Shown here piece by piece: positions 1 to 64,000 of a stretch of DNA of 64,000 bases. The notes under the pieces are model-generated. The model was not told where the DNA came from. It saw only the letters and a program-made list of their open reading frames with translations, and made no database searches. A program made the position numbers and the translations under genes. Every line of letters starts with the position of its first letter. Position 1 is the first letter of the stretch. Source of the stretch: Terrimicrobiaceae bacterium (GTDB lineage Bacteria; Verrucomicrobiota; Verrucomicrobiia; Chthoniobacterales; Terrimicrobiaceae); contig JAGYIV010000008.1 of the NCBI GenBank assembly GCA_018402345.1, positions 496,001 through 560,000 on the forward strand, given 5' to 3'.

Positions 1-1
1 T

Positions 2-247
2 CTGCTGGAGGTTTGCGAAGTCCTCCGCTCGACAGGACTCCTTGGCTCGGAAAAATCGGCCACGGACGCGCTCATCCGCTCGGTGTCGCGCGTGGCCGCG
101 TTGAACGGCTTCCTATACAACGAGGACCGGGCCCGCCGACTCGTGCGCGACCTCCTGCGCTGCGAACTCCCCTACGCCTGCCCGCAAGGCCGCCCCACCA
201 TGATCCAGTGGTCGCTTGCCGAGTTGGACAGGCGCTTCGGCCGTTGA
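2..247 (+). CDS. mutL: DNA mismatch repair protein MutL, C-terminal end (cut by window edge)
   Basis: The frame is open from base 2 to a TGA at 245-247, giving 81 residues. It carries the MutL C-terminal (dimerisation/endonuclease) signature ACPQGRPT followed by the usual terminal helix with W and L-x-E-L. In endonuclease-type MutL the motif is normally C-P-H-G-R-P; here His is Gln. MutL couples MutS mismatch recognition to strand processing. The ATPase domain and the DQHA motif lie outside the window, so activity cannot be judged. Identification rests on the C-terminal motif alone but is fairly secure. Confidence 0.8.
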   Translation: MLEVCEVLRSTGLLGSEKSATDALIRSVSRVAALNGFLYNEDRARRLVRDLLRCELPYACPQGRPTMIQWSLAELDRRFGR

Positions 248-316
248 CCCGCCACGCAAAAAAGCCCGTCTCGCGCATTGCCTCATGGCATTCCGTGTGA
301 GATAGGTTCCACACCC

Positions 317-778
317 ATGGCCGATCTCCGCATAGAGCCTGCCACGCTGGACGACCTCAACGAGCTGACGGAGCTGCTCTTCGAGTTGTTCACGCAGGAG
401 GCCGACTTCACCCCCAACCGCGAAAAGCAACTTCGTGGCCTGCGCCTCATTCTCGAACAACCCTCACGCGGCCGTATTTTTGTCATCAGAAACGAGCGCA
501 TGATTATCGGCATGATCAACCTTTTGATCACCATCAGCACCGCCGAGGGCGGATTCGTGCTGCTTCTCGAGGACCTGGTCATCCACCGCGACTACCGCGG
601 CCGCGGCTATGGTTCCCGCCTGCTCAATCACGCGATCGAGTTCGCCAGATCCAAGAAATTCCTCCGCATCACGCTTCTCACCGACAACCCCGAGTCGGCA
701 CTCGGCTTCTACCGCAAGCACGGATTCGTCGAGAGCGCCATGAGCCCGATGCGCTACCTTGTGGCGCATGAGGCCTGA
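317..778 (+). CDS. GNAT family N-acetyltransferase
   Basis: The product is 153 residues, the usual size for a single GNAT domain. It shows the acetyl-CoA binding loop (about residues 90-105, H-R-D-Y-R-G-R-G-Y-G-S-R-L, matching Q/R-x-x-G-x-G/A) and the C-terminal G-F-Y-R-K-H-G-F-V block typical of the family. It transfers an acetyl group from acetyl-CoA to an amine; the substrate cannot be told. An upstream in-frame ATG at 278 would add 13 unlike residues; the ATG at 317 starts directly on the domain (MADLRIEPAT) and is preferred. It lies 33 bases before a nucleotidyltransferase gene. Confidence 0.8.
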   Translation: MADLRIEPATLDDLNELTELLFELFTQEADFTPNREKQLRGLRLILEQPSRGRIFVIRNERMIIGMINLLITISTAEGGFVLLLEDLVIHRDYRGRGYGSRLLNHAIEFARSKKFLRITLLTDNPESALGFYRKHGFVESAMSPMRYLVAHEA

Positions 779-811
779 GCACACGGCGGACCTTTCCACT
801 CCGGCCTTCCC

Positions 812-1781
812 ATGAAACGCCCGACCCGCGCCTTTGTGCTCGGAGCCGGCCTCGGCACCCGTCTCCGCCCGCTCACGGACAACCTACCGAAGCCGCTCGT
901 CCCAATCTTCAACAAACCCCTCGCCACTTTCGCGCTCGACCATCTCATCGCCTCGGGCATCGAGCGCTTCGTGATAAACACACACCACCGCCCGGAGGCC
1001 TACACCCGCATCATTGGCAGCCGCGGCGACCGCGCCGACTATCGAGGACGATCGGTTGAGTTCCGTCACGAACCCGTCCTGCTCGAAACCGGCGGCGGAA
1101 TCAAAAACGCCCAAGACCTGCTCGGCGACGAGGCATTCATTCTTTACAATGGGGACGTGCTTGCGGACCTCCCGCTCGACCTCGCTGATCGAGGCCCACT
1201 GCCGCTCGGAGAACATCGCCACGCTGGCGCTCCGCTCCAGCGGAGCGGAGAAACGCATCCAGTGCGATCCCGCATCGGGCAGCATCACCGACCTCCGCGG
1301 CCTCCTCGGCGGCCGCGACGAACCGGCCTTTGTCTTCACTGGCATCAGCGTCTTCTCGCCGGAGATCCACAACCACATTCCAGGCGGCGAACCCATCTCC
1401 ATCATTCCTGTGCTGGCTGATCTCCTTCGCGACGGCGCGCCGATCGGCGGCGTCATTCTCGACGAGGGACTATGGTTCGACATCGGCACGCCAGAGGCCT
1501 ATCTCGACATCCACCGACTGTTGCTCCAAGGCCGCCACGCGTTTTCCTACCTCCCCGGCGACTGGCTTCAACCCGTCGCGCCTGACGCCACCATCGCAGT
1601 GGGCGCCGAACTCCTCGGGTGCACAGCGATCGGCCCTGGAGCCCGCATCCCATCCGGCGCTCGCCTCATGGACACCATTGTCTGGGCCGACACCGCCGTG
1701 CCTGCGGGCGCGGACCTGTGCCACACCATCCTCGCAAGCGACTTCACCCGCCATTGCACACCGCCGACCCCTACTTCTTGA
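812..1781 (+). CDS. Sugar-phosphate nucleotidyltransferase (frameshifted)
   Basis: The N-terminus has the NTP-transferase signature LGAGLGTRLRPLT followed by K-P-L-V-P, and the metal-binding N-G-D at about residue 115. The C-terminal part (F-D-I-G-T-P-E-A-Y, then hexapeptide-like repeats such as IGPGARIPSGA) resembles mannose-1-phosphate guanylyltransferase, MurU or GlmU-type enzymes that make nucleotide sugars for the cell wall or surface glycans. The reading frame changes near 1165-1175: the first half reads in frame 2, the second in frame 3, as if one base (a C in the GACCTCG stretch) were extra. Total length of 970 bases is one more than a multiple of three. Probably a sequence error or recent mutation; the exact sugar is unknown. 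Confidence 0.7.
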
Positions 1782-1833
1782 TCATGGAAAAATCGCCCGC
1801 TGCCACAAACTCAACTTTTTTTCTTTTTTTATC

Positions 1834-1861
1834 TTGTCAGCCGGAGCGCGATCTGTAGTTT
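1834..1861 (+). promoter_or_regulatory. Candidate promoter for the ribosomal protein cluster
   Basis: TTGTCA (1834-1839) and TAGTTT (1856-1861) are separated by 16 bases and lie upstream of the hairpin at 1895 and of rplD. Both hexamers are imperfect, so this is a weak call. Confidence 0.3.
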
Positions 1862-1894
1862 CCCCCTTCCCGATCAGCCCCGGGGGATGTGATC

Positions 1895-1916
1895 ACCACG
1901 TTTACGTGGTTTTTTT
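1895..1916 (+). terminator. Rho-independent terminator or attenuator before rplD
   Basis: A 6-bp stem ACCACG/CGTGGT with a TTTA loop runs into seven T residues. It could terminate the nucleotidyltransferase transcript that ends at 1781. If the promoter candidate at 1834-1861 is real, it would instead be a transcription attenuator in the leader of the rplD cluster. Confidence 0.6.
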
Positions 1917-2035
1917 GTCCCCTGATATCAAGGGTGCACACGGGTGAAACAACACATGACAACTCGCAACCACATCAACCGCAGATCCGCTTTCCAAGCG
2001 GCACGGGTGTGTTTTGCATCCACACAGGATTTTCA

Positions 2036-2653
2036 ATGAGCGCCACAGTTCTCACCGCCGCGGACGCCGAAAAGGCGAAGATTCAACTCATCACAGACGA
2101 AGCCAAGGGCAACCAAGCCGTGCACGATGTCGTGGTCGCCATCCAGGCCGCCCGCCGCAGCGGCACCGCTTGCACCAAGACAAAAGGTGACGTCAACCTC
2201 TCCGGTCGCAAACCCTGGCGCCAAAAAGGAACCGGCCGCGCCCGCGCTGGTTATTTTTCCAGCCCAGTCTGGGTAGGTGGCGGCGTGGCCCACGGCCCGA
2301 AACCCCGCGATTACTCAAAGAACGTGCCGAAGGCCGTCAAGAAACTCGCCTTCCGCAAGGCCCTCAGCGCCCGAATCGCTCTCGGCGACATCCTCGTGGT
2401 CGATACCTTCGCGGTCGCCGAGCCCAAGACCCGCCAGTTTGTCACTCTTCTCAAATCCACCTCCCCCGACTCCCGGAAAACCCTCATCGTCTCCGAGGGA
2501 TTCGATGAAAACACCTTCAAGGCCGCGCGCAACGTGCCGAACGCCCAACTCACCCGGGCGGCGGACGTCAACACCGAGCAACTCCTCGCCTACGACAAGA
2601 TTGTCGTGACTCGCTCCGCTCTTGAAAAAATCTCCGAAAGGCTCGCGAAATGA
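2036..2653 (+). CDS. rplD: 50S ribosomal protein L4
   Basis: L4 binds 23S rRNA and lines the exit tunnel; in enterobacteria it also represses the S10 operon. The product is 205 residues and contains the conserved loop RKPWRQKGTGRARAG (about residues 60-75) followed by G-G-V-A-H-G-P-K-P-R-D-Y. The ATG at 2036 is chosen because the 49 codons upstream in frame do not resemble L4. It is the first gene of the cluster here: rpsJ and rplC, which usually precede it, are absent. Its TGA overlaps the rplW ATG. Confidence 0.95.
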   Translation: MSATVLTAADAEKAKIQLITDEAKGNQAVHDVVVAIQAARRSGTACTKTKGDVNLSGRKPWRQKGTGRARAGYFSSPVWVGGGVAHGPKPRDYSKNVPKAVKKLAFRKALSARIALGDILVVDTFAVAEPKTRQFVTLLKSTSPDSRKTLIVSEGFDENTFKAARNVPNAQLTRAADVNTEQLLAYDKIVVTRSALEKISERLAK

Positions 2654-2937
2654 ACACAGACGTTTATGACCACATCCAGACCGTCCTTCTGACGGAAAAG
2701 GCCACCCTTCTCTCCGAGAAGCTCAACAAATACGTTTTCCGCGTCAGCCCCTCGGCCAACAAGATTCAAATCAAGCGCGCCATCGAGGTCGCCTTCAAAA
2801 AGAAGGTCGCTGATGTCAACACCGCCAACTACGCCGGCAAGAAAAAGCGCGAACGCCGCGCCGACTTCGGCCGCCAGGCCCATTGGAAAAAGGCCATCGT
2901 GACCCTCAAAGAAGGCGAGAAACTCGACCTCGTCTAA
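2650..2937 (+). CDS. rplW: 50S ribosomal protein L23
   Basis: 95 residues, normal for L23, the exit-tunnel rim protein that docks trigger factor and SRP. The family pattern is clear: T-E-K-A near the start, K-Y-V-F-R-V-S-P-S-A-N-K-I-Q-I-K-R-A-I-E, then the basic loop and W-K-K-A-I-V-T-L-K-E-G. It overlaps the rplD stop codon (ATGA), suggesting translational coupling, and is followed 12 bases later by rplB. Confidence 0.95.
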   Translation: MNTDVYDHIQTVLLTEKATLLSEKLNKYVFRVSPSANKIQIKRAIEVAFKKKVADVNTANYAGKKKRERRADFGRQAHWKKAIVTLKEGEKLDLV

Positions 2938-2949
2938 CCAACACCGATT

Positions 2950-3795
2950 ATGGGAATCAAAACTTTTAGACCGCTCACCCCCGCCGCCCGCTTCAAGGCG
3001 CTCCCCGACTTTTCCGAGATCACCAAAACGAAACCGGAGAAAAAACTCACCGAGTCGATCAAGCGCACCGGCGGCAGAAACAACCAAGGCCGCATCACCA
3101 TGCGCCACGTCGGCGGCGGACACAAGCGCCGCTACCGCATCATCGACTTCAAGCGCTCCCGCCGCGATGCGGCTGCCGAGGTTGTCGCCATCGAATACGA
3201 CCCCAACCGCACCGCCCGCCTCGCCCTTATCCAATACCCTGACGGAGAGAAAGCCTACATTCTCGCTCCAGTCGGCCTTTCTGTAGGCCACAAGGTTCAA
3301 GCCGGTGAAAATGCCGAGCCGAATGTCGGAAATGCGCTCCCCATGAAGTCCATCCCGCTCGGCACCTCGATCCACAACCTCGAGTTCACTCCCGGACGCG
3401 GCGGCCAGATCGTGCGCAGCGCCGGATCTGTTGCAACTCTCGCAAACCGCGAGGGCGGTTACGCGCTCGTGAAGCTCGCCTCGGGAGAAATTCGCCGCAT
3501 CAACGAAAATTGCTACGCCACGATCGGCCAAGTTGGCAATTCGGACCACATGAACGTCTCTTCCGGTAAAGCCGGCCGTAGCCGCTGGTTGGGTATCCGC
3601 CCAACAGTGCGCGGCATGGTCATGAACCCCGTTGACCACCCCATGGGTGGTGGTAACGGTAAGAGCAAGGGCGGTGGCGGGCGCCACCATCCCATGTCCC
3701 CATGGGGCCAGCTCTCCAAGGGCTTCAAAACCCGCCGGAAACACAAATCCAGCGACAATTTCATCGTTCAGCGCCGCAAATCGAAATCCAAGTAA
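2950..3795 (+). CDS. rplB: 50S ribosomal protein L2
   Basis: 281 residues. L2 is a core 23S-binding protein near the peptidyl-transferase centre. Visible landmarks are the N-terminal [29 protein letters not shown], the RNA-binding D-F-K-R-S region, and the near-terminal [11 protein letters not shown] containing the conserved histidine implicated in peptidyl-transferase function. Start ATG 2950 gives the standard N-terminus; no Shine-Dalgarno core is visible upstream. Confidence 0.96.
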
Positions 3796-3797
3796 TC

Positions 3798-4076
3798 ATG
3801 TCCCGCTCACTCAAAAAAGGCCCCTATGTGGAGTGGAAGCTCCTCGACAAAATCGACCGCATCAACGAGTCGGGCACCAAAAAGCCCATCAAGACCTGGT
3901 CCCGTCGCAGCACAATCACTCCCGATTTCGTCGGCCACACATTCAATGTCCACAACGGCAAAACATTTATTCCCGTTTTTGTGACCGAAAACATGGTCGG
4001 CCACAAGCTCGGCGAGTTTTCGCCGACACGCATCTTTAAGAAACACGGTTCTCACACCGCTAAAGTGACCAAATAA
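3798..4076 (+). CDS. rpsS: 30S ribosomal protein S19
   Basis: 92 residues starting [12 protein letters not shown], the textbook S19 N-terminus, with the [13 protein letters not shown] core and the terminal [11 protein letters not shown]. It binds the 30S head with S13. It starts two bases after the rplB stop. The gene immediately downstream is not a ribosomal protein, which breaks the normally invariant rpsS-rplV adjacency. Confidence 0.96.
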
Positions 4077-4079
4077 TAC

Positions 4080-4859
4080 GTGAGAGTTGTCGCCACGGCG
4101 GCAGCGCTCCTGTTCCTGCCCGTCTCCGAAACGGTAACGGCAAGGAACGAAAGCTCTTTGACAGATTTTGAATCAGGCACATCCGGTGCCGCGGCTTCGT
4201 CCACGGAACCGGACTCAACCGATATTGCCGCCGTGAGGGAAAAACTAATCCTTTCCGAGGCGACTACACGCAACCTTGGCGACGCCCTCGCCGCCGCGAA
4301 CATGGAGCTGGAAATTTTCAAGCGCCACCTCGCGGAGGCGAATCTCCGGCTCGAAGCCCTTGGGCTTGCCGAGAACATCACCAGCGATACCAATCCCTTG
4401 GAGGCACGCATGCTCCAAGCGATCCGCGAACTTCGCATCCTCAAGGAAAAGCAAAGGAAAGCCAACGAACAACTCCTCCTGCTCTCAGAGTCCATCCAAG
4501 TCCTGCTGAAGTCTTCGGATCAAATCCACCCGCAAGCACGCATGGCGGTGGAAACCGAACTACGCAAGACCGCAGAAATTCTCGATTCGGACTCGCTGCT
4601 TCCACAGCAAGAACCCACCTTACAAACCGCCCAAGTGGTGGATGTCAAAGACGACCTCTCTCTTGTTGTCGCGAACATCGGATCAAAGCATGGAGTTAAA
4701 ATCGGGATGCCCCTCCGCATCCTTCGCGAAGGCGAACCCGTCGGAAGTGCCAAGGTCATCGAGGTGCGCGAACGCATTTCCGGTGCCGTGATTCAAAATC
4801 TCACCCGCGAGACTCTCCGGGTGTCCAAAGGAGACCAACTCATCGTCGATACCCAGTAA
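4080..4859 (+). CDS. Exported coiled-coil protein inserted in the S10 operon
   Basis: 259 residues from a GTG three bases after the rpsS stop; rplV starts 21 bases after its end, so it is almost certainly co-transcribed with the ribosomal genes. Residues 1-21 are a hydrophobic signal-like segment (VVATAAALLFLPV, likely cleaved after T-V-T-A). Residues about 50-165 are heptad-rich and predicted to form a coiled coil. The last 70 residues form a compact beta-rich module with G-S-K-H-G-V-K-I-G-M and a terminal S-K-G-D-Q-L-I-V-D, loosely like the C-terminal domain of MreC or FlgT. I do not recognise a named family. An envelope role is inferred only from the signal and coiled coil. Confidence 0.8.
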   Translation: MRVVATAAALLFLPVSETVTARNESSLTDFESGTSGAAASSTEPDSTDIAAVREKLILSEATTRNLGDALAAANMELEIFKRHLAEANLRLEALGLAENITSDTNPLEARMLQAIRELRILKEKQRKANEQLLLLSESIQVLLKSSDQIHPQARMAVETELRKTAEILDSDSLLPQQEPTLQTAQVVDVKDDLSLVVANIGSKHGVKIGMPLRILREGEPVGSAKVIEVRERISGAVIQNLTRETLRVSKGDQLIVDTQ

Positions 4860-4880
4860 CCAGTCAGAAAACACAACACA

Positions 4881-5360
4881 ATGCAGGTAAAATCCATCCA
4901 CAGGTTTGCAAAAATCTCGGCCTTCAAGGCCAGAGAGGTCACGCGCGCGATCCAAGGCATGCCAGCCACCGATGCGCTCGACCTTCTCCGTTTCACCCCG
5001 AAAAAGGCTGCCGCACTGGTGTCTAAGACTCTTCGCAGCGCAATCGCGAACGCCGAAAACAACAACAGCCTGAATCCCTCCGACCTCGTTGTGGTGGAAG
5101 CCGTTGTCGGCGAAGGCCCCACCCTGAAGCGCTTCCAGCCCAAGGCTCGCGGCAGCGCCGGACCCATCCGCAAGCGCACAAGCCATATCCGCATCGTCGT
5201 CACGGACGAGATCGCCATCGAGCGCCGCGAGGACAAGCCAAAAACCAAGAAGAAAAAAACCTCAACCAAGAACAGCGCATCCGCCAAAGCTCCCGCCGCC
5301 GCGGCCACTCCAGCGCCTGAATCAGAACCCTCCGCCGACACTGCGGAAACCAAGGAATAA
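4881..5360 (+). CDS. rplV: 50S ribosomal protein L22 with low-complexity C-terminal tail
   Basis: The first about 115 residues are L22: [11 protein letters not shown] near the start, the K-K-A-A-A-L-V helix, and the tunnel hairpin [25 protein letters not shown] Lys-rich then Ala/Pro/Glu-rich tail of about 45 residues makes the protein 159 residues, clearly longer than the usual 110-120. The tail looks disordered. Two bases separate it from rpsC. Confidence 0.95.
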
Positions 5361-5362
5361 TC

Positions 5363-6064
5363 ATGGGACAAAAAGTCAATCCAATCGGATTCCGCCTCCC
5401 CGTCACCCGCAACTGGGGATCTCGCTGGTATGCCTCGCGCAAGGATTTCGCCGACTACCTCGTGGCGGATGAAAAAATCCGCACCACACTAAAGAAAAAA
5501 CTCAAGCAAGCTGCCATCGCACGCATCGTCATCGAGCGCGCATGGAACAGCATCCGAGTCACCATCCATACCGCCCGCCCGGGTGTCGTCATCGGCCGCC
5601 GTGGCCAGGAAATCGAGACCCTCACCAAGGAAGTCAGCGACCTCGCGGACGGCAAACAAGTGAAGATCGATATCGTTGAGATCAAGAGCCCCGACCTCGA
5701 CGCCCAACTTGTGGCCGAGAACGTGGCCTCCCAACTCGAGCGCCGTATTTCCTTCCGCCGCGCCATGAAACGCGCCGTTCAAATCACCATGGATCAAGGC
5801 GCTCTCGGTATCAAAATCCGCTGCGCCGGCCGCCTCGGCGGTGCTGAAATCGCCCGCACCGAGCGTTACCACGAGGGCAAAGTTCCCCTCCACACCCTTC
5901 GCACTCCGATCGACTACGGCTTCGCCGAGGCAGACACCGTCGCCGGAAAGATCGGCATCAAGTGCTGGATCTGCAAAAAGGTCGAAGAGGAACCCGAGAC
6001 CCGCGAACAATCCAAACCCGCCCCTGCCGCACAGGCCGAACCGGTCGCCACGGTCGTGGCTTGA
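5363..6064 (+). CDS. rpsC: 30S ribosomal protein S3
   Basis: 233 residues starting [13 protein letters not shown], diagnostic for S3. It contains the KH domain with [11 protein letters not shown] (about residues 75-85) and the C-terminal S3 domain with [15 protein letters not shown]3 is on the 30S mRNA entry side. The last about 25 residues are an Ala/Pro/Glu tail similar in style to those of rplV and rpsE. An AAGGAA stretch lies upstream, one of the few purine-rich leaders in the cluster. Confidence 0.96.
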
Positions 6065-6096
6065 GAGCAACGAAACCTTTTTAGAAAGACAAGACC

Positions 6097-6516
6097 ATGC
6101 CACTGATGCCCAAACGCGTGAAGTATCGCAAGACCCAGCGGGGAAGCCGCCGCGGCATTGCTTCACGGAATATCAAGATCGATTTCGGCGAGTTCGCGCT
6201 TCAAACCCTCGAGCGCGGGTGGATCACCAATACCCAAATCGAGGCCTCCCGTGTTGCCCTCACCCGTAACATGAAGCGCAAAGGAAAACTCTGGATTCGC
6301 ATTTTTCCTGACAAATCCGTGACCGCACGCCCGCCGGAAACCCGAATGGGTAAAGGTAAAGGCCAACCCGAATACTGGGTTGCCGTCGTTCGCCCGGGAA
6401 ACATCCTCTTTGAATTGGATGGCGTCTCCGAGTCCGTCGCCCGCGAGTCACTGCGCCTGGCCGCCAACAAGTTGCCCGTCCGCACCCGTTTCCTCACCCG
6501 CCACCACGCAGCCTGA
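6097..6516 (+). CDS. rplP: 50S ribosomal protein L16
   Basis: 139 residues. [17 protein letters not shown] is the L16 N-terminus; the core [20 protein letters not shown] and [15 protein letters not shown] are fully conserved. L16 positions A-site tRNA in the 50S. ATG 6097 and the ATG three codons later are both plausible starts. Confidence 0.96.
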
Positions 6517-6524
6517 TCCGAGAC

Positions 6525-6728
6525 ATGAAAATTACAGAGATCGCAGAACTTACTCCACAAGAACTTCTGGGCCGCAAAAGGGAACTCCGCGAGGAACTTT
6601 TCAAGCTCCGCGTCCAGCAACAAAGCGGCCAACTCGAGCGCCCGCACCTCATCCGTGCCGCCCGCCGCAATATTGCACGCATCGAAACCGTTCTCAGCCG
6701 CAAGGTCAAAGAAGCAGCCGCCAAGTAA
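6525..6728 (+). CDS. rpmC: 50S ribosomal protein L29
   Basis: 67 residues in two long helices: the N-terminal E-L-T-P-Q-E-L and the family motif E-E-L-F-K-L-R-V-Q-Q-Q-S-G-Q-L, followed by R-R-N-I-A-R-I-E-T-V-L. L29 sits near the tunnel exit beside L23. Its TAA is directly followed by the rpsQ ATG. Confidence 0.95.
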   Translation: MKITEIAELTPQELLGRKRELREELFKLRVQQQSGQLERPHLIRAARRNIARIETVLSRKVKEAAAK

Positions 6729-7004
6729 ATGGAAGACAATACCGCAACCGCCACCGAATCCCGCGGACTCCGCAAAGTCCGCGTGGGTGAAGTCGTCTCG
6801 AACAAAATGGATAAAACCATCGTCGTGCGCACCATCACCCGCGTCCCCCACCCCAAATTCGGCAAAATCACCAAACACACCGCGAAATTCCATGCCCACG
6901 ACGAGAAAAACGAAGCCCAAATCGGCGATCGCGTCAGCATCATGGAAACCCGCCCGCTCAGCCGCACCAAGCGCTGGCGTCTCTTGGAAATCCTCAAGCA
7001 TTAA
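6729..7004 (+). CDS. rpsQ: 30S ribosomal protein S17
   Basis: 91 residues. The OB-fold signature is present: [19 protein letters not shown] and H-P-K-F-G-K-I, then [28 protein letters not shown]17 is a primary 16S-binding protein. It starts immediately after the rpmC stop. Confidence 0.95.
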
Positions 7005-7007
7005 CCC

Positions 7008-7373
7008 ATGATCCAGATCCGCTCTCGCGTTGATGTCGCCGACAATTCCGGCGCCCGAATGGCCACCATGATCGGTGTCATCGGCAAAGCCACATCCACC
7101 GCCCACGTAGGTGACATCATTACCGCAAACGTCAAAGAGGCCTCCACCGGCGGCACCGTCAAAAAAGGCGATGTCGTCCGCGCCGTTGTCGTCCGCACCA
7201 AGAAGCCGGTCAGCCGTCCCGACGGTTCGCTCCTCCGCTTCGACAGCAACGCCATTGTCATCATCGACAAGGACTCCAACCCCCGCGGCACCCGTATTTT
7301 CGGCCCCGTCGCTCGCGAACTCCGCGAGAAAAACTTCATGAAAATCATCTCCCTCGCTCCGGAGGTCCTATGA
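7008..7373 (+). CDS. rplN: 50S ribosomal protein L14
   Basis: 121 residues, the usual length. [18 protein letters not shown] is the L14 start; the R-R/K-x-D-G-S region, [10 protein letters not shown] and the terminal [12 protein letters not shown] are present. L14 contributes to inter-subunit bridges. Its stop overlaps the rplX ATG. Confidence 0.96.
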
Positions 7374-7639
7374 GCCGTCCCAAATTCCACGTCCGACGCG
7401 GAGACACAGTCACCGTCATCACCGGCAACCACAAGGGTGCCAGCGGCAAAGTCCTCGAGGTCAAGGCTGAAAAGTCCCAAGTCATCATCGAGGGCGTCCG
7501 CATGATCAAGAAACACCAGCGCAAATCCACGGAGCACCCGAACGGCGCCATCATCGAACGCGAAGGCCCGATCCATATTTCCAATGTGAAGCTCCTGGAA
7601 AAAGCCACCACTGACAACAAAGCGGACAAAGCCGCCTGA
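7370..7639 (+). CDS. rplX: 50S ribosomal protein L24
   Basis: 89 residues with the KOW motif [22 protein letters not shown] and the downstream K-K-H-Q-R and G-P-I-H-I-S-N-V segments. L24 starts 50S assembly. It overlaps rplN by four bases (ATGA). Confidence 0.95.
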
Positions 7640-7648
7640 CACTGAGCC

Positions 7649-8248
7649 ATGATCCAAGAACCCGCTCTCCTGACCGAATACAAATCACGCGTCGCCCCAG
7701 CCATGCGCGAACTTCACGGATACAAAAACGTCCATCAGATCCCAAAGATCGCCAAAGTGGTCGTCAATACTTGCATCGGATCCTCCCCCGACACCAAAGA
7801 AGCCCTTGAAATCGCACGCACCGAACTCACGACCATCACAGGTCAGCGTCCCGTCACGACGAATTCAAAGAAGGCCATCTCGAACTTCAAACTCCGCCAA
7901 AACCAGGCAATCGGCGCAAAGGTCACCCTTCGCGGCCGCATCATGTATGAGTTCCTCGAGCGCCTCATCAAAACCGCCCTTCCCCGCATCCGCGACTTCC
8001 GCGGGATTTCTCCCAAAGCCTTCGACGGCCAGGGAAACTACACCCTCGGCGTTGCAGACCAATCGATCTTCCCGGAAATCGAACTCGACCGCATCAAGCG
8101 CAACGTCGGCTTCGATGTGACGATCGTGACCACCGCAGCCACCGACGCCGAAGCCAAGTCTCTCCTTACCGAGTTGGGCATGCCCTTCAGCGACAAGGTG
8201 AAAAAGCCGGCCGCCCCGAAAACCGAAACCGCCTCCGAGGAGGCCTGA
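7649..8248 (+). CDS. rplE: 50S ribosomal protein L5
   Basis: 199 residues. Core L5 landmarks are N-V-H-Q-I-P-K-I-A-K-V-V-V-N, G-Q-R-P-V-T-T-N-S-K-K-A-I-S-N-F-K-L-R, the R-G-R-I-M-Y-E-F-L-E-R-L helix and the F-P-E-I segment; the last 20 residues are an extra K/P/A/E tail. L5 binds 5S rRNA. The next gene is rpsH: rpsN, which normally sits between rplE and rpsH, is missing. Confidence 0.95.
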   Translation: MIQEPALLTEYKSRVAPAMRELHGYKNVHQIPKIAKVVVNTCIGSSPDTKEALEIARTELTTITGQRPVTTNSKKAISNFKLRQNQAIGAKVTLRGRIMYEFLERLIKTALPRIRDFRGISPKAFDGQGNYTLGVADQSIFPEIELDRIKRNVGFDVTIVTTAATDAEAKSLLTELGMPFSDKVKKPAAPKTETASEEA

Positions 8249-8257
8249 TCCCACGCT

Positions 8258-8647
8258 ATGACCGATCCCATCGCTGACATGCTCACCCGCTTGCGGAATG
8301 CCACTGAAGCCCGCAAATCCACCCTCTCGATCCCCTACTCCAAACTCAAGAGCGAGATCGCACAAATCCTGAAAAAAGAGGGCTATATCAAGGATTCAAA
8401 CCTCGAAACCGTGGATGGACACCAGCACATCACCATCCAAACCAAATTCATCAACAAAACCAGCGCCATCTCCGGCCTGAAACGCGTGAGCCGTCCGGGC
8501 CTGCGCCGCTACGTAGGATCCGGGGAGATTCCCCGTGTTCTCGGCGGCATGGGCATCGCGATCCTTTCCACCTCACGCGGCATTCTCTCCGGTCACGAGG
8601 CGCGCAAACAAAACGTTGGCGGCGAATTGCTCGCCTACATCTGGTAA
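8258..8647 (+). CDS. rpsH: 30S ribosomal protein S8
   Basis: 129 residues starting MTDPIADMLTRLRNA, the classical S8 N-terminus, with the C-terminal G-G-M-G-I-A-I-L-S-T-S-R-G-I-L-S-G-H-E-A-R signature and terminal Y-I-W. S8 organises the 16S central domain and in E. coli represses the spc operon. Three bases separate it from rplF. Confidence 0.96.
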   Translation: MTDPIADMLTRLRNATEARKSTLSIPYSKLKSEIAQILKKEGYIKDSNLETVDGHQHITIQTKFINKTSAISGLKRVSRPGLRRYVGSGEIPRVLGGMGIAILSTSRGILSGHEARKQNVGGELLAYIW

Positions 8648-8650
8648 ACC

Positions 8651-9190
8651 ATGTCACGCATCGGCAAAAAATCCATCAGCATCCCACCCAAGGTCAACGT
8701 CACTGCTTCGCCAAATGGCGCGGTCGCCGTCGAGGGGCCAAAAGGCAAGTTGGAGTGGACACTTCCCAAATCCATCACCGCCAAGATTGAAGGCGAGACA
8801 CTTACTGTCGAGCGCACCTCCGAGAATCGCGAAGACAGAGCCATGCATGGTCTCTCCCGCGCCCTCCTCGCCAACATGGTCACGGGCGTGACCAACGGCT
8901 TCAAGCGCGACCTGGAAATTCATGGCGTGGGCTTCAAGGCAGCCGTCCAAGGCCAGAAACTCAACCTCAACTTGGGCAAATCCCACCCCATCGTCTTCAA
9001 TATCCCAGACGAAGTGAAAATCACTGTCGCCGACAATACCAAGATCACGATCGAGGGTATTGACAACCAACTCGTTGGCCAATGCGCCGCCGATATCCGC
9101 GCCTACTACCCGCCGGAGCCCTACAAAGGCAAAGGCGTGCGGTTCGCCGGCGAACAAATCCGCCGCAAAGAAGGCAAAACCGTCCAGTAA
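8651..9190 (+). CDS. rplF: 50S ribosomal protein L6
   Basis: 179 residues, standard length. MSRIGKKSI at the start, V-E-G-P-K-G-K-L, then the C-terminal signature P-E-P-Y-K-G-K-G-V-R-F close to R-R-K-E-G-K. L6 lies at the factor-binding base of the 50S. It is followed three bases later by rplR. Confidence 0.96.
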   Translation: MSRIGKKSISIPPKVNVTASPNGAVAVEGPKGKLEWTLPKSITAKIEGETLTVERTSENREDRAMHGLSRALLANMVTGVTNGFKRDLEIHGVGFKAAVQGQKLNLNLGKSHPIVFNIPDEVKITVADNTKITIEGIDNQLVGQCAADIRAYYPPEPYKGKGVRFAGEQIRRKEGKTVQ

Positions 9191-9193
9191 ACC

Positions 9194-9550
9194 ATGTCCG
9201 CCACCGACAAACGCAAACTCCGCCACACCCGCCTCCGGAAGAAACTCTCCGGCACTTCGGCCCGCCCACGCTTGGCGGTCCACTTCTCGGGACGCCATAT
9301 CACCGCCCAAGTCATCGACGACTCCGAGGGCAAGACCATCGCTTCTGTTAACACCACGGAAACCGATCTCCGCGCCAAGCCCGGTGTCCGCGCCAATGTG
9401 GCCACCGCCACCGAGGTCGGCAAACTCATTGCCGAACGCGGCAAGGCGAAGCAAATCACCAAAGTCGTCTTCGACCGAGGCGGATTCCAATACCATGGCA
9501 AAGTCAAGGCCCTGGCCGATGCCGCCCGCGAAGGCGGATTTGAATTCTAA
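9194..9550 (+). CDS. rplR: 50S ribosomal protein L18
   Basis: 118 residues. The basic start (K-R-K-L-R-H-T-R-L-R-K-K-L-S-G-T), R-P-R-L-A-V-H-F-S-G-R-H-I-T-A-Q-V-I-D-D and the end F-D-R-G-G-F-Q-Y-H-G-K-V-K-A-L-A-D-A-A-R-E-G-G-F-E-F are typical. L18 carries 5S rRNA into the 50S together with L5. Confidence 0.96.
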   Translation: MSATDKRKLRHTRLRKKLSGTSARPRLAVHFSGRHITAQVIDDSEGKTIASVNTTETDLRAKPGVRANVATATEVGKLIAERGKAKQITKVVFDRGGFQYHGKVKALADAAREGGFEF

Positions 9551-9562
9551 GAAAGACCCACC

Positions 9563-10144
9563 ATGCCTCCTAAATCCAAAGAAAGAAGACCCGCTCGCCA
9601 AGATACCCCGCGGGAACCCAAAGAAACCACGGAGAAGGTCGTCTTCATCAACCGTTGCGCCAAAGTCGTCAAAGGCGGCCGCCGCTTCAGCTTCAGCGCC
9701 CTCATCGTTTCCGGTGACCAAAAAGGCAAAGTCGGAATCGGCTTCGGCAAAGCCAACGAAGTCAGCGAAGCCATCCGCAAAGCCACCGATGCCTCCAAGA
9801 AACGCATGGTCAAGATCGCTGTTCAAAACAGCACGATCCCGCACCCCGTCACCGGCGAACACGGTGGTGGCCGCGTGATGCTCCGCCCAGCATCGCCGGG
9901 AACCGGCGTCATTGCGGGAGGCGGTGTCCGCGCCGTCCTGGAAGCCGTTGGCATCCGCGACATCCTTGCAAAATCCCTGGGATCAAGCAACCATGCGAAC
10001 GTCGTGCATGCCACCCTCGACGCCCTCACCCAACTCCGTCCGAAGGAGGAAATCTTCCGTCTCCGTGGCAAAACCCTCCGCACCAAGCCCGCGGAAACAC
10101 CTGCAGTCACTGAGCCTGCGGCCACCGAACCTGCCATCGCCTGA
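9563..10144 (+). CDS. rpsE: 30S ribosomal protein S5
   Basis: 193 residues. The S5 double-stranded RNA-binding part reads [22 protein letters not shown]; the C-terminal half has [28 protein letters not shown]5 affects decoding accuracy. Both ends carry short Lys- or Pro/Ala-rich extensions. The next gene is rplO; rpmD, usually between them, is absent. Confidence 0.95.
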
Positions 10145-10149
10145 TTCTC

Positions 10150-10614
10150 ATGAGACTTCACACCATCAAACCCAACCCAGGAGCCAAACACCGCCGCAAA
10201 CGCCTTGGTATCGGCGAAAGCTCCGGCAAAGGAAAGACTTCCGGCAAAGGTCACAAGGGCCAGAAAGCGCGCTCCGGTGGCTCGATCCGTCCAGGCTTCG
10301 AGGGCGGTCAAATGCCTCTCTACCGTCGTCTCCCGAAGCGCGGCTTTAACAATACCGCCTTCAAAACCGTCTACGGCGTCGTGAATCTTGACTCGCTCGA
10401 GAAAACATTCTCGAACGGCGATACCGTCACCGAGGAATCACTCCGCAAATCCGGCCTCGTCAAAGGCCGCTTCGATGGCGTCAAGATCCTCGGCCGCGGT
10501 GAGGTCACCAAGTCTCTCACGATCCAAGTCGACGAGGTCAGCGCCACCGCCCGCGAGAAAATCGAAAAAGCCGGCGGCAAAATCGTTCTGCCCGCCGCGT
10601 CCACCGAAGCCTAA
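10150..10614 (+). CDS. rplO: 50S ribosomal protein L15
   Basis: 154 residues. The Gly-rich basic N-terminus (K-R-L-G-I-G-E-S-S-G-K-G-K-T-S-G-K-G-H-K-G-Q-K-A-R) and F-E-G-G-Q-M-P-L-Y-R-R-L-P-K-R-G-F are hallmarks of L15, a late-assembly 50S protein. It ends 65 bases before secY, the usual neighbour. Confidence 0.96.
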   Translation: MRLHTIKPNPGAKHRRKRLGIGESSGKGKTSGKGHKGQKARSGGSIRPGFEGGQMPLYRRLPKRGFNNTAFKTVYGVVNLDSLEKTFSNGDTVTEESLRKSGLVKGRFDGVKILGRGEVTKSLTIQVDEVSATAREKIEKAGGKIVLPAASTEA

Positions 10615-10623
10615 GACCCCACC

Positions 10624-10655
10624 CCGACGTGCCGGATTTTTTCTCATCACGTCGG
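10624..10655 (+). promoter_or_regulatory. Hairpin between rplO and secY
   Basis: An 8-bp perfect stem, CCGACGTG (10624-10631) with CACGTCGG (10648-10655), encloses a 16-base loop containing six T residues. There is no T-run after the stem, so it is not a standard terminator; it may be a processing or expression-balancing element ahead of secY. Confidence 0.35.
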
Positions 10656-10679
10656 ACCGGTCGATTCCTTTGAGACACC

Positions 10680-12188
10680 ATGATCAGTGCTTTTGCCAAC
10701 ATCTTTAAGATACCAGAACTCCGCGCACGGATTCTGTTCACCTTGGCAGTGATCGTAGTAGTCCGCGCCGGATCGACCATTACCAGCCCGGGTGTCAATG
10801 CCGAGGTCCTGCGCGTCTGGTTTCTCGACCAAGCTGATGCCGCTACCGCAGGTGGTGTGGCGGCTCTATTCAACCTCTTCAGCGGTGGTGCGTTGTCGAA
10901 TTGTGCGATCTTCTCGCTTGGCGTCATGCCGTTCATCAGCGCCTCAATCATGCTTCAGCTTCTCACCGCGGTCATTCCGCGCTTGGGCAAGCTCTCCCGT
11001 GAGGATGGCGGCCGCCAGAAAATCATGCAATACACCCGATACACCACGATCGGGTTGTGCATTTTCCAAGCCTACCTCTTGGCCAAGTCCTTTGAAAACC
11101 CACAGGCGAACCCTTTCCTGCCGGGCATCATGGACACCATCAATCGCCTCGGGCTCCCGCTGGTCATGGACCCCGGCTTTGGTTTCCAACTGATTACAAT
11201 CGTCACCATGACTGCTGGCACCCTCCTCCTCATGTGGTTGGGCGACCAACTCACCGAGAAGGGGATCGGGAACGGCATGTCCCTGATCATCACGATCGGT
11301 ATCCTCGCCCAGTTGCCGGCCGGCCTTATCCAAGCGTGGCGCACCTTCGTGCCATCCGCCGCCGAGGCACAAAACGCCGTGAGCCCTGTCGTGTTGGTGC
11401 TGATGATTGGATTCCTGCTCTTTGTGGTGGCCGCGGTCATCGCAGTCACCCAAGCCCAACGAAAGATCAGCGTCCAATACGCGAAGCGAGTCGTGGGCCG
11501 CAAAGTCTTTGGCGGCCAGACCCAATACATGCCGCTCAAGGTCAACTACGCGGGCGTCATGCCGATCATTTTCGCCCAAGCCATCCTCCTCTTCCCATCA
11601 ACCATCCTCAACATGGCCTTCCCGGGCGTCGGTTGGGCGCAAGAACTTTCCAACCTCCTTACCTACGGCTGGTTGCACTACGTCTTTTTCGCGCTGATGA
11701 TTTTCTTCTTCAGCTACTTCTGGGTTGCCACCCAGTTCCAACCGGTTCAAATCGCGGACGATCTCAAGAAATACGGCGGCTTCATCCCCGGCGTTCGCCC
11801 CGGCAAGCCCACCGCTGATTTCCTTGATTACACCATGACCCGCCTCACCTTCGCGGGCGCTATCTTCCTCACCGTCATTGCCGTCCTTCCGCAACTCCTG
11901 TCTCAAAGCATGCAGGTCCCCTACATGACCTCGCAATTCTTCGGCGGCACCGGGCTGCTCATCATCGTGGGTGTCGTCCTCGACACCATGCGCCAGGTGG
12001 AAACCCATCTGCTCCAAAGACACTACGACGGATTCCTGCGCAAAGGCCGTATCCGCAGCGCACAAGACAACCGCCGCCGTCCCGGTTCCACCGCCGGCAT
12101 CAACGACCAAACCCTCGTGTGGATTTATGTCGGCATCGGCATCCTCGTCATTGCCGGCGTCACGATCTACTTCGCGACGCAGCTGTAG
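10680..12188 (+). CDS. secY: Protein translocase subunit SecY
   Basis: 502 residues with ten predicted membrane segments, the channel of the Sec translocon in the inner membrane. Recognisable blocks: the N-terminal F-K-I-P-E-L-R-x-R-I-L-F-T-L-A, the plug-region G-G-A-L-S-N, the cytoplasmic loop V-Q-Y-A-K-R-V-V-G-R-K with Y-M-P-L-K-V-N-Y-A-G-V-M-P-I-I-F-A, and G-G-F-I-P-G-V-R-P-G-K-P-T. It is longer than E. coli SecY (443) because of larger loops and a longer C-terminal segment. It sits in the conserved rplO-secY-adk order. Confidence 0.96.
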   Translation: MISAFANIFKIPELRARILFTLAVIVVVRAGSTITSPGVNAEVLRVWFLDQADAATAGGVAALFNLFSGGALSNCAIFSLGVMPFISASIMLQLLTAVIPRLGKLSREDGGRQKIMQYTRYTTIGLCIFQAYLLAKSFENPQANPFLPGIMDTINRLGLPLVMDPGFGFQLITIVTMTAGTLLLMWLGDQLTEKGIGNGMSLIITIGILAQLPAGLIQAWRTFVPSAAEAQNAVSPVVLVLMIGFLLFVVAAVIAVTQAQRKISVQYAKRVVGRKVFGGQTQYMPLKVNYAGVMPIIFAQAILLFPSTILNMAFPGVGWAQELSNLLTYGWLHYVFFALMIFFFSYFWVATQFQPVQIADDLKKYGGFIPGVRPGKPTADFLDYTMTRLTFAGAIFLTVIAVLPQLLSQSMQVPYMTSQFFGGTGLLIIVGVVLDTMRQVETHLLQRHYDGFLRKGRIRSAQDNRRRPGSTAGINDQTLVWIYVGIGILVIAGVTIYFATQL

Positions 12189-12202
12189 CGTCCCAGCCAC
12201 CC

Positions 12203-12850
12203 TTGAAACAGCGCGTCGTTCTGCTCGGTCCGCCGGCTTCCGGAAAAGGCACTCAAGCCGCCCTCCTTGGCGCCACTTTTGCCATTCCCCACACCTCGAC
12301 CGGTGAAATGCTCCGCCGCGAACGCGCCGCCGGCACCGCTCTCGGTCTCGACGCGGACTCCTACACACGCCAAGGCCTCCTTTTTCCCGACAGCCTCGCC
12401 CTAAAAGTCGTGGAACAATGGATCGACGGACGCCACCGCTTTCTCCTCGACGGCTTCCCCCGCACCGTGAGCCAAGCCCAAGCCTTCGATCGCATGCTTC
12501 AGGAGCGCCATCTTCCGTTGGATGTCGTTTACCTGCTCGACCTCTCCGACACCGAGGTTCGCCGCCGCATGCTTGGGCGCCTCACCTGCGAATCCTGCGG
12601 AGCCGTCTACAATACCCAATTCCACAAAATCACCGGCGACTCGCCCTGCCCGAAATGCGGCGGCCACCTCGCGCGCCGCGCGGATGACACCGAGGAGGCA
12701 CTCGACCACCGCCTCGAGCAATACCACACCCTCACCGCCCCCGTGGCCACCCACTACAGCGACCTCGGCCTTCTCAAGACCATCGATGTCACCCCCGGCC
12801 GCGACGAAGTCTTTCAAACCCTCTACGCCGACATGAAGGAGGCCGCATGA
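12203..12850 (+). CDS. adk: Adenylate kinase
   Basis: 215 residues from a TTG at 12203, 14 bases after secY; no ATG gives the family N-terminus. It interconverts ATP+AMP and 2 ADP. The P-loop is G-P-P-A-S-G-K-G-T-Q, the AMP-binding T-S-T-G-E-M-L-R and D-G-F-P-R-T motifs follow, and the LID domain carries a zinc site C-E-S-C / C-P-K-C, as in Gram-positive-type adenylate kinases. The stop overlaps the map ATG (ATGA). Confidence 0.93.
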   Translation: MKQRVVLLGPPASGKGTQAALLGATFAIPHTSTGEMLRRERAAGTALGLDADSYTRQGLLFPDSLALKVVEQWIDGRHRFLLDGFPRTVSQAQAFDRMLQERHLPLDVVYLLDLSDTEVRRRMLGRLTCESCGAVYNTQFHKITGDSPCPKCGGHLARRADDTEEALDHRLEQYHTLTAPVATHYSDLGLLKTIDVTPGRDEVFQTLYADMKEAA

Positions 12851-13610
12851 TCCCGATCAAACGGCCCCACGAAATCGAAAAAATGCGGCTCGCAGGCGAG
12901 GCCGCGTCGGAGATTCTCGGCGCCCTTGCCGATATGCTCCGCCCAGGCATCACCACCGCCGAAGTCGACCACGCCGCCTCCCAACTCATGTCCGATGCCG
13001 GGGTCAAAAGCGCGTTCCTCGGCTATAAAAAATTTCCAGGCCACATCTGCATCAGCCTCAACGAGGAAATCGTCCACGGCATCGGCGGCCCCGCCGCATC
13101 GAATACGGTGACATCGTCAAGATGGATGTCGGCATCATTCGCGACGGCTGGATCGGCGACAATGCCACCTCCGTTCCCGTGGGCATCTCCGACCCCGCCG
13201 CCGAACGCCTCCTCTCGGTCACCGAGGACATCCTCGAGGAAGCCATCACCCTCGTCCGCCCAGGCACACGCGTCGGTGACATCTCCCACTTCATCGAATC
13301 CGAGGCCGTCAACAACGGCTACAGCGTCGTCCGCGAATTCGTCGGCCACGGCGTCGGCCGCCGCCTCCACGAGGACCCCCAGATTCCCAACTTCGGAAAA
13401 CGCGGCACCGGCCCAAAACTCAAACCCGGCATGACCCTCGCCATCGAACCCATGATCAACATGGGCAAACCTGGCGTCCGCATCCTTCCCGACAAATGGA
13501 CCGCCGTCACCGTCGACGGCCTCCCCTCCGCGCATTTCGAGCACACCGTTCTGGTCACAAATAGCGATCCGGAAGTATTGACATGGAAAAGAAAGACGCT
13601 ATCGAAATAG
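12847..13610 (+). CDS. map: Methionine aminopeptidase, type I (frameshifted)
   Basis: Removes the N-terminal Met from new proteins. All metal and catalytic residues can be read once the frame is joined: His in I-V-H-G-I-G, the two Asp in M-D-V-G and D-N-A-T, His in V-G-H-G-V-G-R, Glu in A-I-E-P-M and Glu in F-E-H-T-V. The frame breaks at about 13088-13092: adding one C to the CCCC run restores [17 protein letters not shown]. Length 764 bases is one short of a multiple of three. The gene is normally essential, so a homopolymer error is the likely cause. Its end overlaps infA by 28 bases. Confidence 0.9.
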
Positions 13611-13837
13611 AGGGAAAGGTCGTCGAATTGCTGCCGAACTCCCTGTTCCGTGTCGAATTGGAGAGCGGTCAACGTGTCCTTGCCAACATCTCCGGGGAAC
13701 TGCGTCTCTCACTCATTCGCTTCACCCCAGGTGACCGCGTCATGCTGGAAATGTCGCCCTACGATCTGAACAAGGGCCGCATCACCTCCAGACACGAAGA
13801 CATTTCGAACACACCACAACCAACACACAACCCATGA
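13583..13837 (+). CDS. infA: Translation initiation factor IF-1
   Basis: 84 residues, slightly longer than the usual 72. [22 protein letters not shown] and [18 protein letters not shown] define IF-1, an OB-fold protein that blocks the 30S A site during initiation. It starts inside the last codons of map and its TGA overlaps the rpmJ ATG. Confidence 0.95.
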
Positions 13838-13947
13838 AAGTCCGAGCCTCAGTCAAAAGATTGTGCGAAGCGTGCAAAATCGTGCGCCGCCAAAACGTCA
13901 TCCGCGTCGTTTGCAAAAACCCGCGCCACAAACAAAAACAGGGCTGA
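13834..13947 (+). CDS. rpmJ: 50S ribosomal protein L36
   Basis: 37 residues: [20 protein letters not shown] followed by [17 protein letters not shown]. The C-x-x-C...C-x(4)-H zinc site of the classical (C+) L36 is complete. It overlaps infA by four bases and precedes rpsM by 39 bases, the normal order. Confidence 0.95.
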
Positions 13948-13986
13948 GCCACCCACGGCTGATTCCCGCTACACCACACCAATATT

Positions 13987-14382
13987 ATGCCACGCCTACT
14001 TGGAGTCGACATCCCCGGAGACAAACGCATCGAAGCCTCCCTGCCCTATATCTACGGCATGGGCCCCAGCAACACAAAGAAGGTCCTCGAGCAAGCCAAT
14101 ATCAACCCCGACACCCGCGCCAAGGACCTCTCGCCCGAGCAACTGAACGCGATCATCCACGCCATCAACGCCAACCAGATCCCCATCGAAGGCGACCTCC
14201 GGCGTGAAGTCCAAGGCAACCTCAAACGCCTCCAGGCAATCAACTGCTACCGCGGCATCCGCCACCGCCGCGGCCTCCCCGTGCGCGGCCAGCGCACCGG
14301 CACCAACGCCCGCACCCGCAAGGGACCGCGCAAAACAGTCGGCGTGCAACGCAACAAGGACGCCAAGTCAGGCAAAGTCTAA
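13987..14382 (+). CDS. rpsM: 30S ribosomal protein S13
   Basis: 131 residues. [14 protein letters not shown] start, the helical region with the Y-G-M-G-x-S motif, and the terminal signature [23 protein letters not shown] are present. S13 makes bridges to the 50S and contacts P-site tRNA. Confidence 0.96.
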
Positions 14383-14404
14383 TATCCAGCAACACCGTTA
14401 ACGT

Positions 14405-15031
14405 ATGAGCGAAGAGAACACCACACCATCCGAGGAACCAAAGGCCGAAGCCGCCGCAGCCACGGAGACACCAGCCACCCCGACCGCCGAGGCACCAGCG
14501 GCCCCAGCCGAGGCCTCTGCGCCACCCGCCGAGGCACCCGCCAAGAAAGCCCCGAAAGCCAAAGCCCCCAAGGGCAAAAAAGCAGCGGACGCCGACAAAC
14601 CCGCCGCAGCCCCCGCGCCCGTCAGCATTTCGCTGGACGACACCATTGAGCCAATCAAGATCGTCAAGGCCAAAGGCAGCAAAGGCATCACCCAAGGCAT
14701 CGCCCACGTCCAAGCCACCTTCAACAACACCATCGTCAGTATCACCGACCTCCGCGGCGCCGTCCTCGGTTGGTCCAGCGCCGGCAAGTGCGGCTTCAAA
14801 GGCTCCCGCAAAAGCACCGCCTACGCCGCCCAGATGGTCGCCCAAGACGCCTGCCGCCAAGCCATGGGACACGGCCTCAAGGAAGTCGAAGTCCGCGTCA
14901 AGGGCCCCGGCTCCGGCCGCGAATCCTCCGTCCGCGCCATGCAGGCCATCGGCCTCGACATCTCCGTCATCCGCGACGTCACGCCCATCCCCCACAACGG
15001 CTGCCGCCCACCCAAACAACGCCGCGTCTGA
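14405..15031 (+). CDS. rpsK: 30S ribosomal protein S11 with long Ala/Pro-rich N-terminal extension
   Basis: 208 residues; the S11 domain (about residues 78-208) has [18 protein letters not shown], the [14 protein letters not shown] core and the terminal [14 protein letters not shown]. The first about 75 residues are low-complexity Ala/Pro/Glu/Lys sequence absent from typical S11 (about 128 residues). No better start codon lies at the domain boundary, so the extension appears to be translated. S11 forms the 30S platform. Confidence 0.93.
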
Positions 15032-15060
15032 GCCCCTGCGGGGAGTTTTCAGTTTTCAGT

Positions 15061-15148
15061 CTTAAGTTTTAAGATCAGAAAAAACCCGAAACTTCCCGAC
15101 AGCACCGCACCTCGATACTTAAAACTTAATTCCTAAAACTTAAAACTT
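15061..15148. repeat. AT-rich inverted repeat cluster between rpsK and rpsD
   Basis: The 120-base rpsK-rpsD spacer carries several copies of CTTAAGTTTTAAG / ACTTAAAACTTAA in both orientations, up to six bases before rpsD. It stands out from the GC-rich surroundings. It may be an insertion of a small repeat or a regulatory element; I cannot say which. Confidence 0.45.
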
Positions 15149-15151
15149 CCC

Positions 15152-15763
15152 ATGGCACGCTACACAGGACCCAAAACCAAAATCAGCCGCCGCTACAACA
15201 CCTTCCTCGGCGGCTCCCCGAAGGCCTTCGAGAACAAAAACTACCCCCCCGGCATGCACGGCCCCAAAGGCACCCGCCGCAAGCAGAGCGACTACGCCAT
15301 CGCCCTCGCCGAGAAGCAAAAGCTCCGCCACCAATACGGGGTGCTCGAGCGCCAATTCCGCCGCTACTTCGAGATCGCCAGCCGCCGCCGTGGCATCACC
15401 GGCGAGATTCTCCTCCAACTCCTCGAGACTCGCCTTGATAACGTTGTGCAAAAGATGGGCTTCTCCAAGACCCTCCGCGGCGCGCGCCAGATGGTTGGGC
15501 ACGGCCATGTCACCGTCAACGGACGCAAGAGCAACGTCTCCTCGATGAACCTCAAACCCGGTGACGTCGTCGCGATCAAGACCGGTGACAAATCCAAACG
15601 CCTCGCCCAGCGCGGCATCGAACTCACCCAGATCGTCACCGTGCCCGACTGGCTCCTCGTCGACAAAGACAATCTCACCGGCAGCGTCGTCCGTATTCCC
15701 ACCCGCCAAGAGATCAACCCCATCGTCAACGAACAACTCGTCGTCGAACTCTACGCCCGCTGA
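15152..15763 (+). CDS. rpsD: 30S ribosomal protein S4
   Basis: 203 residues. M-A-R-Y-T-G-P-K-T-K-I-S-R-R, then Y-P-P-G-M-H-G, and the S4 domain R-Q-M-V-G-H-G-H-V-T-V-N-G-R. S4 initiates 30S assembly. It is the last gene of the cluster: rpoA and rplQ do not follow. It is the only ribosomal-protein gene here with an AT-rich spacer in front of it. Confidence 0.96.
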   Translation: MARYTGPKTKISRRYNTFLGGSPKAFENKNYPPGMHGPKGTRRKQSDYAIALAEKQKLRHQYGVLERQFRRYFEIASRRRGITGEILLQLLETRLDNVVQKMGFSKTLRGARQMVGHGHVTVNGRKSNVSSMNLKPGDVVAIKTGDKSKRLAQRGIELTQIVTVPDWLLVDKDNLTGSVVRIPTRQEINPIVNEQLVVELYAR

Positions 15764-15802
15764 TCCAACAGACCGGAAACACCAGTTTCCCTCCCCTATG
15801 AA

Positions 15803-15835
15803 AACGCGCCCCGCACCCGCAGGGCGCGTTTTTTT
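15803..15835 (+). terminator. Rho-independent terminator after rpsD
   Basis: A 9-bp stem AACGCGCCC/GGGCGCGTT with a 10-base loop is followed by a run of T residues to 15835. It closes the ribosomal protein transcript 39 bases after rpsD. Confidence 0.85.
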
Positions 15836-15910
15836 GTCCAGGCCAAAGTCTACCCACCGCCTGTGCCAGCCCACCGCGCCACCGGCGCGGCAGCGCCCAT
15901 CGAAAACAAA

Positions 15911-17071
15911 TGGTAGGGACGCCTCGCCGAGGGGTCCTACTCTCGCGGCTATGCCGCCCCTGTCCCCAGAACGGCGCTGCGCGCCTGAAGCTTGGGTCCG
16001 CTACGGCGAGCCGACCCTACCATTTTGAAACCAAGGGGGACGCCCAACGCACAACCAGCGCGCCAGCGCCCCTCGAAAAGAGATGGTAGGGACGCCTCGC
16101 CGAGGGGTCCTACTCTCGCGGCAGGCGAAGCCGCCCCGTCCCCAGAAACGGCGCTGCGCGCCTGAAGTTTGGGTCCGCTACGGCGAGCCGACCCTACCAC
16201 TTTTGAACGAAGAAGACGCCCAACGCACAACCGGCGCGGCAGCGCCCCTCGAAAACAAATGGTAGGGACGCCTCGCCGAGGGGTCCTACTCTCGCGGCAG
16301 GCTTGCCGCCCCCATCCCCAGAAACGGCGCTGCGCGCCTGAAGTTTGGGTCCGCTACGGCGAGCCGACCCTACCACTTTGGAACGAAGGAGACGCCCAAC
16401 GCACAACCGGCGCGCCAGCGCCCCTCGAAAACAGATGGTAGGGACGCCTCGCCGAGGGGTCCTACTCTCGCGGCTATGCCGCCCCTGTCCCAGAAACGGC
16501 GCTGCGCGCCTGAAGCTTGGGTCCGCTACGGCGAGCCGACCCTACCATTTTGGAACGACGGGGACGCCAAACGCACAACCGGCGCGCCAGCGCCATCGAA
16601 AACAGATGGTAGGGACGCCTCGCCGAGGGGTCTCCTACTCTCGCAGGCTTGCCGCCCCCATCCCCAGAGACGGCGCTTCGCGCCTGATGCTTGGGTCCGC
16701 TACGGCGAGCCGACCCTACCATTTTGAAACAACGGAGACGCCAAACGCGCAACCGGCGCGGCAGCGCCCCTCGAAAACAAATGGTAGGGACGCCTCGCCG
16801 AGGGGTCCTACTCTCGCGGCAGGCTTGCCGCCCCCATCCCCAGAAACGGCGCTTCGCGCCTGAAACTTGGGTCCGCTACGGCGAGCCGACCCTACCATTT
16901 TGGAACGAAGGAGACGCCAAACGCGCAACCGGCGCGCCAGCGCCCCTCGAAAACAAATGGTAGGGACGCCTCGCCGTAGGGGTCCCACTCTCGCGGCTAT
17001 GCCGCCCCCATCCCCAGAAACGGCGCTTCGCGCCTGAAACTTGGGTCCGCTACGGCGAGCCGACCCTACCA
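15911..17071. repeat. Seven tandem copies of a palindromic REP/MITE-like repeat (array 1)
   Basis: Seven units of 112-116 bases lie at 15911, 16084, 16260, 16436, 16607, 16782 and 16958, a period of 171-176 bases. Each begins TGGTAGGGACGCCTCGCCG and ends with the imperfect inverted complement (CGGCGAGCCGACCCTACCA), with internal small hairpins. Between units is a conserved linker of about 60 bases rich in CGCAACCGGCGCGCCAGCGC. The units generate open frames in several phases, but these only encode repeated Arg/Pro-rich peptides and are not taken as genes. The rest of the 15764-17155 stretch has no gene. Confidence 0.93.
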
Positions 17072-17155
17072 TTTGGAACGAAGGAGACGCCCAACGCACA
17101 ATTGGGGTAGGTTCTTGTTCAAGAATTAATTCCGACACCCTCTTTACTCTTTATC

Positions 17156-18580
17156 TTAACCTTCGAGGCGGATGAGTTTGCGGCGCTCGTCGATGAATTG
17201 ACTGATCTCGAGCGCGAAGCGGGGGAGTTTTTGGACGAGAGCATTGATGGCGCCGGCTTCGATTCGCAGGAGTGTGGCGGTGCGGAGGACCGTGGCGGTG
17301 ACTTGGCTTTTCTCGCCGGGGAGGAGGACCATTTCGCCGAGGAAATCCCCTTCGCCCAATTCGCAGATCACGCGGGCCGTGGCGTTTGAGAGGGCGATGC
17401 GGCCGCCAAGGACGAGGAAAAACGCCTCATCGGCCTCGCCGCGTTGCACCACCGGCTCGCCTTCGCCGAAGAGATCGATGCGCGCATGCGTGGCCAACGA
17501 GTCGATCGCCGTGCGATCGAGATGCGCAAAGAGTGGTTGGGACTGCAATGCCCCGGCGATTTCGCTTTGGTTGGTGGATGCGGAGCCTTCGCGCAAGGGC
17601 GAGACCTCCTCGATGGCGTCGGGCACGGGATAAACCAACCCCGCGCGCCGGATGGCGTAGTGGGCGCGGGATAGGAATTCCCCGGTGATGGCCTCGGTGC
17701 GCTTGTAGTCGGTGATGAAAAAGCGGGCTTCGTAAACAATCGACCCCTTCGAGTATTCGCATGGAATCGCATCCGGTGCCGGTTCGGTGAGGATGCCGTC
17801 GATGGACATGGCGACGCGGCGGAGGGTGTCGCGCACGAGATCCGGATGGTCGCCGGCGAAGAGTGGCATGCGGATGCGCACGGCGTGAAGGGGGTCGGCG
17901 AGAACGAAGTTGATGATTTTTTCCTTCCCGAGGTTGCCGTTGGGAATGGTGACGATGTCGCGGTCGAGTGTTTTGATGCGCACGGCGCGCCAATTGATTT
18001 CCACCACCTCGCCTTCGACATCGCCGACCTTGATCCAATCGCCGACCTTGAACGGGCCTTCGATGATGAGGAGAAATCCGGAGACGAGATTGCTGAGCGT
18101 GTCCTGGAGCGCGAGGGCGATGACGAGCGAGCCGATGCCGAGGGTGCCGAGGATTTTGGTGACATCGATTTTCCACACCGCCGCAAGCAGGTAGGTGAGG
18201 GCGGCAAAAACCAGTGCCGCCCGCAGGAATTGGAACATGAGGTTCGGCATCGAGACCTGCCAGTTCCTCGCGGGTTTGCCATGCGAGACCAATGTTCCCA
18301 AAAAGAGCAGGAGCGTGACGGCTACGGCGCTCCAGAAGGCAGTCTGCACGAGGCGCATGGGGGATCCGTCACCATTCGCGCCGAAAAACCCCTGCGCCAC
18401 GATCCACACGGCGAGCGGCGGCAGGGCGAGGGTGCGGGTGGCCCACACCACGCGGGAGAGCGGGTTGCCCGAGCGCCGCAACCGGAGCGTGATTTCGCCG
18501 AGCGCGATGAAGACGAGCGGCAGGCCGACCATGAAGGCCAGACCCTGCCAAAGCACCTGGCTGGTGGCGGGAAGTGTCAT
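17156..18580 (-). CDS. MscS-type channel with C-terminal cyclic-nucleotide-binding-like domain
   Basis: 474 residues. About four N-terminal membrane helices are followed by the MscS pore-helix region (L-G-I-G-S-L-V-I-A-L-A-L-Q-D) and the beta domain (P-F-K-V-G-D-W-I-K-V, then V-T-I-P-N-G-N-L). Residues about 345-460 are a cNMP-binding fold with L-G-E-G-D-F-L-G-E-M. The phosphate-cassette Arg expected near R-x-A-T-V seems replaced (S-Q-V-T-A-T-V), so nucleotide binding is uncertain. Such proteins form inner-membrane ion channels; cNMP gating is known for some. Its ATG overlaps the stop of the upstream cyclase-like gene (ATGA), arguing for one operon and a joint function. Confidence 0.87.
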   Translation of the reverse strand: MTLPATSQVLWQGLAFMVGLPLVFIALGEITLRLRRSGNPLSRVVWATRTLALPPLAVWIVAQGFFGANGDGSPMRLVQTAFWSAVAVTLLLFLGTLVSHGKPARNWQVSMPNLMFQFLRAALVFAALTYLLAAVWKIDVTKILGTLGIGSLVIALALQDTLSNLVSGFLLIIEGPFKVGDWIKVGDVEGEVVEINWRAVRIKTLDRDIVTIPNGNLGKEKIINFVLADPLHAVRIRMPLFAGDHPDLVRDTLRRVAMSIDGILTEPAPDAIPCEYSKGSIVYEARFFITDYKRTEAITGEFLSRAHYAIRRAGLVYPVPDAIEEVSPLREGSASTNQSEIAGALQSQPLFAHLDRTAIDSLATHARIDLFGEGEPVVQRGEADEAFFLVLGGRIALSNATARVICELGEGDFLGEMVLLPGEKSQVTATVLRTATLLRIEAGAINALVQKLPRFALEISQFIDERRKLIRLEG

Positions 18581-20667
18581 GCGGATTCGTTTTCGCTCAA
18601 CACCCAGACGCCCGACTCGCTTGTCGAGGCGAAGGAAAACACATCCGCCACGCGGGCCTGGACCTGCTCGCCAACGAGAATGGTGTCGGGTGGTGCGGCC
18701 TCGGCGAGACGCCAAACGCTTTCGGCGGCGCGGCCCCACACATCCTGGTGGAACTGGCGTTTGCCGAGCACGGCGGCGGTCGCGGAGCCCGAGTCCACGC
18801 CGATCCGCAGGCGGAGGGGCAGGCCGGTCTTGCGCACGGATTCGGTGAAGGAGCGTAGTGCCGCGCGGGCGAAATCGACGCCGCGGCGCACATGGGGAAT
18901 TTGGGGGCGAGAGAGGCCGCAGGCGTAGAAGTAGCGGTCGCCGGAGCAATTCACGCGCTCGATCTCGGAGCGCTCGGCCTTGTCCTCGAGTTGGGCGGCC
19001 CAGGAATCCAGGGCCTCCACCACGCGCTCGGCGCCGTGGGATTCGATAGCCTCGCCGATGCCATCGATGCGCATGGCGACGAAGGTGAGTTGTTGGATGT
19101 GGTCCACGGTGCGTGCGCCGCCTTGGCGGAAGCGTTCCATGGCGGGCCGTGTGAGCATGGCGAGCAGGAGGGACTCGATCTCGGAATCCTTTCGTTTGTT
19201 TTCCTCGGTTTGTTCGCGCAGGCGGCTCGCCATGTCGTCGAAGGAGCGGGCGAGTTCTCCAATTTCGTTGGAGCCGGCCTCGAGCGGCGCGTTCGAGGCG
19301 GCGAGCGGATCGCGGGCGCGCTCGAGCATGCGGTCGATGGGGGAGAGGAAACGCTTTGTGGCGAAGCCCGCGTAGAGGGTGGTGGCGCACACGACAAGCA
19401 CGCAGGCGAGGAGGAGTTTGATTTCCAGCGAGCGGATGCGGCCGAAGGCCTCGTCGGCTTGCATCTCGGAGACGATCGCCCAGGAAACGCCGGGGATCGC
19501 AAGCGGCGCGTAGGAGCTGAGAACCTTTTCGCCGCGGATGCCCTCGATGGGTTGTGTGGCGGATTCCCCGCGAAGAGCCTCGCGGGCGGCGACGGTCTCG
19601 ACGGGTTGCAGCAGGATGGGCGTGTCGATTTTCTCGATCAAATCCACAGTGGCGCCACGAATGCGCGCCTTGCGGAGCGATTCCAGATAGGCCGCCTTGT
19701 CCTCGATAAAGCCTCGCGAGGCCGAGCGGAGCAGGAGGTCGGAGCCCACGAGGTAGGTCTCGCCGGTCTTGCCGAGGCCGCTTTTTTCCCAGCCTTTGCC
19801 GCCGGTGAGCACGGAGTTGATATCCTCGACGGGAAGCTGCACGACGAGGATACCGATGCGTTTTTCGCCGTCGTAAATCGAGCCGCCGATGAAGGCTGCG
19901 GGGGCGTTGTAGGAGGGGCGGTAAAATTGGTAGTCCACGAGTTGGACCGCACCGCGGTCGGGGTCGTCGCGCACCTTGCGAAAAAGCGCGGCGAGGTTGC
20001 TGTTGCGGTAGGGGCCGTTGAGCAGGCTCGTGGCGTAGTCGGTCTCCTTGTAGACACTGTAGACGATGTCGCCGGTCTCGGGATCAACAAGGAAGAGATC
20101 GTAGAAGCCCATGCGCTGGATCATCGCTTGGAAAATCTTTTGGTAGCGGCGATGGACCTTGTCGTAAGCGCAGTCGTCTCCGGTTGTTTCGAGTTGCCCC
20201 TTCGAGCCCACGGGATGCGGGTTTGCGGCGATGTAGAGATGCTGCAGGTGGATGGCTTCGGGGGTGTTCGGCCGGTAGGTTTCGTAGGCCGGCTCGCCCT
20301 CGGTGTTTTTCGCGAGGCGGGGGAGGAATTCCTTCTCGTAGTAGTCGCGCACGGCGGCTGTTTCGTTGTCTTCCACGGGAACATCGTGGAGGGCGTCGAA
20401 GGCGGCATCGAACTCCCGCATGGCTTCGACCACCATGTGGTTCTCGCAGAGCGTTTCAACCCATTGGTCGAGATTTTGGAAATACTCCTCGATCTGGTAG
20501 GCCTTCGAGGCGCGCTCGGTGGTGAGTTGGCTGAAGACCCGCTCGAGCAGGATATCTCGGGCAAGGATCCAACTGAACAGGCCCACCACCGCGATCGACC
20601 CGAGGCTGGCGACGAGAAGCATCACCTGAAGTCGCGTGCGGATGCTGAATTTGCGGGAGTCGATCAT
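18577..20667 (-). CDS. Membrane receptor with CACHE-like, HAMP and class III cyclase-homology domains
   Basis: 696 residues. A membrane helix (about 15-36) and a second (about 410-428) bracket a large extracytoplasmic sensor with CACHE-like features (G-F-Y-D-L-F-L-V-D, G-E-T-Y-L-V-G). HAMP follows (P-I-D-R-M-L-E...), then a class III nucleotidyl cyclase fold (about 515-690) with S-G-D-R-Y-F and L-R-I-G-V-D-S-G. By eye the first metal Asp of the F-A-D-I motif is Met (F-V-A-M) and the transition-state Asn is Glu (A-E-S-V-W-R), while the second Asp and the Arg remain. It may therefore be a weak or inactive cyclase. It is translationally coupled to the MscS-cNMP gene. Confidence 0.85.
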   Translation of the reverse strand: MIDSRKFSIRTRLQVMLLVASLGSIAVVGLFSWILARDILLERVFSQLTTERASKAYQIEEYFQNLDQWVETLCENHMVVEAMREFDAAFDALHDVPVEDNETAAVRDYYEKEFLPRLAKNTEGEPAYETYRPNTPEAIHLQHLYIAANPHPVGSKGQLETTGDDCAYDKVHRRYQKIFQAMIQRMGFYDLFLVDPETGDIVYSVYKETDYATSLLNGPYRNSNLAALFRKVRDDPDRGAVQLVDYQFYRPSYNAPAAFIGGSIYDGEKRIGILVVQLPVEDINSVLTGGKGWEKSGLGKTGETYLVGSDLLLRSASRGFIEDKAAYLESLRKARIRGATVDLIEKIDTPILLQPVETVAAREALRGESATQPIEGIRGEKVLSSYAPLAIPGVSWAIVSEMQADEAFGRIRSLEIKLLLACVLVVCATTLYAGFATKRFLSPIDRMLERARDPLAASNAPLEAGSNEIGELARSFDDMASRLREQTEENKRKDSEIESLLLAMLTRPAMERFRQGGARTVDHIQQLTFVAMRIDGIGEAIESHGAERVVEALDSWAAQLEDKAERSEIERVNCSGDRYFYACGLSRPQIPHVRRGVDFARAALRSFTESVRKTGLPLRLRIGVDSGSATAAVLGKRQFHQDVWGRAAESVWRLAEAAPPDTILVGEQVQARVADVFSFASTSESGVWVLSENESA

Positions 20668-20849
20668 TTTCAGGGCGGGCGTTTTTTGGGTTAGGGGGCG
20701 GAGTTAATTTTTTGACTTTTGCTCGAAGTGCTCGGGAGGATTTCCCAAGGGAATTTGAAGTCCGAATTTGGCGCTGATTGGAAAAGCCCCGCTGCATGGT
20801 GGGATGGAAATTAAGTCAAGACAGTTGCTGACCCCTCTTTACCATCCAC

Positions 20850-20886
20850 AAAAGCCGGTGCGGATCGCTCCGGCACCGGCTTTTTG
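20850..20886 (-). terminator. Terminator of the PEP-CTERM gene (bidirectional)
   Basis: A 10-bp stem, AAAGCCGGTG (20851-20860) with CACCGGCTTT (20874-20883), lies 20 bases beyond the PEP-CTERM stop. The T-run is stronger on the plus strand, so the element may work in both directions. The spacer to the cyclase start (20668-20850) also holds an inverted repeat TTCCCAAGGGAA at 20742-20753. Confidence 0.65.
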
Positions 20887-20902
20887 GTGAGGCTTGGTCG
20901 AA

Positions 20903-21739
20903 TCAGGCAAGCGCGGGCGCGGCGCTCTTCGCGGCCTTGCGGCGCTTCAGGAAGACATACCCGCCGATACCGCCGAGGAGCAGAAGCGAGGCGGCGACTT
21001 GGCCGGGCTCGGGCACGGCGGCGGAGGAGGAAACCGAGTCACCAAAGAATACCCACGAGGAGTCCGGAGTGATTGCTCCGGAAGATACTGTCACATTGTC
21101 GAACTCAAAACCACTTCCGCTAAAGCGGACTTGGTCAAAATCGCCAATTCCATTTCTAGTCAATAAATTAATATAGGCAAATGGTGATCCGCTATAATAA
21201 CTGCCAGTTCCCCAGTAGTCATTATTGGTGTAAGTGGTTCCACCTAAGGATGAGCTCGTTCCACTCCCGGAGTTTGGAACGGTATTTGCTGCACCTAAAA
21301 ATGTGTTCAAATATGCTGTATCAAATTCCGCTACCTTTGATCCGCCACTAAAAAATTCCGCTATATTTCCCGGATTGCCAGCAGACCACCAAAAGCCAAT
21401 ATATTTATTGGGACTCGAAAAGGTAACATCCAAATATCCAGTCGTCGATCCAAACGGAATCGCCGGGTAGCGAGAGCCTCCAGCGCCACCGAACTGGTCG
21501 GCGTTACTGATCCTGAAGTCATCTGATGTGTATGCACCAACAGCGGTTGAACCGCTTGCGGACTGGATTCCTGTGGAAAATGCATTGAAGTTCTCGGTAG
21601 CGCTTGTTCCGTCACCCTCGAGGACTGAAGACTGCTCGCCAGGTGCGGAGACATAGAAATCGATGATAAGCGACGCCGAGGCGCCCTGAATGCCGAGGCT
21701 GGCGAAGCCGATGGCGAGGAGTGATGTGATTTTTTTCAT
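20903..21739 (-). CDS. Exported PEP-CTERM sorting-domain protein
   Basis: 278 residues. A signal peptide (MKKITSLLAIGFASLG..., cleavage near A-S-A) is followed by a Ser/Gly/Thr-rich extracellular beta domain. The C-terminus V-P-E-P-G plus a hydrophobic helix and K-R-R-K is a typical PEP-CTERM anchor, processed in other bacteria by exosortase, usually in exopolysaccharide-producing species. Start 21739 is chosen because the upstream in-frame codons do not look like a signal peptide. No exosortase gene is in the window. Ligand unknown. Confidence 0.88.
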   Translation of the reverse strand: MKKITSLLAIGFASLGIQGASASLIIDFYVSAPGEQSSVLEGDGTSATENFNAFSTGIQSASGSTAVGAYTSDDFRISNADQFGGAGGSRYPAIPFGSTTGYLDVTFSSPNKYIGFWWSAGNPGNIAEFFSGGSKVAEFDTAYLNTFLGAANTVPNSGSGTSSSLGGTTYTNNDYWGTGSYYSGSPFAYINLLTRNGIGDFDQVRFSGSGFEFDNVTVSSGAITPDSSWVFFGDSVSSSAAVPEPGQVAASLLLLGGIGGYVFLKRRKAAKSAAPALA

Positions 21740-22112
21740 CGTGGAGGTTTGTGGTTTTGTATTGATGGCAGCGGGCTGTTTGATCAGTTGCGTGATAGAA
21801 TCACCGAACACCCCGCAATTCCGCAATCCACACGAATGGGTATGTTTCACAGCCCGTCGCTGGAGCGTCGGAAAGAGGGGCGCATGTCCGTCGCTCGCCC
21901 GTGGAGTTTGGAATTTTTACTCCACAGGGTTCGACCGTGCGGGCGCAAGGGTTGGCTTCCCGCCGATGAGGTTGCGACACTATCGCCTCAAACGGCCGGG
22001 ACGGCCGTTCCCCCTTCCTCTCGCGCGCGGCGCTTGCAGCCGCCACAACCCAAAAAACCGAAAACCGATTGACAACTTGACAAGTTTATCCAGGCGGGGT
22101 TGGCTTTCCTCT
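21740..22112. other. Intergenic region with a second, shorter repeat
   Basis: No convincing gene. The part 21986-22035 (ACGGCCGTTCCCCCTTCCTC then CGCGCGCGGCGC) recurs at about 22930-22975 with few changes, and CCGTCGCTCGCCCGTGG at 21888-21904 matches the reverse complement of 22919-22937. This suggests a second dispersed palindromic repeat class flanking the first toxin-antitoxin module. Confidence 0.4.
22074..22086 (+). promoter_or_regulatory. Palindromic operator candidate before TA module 1
   Basis: AACTTGACAAGTT is a perfect 13-base palindrome (one central base) located 27 bases before the antitoxin start. It overlaps a TTGACA hexamer that could be a -35 element, and another TTGACA lies at 22069-22074. 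Autoregulation by the antitoxin at such a site is common in type II modules; no clear -10 is visible. Confidence 0.45.
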
Positions 22113-22352
22113 GTGGAAACTCTTCAGCTCCCGGTTGGCGATTTCAAGGCGCGCTTTTCCGAAGCCCTCGAGATTGTCGCTCGCGGGGGCACGGTGGGAG
22201 TGACCTACGGCCGCTCGAAAAAGCCGGTCGCCTTGTTGGTGTCGCCGCCCCAAGCCCCGGCCAAGCGCAAGCTCGGAATCCTGGCTGGCAAGGTGAAGTT
22301 CCACATCGCCAAGGATTGGCGACTCACGGAGGAGGAATTCCTCGGCGAATGA
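22113..22352 (+). CDS. Phd/YefM-type antitoxin of TA module 1
   Basis: 79 residues from GTG 22113. The pattern P-V-G-D-F-K-A-R-F-S-E-A-L-E-I-V-A-R-G-G-T-V-G-V-T-Y-G-R-S-K-K-P-V-A-L-L-V is the Phd/YefM DNA-binding and dimerisation fold. The C-terminal segment ending E-E-E-F-L-G-E is the toxin-wrapping part. The upstream in-frame stretch is not Phd-like. Its TGA overlaps the toxin ATG, as expected for a co-translated type II antitoxin. Confidence 0.85.
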   Translation: METLQLPVGDFKARFSEALEIVARGGTVGVTYGRSKKPVALLVSPPQAPAKRKLGILAGKVKFHIAKDWRLTEEEFLGE

Positions 22353-22750
22353 GATTGCTGCTGGATACCTGCTCGATGCTGTGGGCGCTCCAAACTCCGG
22401 AGAAGCTCGGAGCCAAGGCGCGGCGGGCCTTGCAGAACGGGGAGAATTCCATCCATATCTCTCCGGTTTCCTTCTGGGAAATCAGTTTAAAATCCTCGAT
22501 CGGCAAGCTCCGGATCGAAGGGGCCGCACCGGAGGACCTTCCGGGCTTTGTGGCCCGGGCCGGGTGGCATGTTTTGGAGTTCCACGCCATGACAGCCGCC
22601 TCGTTCCATGGCCTACCCCTTGTCCCCGGGCACAAGGATCCCTTCGATCGCATGCTCATCTGGACGGCGATTCGGGAGAAACTCGTCTTCGTCAGCAAGG
22701 ACCGCGCCTTGCCGGAATATGGGAAATTGGGGTTGATGACCTGCCATTGA
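22349..22750 (+). CDS. PIN-domain toxin (VapC-like) of TA module 1
   Basis: 133 residues. The four acidic PIN residues are in place: D6 in L-L-L-D-T, E44 in S-F-W-E-I-S, D97/D100 in K-D-P-F-D-R, and D118 in S-K-D. PIN toxins are Mg-dependent ribonucleases that cut tRNA or rRNA. The ATGA overlap with the antitoxin and the matched sizes make the pair secure. It is the same PIN subfamily as the toxin at 27919, but the sequences are clearly different. Confidence 0.9.
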   Translation: MRLLLDTCSMLWALQTPEKLGAKARRALQNGENSIHISPVSFWEISLKSSIGKLRIEGAAPEDLPGFVARAGWHVLEFHAMTAASFHGLPLVPGHKDPFDRMLIWTAIREKLVFVSKDRALPEYGKLGLMTCH

Positions 22751-23188
22751 GTGCGGGGGGCTGTGCCGGAAAAAATGCGGCCGAAGGCCGGTGGACTATT
22801 TCGATGGCAAGCGAGACGCATGCCCTACATGCCGCGCCCTCGCTCCCCGGGACCTTGTGGATCGACATCGATGAGGTTTCCACGCCATCGCCATAAACGG
22901 CCGGGCCTGATGGAATAGGCTTTGCATTCCACAGGCGAGCGACGGCCGTTCCCCCCTCTTCTCGCGCATGGCGCCGCAGCGCCCCTCGAAAACAAATGGT
23001 AAGGACGCCTCGCCGTAGGGGTCCCACTCTCGCGGCTTGCCGCCCCCATCCCCCCGTCCCCGCCAAAAAATCATATTGCTGTCCATCATTTTGCCCATTT
23101 TTCTTCGCCCCGACCCACAGACACGAATACCCATTGATGAGTATTGCGGTGGATCCAAAAATCCGTGGAGATACGATTGCACAATCCT
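22751..23188. other. Intergenic region with repeat fragments
   Basis: No gene seen. About 22930-22975 holds the second repeat class, and 22976-23055 holds a left half-unit of the main palindromic repeat (ATGGTAAGGACGCCTCGCCG...), truncated after the internal hairpin. The remainder up to the response-regulator start is unremarkable leader DNA. Confidence 0.55.
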
Positions 23189-23833
23189 ATGCCAACGAGC
23201 CCCACAGCACCCAAACCGACTCCCGGCAAGCCGCGTTGCGTGATCGTGGAGGATCACCTCATGTTTCGGGAATTGCTCGGCGCGCTTCTCGAGGCGGAGG
23301 GGCTTGTGGAGGTGGTCGCCGTGGCCCGCACAGCTCGCGAGGGTTCCAAGGCCTGCGAACTCCACCGGCCGGACCTCCTCCTGCTGGATCTTGCCCTTCC
23401 AGATGGCAATGGAGTGGCGGTGGCGCGGACCCTTGCAAAATGCAACCCTGCCGCGCGCACGATCATTGTCTCTGGCGAGGCCGATACCTTCCGCTGCCCG
23501 CCCGCCCTGAAATCCCAAGTCTACTCGATCGTGGACAAGACGCGGGCCTTCTCGATCCTGCGCTCGGAGGTCGCCGGCCTCGTTCGCCAACTCGTCGGCG
23601 GCCACGCTGTCCGCCCCGAAACCTCCTCGCTGAGCCCCCGCGAAATCCAAGTCTTCGAACTCGTCGGGCACGGCCTCACCAGCAAGGAAATCGCCGAAAA
23701 ACTCCATATCTCCCACCAAACCGTGGAGACACACCGCAGGAACATAGGCGCCAAGCTTGGCGTCGGCGCTTCGGCTCTCGTGAGCCACGCCGCCATCCAC
23801 AACCTCACAAGCCGCATCGAGCGGCAGCCATGA
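23189..23833 (+). CDS. NarL/FixJ-type response regulator
   Basis: 214 residues. The receiver domain has E21-D22, the phosphoacceptor D67 in L-L-L-L-D-L-A, S95 and K117. The C-terminal LuxR helix-turn-helix (L-S-P-R-E-I-Q-V-F-E-L-V-G-H-G-L-T-S-K-E-I-A, then H-I-S-H-Q-T-V-E-T-H-R-R-N-I) binds DNA. ATG 23189 leaves a short Pro-rich leader before the receiver. It lies 106 bases upstream of the PAS histidine kinase, its probable partner. Target genes are unknown. Confidence 0.9.
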   Translation: MPTSPTAPKPTPGKPRCVIVEDHLMFRELLGALLEAEGLVEVVAVARTAREGSKACELHRPDLLLLDLALPDGNGVAVARTLAKCNPAARTIIVSGEADTFRCPPALKSQVYSIVDKTRAFSILRSEVAGLVRQLVGGHAVRPETSSLSPREIQVFELVGHGLTSKEIAEKLHISHQTVETHRRNIGAKLGVGASALVSHAAIHNLTSRIERQP

Positions 23834-23939
23834 CACAGGGCCTCCAGCCCGTCAGTGCCCTCAGGCGCCGCACCGTGACAAAAAAACTCCTTTCGCCAGG
23901 CCCAGGGCTAGCTTTCGTATAGTTCCGCACGAACCCGAC

Positions 23940-26327
23940 ATGCCGCACGACTCCTCGACTCCGCCGCCTACAAGCCCTCCCACCAGCGAGGAGACATGGC
24001 AACTCCTCGAAAATCTCCCGTTGCCCGTGATCATCGCCTCTCAGCACGAGAACGCGAGGGTGATTTTCCTGAACAGGCAATTCACCGCCACCTTCGGCTA
24101 CACCATCGAAGATATCCCCACCAAGGAAGACTGGGCGCGACTTGCCTATCCCGATCCCGCCTACCGCAATGAGGTTTTTACCAAGTGGAACATAGCGGAG
24201 GAGCGCGCTATCCGCGAACATGGCTCGGTCGAGGCGATGGAATTCCAGGTCACCGCCAAAGACGGCACCCTTCGCGACACCCTCTTCCACGCCACCGTCC
24301 TCGGAGACACGCTTCAGGTCACACTCACCGATCTTACTGAGCGCCGCACCGCCGAGCGCGAATTGATGTCCACGCGCAAAGAACTCGAGCGCACCGCCTA
24401 CGAAGTCACGGAAAACATCCCTGTGGGCACCTACACCATGGTTCTCCCCCGGGCGGCGCCATGGCGAAGTTTTCCTTCATGAGTTCCCGCTTTCTCGAAC
24501 TGTGCGGGCTCGAGCGCCAGGCGGCCGAGGAAAATCCCTTCAACGCCTTCGCGTGTGTGCACCCCGAGGACCACGCCGAGTGGGTGCGCAAAAACGCCGA
24601 GAGTTTTGAGAAAAAAATCCCCTTTTCCGAGGAATGCCGCGTGGTCGCAAATGGCGTGACCCGCTGGATCCATGCGGAGTCCGTTCCACGCGACCTCCCC
24701 GACGGATCCATCGTGTGGGAGGGTGTTCTCACCGACATCAGCCGACGCAAAACAGCCGAGGCCGAACTCGCGGCCAGCGAGGCCCGCTTGCGAAAAATCC
24801 TTAACAACATACCCATTCCCATCGCACTCAACGATGCCCGGGGGGATGGCCCGATCACTTTTCTCAACGAGACATTCCCACGCACCTTCGGCTACACGCT
24901 GGATGACATTCCTACAGTGGAGGCATGGGCTCGACTGGCCTACCCGGACGCCGAATACCGCGCCGAGACCTTCGGGATTTGGAACACCGCAGTGGAAGTG
25001 GCGGCACGCACCGATGGGATCGTGCAACCCATGGAGGCCCATGTCATAGCCAAAGACGGCTCCCGTCGCGATGTCATCATCAGCGCTGCCTTGTTTGACG
25101 ACATGCTCCTTGTGGCCTTCGTTGACATCACCGCCCGCCGCCAAGCCGAGGAAAACCTACGCCTCGCACGGGAAAAATTGCAGCGCACCGCCTACGAACT
25201 CACAGGCAACATCCCCGTGGGCACCTATGTGTTGGAGTTCGACCTTGGAGGCACGCCCCGCTTCACCTTCCTCAGCGAACGCTGGTTGGCCATGCTCGAC
25301 CTCCGCCGCGAGGAGGTCCTCGCAGACCCCTCCCTCGCCTTCAACGCTGTGCACCCCGACGAGCGCGCCGCCTTCAACCGGCTCAACGCGGAGGTTTTTG
25401 CTGAAAAAAGGCCCTTCTTCTGGGAAGGCCGCATCGTGGTCCGGGGGAGCACCCGCTGGGTCTCGATCGAATCGATCCCCCGCAACCACCCCTCTGGCGG
25501 AACCATCTGGGAAGGCGTCATGATCGACATCACCAACCGCAAAACCGCCGAGGCCGAAGTCGCCGCACATCCGCGAGCAGGAAAGTAAAAAAGAAGCCCG
25601 CCTGCGCGACGACCTCGAGCGCAAACTCCGCACCAGCCTGACGGCCGCCGCCGTGGCCCACGAGATAAACCAACCCCTCAGCCGCATCCTGCTCACCTCA
25701 CAGCTTGTGATGGAAAACAGCCCGGCCGAGAGCGCGGCCCCCGGCAAGCTGCATTCCCACCTGCTCGAACTCTCCACCGAAGCCCAGCGGGTCGTCGCCA
25801 CAATCGAAAAAATGAAAGCCCTCATCCGGAACACCGAGACAGCCCACGCTCCCCTCGAGCTCCGCGAGATCATCGACTCCGCGATCCTCTACGCAGGCCC
25901 CTTCGCCCGCGAGGCGGATACCCGCATTTCCTTCCACCGCCCCGCGCGCGCCGTTCGCTTGTTTGGCGATGCCGACCAACTCCAGATCGCGCTCAACAAC
26001 CTTCTGCGAAACGCCCTCGAATCCCTCATCGAGACTCCGCCGCAGGCCCCGCGCGACATTCGCGTCACCCTGCGCTCCCTCAAGCACCATACCGAACTCG
26101 TGATCGAGGACAGCGGCCCTGGCTACCACCCCCCCGACCCCGACAACACCCTCTTCAACACCACCAAAGCCCAAGGCACCGGCCTCGGCCTCTTCATCGT
26201 CCAGACAACCATGGAAAACCACGGCGGCCGCCTCGAGATCGACCGCTCCCCCCTCGGCGGAGCCGCCTTCCACATGGTGTTCCCCAAGGGCGAGGCACAA
26301 ATCCAAATCGGCACCGCAGCTCAATAA
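23940..26327 (+). CDS. Soluble multi-PAS sensor histidine kinase (two frameshifts)
   Basis: Read across two shifts, the product is about 795 residues: four PAS domains (about 18-137, 157-275, 288-410, 425-545), then a HisKA box V-A-H-E-I-N-Q-P-L-S and an HATPase with N-N-L-L-R-N-A-L-E, D-S-G-P-G-Y and G-T-G-L-G-L. PAS1-2 and PAS3-4 are an internal duplication (F-G-Y-T-x-x-D-I-P-T and N-I-P-V-G-T-Y recur). No membrane helix is seen, so it is probably cytoplasmic. Breaks: about 24446-24452, where adding one C gives V-L-P-P-G-G-A; and about 25565-25572, where one base seems extra. Total 2388 bases is in frame, consistent with a -1 and a +1 error. Confidence 0.82.
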
Positions 26328-26408
26328 CCGCTTCCGGCATCCCTGCCCATGATTTCGACAGGCGCTCCCGCGCCGACTGCGCGTTGGGCGCCCCCCGTCG
26401 TTCCCAAT

Positions 26409-26984
26409 TGGTAGGGTCGGCTCGCCGCAGCGGACCCATGCTTCAGGCGCGCAGCGCCGTCTCGGGGGATGGGGGCGGCAAGCCGCAAGAGTAGGACCCC
26501 TCGGCGAGGCGTCCCTACCATCTCTTTCGATGGGCGCTCCCGCGCCATTCGCGCGCTCGGCATCCCCCCGTCGTTCCAAATTGGTAGGGTCGGCTCGCCG
26601 CAGCGGACCCATGATTCAGGCGCGTAGCGCCGTCTCAGGGATGGGGGCGGCAAGCCGCGAGAGTAGGACCCCTCGGCGAGGCGTCCCTACCATCTCTTTT
26701 CGATGGGCGCTCCCGCGCCGTTCGCGCGTTCGGCATCCCCCCGTCGTTCCAAATTGGTAGGGTCGGCTCGCCGCAGCGGACCCAAGCTTCAGGCGCGAAG
26801 CGCCGTTTCGGGGATGGGGGCGGCAAGCCGCGAGAGTGGGACCCCTCGGCGAGGCGTCCCTACCATCTCTTTTTCGATGGGCGCTCTCGCGCCGACTGCG
26901 CGTTCGGCGCCCCCCGTCGTTCCAAATTGGTAGGGTCGGCTCGCCGTAGCGGACCCAAGTTTCAGGCGCGTAGCGCCGTCTCCG
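26409..26984. repeat. Palindromic repeat array 2 (reverse orientation)
   Basis: Three complete units at 26409-26520, 26582-26692 and 26755-26865, and a truncated fourth at 26928-26984, in the opposite orientation to array 1. Linkers of about 60 bases carry GGGCGCTCCCGCGCC. The last unit breaks off about 70 bases before the transposase gene. The whole 26328-27056 stretch has no other gene. Confidence 0.92.
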
Positions 26985-27056
26985 GCAAAGAAAATCCCAT
27001 TGCAACACTCCTTTTTGATTTCCCTCCCACACGAATCTTCCAAAAATCAACTCCCC

Positions 27057-27503
27057 ATGGATGCCGGCCGTAAATCCTTGCCCCATGATCTTCCGAACTG
27101 GATCGACCTGCACCATACCGTGTTTTTTATCACCTGTTGCGCCAAGGATCGCACTCTTCAGCCATTTGCCTCGACAGACACCGCGCGGGGAATTCGTAAT
27201 TCGATTCTTCATCGTGTGCGGTCCCGCATTTGGTGGCTCCATGCCGCGACGATCATGCCGGATCATGTCCATCTGGTTCTCGGATTTCCACTCAAGGCGG
27301 ATGTCAGCAAATGCGTGCGGGACTGGAAACGATGGACCGCAAGAACGCTGGCCATCGATTGGCAGCGGGATTTTTTCGAGCACCGCTTGCGCAGCGAAGA
27401 GGATTTTCAAGAGAAAACTCGGTATGTTCTCGAAAATCCCGTCCGCGCCGGATTGGTCGATGATTGGCGGGACTGGCCGTTTACCATTTTGCCAGAAGCG
27501 TAG
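27057..27503 (+). CDS. REP-associated tyrosine transposase (RAYT, Y1/IS200-like)
   Basis: 148 residues. The HUH-type Y1 transposase core is present: V-F-F-I-T-C-C strand, the metal-binding H70-x-H72 in A-T-I-M-P-D-H-V-H-L-V-L, and Y123 in T-R-Y-V-L-E-N-P-V-R-A-G-L-V, the block that marks RAYTs. These single-domain enzymes nick single-stranded palindromic ends. It lies between a truncated copy and a short copy of the palindromic repeat, so it is likely the enzyme that spreads them. ATG 27057 is preferred; the 19 upstream codons have no family match. Appears intact. Confidence 0.9.
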   Translation: MDAGRKSLPHDLPNWIDLHHTVFFITCCAKDRTLQPFASTDTARGIRNSILHRVRSRIWWLHAATIMPDHVHLVLGFPLKADVSKCVRDWKRWTARTLAIDWQRDFFEHRLRSEEDFQEKTRYVLENPVRAGLVDDWRDWPFTILPEA

Positions 27504-27510
27504 CGGGGGA

Positions 27511-27597
27511 TAGGGTCGGCTCCCGCCTCCGCGCTTCGCGACTCCGGCGTGGCAAGCCGCCGCAGAAGTAGGACCCCTCGGCGAGGCGTCCCTACCA
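27511..27597. repeat. Short-form palindromic repeat unit after the transposase
   Basis: An 87-base unit runs from TAGGGTCGGCTCCCGCC to CGTCCCTACCA. Its centre (CGCTTCGCGACTCCGGCGTG) differs from the long units but is repeated almost exactly at 28377-28466. It begins seven bases after the transposase stop. Confidence 0.85.
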
Positions 27598-27688
27598 TCT
27601 CTTTTCGATGGGCGCTGCGCGCCGCGATCAAAGAAAAATCACTTGCGACTCCGAACGGGGTGGATTTGATTCCATTTAGCTTTCTTCC

Positions 27689-27922
27689 ATGAGCTCGTTC
27701 ACAGCCATCCTCGAACCCGATGCGAAAGGGATGCTTCACTTTCCAGTCCCGACGGAGTGGGGAAACGCCCCCGTTCGCGTGAAAGCCGAGTTGCAGCCAC
27801 TCTCCGGCGAGGGGAATGGACCGTCTGGCCTAAACAAGGGGTTCGGATGCATGCGCGGCCTCATTTCCATGTCCCCCGACTTTGATTCGCCGCTTGAGGA
27901 TTTCAAGGATTACGCGCCGTGA
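27689..27922 (+). CDS. Antitoxin of TA module 2
   Basis: 77 residues. The N-terminal half (T-A-I-L-E-P-D-A-K-G-M-L-H-F-P-V-P) looks like an AbrB/DUF2281-like DNA-binding strand set. The C-terminal G-C-M-R-G-L-I-S-M-S-P-D-F-D-S-P-L-E-D-F matches the toxin-neutralising tail of antitoxins paired with PIN toxins. Its TGA overlaps the toxin GTG start. The assignment rests on the tail motif and gene pairing. Confidence 0.8.
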   Translation: MSSFTAILEPDAKGMLHFPVPTEWGNAPVRVKAELQPLSGEGNGPSGLNKGFGCMRGLISMSPDFDSPLEDFKDYAP

Positions 27923-28305
27923 GGCTTTTGTTGGACACCCATGCGTTGATTTGGTTCTGCGAGGGCCACTCCAAACTGGGTAAAAAAGCAAGAGCGGCCT
28001 TGGAAGACAACTCGAACGAATGCTTCGTGAGCCACGCCACGCCTTGGGAGATGGCCATCAAGCTCTCGCTCGGACGGCTTGAGCTGCAGATGGGCTTGGA
28101 GGAATTCTTTTCCGAGGTGCTGAATGCAAACGGTTTCGTTTTTCTGGAATCCAAGGTGCCCCATTACGCCGAACTGGCCCGCTTACCTTTCCACCACCGG
28201 GATCCGTTTGACCGGTTGCTCGTTGCGCAGGCGCGAGTCGAGGACCTGGTCCTGGTCACCTGCGATGGATTTGCGTCCGATTACGGTGTGCCGGTTCTCT
28301 GGTGA
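27919..28305 (+). CDS. PIN-domain toxin of TA module 2
   Basis: 128 residues from a GTG overlapping the antitoxin stop. Catalytic acidic residues are D6 (L-L-L-D-T-H-A-L-I-W), E44 (P-W-E-M-A), D95/D98 (R-D-P-F-D-R) and D116. It is a probable Mg-dependent ribonuclease toxin. The module lies between two near-identical short-form repeats (27511-27597 and 28377-28466). Confidence 0.9.
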   Translation: MRLLLDTHALIWFCEGHSKLGKKARAALEDNSNECFVSHATPWEMAIKLSLGRLELQMGLEEFFSEVLNANGFVFLESKVPHYAELARLPFHHRDPFDRLLVAQARVEDLVLVTCDGFASDYGVPVLW

Positions 28306-28376
28306 ATTTTTAAAGGCGGTGCCATTTCCGTGTGAACACCGGGAGCAAGCTGAACGCGTCCCCCGTCGTTCCAAAT

Positions 28377-28989
28377 TGGTAGGGTCGGCTCCCGCCTCCG
28401 CGCTTCGCGACTCCGGCGTGGCAAGCCGCCGCAGAAGTAGGACCCCTCGGCGAGGCGTCCCTACCATTTGTTTTCGAGGGGCGCTGCCGCGCCGGTTGCG
28501 CGTTCGGCGCCCCCCCTTCGTTCCAAATTGGTAGGGTCGGCTCGCCGTAGCGGACCCAACCTTCAGGCGCGAAGCGCCGTCTCGGGGGGATGGCGGCGGC
28601 ATCGCCGCGAGAGTAGGACCCCTCGGCGAGGCGTCCCTACCATCTCTTTTCGAGGGGCGCTGCCGCGCCGACTGCGCGTTCGGCGTCCCCCGTCGTTCCA
28701 AATTGGTAGGGTCGGCTCGCCGTAGCGGACCCAAGTTTCAAGCGCGAAGCGCCGTCTCGGGTGATGGCGGCGGCTTCGCCGCGAGAGTGGGACCCCTCGG
28801 CGAGGCGTCCCTACCATCTCTTTTCGACAGGCGCTCCCGCGCCGACTGCGCGTTCGGCGCCCCCCTTCGTTCCAAATTGGTAGGGTCGGCTCGCCGTAGC
28901 GGACCCAAGTTTCAGGCGCGAAGCGCCGTTTCGGTGGATGGGGGCGGCAAGCCGCGAGAGTCGGACCCCTCGGCGAGGCGTCCCTGCCA
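28377..28989. repeat. Palindromic repeat array 3
   Basis: Four units in the same orientation as array 2: a short form at 28377-28466 and long forms at 28529-28642, 28704-28816 and 28878-28989, with the usual GC-rich linkers. The array ends about 40 bases from the AbiEii-like stop codon. Open frames across it encode only repeated Arg/Ser/Pro peptides. The 28306-29032 stretch has no other gene. Confidence 0.92.
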
Positions 28990-29032
28990 TCTCTTTTCGA
29001 GGGGCGCTGCCGCGCCGCCGAAGTCCCACGTT

Positions 29033-29914
29033 TCAGGGGTTGAAAGCGCCGATGGGAATCCGCGAAATCCATTGCAGGAAAAAATCCGGGCCCCACAGGC
29101 TCAACTCGCGCGGGTCTTTGAGAAATGGGGCGATGTCCTCTTTCGCCTGGTCGAAATTCACGGCGGCAAATCGTTCCTCCAGCCTTCCGCGAAGCCCCTC
29201 GGCATCGAGTGGCTTTTCCTGCGGCCAATCTCCGGACTGTCGCATGCGCGCTTCCAGATGGGCGAGGTTCGGCGCAACTCCACGGCCGACATACCAGAGG
29301 AAATCGTAAAAATCGCACCCCTTCACGCGGCTCTTCCAATTCCGGCACAGCACCGCATGGAGCTTGCCGGCGAAAAGGCTCGGGAGGTCGTAAACGCGCA
29401 CCTGGTGCGGCGTGGGCACGAGGCGGGCGAGGGTTTCCGTGGCCGCGCCGGGCGGCGGGTTGAGGTCGATCTCCAGCTTGATGCGGAGGAGTTGGCCCTT
29501 CGGCAGGCGCGAGGCGATCTCCGGCGGCGCCCCAATTTGCAGAAGGTTGATCATCGTGCCGCCTTTCAGAAAGGCCGACTCGATGGGCGAGGGTTTCGTT
29601 TTTTCGATGGCCTCGGCCCGGAAATCGAACCCCCACGCCCCCAATTCCTCCGCGACGGAACCCAGATACCGCTTGAGCGAAAAATCCGGCTCCGGCTGGA
29701 GCAGGGAAAAATCCAAGTCCTCGGAAAAGCTCTGCAGGCCATGGAAAATCCGCAAGGCGCTGCCGCCGTAAAAGGCTGCATGTTCGTAGAAGGGTGTGCG
29801 CCACAACCCGAGCAGCGCGATCTCCTGCACGATCTCGCGCACAGCGTTTTCGTAGTCTTTGGCGGATCGCGGTTGATAGCGGGCGATCAGGCTGGCGAGC
29901 GCGGGGTTCATCAT
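29033..29914 (-). CDS. AbiEii-like nucleotidyltransferase toxin (TA module 3)
   Basis: 293 residues. The nucleotidyltransferase motif F-Y-G-G-S-A-L-R-I-F (about 48-57) followed by F-S-E-D-L-D-F-S (63-70) is the DUF1814/AbiEii signature; these enzymes add nucleotides to tRNA and block growth or phage replication. A conserved central K-L-E-I-D-L-N-P-P and L-F-A-G-K-L-H-A segment is also present. The ATG at 29914 overlaps the stop of the upstream antitoxin. Family knowledge suggests abortive infection; function here is inferred. Confidence 0.85.
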   Translation of the reverse strand: MMNPALASLIARYQPRSAKDYENAVREIVQEIALLGLWRTPFYEHAAFYGGSALRIFHGLQSFSEDLDFSLLQPEPDFSLKRYLGSVAEELGAWGFDFRAEAIEKTKPSPIESAFLKGGTMINLLQIGAPPEIASRLPKGQLLRIKLEIDLNPPPGAATETLARLVPTPHQVRVYDLPSLFAGKLHAVLCRNWKSRVKGCDFYDFLWYVGRGVAPNLAHLEARMRQSGDWPQEKPLDAEGLRGRLEERFAAVNFDQAKEDIAPFLKDPRELSLWGPDFFLQWISRIPIGAFNP

Positions 29915-30591
29915 GGCATCGGGGAATTTTTTTGAAAAAACCGGGAGAGATGGCGCACAGAGGGCCGGCCGTAGTTCGCGGCACACGCGGCGAGTTGGTC
30001 GAGGTCCAAGGCGGGAAGATCCTCGATTCGCATTCCCTCCAACCAAGCGCGCACATCCTTTTGCGAGCGGATCGAGGCATCGAGGGCCACGGTATCGCAG
30101 AGGGCTTTCGTCGGAGAAGCCACCAACCAAGGGAGCAGGGCATCCTCCACACGCTCGATGCCGATCGAAAAAACCCGCGTCGGAACATGCCGGTAGCGGT
30201 AGCGGCCAACGGGAGTCTCAAACCGCACCGGCTGCTTGGGCGTGGCGCTCGTGATTTCCTCCACGCGCTCGGGGATCAATCCATGCCACGCCAGCGCGGA
30301 CTCAAAACTCACATACGACGGCCCGTGGATCGCCGAAGCCAGGCTCAACGGATCGACCGTGCGGTCGCGCAAATACAGGCCACGTCGCAGCGGAAGTAAT
30401 TCCCCCGCCGCCAACATCCGCGAAATCTTCATCCGCGGATTCGCGTAGGCCGCCAAAGCGTCCTTGAGCTGCCCGTGCGAGAGGAGGGGCGACGAGGACG
30501 GCAAGGACCATGGATGCTTTATAGGCACAGCGAAGTATCGATAAATGATATTTTCAAATATGTATATTTGCTTTTTGAGGCGAGGGGGCAT
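29911..30591 (-). CDS. AbiEi-like winged-helix antitoxin (TA module 3)
   Basis: 226 residues from ATG 30591. The pattern A-N-P-R-M-K-I-S-R-M-L-A-A-G-E-L-L-P-L-R-R-G-L-Y-L-R is the AbiEi winged helix; P-S-Y-V-S-F-E-S-A-L-A-W-H-G-L-I-P-E and S-P-T-K-A-L-C-D-T-V-A-L are typical of the C-terminal domain. Codons 1-21 come from an unusually AT-rich patch (about 30528-30590) that looks more like a promoter, so the GTG at 30528 is a realistic alternative start. The antitoxin probably autoregulates the pair. Confidence 0.83.
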   Translation of the reverse strand: MPPRLKKQIYIFENIIYRYFAVPIKHPWSLPSSSPLLSHGQLKDALAAYANPRMKISRMLAAGELLPLRRGLYLRDRTVDPLSLASAIHGPSYVSFESALAWHGLIPERVEEITSATPKQPVRFETPVGRYRYRHVPTRVFSIGIERVEDALLPWLVASPTKALCDTVALDASIRSQKDVRAWLEGMRIEDLPALDLDQLAACAANYGRPSVRHLSRFFQKNSPMP

Positions 30592-30616
30592 TTGACATTC
30601 GTGCGCGATTTTTAGA

Positions 30617-30780
30617 CAGGGGCGGCTTCGCCGCAAGAGTGGGACCCCTCGGCGAGGCGTCCCTACCTTCTCTTTTCGATGGGCGCTCCCGCGCCGGTGG
30701 CGCGTTCGTCGCCCCCCTTCATTCCAAATTGGTCGGCTCGCCGCAGCGGACCCAAGCTCCAGGCGCACAGCGCCGTCTCC
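30617..30780. repeat. Two partial palindromic repeat units upstream of the AbiE-like module
   Basis: Half units at about 30617-30675 (ending CGTCCCTACC) and 30728-30780 (TTGGTCGGCTCGCCGCAGCG, with the GTAG of the end motif missing). They mark the right border of the repeat-rich region. From 30781 to 30976 no gene is seen; a weak TTGTCA lies at 30908 and a strong Shine-Dalgarno AGGAGGGG precedes the next gene. Confidence 0.8.
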
Positions 30781-30976
30781 GACTCGGAGAGCGGGTCTAC
30801 CGATTGGTTTCCACGGGCTGCCGCCGTGCGAAACGAAGCCGAACAGGACAACCCCTTTCGCCCCTCTCCAAGTCCATGCATGGGGTCAAGACCCTCTCCA
30901 AATAAGATTGTCAGCCCAATGGATTCTGACAGATTCCCTGCGGCTACACGCCAAGAAAGGAGGGGAAACAACAATC

Positions 30977-31096
30977 ATGAAATTCGCTAAAATCGTCGCC
31001 ACTGCGGCTCTCGCCATCGCGGCTCTCGGCCTCGGCGCCTGCGCCAGCAAGGCCCAGCCCGCACCGGCTCCCAGCACGATCGGACTCTCAAAATAG
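30977..31096 (+). CDS. Small lipoprotein
   Basis: 39 residues: a signal peptide MKFAKIVATAALAIAALGLG with lipobox L-G-A-C (Cys 22), then a mature part of only 18 residues rich in Ala/Pro/Lys. An AGGAGGGG Shine-Dalgarno sequence 9-16 bases upstream is the best in the window, and a strong terminator follows, so it is a stand-alone, probably highly expressed gene. It would be lipid-anchored in the envelope. Similar tiny lipoproteins are often entericidin- or Lpp-like in role, but no family match is claimed. Confidence 0.75.
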   Translation: MKFAKIVATAALAIAALGLGACASKAQPAPAPSTIGLSK

Positions 31097-31106
31097 TTTC
31101 GATCAT

Positions 31107-31146
31107 AAAGGCCGGGTGGAATACGCTTCCGCCCGGCCTTTTTCTT
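31107..31146 (+). terminator. Terminator of the small lipoprotein gene
   Basis: A strong GC stem, AAGGCCGGGTGG with CCGCCCGGCCTT, is followed by TTTCTTTTC. It isolates the lipoprotein gene from purE. Confidence 0.9.
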
Positions 31147-31164
31147 TTCAATCAATGACAGACA

Positions 31165-31673
31165 ATGACTGAACCAACACCCGACTCCACCAAGCCCCTT
31201 GTGGGAATCGTGATGGGCAGCCGCTCCGACTGGAGCACCATGAAAGAGGCCGCCGCCATCCTCACCTCACTGGGCGTGCCCCACGAGTGTCGCGTGGTCT
31301 CGGCCCACCGCACTCCAGACCTCATGGCGGACTATGCCAAATCGGCCGACGCACGGGGCCTCCGCGCCATCATCGCTGGAGCCGGCGGGGCCGCCCACCT
31401 GCCGGGCATGATCGCCGCGCAGACGCATGTGCCGGTGCTCGGCGTGCCTATCGAAAGCCACGCGCTCAAGGGCCAGGATTCCCTCCTCTCCATCGTGCAA
31501 ATGCCTGCGGGCATTCCGGTGGCGACCTTTGCCATTGGTATTCCCGGAGCGAAAAACGCCGCCCTCTTCGCCGCAGCGCTGCTGTCTTCGGACATTTCAT
31601 GCCGTGCGCGACGCGCCTGCTGGCCTTCCGCGCAAAGCAAACAGCGGACGTTCTTGCGATTTCACTGGATTGA
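31165..31673 (+). CDS. purE: N5-carboxyaminoimidazole ribonucleotide mutase (frameshifted near the end)
   Basis: Catalyses a step of purine synthesis (N5-CAIR to CAIR). [34 protein letters not shown] and V-L-G-V-P-I are the PurE signatures. The frame breaks between about 31585 and 31615; the expected tail [13 protein letters not shown] is read one frame away and ends at TGA 31673. Total length is one base short of a multiple of three. The stop overlaps the TTG start of the next gene. purK is not in the window. Confidence 0.87.
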
Positions 31674-32605
31674 AGACACGCGTTTGCCAGGCGAAGGATG
31701 GGATCGCGGAGGCGGTTTCGCTTCTCTCCGCCGGCGAACCGGTCGCCCTGCCCACGGAAACCGTCTATGGCCTCGCGGCGGATGCCCTTTCGCCCGTGGC
31801 TTGCGCCAAGATTTTCGAGGCGAAGGAGCGGCCGCTCAGCGATCCACTGATTGTCCACCTTCCCGACAACGCCTGGCTGGCACGCATCGCCACGCCCACC
31901 CCGCTTGCACTGGCTCTCGCCGATGCCTTCTGGCCGGGGCCTCTGACGCTCGTTCTTCCTCGCACCGACATCGTTCCCGACATCGTCACCGACGGACGAG
32001 AGACAGTCGCCGTGCGGCGGAGCGCGCATCCGGTGTTCCAAGAGATCGTCGAGACACTCGGCCGTCCGCTGGCGGCGCCCAGCGGCAATCGCTTCGGGCG
32101 CATCAGCCCAACCACGGCAGACCATGTGCTTGCGGAACTCGACGGGCGCATTCCGCTGGTGGTGGATGCCGGCCCATGCGCCCACGGCATCGAATCCACC
32201 ATCGTCGAGGTGCTCGACGACAGGCTTCGGATTTTGCGCCAGGGACCGGTCACCGCCGACGACCTCAAGGCCTTCGCTCCGCTTGATGACACCCGTGGAA
32301 CCACAGCAGTGCCGGGCGGCATGAAAAGCCACTACGCCCCGCGCACACGCCTCGTCATTCAGGAAAACCCCCGCCCTTCCTCCGAAAATCACGGCCTGCT
32401 CGCATGGCAAGCCTCCGGCGAGGGCTTCGCCCATGTCGAACACCTCAGCGCCACCGGCGACCTCCGCGAAGCCGCTGCAGCGCTCTACGGCGCCATGCGC
32501 CGCCTGGATGCGGCAGGCTTGGAATTGATCACCGCCGAGCCTGTGCCGGAATCGGGAATCGGCGCGGCGATCATGGACCGCCTCCGCAAGGCCTCCGCGC
32601 GATGA
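31670..32605 (+). CDS. L-threonylcarbamoyladenylate synthase (Sua5/YrdC family)
   Basis: 311 residues from a TTG that overlaps the purE stop (TTGA). The YrdC domain has the substrate-binding [10 protein letters not shown], the K-x-R (A-K-E-R-P-L) and [11 protein letters not shown] motifs, then the H-G-I-E-S-T-I-V segment. A C-terminal Sua5 domain follows the linker with S-H-Y-A-P-R-T. The enzyme makes threonylcarbamoyl-AMP for the universal t6A37 modification of tRNA. The ATGA overlap with murJ indicates an operon. Confidence 0.9.
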
Positions 32606-34187
32606 ACGACGGCAAACGCCTCAACACACGCGCCAGCGGCGTCATCGCCGCCGCGGTGATGTTGAGCCGCGTCCTCGGCCTCGTGCGAGAGGTCCTGTTC
32701 AACGCCCTCTTCGGCACCAAGGCGATGGGCCTGTTCCTCATCGCCTTCCGACTGCCCAATCTCCTGCGCGACCTCTTTGCCGAGGGCGCGCTCTCGACGG
32801 CGTTCATCACGGTGTTTTCGAAAAAATCGAACAGGAGGGCCCGGGAGCCGCGTGGGCGCTGGCGTCGAAGATGCTCACCCTCGTGGCGGTTTTCATGAGC
32901 CTCGTCAGCCTGCTCGGGGTGGTGTTCGCCGAATCCCTCGTCCACCTGCTCGCGCCTGGCTTCGAGACGGCGGATGCGGCATTCACGATTCTCCTGACGC
33001 GCATCATGTATCCCTTCATCCTGCTGGTCTCGCTGGCGGCGATGGTCATGGGCGCGCTCAACTCGCGCCAGATTTTCACCGCGCCGGCGCTGGCCTCGAG
33101 CTTCTTCAATATCGGCTCGATCGCAGGCGGCGTGGTGTTCGGGTGGATGATCGACCCCGGCTTCGGCCGCGATGCCTTGATCGGCCTCGCCCTCGGCACG
33201 CTGGTCGGCGGGTTTCTGCAGTTCGCGATCCAGCTTCCCAGCCTGCACAAGGCCGGCTTCCGTTTCCGCCCCGATTTCCATTGGAACGACCGCGGCATCG
33301 GACAAATCCTCACCATCATGATCCCCTCGGTCATCGCCGCCAGCGCGGTGCAGATCAACGTGCTGGTGAATTCGCGCTTCGCCTCCTACGCAGGGGCCGA
33401 GGCGGTGACATGGCTGAACAGTGCGTTCCGGCTCATGCAACTGCCGATCGGCGTGTTCGGCGTCGCCGTGGCGACCGTCACACTCCCCGTCGTCTCGCGC
33501 ATCGCGGCGGATACCGACACCAGCCGCTTCGGGCCCACGCTCGGGCGCGCCTTGCGGCTGGCGGTGTTTTTGACGCTGCCCTCGGCGGTGGGGCTGTGGT
33601 TTCTCGCGGAACCGGTCATCGGCCTGATCTACCAACACGGCCACTTCGTGGAGCACGACACACAGCAAACGGCGCTTGCCCTCCAATTTTACGCAGCCGG
33701 ACTGGTCGCCTACTCGTGCATCAAAGTCCTCTCACCCGCCTTCTACGCGATCGACAAAAAGTGGACCCCGATGACCGTAAGCTTCGGCGCGGTGGGTCTG
33801 AACCTGATTCTCAACTACGTATTCATGTTCCACCTCGGTCTCGGCCACAAGGGCCTGGCACTCTCGACCTCGATCTGCGCCCTCCTGAATTTCGGCGCTC
33901 TTTACCTCCTCATGCGCCCCGCCGCGCGCACGCTGGAAACCCGGCGCCTCGCCATCACGATCCTTCGCTGCGGTCTCGCGGCCGCCGCGCTTGCCGCCGT
34001 GTGCCATGCTTCGCTCACCCAAGTTCCGGCGCTGTTGCCGGGAGATGCTGTCGTTCCCAGGGCCCTGCGCCTGTTCGCGACGATCGGTCTCGCCTCCGCC
34101 GCCTACCTGCTTGTCTGCCTCGTCCTCCGCGTCGAGGAAACCACCGCGGTGCTGGACATCGTAAAACGCAAACTCCGCCGCCGATGA
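32602..34187 (+). CDS. murJ: Lipid II flippase MurJ (frameshifted)
   Basis: MATE-like integral membrane protein of about 528 residues when joined; it flips the peptidoglycan precursor lipid II. The start (S-G-V-I-A-A-A-V-M-L-S-R-V-L-G-L-V-R-E) and F-R-L-P-N-L-L-R-D-L-F-A-E-G-A-L-S-T-A-F are MurJ signatures, and Q-L-P-I-G-V-F-G-V-A appears later. The frame breaks at 32820-32826: adding one A to the AAAAAA run gives S-K-K-I-E-Q-E-G-P-G-A-A-W-A-L-A-S-K. As murJ is usually essential, a homopolymer error is likely. Confidence 0.9.
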
Positions 34188-34244
34188 AAAGCATGACGCA
34201 CCGCACGCGAGGCGTTACCCATTTCCACCACGGACCCACCCCAC

Positions 34245-35039
34245 ATGCAGCAATACCACAGACTCCTCCGGCTTGTTCTTGAGCAGGGCCACGGCAAAAG
34301 CGACCGCACCGGCACCGGCACACTCTCGGTGTTCGGCGCCCAGGAACGCTTCGACCTCCGCGACAGCTTCCCGCTGCTCACCACAAAAAAACTCCACCTC
34401 CGCTCGATCATCCACGAACTCCTCTGGTTCCTCAAAGGCGACACAAACGTCCGCTCCCTCCAGGAGCACAACGTCACGATCTGGGACGAGTGGGCGGATG
34501 CCAACGGCGATCTCGGCCGCGTCTATGGGGCACAGTGGCGCTCGTGGCGCGGGGCGGACGGCACTGTGGTCGACCAGATCGCCCGTGTCGTGGAGGACAT
34601 CAGGAAAACCCCCGACAGCCGCCGGTTGGTGGTCTCGGCGTGGAACCCCGCGGAACTCCACCTCATGGCCCTCGCTCCGTGCCACGCGTTGTTCCAGTTC
34701 TATGTGCGCGACGGCGAACTCAGCTGCCAACTCTACCAGCGGAGCGCGGATTTGTTTCTCGGTGTTCCGTTCAATATCGCCTCCTACGCCCTGCTCACGC
34801 TCATGGTCGCGCAGGTCACCGGCCTGAGGCCCGGCGAGTTTGTCCACACCTTCGGCGACCTCCACCTTTACTCGAACCATATCGAGCAGGCGCGGTTGCA
34901 ACTCACCCGCGACTGCCGCCCGCTGCCCCGCATGGTTCTCAATCCCGAGCGCACGCGCCTCGAGGACTTCACCTTCGAGGACTTCACGCTCGAAGGCTAC
35001 GACCCCCACCCCGCCATCAAGGCACCCATTTCCATCTGA
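34245..35039 (+). CDS. thyA: Thymidylate synthase
   Basis: 264 residues, exactly the E. coli ThyA length. It methylates dUMP to dTMP using methylene-tetrahydrofolate. D-R-T-G-T-G-T at residue 20, the catalytic Cys in [25 protein letters not shown] and the terminal [12 protein letters not shown] are all conserved. It is followed two bases later by folA, which regenerates the folate it oxidises. Confidence 0.97.
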
Positions 35040-35041
35040 CC

Positions 35042-35494
35042 ATGATCGCCATCGTCGCCATGTCCCCACAACGCGTTATCGGAGCCGAAGGCCGCATTCC
35101 GTGGCACATCCCCGAGGATCTCAAATTTTTCAAACGCACCACCCTCGGCCATGCCGTGCTCATGGGCAGGAAGACCTACGAGTCCATCGGGAAACCCCTC
35201 CCCGGCCGAGAAAACATCGTTCTCTCGCGCACGGCGGACTTCCCCGGCGTGCGCATGGTGCGGTCGCTGGATGAGGTGTCCGAGCCTGCCGACGGACGCC
35301 AACTCTTCGTGATCGGCGGCGCGGAACTCTACGCCGCCCTCCTGCCACGCTGCGCGGAACTCCTCCTCACCCGCGTGGCGATCGAGGTTCCCGGCGACAC
35401 ATTTTTCCCCGCCTTCGAAGACTTTTTCGACAAAGGCGAACTTCTCGAAACCGGCGCGAACTATGAAATCCGCCGCCACAGACGACTCGCATGA
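35042..35494 (+). CDS. folA: Dihydrofolate reductase
   Basis: 150 residues. I-V-A-M-S-P-Q-R-V-I-G, the W-H-I-P-E-D-L-K-F-F substrate strand, G-R-K-T-Y-E-S-I-G-K-P-L-P-G-R and V-I-G-G-A-E-L-Y are DHFR hallmarks. It reduces dihydrofolate with NADPH. It lies between thyA and tatD, overlapping tatD by four bases (ATGA). Confidence 0.96.
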   Translation: MIAIVAMSPQRVIGAEGRIPWHIPEDLKFFKRTTLGHAVLMGRKTYESIGKPLPGRENIVLSRTADFPGVRMVRSLDEVSEPADGRQLFVIGGAELYAALLPRCAELLLTRVAIEVPGDTFFPAFEDFFDKGELLETGANYEIRRHRRLA

Positions 35495-36339
35495 TCATCG
35501 ACACCCACGCCCACCTCGACTACCCGGATTTTGAACACGACCTCCCCGCCGTGCTTGAGGCGGCGCGGCAGGCAGGCGTAGACCGAGTGATCACCATCGG
35601 CACCGGCCTCGAAAGCAGCCGCCGCGCGGTGGCGCTCGCCGAGCGCTTCGAGAATGTCTTTGCGGTCGTCGGCCTGCATCCCACCTACGTCGCGGAGGAG
35701 ACCTCCGGCTGGCTCGAGGGCATCCGCGCCCTCGCCGCACACCCGAAGGTCGCCGCCATCGGCGAGACCGGCCTCGACTACCACCACCTTCCCTCGGAAA
35801 ACCTCGCCTCGTCTCCCGCTATCAGCGCCCTGCAGGCCGAGATGGCCAGCGACACCGAGGCGGCGATCGTCGATGGCGCCTACAAGGCCGCACAGGCCGA
35901 GGCCTTCACCGCGCAACTCGACCTGGCGGCGGAATTCGGGCTGAACGTCGTGATCCACCAGCGCGACGCTTGGGATGACACCCTCGACCTGCTCCACCCC
36001 TACACCGGCAAGTTGCGCGGGGTCTTCCACTGCTTCGGTAACACCCCCGCCCAAGCCCTCGATCTTGTTGCGCTCGGCCACCTTGTGTCCTTCACCGGCA
36101 TCGTGACCTTCAAAAATGCGGCGCTCGTGCGCGAGACCGTCGCCGCGATTCCCTTGGACGCCTTCATGGTCGAGACCGATTGCCCCTACCTCGCCCCCGT
36201 TCCCCACCGAGGCAAACGCTGCGAACCCGCCCACACCCGCCTCGTCGCCGAGCAAATCGCCGCCACCCGCGGCATCGCGCTCGAGGAGGTCGCCGCCGCC
36301 ACGACCCGCACCGCCGAGGGGTTTTTCCGAATGCGCTGA
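35491..36339 (+). CDS. tatD: TatD family metal-dependent hydrolase
   Basis: 282 residues. The metal-binding T-H-A-H-L-D, G-E-T-G-L-D, F-H-C-F and E-T-D-C-P-Y-L-A-P motifs of TatD DNases are present. A 30-residue insertion (about 105-135) after the G-L-D-Y motif is longer than usual. TatD proteins are 3'-5' exonucleases with a proposed DNA repair role. Last gene of the thyA-folA-tatD unit. Confidence 0.93.
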   Translation: MIIDTHAHLDYPDFEHDLPAVLEAARQAGVDRVITIGTGLESSRRAVALAERFENVFAVVGLHPTYVAEETSGWLEGIRALAAHPKVAAIGETGLDYHHLPSENLASSPAISALQAEMASDTEAAIVDGAYKAAQAEAFTAQLDLAAEFGLNVVIHQRDAWDDTLDLLHPYTGKLRGVFHCFGNTPAQALDLVALGHLVSFTGIVTFKNAALVRETVAAIPLDAFMVETDCPYLAPVPHRGKRCEPAHTRLVAEQIAATRGIALEEVAAATTRTAEGFFRMR

Positions 36340-36347
36340 GTGGAGGC

Positions 36348-36389
36348 AAAAAAACGCCGGCACACGTCGTGGTGACGCATGCCGGCGTT
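36348..36389 (-). terminator. Rho-independent terminator for a reverse-strand transcript
   Basis: A 10-bp stem, AACGCCGGCA (36353-36362) with TGCCGGCGTT (36380-36389), has its T-run (seven T) only on the reverse strand. It therefore ends a transcript arriving from higher coordinates: either the small-RNA candidate next to it or a long 3' extension of the tonB operon. Confidence 0.8.
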
Positions 36390-36390
36390 G

Positions 36391-36530
36391 GAAAAAATTG
36401 CCCCGCTCGTGCCGTTCCGAAGCGTTTCCCGTTCCCTTATGACAGGGTGGATGACCGCAAACCGCGGGATCTGCCTTCCAATGAAGGCCTGACATCACGC
36501 GCGGCCGCCTAGCCTCCGGGATGTGTTTAC
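36391..36530 (-). ncRNA. Candidate structured small RNA
   Basis: No coding potential, but a terminator follows directly and the reverse-strand sequence folds well: 36496-36504 can pair with 36403-36411 (8 of 9 pairs), enclosing three small hairpins at 36473-36488 (GCCTTC/GAAGGC), 36455-36467 (CCGC/GCGG) and 36434-36447 (CCCT/AGGG). A poor -10-like TATGTA lies just upstream. The size with the terminator (about 180 bases) would suit a 6S-like RNA, but I do not recognise a family. The rest of 36531-36640 shows nothing. Confidence 0.35.
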
Positions 36531-36643
36531 ATAGGTCCGGGAGCTGCCTCGTTTAATCGCGAACACAGCAGGGCAAATTCGTAGCGGCCGAAGCCGCGAA
36601 AATTTTGGGTTGAGGGAAAGATCAACTTCGAAGATCGCCGCCT

Positions 36644-36735
36644 GTTTTCTCCCGCAGAACCGCTCAAACACGGTCTGTGGAGGCGTTGACCCCGACGGCT
36701 GACAACGTCCTCTCCGCGCTCTGGAAAGTCAAGGA
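36644..36735 (-). pseudogene. Decayed copy of the pheT 3' end
   Basis: The segment matches the 3' end of the real pheT (42035-42135) with about 16 differences over about 100 bases. Its translation reads S-L-T-F-Q-S-A-E-R-T-L-S-A-V-G-V-N-A-S-T-D-R-V before a stop; pheT has S-L-T-F-R-S-A-E-R-T-L-T-A-D-E-V-N-A-A-T-D-R-V. It is on the same strand as pheT but 5.4 kb away, with the TonB cluster between the two. No upstream part of pheT is present. Confidence 0.8.
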
Positions 36736-36772
36736 GCCAAATACTTCAACTTTGGATTCAGCCACATATTGA

Positions 36773-37504
36773 TCACTCATCGAGATTGAACCGGAGGGGG
36801 ATGTCCAAGATCGCCCCGGCCTTGGCATTTCGTATTCTGCAACGCCACGCTCCCTCAATCGCTGCCCGATCAAGTCTCGGAAAGCCGCTCCCTTTCAGGA
36901 CCGCGACTTGGGTTGGCCTCCCTCTGGAGTCAACCGTAATCCGGATGACGACTGTTCCCTCCTCACGAGCTTGGCGGGATTCTGCCGGATAAATCAGCGA
37001 GGGCCTTTTTGCAAAAGCGGCCTGAGAGGACCTCGCATCAATCAACCCGCTCACAGCCGAACCAGTAGCATGAAGGCTTGCCTTCGGCTTTCCGGCAGGA
37101 TCGGCGGCTGATTTGTTTTGTTTGGGAATGCTCGGCTTGGGAGCGACTCGGGGCGGTGCTGGAGTTGGCACGCTGGGCGGCGGAGCTTGTGCTTCGGGCG
37201 AAAACTCCGTCTCCTCCACAGGTTGCGGCTCTAAGGGCGGCTCTTCGGGAAGCGGCGTGGGCTCGGGGATCGGCTGTTCGACAGGTTCGGGAGCAGAGGG
37301 TTCATCGGCAAACGCGTCGATCTCCTCGGACTCCTGTTCCCATGAGGCCGTCAATTCCACCTCGACACCTGTCGGTTCCGCGTCCAACCCAAGGCTGTGG
37401 GTGGCGGGGGCTGGTGCCCAACCGAAAAGAACCGCTGCATGGGCGGCAGCGGCGATGGCTGCGGAAACCCACAGGATGTCCCTGGATTCTACTAAACGCC
37501 ACAT
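36773..37504 (-). CDS. tonB: TonB energy-transducing protein
   Basis: 243 residues: a single N-terminal membrane anchor (about 10-30), a long Pro/Glu-rich periplasmic spacer (about 55-130) and a C-terminal TonB domain with Y-P-A-E-S-R-Q-A-R-E-E-G-T-V-V-I-R-I-T-V and S-G-F-P-R-L-D-R-A-A. It transmits proton-motive force from ExbBD to the outer-membrane receptor. Last gene of the reverse-strand uptake operon, two bases after exbD. Confidence 0.92.
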   Translation of the reverse strand: MWRLVESRDILWVSAAIAAAAHAAVLFGWAPAPATHSLGLDAEPTGVEVELTASWEQESEEIDAFADEPSAPEPVEQPIPEPTPLPEEPPLEPQPVEETEFSPEAQAPPPSVPTPAPPRVAPKPSIPKQNKSAADPAGKPKASLHATGSAVSGLIDARSSQAAFAKRPSLIYPAESRQAREEGTVVIRITVDSRGRPTQVAVLKGSGFPRLDRAAIEGAWRCRIRNAKAGAILDIPLRFNLDE

Positions 37505-37506
37505 GT

Positions 37507-37919
37507 CTATCGTTTGGCTGGGTTCGTTTCGAAGGTCACCTTGGAAATTCCAATCCGGCGCACTTGGTCCAGAACGGCGATGGCCAGACCAAGGCGCGCG
37601 TTTTCATCGCCGTGAATGAACACTTTGAGCTCAGGATTGGCCGCCTGCAAACGGGCGAGTTCGGCGAAAGCTCGGCTTCGGGCATTTCCCGCTTGTCGAG
37701 GTAGTATTGCCCGGCCTCCGAGATTCCGATGACCAGGTGTTCCTGGCGTTCCGAGGATTCGCCTGTCGCAGCTTTCGGCAGCACCACGGGGATGCCTTTG
37801 TTTTTGACCATCGAGAGCGAGACCAACACAAAGGCGGCAAGAAGGAAAAAAATGATGTCGATGAGGGGCACGATTTCGAGGCGCGCCCGGCGTTTGCCTT
37901 GGTGGCGTGGAATTTCCAT
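37507..37919 (-). CDS. exbD: ExbD/TolR biopolymer transport protein (frameshifted)
   Basis: About 137 residues when joined: one membrane helix with the essential Asp (I-V-P-L-I-D-I-I-F-F-L-L), and a periplasmic ExbD domain. The frame breaks at 37667-37669; adding one base to the AAA run (TTT on the coding strand) gives E-A-E-L-F-A-E-L-A-R-L-Q-A-A-N-P, continuing to V-F-I-H-G-D-E-N-A-R and I-S-K-V. Length 413 is one short of a multiple of three. Its start overlaps the exbB stop by one base (TAATG). Confidence 0.88.
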
Positions 37920-38518
37920 TAGACACGGTCCAGGAGGTGGAGTTCCACATGGCTCGCGGCGTCCTGCATTTCGAGCCGAGCCTCCTCTTCGCGGGCGTTG
38001 AGGTAGTTGAATGGAAGCAGCGCCGCGATGGCGATGCCGAGGCCGGATGCTGTGGCGATGAGCGCCTCGGCAATTCCCCCGGTGATGGCAGTTGGCGCCC
38101 CGAGTTCCTCCCCACCGATCATGTTGAAACTCGCGATCATGCCGGTCACTGTCCCGAGAAGGCCAAGCAACGGCGCCAGCGTGATTGAGGTGTCGAGGAT
38201 CGTGAGGCCGCGATTGAAACGCTTGAGTTCCCGGTTGGCGGCGCGGAGCATCGCTTCGCTGAACGATTTTTCCCGGTGCGACAGTGCATACCCGAGCGCA
38301 CGGGCGACGAAGTCATTCGACTCGTTACCCAAACGCGCTGCCGAGCCCGGATCGCCCCGCTCGACGAGCGTGAGGATTTCGCCCACCAGATCAGGACGCC
38401 GCCGCCACTTTTCAATCGCGATAAAGACCAGTCGCTCGAGGACGACAGTGAAGGTGATCAAGGACAAGGCCAGAAGCGGCCACATGATCGGGCCGCCCTT
38501 AATAAAGATTTCGATCAT
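37919..38518 (-). CDS. exbB: ExbB/TolQ proton channel protein
   Basis: 199 residues with three membrane segments. The MotA/TolQ/ExbB signature is clear: L-A-P-L-L-G-L-L-G-T-V-T-G-M-I and G-G-I-A-E-A-L-I-A-T-A-S-G-L-G-I-A-I. With ExbD it forms the proton-driven motor that energises TonB. It overlaps the PepSY gene by four bases. Confidence 0.94.
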   Translation of the reverse strand: MIEIFIKGGPIMWPLLALSLITFTVVLERLVFIAIEKWRRRPDLVGEILTLVERGDPGSAARLGNESNDFVARALGYALSHREKSFSEAMLRAANRELKRFNRGLTILDTSITLAPLLGLLGTVTGMIASFNMIGGEELGAPTAITGGIAEALIATASGLGIAIAALLPFNYLNAREEEARLEMQDAASHVELHLLDRV

Positions 38519-39231
38519 GGTTTTTGCGAGGGGTTGCGGCGCGGACGTGTTATGAAAAACAGCACCACGCCGCCGAGGGCGACGATAGTGATCCCCGCCA
38601 TGGCAGACACGAGCGCAGCATCTCGCACGGCCTTGTTCGGGATGAAGCCGAACTTGTGGAAGAGGAAAAACACATTCGCCTCGAATTGCTTTTTGTTGTC
38701 CGTATGCCGCGTCACGGTGCCGGTCGTAGTGCTCACATAGACACGGGTGCCCTTCCCGTCATCCGCATCAAAGCGAAAGACAGGAAGAATCCGGAAAATG
38801 TTCACATACTCATGGTTGAAGGCGGTGAGGTAATCCGTCTGCCGGACCTCGGCAGCGCCGAGGAAGGATCTGGCGATCTGAGCCGCGTATGTGGCGTCCA
38901 TCGCTGGATCTACGCGCCCGTCCACAGCGCTGACATAGGCTGGGACGGGTTTCGGGCCGTAGATTTGATACCACGGCGCACCACCGATCATTCGGAGATT
39001 GATCGCCCCCACCCTGCCAAAATCGTTGCCCAGCTTTTCTAGTGCCTGACCGGCATCGGTTTGGATGTCGGCGGTAACGATTCCATTTCCGGATGGGTGA
39101 ACCGGAGGCGGTGGCGGTTGTTTGTTCGCCATGATTGTATGGAGAACACCACTCAAGGCGGAGGTCAGGACAATGAGGCTGAAAAACAGCCCGAGCCAGC
39201 GGTGGAGTGAACGGATGGTTGACGTTTTCAT
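38515..39231 (-). CDS. PepSY-domain inner-membrane protein
   Basis: 238 residues. An N-terminal R-x-L-H-R-W-L-G helix typical of PepSY-associated membrane proteins, a periplasmic PepSY-like region (about 50-190) and a C-terminal helix followed by F-F-I-T-R-P-R-R. These proteins often accompany siderophore or metal TonB receptors and some act as ferric-siderophore reductases. ATG 39231 overlaps the receptor stop codon by one base, so MKTSTIRSLH is taken as the start. Confidence 0.8.
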   Translation of the reverse strand: MKTSTIRSLHRWLGLFFSLIVLTSALSGVLHTIMANKQPPPPPVHPSGNGIVTADIQTDAGQALEKLGNDFGRVGAINLRMIGGAPWYQIYGPKPVPAYVSAVDGRVDPAMDATYAAQIARSFLGAAEVRQTDYLTAFNHEYVNIFRILPVFRFDADDGKGTRVYVSTTTGTVTRHTDNKKQFEANVFFLFHKFGFIPNKAVRDAALVSAMAGITIVALGGVVLFFITRPRRNPSQKP

Positions 39232-41422
39232 CACCAGCGCCATTCAACCCCCGCGTAGAAGCCGCGCCCTTCGCCCGGCAGGAACTGGGCCACATCGACG
39301 CCGCCCGCGTCGGCCACCACACCGGTTGTCGCGGTATAGTTCGTGTCCACGATATTTTTGATTTCGAAATATGCCGAAAATCCCTTCGGCGACCTCCAAC
39401 CGATCTTCGCCCCAAGGAGGGCATAGCTGTCGGTGAAGACAGTTCCCGCCGAATCGATGCTGTAGCCGATGGGCACATATTCGAAATTCGGGCCGATGTA
39501 GAAGCCGCTGGGGTGCTCGTAGACGAGCTCTGCGCGGATGTAATGCTCAGGAATGCCTGGCAGGGCGTTGTTACCGTAAACCGCGTCGTTCACATACTGG
39601 AAGTTGTTCCAGAGATAGTTCACGCGGAGAAGCAGTCGATCCCAGTTTGGTTTTTCCGAACCGAAAACGTCCGTGAAAGTTTTCTCCTCAGGAGATTTGT
39701 TGGTAAAAATGTTGTAAAAAACATCCCAGTTCGCGGCGAACTCAATGCCTTGGTGGCGGGTGTTTCCAGCGTTCACGGTCTGCGTCAAGCCGGGCTGGAT
39801 TTCGTAGGCGAGCAGTTCATTTTCCAGCCAGGAGTAGTAGTAGCAGAGATCCCAGGTGAAGTGCTTGAATCGTCCGCGGGTGCCGACCTCGACGGTCGTT
39901 CCGGTCTGGGCGTCGAGTTGGACGAGCCCGACCTGACCGTTCGAGGCCTCCACCAACTCGCCGAAAGTCGGTGGCTCGAAGCTCCGGCTGGCGTCGGCGT
40001 AGAATTGCACTTCATCCACAGGTTGGTAGAGAACTCCCAGCTTGGGGCTGAATCCCCACCAGTTTTGGGTATCACTGTTGTCGGGGCCTGTCGGGAAATT
40101 GTCTGCGTTGGTCCGCTCGACATAATTGACTTGTGTGCCAGCGAGAACCGACCACTCATCGGTGATCCAGAATTGCTCCAGCGCGTAGGCGTCGAGGTTC
40201 AGTGCGAACTGTTCGTTGCTGGCGAATTGCGCTCCGCGTTTGCCGAAGTTATTCACATACCGCGTGTCGCTCACATATCCCCAAGTCGGCGTGAACCCGA
40301 GAGTGAAGTTGTTTCGGTAGCCGAAAAGATCGGCCATGTAGTCGTTGCGCAACCCGACACCGAAATCGTTGGTGAGCTGGTCGATGACAAAAAGAATCGG
40401 GTGGTCGAGGTCTTTTCTGGACCAGAATCCACTCAAACTCAGGCGATTGTCATCCGTCTCCCACGTCGTCTTGTTGGCCACGCGCAGCAGGGTGTAATCG
40501 CGCTTCCAGTCGCTTGTGACATTATCGAATCGGGCCACAGGTTGCAGGGTTCTTAGGGTTGCGGGAACCCGGGCGGCTTGGCGCGGATCGAGATTCAGTT
40601 GCTCCTGCGTGAGGCTGCCGGGCAACTCGGAATCGGTCTGCGCATAGGCGAAGTAGAACCGCGTCTCCAGTTCGGGATGAAACTTGTAGCCGAGGTTGGC
40701 AAAGAGCCGCTGGTTGTTTTGCGAACTGTGCTCGCGGTATCCATCCGTCGAAAAATGCGTCAAACTCACAAAGTAGTCGAACGGACCTACGACATCACCA
40801 CTCGCCAACAGCGCCCGATAGGTATTGTAGCTGCCATACTCGAAGCGGGCATCGAGGAGCGGTGCATCGTATCCAGTATAGGAGATGAAATTCACCGCGC
40901 CGCCGAGCGAGGACGCGCCATATTCCAAGCCATTCGATCCGCGAAAGACCTCGATCGCCTTGGCGCAGGCGGCTCGATCGCCGGAAATCGAAACTCCCGT
41001 CCGCGAGATTGATTGGCACGCCATCCTGCAAGAGCTTGAGCCCGCGCCCGTGGAAGGTCCGCTGGATGCCCGAGCCTCGGATGGAAATACGGGCCTCCTC
41101 TGCGCCGAAACGAGGTTGCACGAAAACACCTGGAGCATAATCCAAGGCATCCTTCACCGTGGTCGATCGGCCGTATTTGTAATATTCCGCGTCAATGACC
41201 TCGCCGGCACCGGGGATTTCCGCGATTTGCTCACGAAGGGTGCGGATCGAGAGGATTGGTCAGCGACTCAGGCTTGGCGCTGACCACGGTTTCAGGGAGA
41301 ACCTGCGGCGCGGCAGCTTGTGGAGTTGGTAAGGGAGAGGGTTGGGCGACCGCTTGAGCAAACGCCCCGGTTGAAGCGCAGATGAACGCAGATATAGCTG
41401 CAAGATATTTGTAAAAATTCAT
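39231..41422 (-). CDS. TonB-dependent outer-membrane receptor (several frameshifts near the N-terminus)
   Basis: About 730 residues. Signal peptide at 41422 (MNFYKYLAAISAFICASTG...), a TonB-box-like P-E-T-V-V-S-A, a plug domain (D-A-L-D-Y-A-P-G-V-F-V-Q, S-I-R-G-S-G, L-L-Q-D-G-V-P) and a 22-strand-type barrel ending G-V-E-W-R-W. The frame changes at about 41235-41250 and at least twice within 40970-41015 before F-R-G-S-N-G-L-E-Y-G-A-S. Either this part is poorly sequenced or the gene is decaying. Ligand unknown; context suggests a metal chelate (iron or copper). Confidence 0.82.
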
Positions 41423-41533
41423 TTATATAAAGTTTGGATGCTTGATTTCGGCACAATATGCCGGTTAGAGACTCAACAACCCGAACCGCAACGGCAGGGT
41501 GACGTTATTTAGACAACCTCGGAGTCGAGGGAA

Positions 41534-41938
41534 CTAACCTACCGGAATTGGAACCGGTCTGGGCGGGGCATGACCAAGTGAACACGCGAACAAATCCGAA
41601 GCATGCGGATAGGAAAATGAAATCGAGTCAGGGAGAGGCAACGTTTCGTTGTTTTGGTCGGCGAACAATTCAATCTTGATCGCTGCAAGCAGAGACTGGT
41701 TGTGTTGTTCCTTGCCTTTCGCCTCCTTGATCGAGTCGCACATATGGCAGGGGTGGTCGCCGTCGAATGTTTGCTTGGCGGCCACCAGCAACGAGCCGTT
41801 TTCGTGGGTGTAGGACCACAGCATTTTTCCCCACGCCACGGCTTGCAGCAGACCAAAATGGCCATTCACGAGCACAAAGAGGGACGCCATCGCGGCGATG
41901 CGTCCGAATCGATGAAGATGTCCAGTGCGGGAATTCAA
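41534..41938 (-). CDS. Small membrane/exported protein with C-H-M-C motif (DUF2946-like)
   Basis: 134 residues. A hydrophobic segment (about 14-36) precedes a region with H-P-C-H-M-C-D-S-I-K-E-A-K, reminiscent of short metal-handling proteins found beside TonB receptors. First gene of the reverse-strand uptake cluster, 111 bases upstream of the receptor. The C-x-x-C and neighbouring His suggest metal binding; this is inference. The start at 41938 could be a few codons shorter. Confidence 0.6.
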   Translation of the reverse strand: MNSRTGHLHRFGRIAAMASLFVLVNGHFGLLQAVAWGKMLWSYTHENGSLLVAAKQTFDGDHPCHMCDSIKEAKGKEQHNQSLLAAIKIELFADQNNETLPLPDSISFSYPHASDLFACSLGHAPPRPVPIPVG

Positions 41939-42025
41939 AGCGGGGTGTTCAAAGCGGTTGGGAGCAAACCTGTCAAGCCCTCATGCGCCCCGAAGATTGA
42001 TAGCAACGCAGTGTGCGAGGGCACT

Positions 42026-44357
42026 CTACTCGCGGAAATCGACGCCTGTCTTCTCCCGCAGAACCGCTTTGACACGGTCTGTGGCGGCGTTGACCTCGTC
42101 GGCCGTCAGCGTTCGCTCCGCGCTCCGGAACGTCAGGGAAACCGCCAGCGATTTTTTGTCGGCTGGAATTTTTTCGCCTTTCGGATCGGTGAATAAATCG
42201 AACAACTCGACGCCGTCCAGAAGCGGTTCGTTCAACGAACCGATGGCCGCGCGCACCTCGCCGTAGGGCAGGGCCAGCGGCGCGACGAAGGCGATATCGC
42301 GGGCAGATGCAGGGAACTTCGGAAGCGGAGCAACCATGGTTTCCTTGGCGGCAAGCGACCCCCAGGCATCCAGATCGAATTCCGCCGCGAGCAGCGCGCT
42401 ATCGATTCCGAAGCCTCGGGCGACGGCAGGCAGGAGTTGGCCGACGATGCCGATGCGCTTTCCATGAAGGAGAGCCTCCGCCGCCGCTCCGAAGGGGGCG
42501 GGCGGATTGGCAAGCGGGCGGAGTTCGGCACCCGAGAGGCGGCTTGTCAGACCGGTGAGGTCGAAGACATCCCAAGCACGCAAGGCGCCGCCACGCCAGT
42601 CGCCGGGCTGACGCTCTCCCGTGGCAATAAGGGCGAGGCGTTGGAATTCGCCTTCGGGCGTGAAGATACGTCCGACCTCGAACAACGGGATTCCCTTCGC
42701 TCCATGGTCGAGATTGCGGGACACCGCCGCGAGGAGGCCGGGAAGAAGGCTGTTGCGGAGGCGCGACTGGTCGTCGCCAAAGGGGTTTTTCAACACCACC
42801 GCTGCTCCGAACATTTCGGTCGCTGATGCCGAAACAAGCGTGCCGGTGCGCGCCTCGTGGAAGCCCGCGCCGGCGCAACTTGCGGCGGAGGTTCATGGCG
42901 AAATCATAGGCGGCATCGGCCGCCGAACCTTGCGCGAACAGACCTGCCGCGCGCGATGGAATCGCCTCGATCCCGATCACGCGGGCGACTTCCTCGATCA
43001 AATCCGCCTCGCGGGCCACCTCGCGCCGGTAGCCGGGCACGATCCATGTGCCATCCGCCGCTTTTTCCAATCCGACTCGGCCCAATGCGGCATCGATCTC
43101 GGCATCGGACAATTGCACGCCCAAAAGCGAACGAACACGCTCGGATCGGAGAGCGACCGCATGCCGTGGCGGGATTTCACCGGCGATATGGAGGGTTTCC
43201 TCGGCGGTGCCTCCGGCGAGTTGCAAGATGAGTTCCACCGCGCGGGCGGAGGCCTTCTCGACGCCCTCGGAATCGACGCCCCGCTCGAAGCGGTAGCTGG
43301 AATCACTGAAGAGGCCGAGCGCCCGCGAGGCGCGGCGGACACTCGCAGGATCGAACATCGCGCTCTCGAGGAGAATCTCGGTGGTTGATTCCGTGACGCC
43401 GCTGGATTCGCCGCCCATGACGCCAGCGAGGGCCACCGGACCATTGTCGTCAGCGATAACCAACGCACCGGCGGGCAGATTGTAATCCTTGCCGTCGAGC
43501 GCGCGGAACGCCTCGCCCTCGGATGCCCCGCGCACACGAAGTCCGCCTGCGATCTTAGCGGCATCGAAGGCATGGAGCGGCTGACCGAGCTCGAACAGCA
43601 CGTAGTTCGTGATATCGACGATATTGTTGATCGGGCGCAGGCCGATCGCCGTGAGGCGATCAACCAGCCACTGCGGGCTGGGAGCGACGTTGACACCAGA
43701 GATTTTCCGTAGGGTGTAGAAGGTTTTGCGATCGGATGGATCGCCCAGCAGGCTCGCCGTCTGCTCGACTTGGCCGGGGAGCTGCGGTGCTGGATTTTTC
43801 ACCGGTGCACCAGTGAAGACGCCGATCTCTCGGGCGACACCGAGATGGCTGAGCCAGTCCGAGCGGTTCGGCGTGATCTCGAGTTCGAGCACGGTTTCCA
43901 CCGGGAAGAGATCCTTCAGCGCGGCGCCCGGCACGCTCGCCGGGTCCAGAATGAGCAGGCCTTCGGCATCCTCGGCGAGTTGCAGTTCCTTCGCGCTGCA
44001 CATCATGCCCTCGCTTTCGACGCCGCGCAGCTTGCCGGTCTTGATTTTGAAATCCCCCGGCAACACCGCTCCAGGCAGCGCCAGTGGCACCTTGTCGCCG
44101 ACCTTGTAGTTTTTCGCGCCGCACACGATCTGGCGCGGTTGCCCCGAACCGTCATCCACCTTGCACACGCTAAGGCGGTCGGCATTCGGATGCTGGACGG
44201 ATTCCAGCACCTGCGCGACCACGACCTTGTCGATGGAAACACCACGGCGCCTCACCCCGGCAACCTCAAGGCCTGCACGCCGCAGCAGCGCCTCGAGTTC
44301 GGGAACGGAAAGTTGGCAATCGATAAAGTCGCGGAGCCAGTTGAGTGAGATATTCAC
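42026..44357 (-). CDS. pheT: Phenylalanyl-tRNA synthetase beta subunit (frameshifted)
   Basis: About 776 residues. N-terminal tRNA-binding domain (V-V-V-A-Q-V-L-E-S-V-Q-H-P-N-A-D-R-L), B3/B4 editing domain, B5 domain and the C-terminal ferredoxin-like anticodon-binding domain (S-L-T-F-R-S-A-E-R-T-L-T). The frame changes at about 42876-42882, where one base seems extra: K-L-R-R-A-G-F-H-E-A-R-T-G-T-L-V-S-A-S-A-T-E continues into M-F-G-A-A-V-V-L-K-N-P. The gene is essential, so an error is likely. It follows pheS by seven bases. Confidence 0.93.
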
Positions 44358-44364
44358 GGCGGGA

Positions 44365-45372
44365 TCAGAATTGGTTGAGGAATCGAAGGTCGTTTTCCAC
44401 GAGCATGCGGATGTCGGGAATGCGAGAGAGGTTCATGGCGAGCCGCTCCAGGCCGAAGCCGAACGCGAAGCCGCTGACCTTGTCGGGATCGTAAACACGG
44501 TCGCCGCGTTGCTTGCAGACGGCCTCGAAGACCGCCGGATCTACCATGCCGCAGCCGGCGAGTTCCATCCACTCGCCCCCGAGGGCCGCGGCGCGGATGT
44601 CGATTTCGTAGCTGGGCTCGGTGAAGGGGAAGAAATGCGGGCGGAATTGGATATCGGTGCCCGAGCCGAAAAGCTCGCGAAAGAAAAACTCCAGCGTGCC
44701 CTTCAGATCGGCAAGGGTCACATTTTCGGCTACGTAGAGGCCCTCCATTTGTGTGAACTGCGCGAGGTGCGTGGCATCCACCTCGTCGCGACGGTAGGCC
44801 GCGCCGGGAGCGATAATGCGCACCGGCGGCGGAGTTGTCTCCATGACGCGGATTTGCACACTCGATGTGTGGGAGCGCAGGAGGCGGCCGTCGGGAAGGT
44901 AAAAGGTGTCCTGCTCGTTGCGCGCCGGATGGTCCGGCGGGGTGTTCAGCGCATCAAAGCAATGCCACTCGGTCTCGATATCCGGCCCGTCGGCGATGGC
45001 GAAGCCCATGCGGCGGAAACACTGCACGGCACGGTCCATGAGTTGCGTGAGCGGGTGAAGCGTGCCGGAGGCTGGAAAGGTGCCGGGAAGCGAAAGGTCG
45101 AGCGTGGAGACAGCTGCGGCATCCGCCGCCTCAAGCAACCGCTGCTGGCTTTCCTCCAAGGCGCCGGTGACGGCGGCCCGCAGGTCGTTGAGGAGTTTCC
45201 CAATTGCTGGACGGTCCTCTTTCGCCACATTCCGCATGCCCTCGCTGAGCGCCGTGATCGCGCCGCTCTTGCCGAGATATTTCACTCTGGCTGCCTCAAG
45301 CGAGGCGCTATCGGTGGCAGCGGCGATGAGGGCGAGCGCCTCGGTGCGGAGGGTTTCAGCTTGTTGGTGCAT
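44365..45372 (-). CDS. pheS: Phenylalanyl-tRNA synthetase alpha subunit
   Basis: 335 residues. The N-terminal coiled coil (with V-K-Y-L-G-K-S-G-A-I-T), then class II motif 2 (Y-R-R-D-E-V-D-A-T-H) and motif 3 (F-G-F-G-L-E-R-L-A-M), and the Phe-binding F-F-P-F-T-E-P-S-Y-E and W-M-E-L-A-G-C-G-M-V segments. It charges tRNA-Phe as a tetramer with PheT. The MITE-like element upstream ends ten bases before its start codon. Confidence 0.96.
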   Translation of the reverse strand: MHQQAETLRTEALALIAAATDSASLEAARVKYLGKSGAITALSEGMRNVAKEDRPAIGKLLNDLRAAVTGALEESQQRLLEAADAAAVSTLDLSLPGTFPASGTLHPLTQLMDRAVQCFRRMGFAIADGPDIETEWHCFDALNTPPDHPARNEQDTFYLPDGRLLRSHTSSVQIRVMETTPPPVRIIAPGAAYRRDEVDATHLAQFTQMEGLYVAENVTLADLKGTLEFFFRELFGSGTDIQFRPHFFPFTEPSYEIDIRAAALGGEWMELAGCGMVDPAVFEAVCKQRGDRVYDPDKVSGFAFGFGLERLAMNLSRIPDIRMLVENDLRFLNQF

Positions 45373-45381
45373 GGCTTTCTA

Positions 45382-45804
45382 AGGATTGACCACAGAGGGC
45401 ACAGAGAACACGGAGGGGGAGAAAGGGTTGGATGGAGGGGCGCTTGGAATCGAGCGTCGAGGCCATTTTAGCATCCCACGGGTCGTGCCCAGAATATCTC
45501 TTCCGTCTCCTCTGTGGTTAAATATTTTTTTTGGGGGCATCGCTTAAGGACTTCTTCAATCTAGCGCAGGCACCCGGCCTGCGAGCGTAAGCCGTCAGAT
45601 GTCAGGCGAGACGCCTGACCTACATAAGCGCGCTTGAAATCCACGACATTGAAGACTTTGGGATCTCCAAATCCTGAAAAGCATCAGAGCCTGGAAATCA
45701 GGAATCGGCACCGATCCTCTTGAGGATGTTGAATTGAACCCGAGGCCACTTCGGGCGCGAAGGGTTTAGCCTCCGTGCCCTCTGTGTCCTCTGTGGTCAA
45801 TCCT
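45382..45804. mobile_element. MITE-like element between rplT and pheS
   Basis: A 423-base segment without genes is bounded by inverted 35-base ends: 45382-45416 (AGGATTGACCACAGAGGGCA...) and 45770-45804, whose complement differs at only about four positions. A third partial copy (CTCCTCTGTGGTTAA) lies at about 45507-45521. Inside is a perfect hairpin GTCAGGCG-AGA-CGCCTGAC at 45601-45619. It fills almost exactly the rplT-pheS gap. No transposase is encoded, so it would be non-autonomous. Confidence 0.65.
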
Positions 45805-46175
45805 CAGGCTGCCTTTTTGGCGTCGAGGGCGGTGCGGACCTGGGAGACGATTGTCTTGAAGGTCGCTTCGTCCTGGACGGCGATATCGGCGAGAACCTTG
45901 CGGTCGAGACCGATATTCGCGGCCTTGAGGCCCTCGATGAAACGGCTGTAGGTGAGTCCCTCGGCGCGCACGGCGGCGCTGAGACGGGTGATCCACAAGG
46001 CGCGGAAATTGCGCTTGCGGGTCTTCCGGTCGCGGTAGGCCCAGTATTTGCCTTTCATCTGGGCATCTTTCGCATAGCGGAAGAGTTTCGAACGGCGGCC
46101 GCGGTAGCCTTTCGAGGCATCGATCACGCGCTTGCGGCGGGCGCGACTGGCTGGAGCATTGGTTGCTCTTGGCAT
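45804..46175 (-). CDS. rplT: 50S ribosomal protein L20
   Basis: 123 residues. M-P-R-A-T-N-A-P-A-S-R-A-R-R-K-R-V, A-K-G-Y-R-G-R-R-S-K-L-F-R (here S-K-G-Y-R), Y-R-D-R-K-T-R-K-R-N-F-R-A-L-W-I-T-R-L and the N-I-x-L-D-R-K-V-L-A-D-I-A motif identify L20, a 50S assembly protein. It follows rpmI by 141 bases, a gap with no gene. infC is not upstream. Confidence 0.95.
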   Translation of the reverse strand: MPRATNAPASRARRKRVIDASKGYRGRRSKLFRYAKDAQMKGKYWAYRDRKTRKRNFRALWITRLSAAVRAEGLTYSRFIEGLKAANIGLDRKVLADIAVQDEATFKTIVSQVRTALDAKKAA

Positions 46176-46316
46176 GTCTGACTAAACCCCGGCGTTGCCG
46201 ACGGGGCCTCCTTGGAGCGGTTGTTTGTTTCATTGGAATCCCCCGACTCACCGGCTCCGTGATCCCCGGAATATCTCCAGGGCAGTCGAAGGGATTTTGT
46301 TTCTACGCGCTGCGTC

Positions 46317-46529
46317 TTAGTGGCTGAATGGCAGATTCGCCTTCACACGATCCACATCGGTCTCATGGACCAACGCGGATTTTGCCATGTGGCGTTTCTT
46401 GTTGGCGCTCTTACTCGCCATCAGGTGCCGCCGGGAGGCATGGTTGCGGACAACCTTGCCTGTCGCGGTGACCTTGAACCGCTTGGCCACGGACTTGCGC
46501 GTCTTGCTGCGTGCTATTGGTTTTGGCAT
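46317..46529 (-). CDS. rpmI: 50S ribosomal protein L35
   Basis: 70 residues, highly basic: M-P-K-P-I-A-R-S-K-T-R-K-S-V-A-K-R-F-K-V-T-A-T-G-K-V and H-L-M-A-S-K-S-A-N-K-K-R. L35 is a small 50S protein. First gene of rpmI-rplT-pheS-pheT on the reverse strand. Confidence 0.94.
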   Translation of the reverse strand: MPKPIARSKTRKSVAKRFKVTATGKVVRNHASRRHLMASKSANKKRHMAKSALVHETDVDRVKANLPFSH

Positions 46530-46544
46530 TGGAAAAGGGGTGGG

Positions 46545-46572
46545 ACACTACCAAGCGACCCGCCGGATGCAA
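46545..46572 (-). promoter_or_regulatory. Candidate promoter of rpmI-rplT-pheST
   Basis: On the reverse strand TTGCAT (46572-46567) and TAGTGT (46550-46545) are spaced by 16 bases and lie in the only gap (81 bases) upstream of rpmI. The leader would be about 10-15 bases. Match to the consensus is moderate. Confidence 0.35.
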
Positions 46573-46610
46573 TCAGTTTTTCGCAGGTTTTTTTGTCACG
46601 TCGGTGCTAT

Positions 46611-47540
46611 TCAAAAGCTGAAGCGCAACCCGGCGTTCGCCCAGACCACATTCCCCTGGCCGATGTCATTAAGAGCTTCCATGGCGATGCTGTAATTGAC
46701 CCCGCCAAAGACGGCAATAACCTCGTTCACGCTCCACTCCGCCTCGACACCGAATTGGAAGTTGTTCCAACCATAATAACTGCGGGTGTTGTATCCGAGG
46801 TTGATCCCCAACAACGCATACGGCTCCAACACCAACACATCCTTGTAAATAGGAACATCGCCATCCAACCGAAACTCCAAAAACGCACCGGGCGTGTTGT
46901 TCAAATCCCAAATGAATGCCGCACTCGGCACGACATAAGGAATCGCATTCGTGCCGACAACGAGGAACACTTCGTTGCCGTAGGTTTTGTGGGCATGATC
47001 GGCATGGCCCTCCTCATCGTGCCCTTCCTCCTCTTCGTGCGCCTCCCCTTCGTGAGAGTCTTCCTCGGATACTCCTTCGGGCAGATATCTCAAATTGTAA
47101 CCCGGCAGTAAAAACACCGCCCCGAGGTCCAGATTGTAGGCAACGCTGAAATCCCACTCTTGAAAATCATTCCCAGTGGCGAACCCGCTCCATGCGTTGA
47201 AGACAAAATTCCCGGCCCAGATGCCCAACTCGTTCACATACGCTCCGGAATTCCCCGACTCGTTCACGCCATAATGCACATGCCGGCTTTGCCACCCCGT
47301 CGACAGCGAGGCGCCCCAGTCGCGTGCGGCAGGCTCCACCTCACGGAAATTTTTTCCGGTTGCTGAAGATTCCGCATGGGCGTGCCCCTCGTGGCCCGCC
47401 ATGCCGCCGAAGCTCGTCTCCGTGGCTTGATTCACGAGAGTTGCCGACTCCCGGTGCATGTGTGCCGGACCGTGTGCCTGAAGGAGGGCAGACCCCGCCG
47501 CGAGGGCTGCCAGTGTTGAAAGAAGAGAGAGTTTTTTCAT
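46611..47540 (-). CDS. His-rich outer-membrane barrel protein
   Basis: 309 residues. Signal peptide (MKKLSLLSTLAALAAGSALL, cleaved near L-Q-A). The mature N-terminus is His-rich (H-G-P-A-H-M-H, G-H-E-G-H-A-H) and a loop at about 170-190 carries E-D-S-H-E-G-E-A-H-E-E-E-E-G-H-D-E-E-G-H. The rest alternates as amphipathic strands with aromatic turns and ends in G-L-R-F-S-F, typical of outer-membrane barrels. Metal (Zn, Ni or Cu) binding is inferred from the His/Glu clusters. A large palindrome lies just upstream. Confidence 0.75.
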   Translation of the reverse strand: MKKLSLLSTLAALAAGSALLQAHGPAHMHRESATLVNQATETSFGGMAGHEGHAHAESSATGKNFREVEPAARDWGASLSTGWQSRHVHYGVNESGNSGAYVNELGIWAGNFVFNAWSGFATGNDFQEWDFSVAYNLDLGAVFLLPGYNLRYLPEGVSEEDSHEGEAHEEEEGHDEEGHADHAHKTYGNEVFLVVGTNAIPYVVPSAAFIWDLNNTPGAFLEFRLDGDVPIYKDVLVLEPYALLGINLGYNTRSYYGWNNFQFGVEAEWSVNEVIAVFGGVNYSIAMEALNDIGQGNVVWANAGLRFSF

Positions 47541-47566
47541 GGTTCGGCGCCGCTTCTCGCAAGCGG

Positions 47567-47596
47567 CTTGCATTTTGTCAAAACAAAAAATGCAAG
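47567..47596 (-). promoter_or_regulatory. 30-base inverted repeat, candidate metalloregulator operator
   Basis: CTTGCATTTTG and CAAAAAATGCAAG face each other across a short centre 27 bases upstream of the His-rich protein start; TTGACA, a possible -35 hexamer, lies inside it on the reverse strand. The architecture (TTGCAT...ATGCAA) is like operators of Fur-family regulators, but the regulator is unknown. Confidence 0.5.
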
Positions 47597-47621
47597 TTGC
47601 TTGCTTTTTGCGCGAATCCGC

Positions 47622-48473
<852 letters not shown>

Positions 48474-48485
48474 CGACCGGAAAAC

Positions 48486-48993
48486 TCAGGCGACCAATGT
48501 CGGCTCCGCAGGCTCGGGTGCCGTCGTCGGCGTGGTCGGCTTGACAGGACCAGCGGGCGTTTTCACATTTCCCCCACCACCGCCGCCGTTCCCCGGCTCC
48601 TCCTTTTGATGCGGATCGAAATAATGGTCGAGTGCCAGAAAAAACGCCTTGGAGTGGCGGGCGAAAAACACATTGAAAAACACCACAGGCAACACCACGG
48701 AGGGAATCAACACCTCAAGCGGAATGCGGTAGTTGTATTCGAGATAAAAATAGACACTGATGCCAAGCAAACTGCCAAATCCGTAGTTGATCGCCCAGGT
48801 CGCCAGCAAGAAATACCCGGTCTCGCGCTCGTAGGCGTATCCGCAGCGCGGGCACCCGTCGAGCGGCGTGAAGTAGTCCGACAACCGCCGCACGCGCAGC
48901 ACTGGAAGAAACACCGGCTTCGTGCCGCACTCGGGACACTTCAGCAGGCAAGCACGCCCAAAAACCTCAAGCCCGCCGCAGGTCGAGTTTCAC
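48486..48993 (-). CDS. DUF983 membrane protein (N-terminal frameshift)
   Basis: About 168 residues from a GTG overlapping the lipocalin stop (GTGA). Zinc-ribbon-like C-P-E-C-G and C-P-R-C-G-Y pairs flank L-S-D-Y-F-T-P-L-D-G, followed by two membrane helices; this is the DUF983 pattern. The last about 35 residues are Gly/Pro/Thr-rich. The first C-P-E-C is not in frame with any usual start: one base seems extra near 48965-48980. Function unknown. Confidence 0.72.
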
Positions 48994-49535
48994 AAGACTC
49001 CCCCCTTGGCGGCGGGTTGCGGAGTTTTTTCGATCCGCGCAGCGTCGTATCCCAACCGCACCGCAAGCGCCTCGATCTCTTCATAGGTTTCCGCAGGTAG
49101 TTGCGGCGTCCGCGAAAGAATCCAAAGGAACTTCCGCGACGGATGTCCCACCAGCGCCCACGAGTAATTCCTCTCGTCCAATCCCAAAATCCAATAATCG
49201 CCTGCCACCGGGCTCCAGCCGAACCTTACCCTCAATTTCGCATTGCCCGATCCGGGCACCACCGTCGCCACCCCCCAGGCCTCGATCGCCGATCCGTCCG
49301 CACGCAGGCAGCGATTTTCAACGCCGATCCTTCCATCTTCCCTCATCGAATACCTCGCCGTCGTGCCAGAGGCGCAGGCACGCTGAAACCAATTCGGATA
49401 CTTCGCGACCTCATACCAGCGGCCCTCATAGCGCCCAAGATCGACCGAGGACACGACAGGCAACGGCTTGCGCGTGGCGCATCCGGCGAGAAGGAGGCTG
49501 AAGAGCATTGCAGTGATGCGGATTCCCGCTTTCAT
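48990..49535 (-). CDS. Bacterial lipocalin lipoprotein
   Basis: 181 residues. Lipobox L-L-A-G-C (Cys 19) after a short signal, then the lipocalin G-R-W-Y-E-V-A-K-Y-P-N-W-F-Q motif, N-R-C, and the terminal Y-W-I-L-G-L-D/S-R-T-P-Q-L strands. Blc-type lipocalins sit in the outer membrane and bind lipids. ATG 49535 is preferred; the peptide-binding gene on the other strand starts only eight bases away, so their promoters must lie inside each other's coding DNA. Confidence 0.9.
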   Translation of the reverse strand: MKAGIRITAMLFSLLLAGCATRKPLPVVSSVDLGRYEGRWYEVAKYPNWFQRACASGTTARYSMREDGRIGVENRCLRADGSAIEAWGVATVVPGSGNAKLRVRFGWSPVAGDYWILGLDERNYSWALVGHPSRKFLWILSRTPQLPAETYEEIEALAVRLGYDAARIEKTPQPAAKGGVL

Positions 49536-49542
49536 AACAGTC

Positions 49543-51534
49543 ATGACGCTACGCGTCCCAATTGCGATTTGCATGATAATTTTGTTCCTTGCCGGATGCG
49601 GCAGGCACAGCGACCGCGCGGAGTTGGTCTTTGTGAACGGTGCGGAGCCCGAGTCGCTCGACCCAGCGATCATCACCGGCCAACCCGAGGGCAGAATCGT
49701 CAACGCCCTCTTTGAGGGCCTCCTCTCCTACGACGAGCACGGCCAAGCCGTTCCTGGCATGGCGGAGCGCTGGGAGGTATCGCCGGATGGGTTGATCTAC
49801 ACGTTCCACATCCGCCCCGATGCGAAGTGGAGCGACAACTCGCCGCTTCTCGCCTCCGATTTCGTGGAAAGCTGGCGCCGCACCCTCACTCCCGCCACCG
49901 GCTCCCAATACAACTACCAGCTCCACCCCGTGAAAAACGCCCGCGCCTTTTCCGAGGGCAAAATCACAGACTTTTCGCAAGTGGGTGTGCGCGCGGCGGA
50001 CGAGCGCACTCTCGTCGTGGAACTCGAAAACCCCACCCCCTACTTCCTGCAGCTCTGCGCGTTTCCGACCCTCCACCCAGTGCCTGTGCGTCTCATCGAG
50101 CGCCTTGGGGACGACTGGATCAAACCGGGCAACATCATCGGCAACGGGGCCTACACGCTCGAAAGCTGGCGCATCAACGACAAAATCCGCCTCCGCAAAA
50201 ACCCGCACTACTGGGACCGCGACCACGTCGCGCTGGAGACCATCGACATCCTCCCGATCTCCGACGCGAATGTCGCCTTCAACTTCTATGCAAGCGGTCT
50301 CGCAGACCTTCTCATGGACAAGGGCCTTGCCCCGCCGGCCTTGTTGGACGACCTCAAGAAACGCCCCGATTTCCACGCCGCGCCATTCCTCGGCATCTAC
50401 TTTCTCCGCTTCAATTGCTCGAAAGGCCCATTCACCGACGAGCGCGTCCGACGCGCCTTCTCCCTCGCGGTGGACAAAAACCGCATCGTGGAAAAAATCA
50501 CGCGCGCCGGTGAAACGGCCGCCAATGGCTTTGTCCCTCCAGGCATCACCGGCTACACCGGCACCGACGGCCTTCCCTACGACCCCTCTGAAGCCGCACG
50601 ACTCCTCGCCGAGGCGGGCTACCCCGGCGGCAAGGGGTTCCCGAACGCGACCTACCTCTACAGCAAAAGCGAACTCAACGAGGCGATCGCCGTGGAACTC
50701 CAGAACATGTGGCGCGACACCCTCGGCGTGACCGTCAACCTCCTGCGCCAGGAGTGGAAGGTCTACCTCAATTCCCTCTCACTGCTTGACTACGACATCG
50801 CCCGCTCGAGCTGGGTCGGCGACTATCCCGACCCGAACACCTTCCTCGACATGTTCCTCACCGGCGGCGGCAACAACCGCACCGGTTGGGCCTCGCAAGC
50901 CTACGACGCACTCATCGCAAAAGCCTCCGCCGAACTCGACCCCGCCCGCCGCTTCGCCATCCTCCGCGACACCGAGGATCTCCTGGTCAAAAACGCCGTG
51001 CCCATTTGCCCGATCTACTACTATGTGGGCATCCAACTCTACGACCCCGGCACCTTCGGCGGCATCCATGCCAATGTCCTCGACGAACACCCCCTCCGCC
51101 GCATTTACAAAAAATCCTCACCTCCTCCTGCCAAGCCCCAGGGAATCCTCGATTTTTTCAAACCCTCTCCGCCGGACCACAGCGCTCCCGCCGCCGTCAT
51201 CCACAGCGCGGCCCAGGAAATGGCGATCGATGCCTTCGCCACCGGCAAACCGGGCATCGGCTGGCCTGCAGACATCTCCGCCACATCCGCCGCCGCCTAC
51301 CTTTCGCTTCTGTCGGAACACAACTACCTCCCCGCACCCACCTCCCCATGGCCTGAGGGACTCCGCATCGCGAACCTCAGCGATGCCGACCCCGGCGAGA
51401 CCGCATTTCTCGAAATCCCGCTCACGGACAACACACGCTTCATCATGCGAAAAGACGGCTCATCGGAAACGGTTCCCGCACAATCCACCCGCTTCACCCA
51501 CGAACCACCACGCACTCCCGCATGGCTTCCATGA
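49543..51534 (+). CDS. Peptide-binding lipoprotein (OppA-like) with C-terminal extension
   Basis: 663 residues. Lipobox F-L-A-G-C (Cys 19); the SBP_bac_5 fold follows: E-P-E-S-L-D-P-A, A-L-F-E-G-L-L-S-Y-D, F-H-I-R-P-D-A-K-W-S-D, G-N-G-A-Y-T-L-E-S-W and a late W-V-G-D-Y-P-D-P. It binds oligopeptides for an ABC importer. The typical family ends near residue 535; about 130 extra residues form a second module of unknown role. No permease or ATPase genes are adjacent. Overlaps the next gene by four bases. Confidence 0.9.
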   Translation: MTLRVPIAICMIILFLAGCGRHSDRAELVFVNGAEPESLDPAIITGQPEGRIVNALFEGLLSYDEHGQAVPGMAERWEVSPDGLIYTFHIRPDAKWSDNSPLLASDFVESWRRTLTPATGSQYNYQLHPVKNARAFSEGKITDFSQVGVRAADERTLVVELENPTPYFLQLCAFPTLHPVPVRLIERLGDDWIKPGNIIGNGAYTLESWRINDKIRLRKNPHYWDRDHVALETIDILPISDANVAFNFYASGLADLLMDKGLAPPALLDDLKKRPDFHAAPFLGIYFLRFNCSKGPFTDERVRRAFSLAVDKNRIVEKITRAGETAANGFVPPGITGYTGTDGLPYDPSEAARLLAEAGYPGGKGFPNATYLYSKSELNEAIAVELQNMWRDTLGVTVNLLRQEWKVYLNSLSLLDYDIARSSWVGDYPDPNTFLDMFLTGGGNNRTGWASQAYDALIAKASAELDPARRFAILRDTEDLLVKNAVPICPIYYYVGIQLYDPGTFGGIHANVLDEHPLRRIYKKSSPPPAKPQGILDFFKPSPPDHSAPAAVIHSAAQEMAIDAFATGKPGIGWPADISATSAAAYLSLLSEHNYLPAPTSPWPEGLRIANLSDADPGETAFLEIPLTDNTRFIMRKDGSSETVPAQSTRFTHEPPRTPAWLP

Positions 51535-51896
51535 AGATTGCCCTCAGATTGACCGCCACCCTCGCGCTCATCGGCGCATTCCCCGCCTGCGCGTTCAAAA
51601 AAAAGCAACCCGACACGCCCGCCATCTCCGCTCCGCAACAACTCGGCACAGTCCGCATGGTCAATTCGCCAGAGCAATTCGCCTTGATTGAAACCACTGC
51701 CCCCGTCGCGCCAGGCCGAGTCCTGCGCTCCAAAAACGACCTCTCGGAAACCGCCACCCTCCGCGCCACCCCACACCGCGACCACCCGTTCCTCATCGCC
51801 GATATCGTCGAGGGCACACCCTCGCCCGGCGACCGCATCACCATCACCCCAGCCGCCACTGCGGGAAATTCTTCCAACGATCCGCCGGAACGCTAA
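51531..51896 (+). CDS. Small lipoprotein with MreC/FlgT-like beta module
   Basis: 121 residues from ATG 51531 (ATGA overlap). A signal peptide with P-A-C (Cys 20) suggests a lipoprotein. The rest (L-G-T-V-R-M-V-N, F-A-L-I-E-T, G-R-V-L-R-S-K-N-D, I-V-E-G-T-P-S-P-G-D-R-I) looks like a small barrel related in style to the C-terminal part of the S10-operon protein at 4080. Role unknown; it is coupled to the peptide-binding gene and precedes a TolC-like gene. Confidence 0.7.
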   Translation: MKIALRLTATLALIGAFPACAFKKKQPDTPAISAPQQLGTVRMVNSPEQFALIETTAPVAPGRVLRSKNDLSETATLRATPHRDHPFLIADIVEGTPSPGDRITITPAATAGNSSNDPPER

Positions 51897-51920
51897 TCTC
51901 CACCCAACCCGTCATTTTCC

Positions 51921-53837
51921 ATGCGCAAGACACTTCTTCGACTCTCCTCCACGCTCCTGCTCTGGCCGCTCGCGTGCCTGCTTCCAACTGCCTTCGCCCA
52001 AGCCCCGACTCCACCTCCAGTGCCGGCGGCGGAATTCAAAGACCTGCCCACCCCTCCGCCGCTACCCACATTCACTCCACTGCCACTTCCTGCCATTCCC
52101 GCTTCCACAGCGCAGTTGCCCACCCTTCCGCAATCAACCCCCGCTCCTACTCCATTGCCAGACGGGTCTATGCCACTGCCGCTCCCCCCCATGCCCGCAG
52201 CGCCCCCGCTTCCCGATGCCTCCCAAATCATCAACGAACTCGAAAAAACCGAAACCCCACCTCCCCAAACCGTCGAACCCCTTGCCGAAACCCCCGAAAC
52301 TCCAACCCTCGAGCAAAGCGCTTCGGAGGCCGTGACCAAGGAAATGGCGGTCACCAATTTCTTCACCCAACTCAACGACCTCATCTCAAGCCAGCGCAAC
52401 CCAAACGTCCCAGACCTCACCGTTGCCGATGCGGTGACGACCGCTATCAAACAAAATCCCGAAATCCTCGTCGCCATCCAGGAACTCAACACCACCTCGG
52501 GCCGCTTCATCAGCGTCCGCTCGCGCATCATTCCACAAGTCGCCGTGAAGTCGAATTACGGCTACACCACTCGCGAACTCCAAGTCGAACAAGACCTCGG
52601 CGCGGGAAATGTGAACGACGAGGCCTGGGGCGTGAACATCGAGTTCTCCCAGCTCATCTACGACGGCGGCTCGGCCATCGCGGGCATTCGTGCGACCATC
52701 TCTGACGAGGCTGAATCCTACTATCGCCTCCGCGGCGTCATCGACCGCGTCATCGCCGAAGTGAAGACCAACTTCTTCGAGGTGGTCCTCAATCGTGCCC
52801 TCATCATCGCAAACCAGCAATCCGTCGACCTCCTCACCGAGCAACTCAAGGACCAGCAAAACCGCTACGAAGCGGGCACCGTGCCGCGCTTCAATGTCCT
52901 TCAGGCGGAAGTCGCGCTCGCCAATGCCAAGCCTCCGCTCATCCAAGCGGAGAACAACTACCGCATCTCCATGTATCGCCTCGTGCAACTCCTCGGCATG
53001 GACTACCCGCCGGGCTTCCCCTCGGAAGTGCCGTTCAATATCGTGGGCGAACTCGACTACAAACCCCGCGCTATCGATGCCGACCAGTCGATCCGCATCG
53101 CCGTGGCACGCAACCCGGAACTCAAGGCCCAACGCCAACTCATCATCGGCGAGGCCGCGCGCGTGGATGAACAATTCGCCGGCTACCTCCCCAAAATCAA
53201 CGCCAGCGCCAGGCAGTCGAACGATAGCAATGTCATGACCTCAAACCTCTCGAACATGGTGAACGGATGGTTCTTCGGCATTTCGGGTTCGTGGGCCGTG
53301 TGGGACGGTCTCCTCACCTACGGCAATGTCAAAACCGCCAAGGCCCGCCTCCAACAGGCGAAGATCAACTACGACAACGGCGTCCGCGAAGTCATCCTCC
53401 AAGTCCAACAGGCGATCTCGAACCTCCTCCAAGCGCGCGAAACCGTGGACAGCCAAGAGGCGAGTGTCGTGCAGGGCATCGAGGCCCTACGCCTCGCGAA
53501 GGAGCGCCTCGACGCGGGCGCAGGCACCCAGCTCGATGTCTTGAACCAACAAACCTCGCTCCTCCAGTCGCAGACATTCCTCCTCCAAGCCTACTACGAC
53601 TACATCCGCGGTATCGCGGAATACGACCGCGCCCTCTCGCTCGACACCCGCTTCCAAGACATCTTTGACGATCCGCTCACGAAGCCCCAGGCAAAGCGCT
53701 TCAATAAACTCAACAATCCCGACCGCCCCCAACCGAAACTCCCGCGCCAGTTCCGCAAGGAGGACCCGCTGGTTCCAATCCTTGAAAAAGCCCCCGCCCC
53801 GAAAAAAACACAGTCAAAAGACACGGCCGCCAAATGA
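51921..53837 (+). CDS. TolC-like outer-membrane efflux protein
   Basis: 638 residues. Signal peptide, then a Pro-rich stretch (about 28-115), then two OEP repeats (long helices such as N-R-Y-E-A-G-T-V-P-R-F-N-V-L-Q-A-E and R-L-D-A-G-A-G-T-Q-L-D-V-L-N-Q-Q). OEP trimers form the outer-membrane tunnel of type I secretion or RND efflux. The proline-rich insert and the 80-residue basic tail are unusual. No membrane-fusion or inner-membrane partner is adjacent. Confidence 0.9.
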   Translation: MRKTLLRLSSTLLLWPLACLLPTAFAQAPTPPPVPAAEFKDLPTPPPLPTFTPLPLPAIPASTAQLPTLPQSTPAPTPLPDGSMPLPLPPMPAAPPLPDASQIINELEKTETPPPQTVEPLAETPETPTLEQSASEAVTKEMAVTNFFTQLNDLISSQRNPNVPDLTVADAVTTAIKQNPEILVAIQELNTTSGRFISVRSRIIPQVAVKSNYGYTTRELQVEQDLGAGNVNDEAWGVNIEFSQLIYDGGSAIAGIRATISDEAESYYRLRGVIDRVIAEVKTNFFEVVLNRALIIANQQSVDLLTEQLKDQQNRYEAGTVPRFNVLQAEVALANAKPPLIQAENNYRISMYRLVQLLGMDYPPGFPSEVPFNIVGELDYKPRAIDADQSIRIAVARNPELKAQRQLIIGEAARVDEQFAGYLPKINASARQSNDSNVMTSNLSNMVNGWFFGISGSWAVWDGLLTYGNVKTAKARLQQAKINYDNGVREVILQVQQAISNLLQARETVDSQEASVVQGIEALRLAKERLDAGAGTQLDVLNQQTSLLQSQTFLLQAYYDYIRGIAEYDRALSLDTRFQDIFDDPLTKPQAKRFNKLNNPDRPQPKLPRQFRKEDPLVPILEKAPAPKKTQSKDTAAK

Positions 53838-54487
53838 TGCCGGCGGCGGACACCTTCCCGCCGCTGGATGCGCTCACGAGCCTGCGAGCCGTCTTCCTGA
53901 CTCGTGCGCCGGGAGTTGATGTCAACACCGACCGCGACACCGCCATGGCCCGTCTGGCTTCACTCCAGCGCGGGGCACTCGACTCGCTGGACTTTCAAGG
54001 CATGCCACTCGCGCGTGCCTCGCAGGTCCACGGAAACACTGTCGCTCGAGTCTCCACCACCGACTCCTTTCCGGTTCCCGACTGTGATGCGTTGATCACC
54101 ACAGAGCGCGGACTCTGCCTCGGCATCCACGTTGCCGATTGCGCGGCGGTTTACATCGCCGACCGCCTCGGACGCGGCATCGGCCTCGCCCACGCTGGAA
54201 AAAAAGGCACCGAACTCGGCATCGTCCCCAGCACCATCGCCGCACTCCTCGATGCCACCGGCGGCTCGCCCTCCGACCTCGTGCTGCAGATTTCCCCATG
54301 CATCCGCCCGCCGCACTACGAGATCGATTTCGCAGCGGACATTCGCTCCCAAGCCACCGCAGCTGGCATCCGCGACATCCACGATTGCGGCACATGCACC
54401 GCATCAAACCCATCGCGCTACTACTCCTACCGCCTTGAAAAAGGCAAAACCGGCCGCCTGCTCGCGGCGCTCGCCATGCTCCCATGA
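53834..54487 (+). CDS. pgeF: YfiH/PgeF-family laccase-domain protein
   Basis: 217 residues overlapping the TolC-like gene by four bases. The family's Q-V-H-G (about 57), A-D-C-A (about 104) and L-A-H-A-G (about 123) zinc-ligand blocks are present. E. coli PgeF keeps L-Ser out of peptidoglycan peptides and some members cleave purine nucleosides. Here the usual H-A-G-W-R-G is H-A-G-K-K-G, an unusual substitution next to the metal site. Confidence 0.85.
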   Translation: MMPAADTFPPLDALTSLRAVFLTRAPGVDVNTDRDTAMARLASLQRGALDSLDFQGMPLARASQVHGNTVARVSTTDSFPVPDCDALITTERGLCLGIHVADCAAVYIADRLGRGIGLAHAGKKGTELGIVPSTIAALLDATGGSPSDLVLQISPCIRPPHYEIDFAADIRSQATAAGIRDIHDCGTCTASNPSRYYSYRLEKGKTGRLLAALAMLP

Positions 54488-55074
54488 CTCGCCTGCTCGT
54501 CTCCACCCGCAACGCCCACAAGATCTCCGAAATTCGGCAAATCCTTGGCTCCGGTTTCGAGGTTTTCGATCTCTCGCTCGTTCCCGACATGCCTGACGTC
54601 GAGGAAACCGGCATCACCTTCGAGGATAATGCCGCGCTCAAGGCCGTTGCCGCCTCGCGGTTGTTCGACGGATGGGTCGTTGCGGACGATTCAGGCCTCG
54701 AGGTCGATGCTCTCGATGGCGCGCCGGGCGTCATCTCCGCCCGCTACTCCGGCCCCGGCGCGACCGATGCCTCGAACCGCGCATTGCTTCTGGAGCGCCT
54801 CGCCGCCGTCAGAGGAAAGTCCCGCTCGGCCCGCTTCCGCTGCGTTCTCTCGCTGGCGAAATCAGGCACTGTTCTCGCCTCCTTCCATGGCACCGTGGAA
54901 GGAACAATCATCAACTCGGAAAAAGGCTCTCTTGGATTCGGCTACGACCCGTTGTTTGTTCCCGAGGGCCACTGCGAGACATTCGCCCAACTCGGCGCGG
55001 AGGTGAAAAACGCGCTCAGCCACCGCGCACGCGCCCTCGACTCGCTCAAAAAGTGGAGCGGTTGGCAGGGGTGA
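54484..55074 (+). CDS. rdgB: dITP/XTP pyrophosphatase (RdgB/HAM1)
   Basis: 196 residues. S-T-R-N-A-H-K-I-S-E-I start, F-E-D-N-A-A-L-K-A, D-D-S-G-L-E-V-D-A-L-D-G-A-P-G-V-I-S-A-R-Y-S-G and L-G-F-G-Y-D-P-L-F are diagnostic. It removes deaminated purine nucleotides from the pool. Overlaps pgeF by four bases. Confidence 0.96.
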   Translation: MTRLLVSTRNAHKISEIRQILGSGFEVFDLSLVPDMPDVEETGITFEDNAALKAVAASRLFDGWVVADDSGLEVDALDGAPGVISARYSGPGATDASNRALLLERLAAVRGKSRSARFRCVLSLAKSGTVLASFHGTVEGTIINSEKGSLGFGYDPLFVPEGHCETFAQLGAEVKNALSHRARALDSLKKWSGWQG

Positions 55075-55131
55075 TTTTTTTGCGGGAGCTTGTCCCGGCG
55101 CCCAGGCACGGATACGTTCCGCAACAGCATC

Positions 55132-56712
55132 ATGCCTAAAGGATCGCTTGCTCTTCTGCTCCACGCCCACCTCCCATGGGTGAGACACCCAGAGCACGAG
55201 GAATTTCTCGAGGAGGACTGGCTCTTCGAGGCTGTTGCCGAGTGCTATATCCCACTCTTGCAACTACTGCGCCGCATGGCGGCGGAGCGCGTCCCCCTCC
55301 GCCTCACGCTCACTCTCACCCCGACACTCTGCGCGATGCTGCGCGACGACCTCCTGCGCGAACGCACCGATCGCCACCTCGAGCGCTCGCTGGAACTCGC
55401 GGCCATGGAACTCGACCGCACCGCACGCGATCCCGAACTGCACACAATCGCCCGCCACTACCACGACCGCTTCCAAAATGCGCTCGATTTCTACCGCCGC
55501 GAAATTTCCGGCGATATCATCGGCGCGTTTGCCCAACTCCAAGAGGATGGCATCCTGGAAATCATCACCTGCGCGGCGACCCACGGATTCCTCCCGCTCA
55601 TGGAAATCGTGCCGGAGGCGATGCGCGCCCAAATCCTCATCGGCCGCGATGAATACCGCGAATGCTTCGGCCGCGATCCCGAGGGGATTTGGCTTCCCGA
55701 GTGTGGCTACGTGCCCCGCATCGATGCTATCCTTCAAGAGGCGAACCTGCGCTGGTTCGTGGTGGATGCCCACGGCCTCATGTATGGGGAACCACGCCCG
55801 CGCTTTGCCATTCACGCCCCCTACTTCACTCCCGCCGGCCCCGCTGTCTTTGGACGCGACCGCGAGTCCAGCAGGCAGGTCTGGAGCGCGCGCGAAGGAT
55901 ATCCGGGCGATCCCGCCTACCGTGATTTCTACAGGGACATCGGCATGGAACTGCCCGAGGACTACCTCCACACCATCCTTCCGAATGTCGGCCACCGCCG
56001 CATCACCGGCCTGAAATACCACCGCATCACCGGCTCGCCCCAAAAAGAACCCTACAACCGCGACTGGGCGATGGCGGCGGCGGACCACCATGCCGGCGAT
56101 TTCCTCGACAGCCGTGTGAGGCAAATCAACCACCTCGCCTCGATCTTGCCTGTCGAACCCCTCGTGCTCAGCCCGTTCGATGCAGAACTCTTCGGCCACT
56201 GGTGGTATGAGGGCCCAGAGTTTTTAAACCTTTTTCTCCGCAAGGCGGCCTACGACCAGACGACATTCCGCCTCGAGACGCCCGGCGACTACCTTCGCCG
56301 AAACCCGACCCAGCAAATGGTCAGCCCCTCGCCTTCGAGCTGGGGCAACAAAGGCTACTGGGAGGTCTGGCTGGACCACTGCAATTCCTGGATCTACCCG
56401 CACCTCCACGCGGCGGCGCGCCGCATGACGGACTCCGCCCGCAAGCACGCCTCGACGCCTTCGCCATTCGCGGACCGCACCCTCCGCCAACTCGCCCGCG
56501 AACTCCTCCTCGCACAATCCAGCGACTGGGCGTTCCTCATGAAAACAGGCACAGCGGTCGAATATGCCACCCGCCGCACGAAGGACCATCTCCTGCGCTT
56601 CACCCGCCTCCACGAAATGCTGGAATCCGGCATTCCTGATGAACCGCTGCTCGAAGCCTGCGAGGAAAGGGACAATCTGTTCCCCAACGTGAACTGGAAG
56701 CACTACCTGTGA
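55132..56712 (+). CDS. GH57 1,4-alpha-glucan branching enzyme (DUF1957 type)
   Basis: 526 residues. H-A-H-L-P-W-V (motif 1), the nucleophile Glu in G-I-W-L-P-E-C-G-Y, the acid/base Asp in S-P-F-D-A-E-L-F-G-H-W-W-Y-E-G-P and a helical C-terminal domain with W-G-x-x-G-Y-W-E-V-W are those of GH57 branching enzymes, which make alpha-1,6 branches in glycogen. ATG 55132 (MPKGSLALLL) is preferred to 55090. The next gene's GTG overlaps its stop. Confidence 0.92.
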   Translation: MPKGSLALLLHAHLPWVRHPEHEEFLEEDWLFEAVAECYIPLLQLLRRMAAERVPLRLTLTLTPTLCAMLRDDLLRERTDRHLERSLELAAMELDRTARDPELHTIARHYHDRFQNALDFYRREISGDIIGAFAQLQEDGILEIITCAATHGFLPLMEIVPEAMRAQILIGRDEYRECFGRDPEGIWLPECGYVPRIDAILQEANLRWFVVDAHGLMYGEPRPRFAIHAPYFTPAGPAVFGRDRESSRQVWSAREGYPGDPAYRDFYRDIGMELPEDYLHTILPNVGHRRITGLKYHRITGSPQKEPYNRDWAMAAADHHAGDFLDSRVRQINHLASILPVEPLVLSPFDAELFGHWWYEGPEFLNLFLRKAAYDQTTFRLETPGDYLRRNPTQQMVSPSPSSWGNKGYWEVWLDHCNSWIYPHLHAAARRMTDSARKHASTPSPFADRTLRQLARELLLAQSSDWAFLMKTGTAVEYATRRTKDHLLRFTRLHEMLESGIPDEPLLEACEERDNLFPNVNWKHYL

Positions 56713-58169
56713 AATTCCCACTCGCGGCGCTCCTTGGTGCCTTGGTTCTCACGGCGTCGATCTCCGCCGCGCACGCGTCAAACGACATCGCCTTTGCCGT
56801 GCCAGAGGATGGCCTCGTCACGCTGGGGGTCTTCGATCCCACTGGCCGCCTCGTCCGCACCCTCCACGCGCTCGAACCGGAGGAGAACTTCCGCAAGGGG
56901 TTGAACGGTTTGATCACTGCATGGGACGGCTCCGATGACACCGGCAAACGCCTTCCGGCTGGCCATTACCACATCCGCGGCTATCTCGTGCCGGAACTTC
57001 CCGTCGAAGGCGTGGCCTACCACTTCAATGATTGGCTCGCCGAAGCAAACGCCCCGCAGATCAATTGGATCGACGACATTGCCGCTCTGCCCGGCGAGGG
57101 CCTTTTGCTCGCGGGGCGGACCGCGCAAGGCACGCTTGTCTGCGCACGCCATGACGCTGAGGACGGATTTGTTTGGAGCATCGCATTTGAGGGCCAACCT
57201 CCCGCTCGCATAGCCCCCTTCGATCGCTCCGTAATTCTCAAGACCGCCTCCACATGGAAGTCGCTCAGCCTCGCCGACGGATCCGCTTCGAACCAGGCGC
57301 TGCCCGCGACGAATCCGGCGTCGGTGGCTGCGTTCACGGCCTTCGGCGACTCGGTCCTCCTCGCCACCGGCGATCGCCTCGAACTCTTTCCTGCCTCCAC
57401 CACCTCGCTGCCAAAACCACCGGCTGTCTTCTCGTCCCTCGCGACCTTTGGTTCCACTCTCATCGGCGCAACGGAGGAGGGCTGCTTCATTTCAACAGAG
57501 ACCAACCCGTTTCAAAAAGTCCCGCTGCCGGTTCGCATCACCTCGCTCTCGCCGGGCGGAGAGTCCACCTTCTGGTTCACTGGCACAGCCATGGACCCCG
57601 ATGAAACACCGCTCGTGGCACAGGCCGACACCAGCGGCGACATCCTCCGCCTGCTCTCCAATGAAGTCGGCTCGCCTCCCCCTGTTCTCGTTCGCGCCCT
57701 GCCGGATGGCACAGGTTTTGTCGTGCTTGCCCAATCGACCACCACCCAAACGATACGCCTCATCCGCAAGGCGGAGGAAAGCGGTTGGACGACCGAATGG
57801 GAGCGAGTGATTCAAAAGACTCCAGCATTCGGGTTTTTCAATGGAACCATCGTGCCGGACGCCTCTGCGGCACCGGAATCAAAATCGTTCCGCATTCGCC
57901 TCACGGAAAATCCGCTCACCGGAGAACATGGAGAAATCAACGTGTGTGCATCGCGCGGCACAGCGGGAACGTTTCTCTCAAGCCTGGATGGACTTCCGCT
58001 TGCCCGGATCAGTGAACGTGCCGACATCACGCGCATCGCCATCGATCGTGGATCCAAAAGCGACTCCGTGCGTGTGTTGCAAGGCACCAACTCGGGCGCC
58101 GAGGAGTTCCTTGTTCAAGACCTCGGAAAAATTATTCCGCTCAACGTGGGCGGAATCGAACTGCCTTGA
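56709..58169 (+). CDS. Exported protein with FlgD-Ig-like N-terminus
   Basis: 486 residues from a GTG overlapping the GH57 stop. Signal peptide (cleaved near A-H-A). Residues about 30-95 resemble a FlgD-type Ig module (G-V-F-D-P-T-G-R-L-V-R-T-L, then W-D-G-S-D-D-T-G-K-R-L-P-A-G-H-Y). The rest consists of repeated short strands with G-D/T-x-L patterns, probably a beta-propeller. No catalytic motif was recognised. Its link to the glycogen enzyme is only positional. Confidence 0.65.
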   Translation: MKFPLAALLGALVLTASISAAHASNDIAFAVPEDGLVTLGVFDPTGRLVRTLHALEPEENFRKGLNGLITAWDGSDDTGKRLPAGHYHIRGYLVPELPVEGVAYHFNDWLAEANAPQINWIDDIAALPGEGLLLAGRTAQGTLVCARHDAEDGFVWSIAFEGQPPARIAPFDRSVILKTASTWKSLSLADGSASNQALPATNPASVAAFTAFGDSVLLATGDRLELFPASTTSLPKPPAVFSSLATFGSTLIGATEEGCFISTETNPFQKVPLPVRITSLSPGGESTFWFTGTAMDPDETPLVAQADTSGDILRLLSNEVGSPPPVLVRALPDGTGFVVLAQSTTTQTIRLIRKAEESGWTTEWERVIQKTPAFGFFNGTIVPDASAAPESKSFRIRLTENPLTGEHGEINVCASRGTAGTFLSSLDGLPLARISERADITRIAIDRGSKSDSVRVLQGTNSGAEEFLVQDLGKIIPLNVGGIELP

Positions 58170-58170
58170 A

Positions 58171-58791
58171 TCAGAATTGCCAGAGCTTGCCCTTCTTGGC
58201 GTCTGCGAAGACCTGCGGGCTCATCATGTAGGAAACTGGAGGATTCGGGAGCTGACTGTCGTCGAGGGTGGGCAGGTGTTTGCCGTGGTTGGCGTCCCAG
58301 GGTTGGCTGGCGGCGATATTGAGCGGCGTGCCGGTGCGGACGAGATCGAAAACCTTCTTGGCAGATTTCAGCGGCATGCGCACACACCCCATCGTGTTCG
58401 GGTAGGGCTTCATGAAGCCCCAGTGCATGCCGTAAGCGGGTTTGAATTCCATCCAGTAGGTCATCGGATAGCCCGCGCCGGGTTGACTGAAGCGGCGGCG
58501 GTTGGCGGTCTTGGAGTAAATCGTGAAATTGCCGTGAGGCGTGGGCGAGGAGGCCTTGCCCACGGTGACAGGCGTAGCGAGCAACACCTCGTTGCCCTCG
58601 ACAACGTAAAGCCGCTGCGCCCCAGTGCTGAGCTTGACCTTCACGGCGGAGGGGTTTGTCGGCGCCTTCACCGGCGGGTCGAAGGTGAACGAATTCTTCT
58701 TCACGGGATCCGTGGTGACACACGCCCCAAGGGCAAGAGCGGATACGGCCACACAAGCGGACATCAACAAGCGAACAGCGGAGTGTTTCAT
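58171..58791 (-). CDS. L,D-transpeptidase-like (YkuD) lipoprotein
   Basis: 206 residues. Lipobox L-G-A-C (Cys 23), then a YkuD domain: V-D/K-L-S-T-G-A-Q-R-L-Y-V, T-P-x-G-N-F-T-I-Y, and the catalytic H-W-G-F-M-K-P-Y-P-N-T-M-G-C-V-R-M-P. The usual S/T-H-G-C has Met in place of His; Cys and Arg remain. YkuD enzymes make 3-3 cross-links or attach proteins to peptidoglycan. It converges with the forward gene at 56709; only one base separates their ends. Confidence 0.87.
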   Translation of the reverse strand: MKHSAVRLLMSACVAVSALALGACVTTDPVKKNSFTFDPPVKAPTNPSAVKVKLSTGAQRLYVVEGNEVLLATPVTVGKASSPTPHGNFTIYSKTANRRRFSQPGAGYPMTYWMEFKPAYGMHWGFMKPYPNTMGCVRMPLKSAKKVFDLVRTGTPLNIAASQPWDANHGKHLPTLDDSQLPNPPVSYMMSPQVFADAKKGKLWQF

Positions 58792-58828
58792 AAATTTTGG
58801 GACATCAACTGTGTTCCATCGAATCCCG

Positions 58829-60349
58829 TCAATATGATTTCGCCCACACCACCCGCTGGCGGCTCGGCTCGCCGGTGAAAATACAAATGCCCGGCTCGGG
58901 CGAATCCTCGAAAGGAATGCAGCGGATCGTGACCTTGAGGTCGTCTTTCACCCGCTCCTCGACTTCCTTCGATCCGTTCCAATGCGCTAGGGCAAACCCG
59001 CCGTGAATCTCAGGCTTTTGACGGTTTTCTGGCGTGAAGAAGGCTTTGAACTCCTCAAGCGAATCGATCTTCCGCGTGTGGGTGTCGCGAAAGGCGGTTG
59101 CGCGCTCGAGAAGAGTTTGCTGGATGCCGTCCAGCATTCCGCCCATCAATCCCGGAATGTCGGCCATCGGCAGAAATTCCTTCTCCTTCGGGCCGCGATC
59201 GCGCCGCGCCACCGCTGCGGTGCCTTGGGCCAAGTCCCGCGGACCGATCTCGATCCGCACAGGCACACCTTTCTTGATCCACTCCCAGTTTTTAACACCA
59301 CCGCCAAGGTCGCGGGTGTCCACCTCGACTCCAAGCGTGGCTCCGTGATAGTCGATCTTGCGCAGCGCCGCAGCCAGCGCCTCTGCGGCTTCCAGCACGG
59401 CCGCGCGACTGTCCTCCTTGGGCGTGATCGGCACGATCACCACATGCGTTGCTGCGATTCTCGGCGGGACCACCAACCCGTCGTCATCGGAATGCATCAT
59501 GATCAAGGTCCCGATCAACCGCGTGCTCACTCCCCAACTGGTCGTCCAGGCATGCTCGAGCTTGCCTTCCCGCGATTGGAACTGGATGCCCGACGCCTTT
59601 GAAAAATTCTGACCGAGGAAGTGCGACGTGCCCGCCTGAATCGCCTTGCGATCCTGAACCATCGCCTCGATGCAGTAGGTCTTCACCGCGCCGGGGAACC
59701 TCTCTCCTTCGCTTTTCTCACCCGTGAGCACAGGCACGGCCAGATAATCGCGTGCGAATGCCTCATAGACGCGCAGCATTTTCATGGTTTCCTCCTCGGC
59801 CTCCTCCCGCGTCTCGTGCGCCGTGTGGCCCTCCTGCCAAAGGAACTCCGCGGTCCGCAGAAACACACGCGGCCGCATTTCCCAGCGAACAACATTCGCC
59901 CACTGGTTAAGCAAAATCGGCAGGTCGCGCCACGATTTCACCCAGCGCGCATACGCCGCCCCGATAATCGTCTCCGAGGTCGGCCTGACCACGAGCGGCT
60001 CGGCCAACTCGCCGGCGGGCACCAATTTTCCATCCTTCGCCTCAAGCCGGTGGTGCGTGACCACCGCGCACTCCTTGGCGAATCCCTCCACATGCGCCGC
60101 TTCCTTCTCAAGGTAACTCAGCGGAATAAACAGCGGAAAATAGGCGTTGCGATGCCCCGTGGCCTTGAACATGCCATCCAGCACCCCTTGCATCCGCTCC
60201 CACAACGCATACCCCCATGGCTTGATCACCATACACCCGCGCACCTCGGAGTTCTCCGCCAAATCCGCCGCACGGACAACTTGCTGATACCACTCCGGAA
60301 AATCCTCGTCCCGTCTCGGAGACAGGGCTGTTTGTTGCTTGTCACTCAT
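58829..60349 (-). CDS. proS: Prolyl-tRNA synthetase, archaeal/eukaryotic-type
   Basis: 506 residues, lacking the bacterial-type insertion domain. Class II motifs: W-G-Y-A-L-W-E-R-M-Q (motif 1 region), R-P-T-S-E-T-I-I and W-E-M-R-P-R-V-F-L-R-T-A-E-F-L-W-Q-E-G-H-T-A (motif 2), then V-P-I-T-P-K-E and R-I-E-I-G-P-R-D-L anticodon-binding segments. The terminal A-K-S-Y is typical of the short type. Start 60349 (MSDKQQTAL) is chosen over 60460 because the extra residues are unlike the family. Confidence 0.95.
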   Translation of the reverse strand: MSDKQQTALSPRRDEDFPEWYQQVVRAADLAENSEVRGCMVIKPWGYALWERMQGVLDGMFKATGHRNAYFPLFIPLSYLEKEAAHVEGFAKECAVVTHHRLEAKDGKLVPAGELAEPLVVRPTSETIIGAAYARWVKSWRDLPILLNQWANVVRWEMRPRVFLRTAEFLWQEGHTAHETREEAEEETMKMLRVYEAFARDYLAVPVLTGEKSEGERFPGAVKTYCIEAMVQDRKAIQAGTSHFLGQNFSKASGIQFQSREGKLEHAWTTSWGVSTRLIGTLIMMHSDDDGLVVPPRIAATHVVIVPITPKEDSRAAVLEAAEALAAALRKIDYHGATLGVEVDTRDLGGGVKNWEWIKKGVPVRIEIGPRDLAQGTAAVARRDRGPKEKEFLPMADIPGLMGGMLDGIQQTLLERATAFRDTHTRKIDSLEEFKAFFTPENRQKPEIHGGFALAHWNGSKEVEERVKDDLKVTIRCIPFEDSPEPGICIFTGEPSRQRVVWAKSY

Positions 60350-60448
60350 ATGCCGCGGCATCATTGCCGCCCGCGCATCCGCGTAAAGCGCATTCTTGAG
60401 GGTTCGAGCTTTGACCCCGTCGCCGCCTCGCCTTATCCACCATGATGC

Positions 60449-61558
60449 ATGAGGAAGCATCCTCCCATCGAGACGGGATCACTTTGGAGCAATCGGCAAC
60501 GCGACGCCCACCCACTCCATGAGGTCTCCTATCGCGCCTGCTTCAAACCGGCTCTCGCAGCCTATTTCATCGATCGATTCACCAGTCCCGGCGACACCGT
60601 GCTGGATCCTTTCATGGGACGCGGCACCACCCTGCTCGAAGCCGCACTTCGCGGACGGCGGGCTGCCGGCGGGGATGCAAATCCGCTCGGCGAAATGCTT
60701 GTCTCCCCGCGCCTCTCCCCACCACCACTCGCTGACGTTGCAATCTGGCTGTCGCGCTTTGATTGGGACCGGGGGATTCAAACTCCAGCAGAACTCCTGA
60801 CATTTTACCATCCAGAGACCCTTCGCCGCATTTGCCTGCTGCGCGAAGCATTCCTCGGCAAACACCTTGATCCAGTCGAATCCTGGGTTCGTATGGTCGC
60901 GCTCAACCGCCTCACTGGCCACTCTCCGGGTTTCTTTTCCGTGCGCACGCTTCCCCCGAACCAAGCAATTTCCCTCGCTGCCCAGCGCGCATTGAATGCA
61001 CGCCACAACCTCAATCCACCGCTGAGGGATGTCGCCGCCTTGATTTTAAAAAAATCCCGATCGCTGCTCCGGCACCCCCTCCCCACCTCCATGACACCCT
61101 CTGCACACCATACCCTTTGGACTGGCCATGCTGAAATGCCCGGACCGCTTGCGGAGGGCTCGGTCACTTTGGCTGTGACATCGCCACCATTTTTAAATGT
61201 GGTTGATTACCGCCGCGACAATTGGCTCCGATGCTGGTTCGCTGGCATCGAGTCCGAAGCCGTTCCGCACTGCAGCGGGTCGATCTGCTCTTGGGAAACG
61301 ATGCTCACAGCCGCTCTCGCTGAAATGCGAAGGTGCCTCAGATCCTGCGGTCATGCCGCGGTCGAAGTGGGAGAAGTCCGTCGAGGAAGTATCCGCCTGG
61401 AAGACCATGTCATCGCATGCGGCCAATCCGCAGGCCTTGTCCCGATCCGCATTCTCATCCACTCGCACGCATTCACCAAGACCTCCAGATGCTGGGGAAT
61501 CGCAAACAATCAGGCTGGAACAAATACCCACCGCGTCGTGTTGTTTCAGAAACAATAA
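60449..61558 (+). CDS. DNA methyltransferase (N4/N6 adenine/cytosine type)
   Basis: 369 residues. Motif I (V-L-D-P-F-M-G-R-G-T-T, about 51-61) binds AdoMet; motif IV is T-S-P-P-F-L-N-V-V-D-Y (about 250), a variant of the N4/N6 amino-methyltransferase T-S-P-P-Y. Motif I is near the N-terminus with IV in the second half. No restriction enzyme gene is next to it, so it looks like an orphan. It is divergently placed to proS. Confidence 0.83.
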   Translation: MRKHPPIETGSLWSNRQRDAHPLHEVSYRACFKPALAAYFIDRFTSPGDTVLDPFMGRGTTLLEAALRGRRAAGGDANPLGEMLVSPRLSPPPLADVAIWLSRFDWDRGIQTPAELLTFYHPETLRRICLLREAFLGKHLDPVESWVRMVALNRLTGHSPGFFSVRTLPPNQAISLAAQRALNARHNLNPPLRDVAALILKKSRSLLRHPLPTSMTPSAHHTLWTGHAEMPGPLAEGSVTLAVTSPPFLNVVDYRRDNWLRCWFAGIESEAVPHCSGSICSWETMLTAALAEMRRCLRSCGHAAVEVGEVRRGSIRLEDHVIACGQSAGLVPIRILIHSHAFTKTSRCWGIANNQAGTNTHRVVLFQKQ

Positions 61559-61605
61559 GGCCCATCCCGAGCGATCCAGCTTGCGATGACCCGTTCCTTT
61601 CCCGA

Positions 61606-61971
61606 ATGATCCGACCTGTTATGAAATTCACTGGTCGTTGGTTCTTGGGCTTCGGACTTTTTCTCATCCTGTGTGGCATTGCTGGATATCTCTCCAACCC
61701 ATCGGGAGCGAAAACCGCCCTGCTGTCTGGTGGAACCTTTGGGCTTCTTTCGGCGTTTTGGGGATTCCTCATGTTGCGCGGGGTCACCCACGCACGCCTT
61801 GCCGCCCTCATCTCCACCACATTCCTGACCGCGGTGTTTTCCTGGAGGGCCTCGGTCGGATGGATGGCTGTCGCCGCCGGGGAACCAAAACTATTCGCAG
61901 CCTCATTGATCACCCTCATGCTGGCTGGGTCGTGCCTCTCTATCGCTGTTCTCCTGAAATCTTGGCGTTAA
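61606..61971 (+). CDS. TMEM14-like small membrane protein
   Basis: 121 residues with four predicted helices. G-F-G-L-F-L-I-L-C-G-I-A-G-Y-L, S-G-G-T-F-G-L-L-S-A-F-W-G and L-M-L-R-G follow the TMEM14/UPF0136 layout of small-residue-rich helices. Function in bacteria is unknown. Either ATG 61606 or ATG 61621 can be the start. Confidence 0.65.
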   Translation: MIRPVMKFTGRWFLGFGLFLILCGIAGYLSNPSGAKTALLSGGTFGLLSAFWGFLMLRGVTHARLAALISTTFLTAVFSWRASVGWMAVAAGEPKLFAASLITLMLAGSCLSIAVLLKSWR

Positions 61972-61973
61972 TG

Positions 61974-62012
61974 CAAAAAAAAGCCCGGTGATTTGTTTCC
62001 AAATCACCGGGC
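61974..62012 (-). terminator. Terminator of the rRNA operon
   Basis: A 12-bp perfect stem, GCCCGGTGATTT with AAATCACCGGGC and a six-base loop, is followed on the reverse strand by eight T residues. It ends just beyond the 5S gene and also sits three bases after the TMEM14-like stop. Confidence 0.92.
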
Positions 62013-62018
62013 ATAACT

Positions 62019-62130
62019 CTGGCAACGACCTACTCTCGCACAACCTATAGATGCACTACCATCGGCTCTGCAGCGTTTCACTTCCGTGTTCGGTATGGGA
62101 ACGGGTGGGGCCACTGCGCGGGATCACCAG
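62019..62130 (-). rRNA. rrf: 5S ribosomal RNA
   Basis: The reverse strand begins CTGGTGATCCCGCGCAGTGG and contains the invariant CCGTTCCCATACCGAACACG stretch and the closing GCGAGAGTAGGTCGTTGCCAG. Ends are set from the paired termini CTGG...CCAG; true ends may differ by a few bases. It follows 23S after a spacer of about 140 bases. Confidence 0.96.
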
Positions 62131-62267
62131 ACTTCGATAATCAAGAATCCCAATTAGAGATTCCAAATTAACGCCTGTCTAGCGGCCAGAAGATGTCAGA
62201 GAACAAGCAATGTTCTTTGAAAATCGCACATTAGGTAAAAAAACACAGTTCCAAATTTGGAGCTGAA

Positions 62268-64000
<1,733 letters not shown>

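Follow-up and report, generated by a model that had tools for sequence, protein, structure and literature searches.

The stretch of DNA analysed here, referred to as the window, comprises 64,000 nucleotides from a contig of a Terrimicrobiaceae bacterium. Within it a TonB uptake operon stands between the phenylalanyl-tRNA synthetase gene pheT and a 6S RNA gene, and a decayed copy of the last bases of pheT lies at the opposite end of the operon. The features of this interval, with genomes of relatives denoted by G numbers, are as follows.

35491–36339, plus strand: tatD, convergent with the 6S RNA gene and syntenic in G005.
36396–36577, minus strand: 6S (SsrS) RNA gene (Rfam RF00013), which ancestrally lay directly downstream of pheT.
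36629–36739, minus strand: relic of the ancestral 3' end of pheT, a pseudogene fragment with one in-frame TGA, located by repeat searches and adjoined by the 6S RNA gene.
36740–42025, minus strand: inserted segment with the TonB uptake operon, G+C 57.5%, missing from the pheT-6S interval of relatives.
36773–37504, minus strand: tonB (Pfam PF03544).
37510–37919, minus strand: exbD (Pfam PF02472), with one frame break near 37668 relative to the G015 orthologue.
37919–38518, minus strand: exbB (Pfam PF01618).
38515–39243, minus strand: PepSY-type membrane protein (Pfam PF03929, slightly below cut-off, E 1.7e-6).
39231–41422, minus strand: TonB-dependent receptor (Pfam PF00593), with frame breaks near 41.25 and 40.97 kb relative to the G015 orthologue.
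41534–41938, minus strand: small CxxC-motif protein at the operon head, also found in G015 and G007, with no Pfam match.
42026–42142, minus strand: functional 3' end of pheT, the second copy, whose similarity to relatives ends at the stop codon.
42026–44357, minus strand: pheT, with a frame break near 42.88–42.99 kb.

All five core proteins of a TonB-ExbB-ExbD system with a TonB-dependent receptor and a PepSY protein are recognised here (PepSY below the Pfam cut-off), and the operon is unusual in location alone. The Pfam-supported gene order agrees with the initial annotation of the sequence, which had placed tonB, exbD, exbB, PepSY and the receptor between the two pheT ends. That annotation had also proposed comparing base composition inside and outside the cluster. 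The insert is lower, at 57.5% G+C with flanks of 65.1% and 63.8%; among 5.3-kb windows of the surroundings it falls at approximately the 10th percentile, and the low G+C is only suggestive. Frame breaks occur at 42880–42990 in the essential pheT, at 37668 in exbD, at 40970 and 41252 in the receptor gene and at approximately 32790 in a murJ-like gene. Their spread across unrelated and essential genes suggests assembly indel errors, and the break in pheT is probably a sequence error.

A whole-genome search with positions 36600–36800 returned a single additional match, aligning 36634–36735 with 42038–42139 on the same strand at 84% identity (E 6e-26). This bears out the initial annotation, which had described a decayed copy of the pheT end at 36644–36735, about 84% identical and in the same orientation as the gene. 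Ungapped extension of the pair covers 107 nt (36629–36735 and 42033–42139) at 83% identity with a spacing of 5404, and homology reaches approximately 36739 on the relic side and the pheT stop (42026) on the gene side. The insert is thus flanked by a direct repeat of the 3' end of its target gene, which is by far the strongest repeat of the region. In the 460 kb around the site it is the sole isolated direct-repeat pair in which we recognised a gene 3' end and its duplicate; those other isolated pairs that were read are intergenic or repetitive DNA, while the remaining, unread pairs look like paralogues. No general habit of duplicated gene ends was seen in the 460 kb scanned. The relic translates as GSLTFQSAERTLSAVGVNASTDRV*AVLREKTGGDLRS, compared with VSLTFRSAERTLTADEVNAATDRVKAVLREKTGVDFRE at the C-terminus of PheT, and because it carries several amino-acid changes and an in-frame TGA we regard it as a pseudogene piece.

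The 6S RNA gene at 36396–36577 (minus strand) is unannotated, and it directly follows pheT in several Spartobacteria. It matches the RF00013 covariance model over its full length with 47.1 bits, just above the gathering threshold of 46.4, while 6S RNAs of relatives score 48.0 and 57.4 bits. The gap preceding the 6S RNA contains a GCGGCTTCGGCCGC-type hairpin, which is seen again in several relatives. In this genome 6S sits between the relic, which it adjoins, and tatD. In eight relatives (G005, G007, G013, G008, G012, G018, G021 and G024) it begins within approximately 100 nt of the pheT stop, the gap being 40–100 nt, with no TonB cluster between them. One of these, G005, is the sister of this genome in a whole-pheT tree (support 100) and likewise has dfrA-tatD beside 6S, with an extra metallopeptidase-like gene between 6S and tatD. 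The relic together with 6S (36375–36739) aligns with the pheT end and 6S of G005 without a break, at 86% identity over 366 columns.

Given the pheT-6S order of the eight relatives, G005 included, the relic represents the gene's original end, still at its ancestral position, and the end that is joined to the gene body today is a second copy. Each copy has an ancestral flank on one side, which is the pattern of a target duplication, and the TonB operon plus the second, functional end now separate pheT from 6S. The clean junction without the cluster that the initial annotation had hoped to find in relatives does therefore exist (n = 8), though as pheT-6S rather than the pheT-tatD junction it had envisaged.

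The surroundings of pheT and 6S are not uniform among relatives. An alpha-amylase-like gene stands between pheT and 6S in G004, and other genes follow pheT in G003, G006 and G015; together with the additional gene in G005, these differences mark the stretch as a flexible spot in this family. As regards possible recombination within pheT itself, the middle segment groups this genome with G004 and G006 (support 62), and elsewhere the gene groups with G005. Such flexibility, seen in the genes next to pheT or 6S in G004 and G005, would accommodate an origin in two steps, in which the pheT end, perhaps along with 6S, first underwent a small tandem duplication, one copy decayed and the operon later arrived between them. 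Both copies look native to the lineage, in keeping with this origin. It nevertheless calls for an extra event, and no relative shows the duplication by itself. We consider two separate steps improbable.

To apportion the divergence we compared the relic, the functional pheT end and G005 across 110 aligned sites. Of approximately 20 differences between relic and pheT, 14 are private to the relic and are spread over codon positions 1/2/3 as 4/6/4. Six changes are private to the functional end, of which five are silent, while at position 105 it has the state of all other relatives compared; the 11 changes private to G005 fall as 4/0/7. The even distribution in the relic indicates neutral decay after the duplication. 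Once this decay is removed, the two ends differed by at most about 5%, and were thus approximately 95% identical at insertion; the difference at duplication could be up to about 10% if silent relic changes are counted as older too. By comparison, 18 of 111 sites separate the functional end from G005, and 29–41 separate it from the other relatives.

The initial annotation had taken the divergence to mean that the island brought its own replacement end. The codon-position pattern contradicts this, and the divergence of the copies instead stems mainly from decay of the relic. A foreign, previously diverged end is rejected on that pattern, while a topology test on 111 bases is non-decisive: joining the pheT end with the relic scores only 2.8 log units above joining the relic with G005 (AU p 0.29). 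A diverged end duplication therefore need not imply a foreign replacement end. As for age, the relic branch measures approximately 0.2 substitutions per site, while silent divergence between this genome and G005 is at least 1.7 in pheS, pheT and tatD, near saturation, and lower in rplT. On this rough dating the insertion is probably clearly younger than the split from G005.

The same results speak to whether the arrangement could be an assembly artefact or a chimeric contig. The several frame breaks in the window do point to indel errors or pseudogenes, but the copies differ by 16% in a neutral pattern and assemblers do not create diverged copies, and the relic is co-linear with 6S in the same way as the pheT end of the sister genome. 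An artefact is accordingly the least credible of the explanations we weighed.

The operon itself is patchily distributed. The same receptor occurs in 7 of the 15 other genomes of the genus searched, some of them incomplete. Within this search, including its incomplete genomes, the receptor was not found in G005, G003, G004, G006, G013, G008 or G012. In G015 the operon is flanked by feoB and aroD and begins right behind the feoB stop (gene names assigned by eye from open reading frames), whereas G003, a near relative of G015, has different DNA at this place and lacks the operon. In G007 the operon stands beside an NtrC-type regulator gene. No flanking repeats of note surround the operon in G015 or G007.

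The receptor has a dN of 0.058 to the G015 copy and 0.152 to that of G007, while the corresponding values are 0.235 and 0.274 for pheT and 0.067 and 0.061 for pheS. The receptor is far closer to G015 than core genes are, which shows that the operon has moved between lineages. Its patchy occurrence, differing locations and anomalous closeness to the G015 copy all point to horizontal movement. Silent divergence from the G015 copy is 0.6 to 1.3 for exbB, the receptor and PepSY and 2.0 for tonB, suggesting that G015 was not the direct donor. A search for plasmid carriage of the receptor returned only relatives below 60% identity, the best at approximately 34%. The clean junctions, the other locations and the closeness to G015 together uphold the view of the initial annotation that the cluster was inserted behind pheT, and the insertion itself is well supported.

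How the operon entered is less settled than that it did. The initial annotation had proposed site-specific integration, and there is a close geometric precedent: where prophage e14 has inserted in icd, 163 bp of the gene are left displaced as a pseudogene and the element provides a fresh end (PMC6379469). In that Escherichia coli case, as here, a direct duplication of the gene's 3' end flanks the insert, although the displaced end is approximately 110 bases at pheT. An integrase-bearing element could thus have supplied a replacement pheT end and later lost its integrase and everything else except the operon, and the fact that similarity of the functional copy stops exactly at the pheT stop codon fits such an event. 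Other observations argue against it. As the initial annotation had also remarked, no integrase is visible: there is no tyrosine integrase in the insert or within 300 kb, the nearest on the contig being more than 300 kb away. The open reading frames of the 5.3-kb insert are those of the TonB operon alone, with no integrase, phage, conjugation or other mobile-element genes among them, and in G015 and G007 the operon lacks such repeats. The two ends were nearly identical at insertion, another departure from e14, and the longest exact runs between them are 18, 13, 10 and 10 nt, within a copy that has decayed.

Nor does pheT appear to be a recurrent target. Among the 185 genomes of the order with a detectable pheT end, no other was seen with a second end flanking an insert; three of the 185 gave two pheT-end matches, with those of G145 on separate contigs and the second of G183 outside the matches listed. 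No pheT-targeting element was found in the phage records or viral contigs searched. A Pseudomonas phage record containing pheT consists of host flank, in which pheT is accompanied by genes of the IHF and MerR types, and then an integrase; since the integrase lies beyond these genes, the integration was not in pheT. One unannotated phage-collection record with a pheT end looks like plain bacterial DNA. At the level of titles and abstracts, the literature yielded nothing relevant on pheT as an insertion site. The search for elements using this target, which the initial annotation had recommended, therefore lends its proposal no support, and we consider integration of the e14 kind unlikely. Less probable again would be a small mobile unit in these Spartobacteria that carries TonB operons from one gene end to another (pheT here, feoB in G015) by means of an unrecognised recombination system that rebuilds the target 3' end; we mention this only as a speculative idea.

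The explanation we favour, and believe to be probably correct, is a one-off, lineage-specific insertion of the TonB operon between pheT and 6S, with a target duplication of approximately 110 bases. After the split from G005, a horizontally circulating TonB uptake operon would have entered between pheT and the 6S RNA gene, duplicating the last 110–118 bases or so of pheT. Of the two resulting copies, the one continuous with the gene would have stayed functional, while the one beside the 6S RNA gene would have lost its role and decayed. As for the mechanism, we lean towards homology-assisted capture of the incoming DNA, in which recombination within pheT would have formed one junction and end joining the other.

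Homology-facilitated illegitimate recombination of this kind, associated with transformation and conjugation, has been described experimentally (PMC3240628) and has also been put forward where inserts have displaced old gene ends downstream (PMC5361080). The shared elements would be a junction with a homologous gene, a second junction made by end joining and an old gene end left downstream, and the displacement of old gene ends proposed for Vibrio cholerae T6SS arrays (PMC5361080) resembles the pheT case. This genome has a ComEC gene, so DNA uptake is possible. The functional end is continuous with pheT, as a homologous anchor should be, although this is equally expected under the other models, and its similarity ending exactly at the pheT stop also fits a replacement end of the integrase type. 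One-sided homologous capture calls for a donor in which the operon lies next to pheT, and here the case differs from the described process: on the contigs read, several of them short, pheT is beside the operon in none of the seven other operon genomes. Neither of the short insert flanks has a match in any fetched relative. The weak 111-base phylogeny (2.8 log units) and one derived amino-acid change common to the relic and G005 also count against this explanation. We infer, tentatively, that homology-assisted capture is the likeliest mechanism, and would rank integration with later loss of the integrase second and a prior tandem duplication third.

The insertion scar is instructive yet ordinary. 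Its value lies in being well polarised: an accessory operon entered a conserved neighbourhood of translation genes and left the essential gene unharmed, with the old end and its replacement both still recognisable and the empty site preserved in relatives.

Several further features were observed in the window and contig. An inverted repeat of 38 nt (45379–45416 and 45770–45807, 89% complementary) flanks 353 nt between pheS and rplT, and several relatives have its arm sequence at about the same location. Families of approximately 170-nt repeats form long arrays on both strands at 15869–17101, 22970–23053, 26336–29017 and 30615–30781; they are 80–95% alike and common to several places of the window. 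Approximately 63 kb past the window end, the same contig encodes a repetitive protein of 2043 residues that is rich in GGxGxD-type repeats (L121, 3537–9668).
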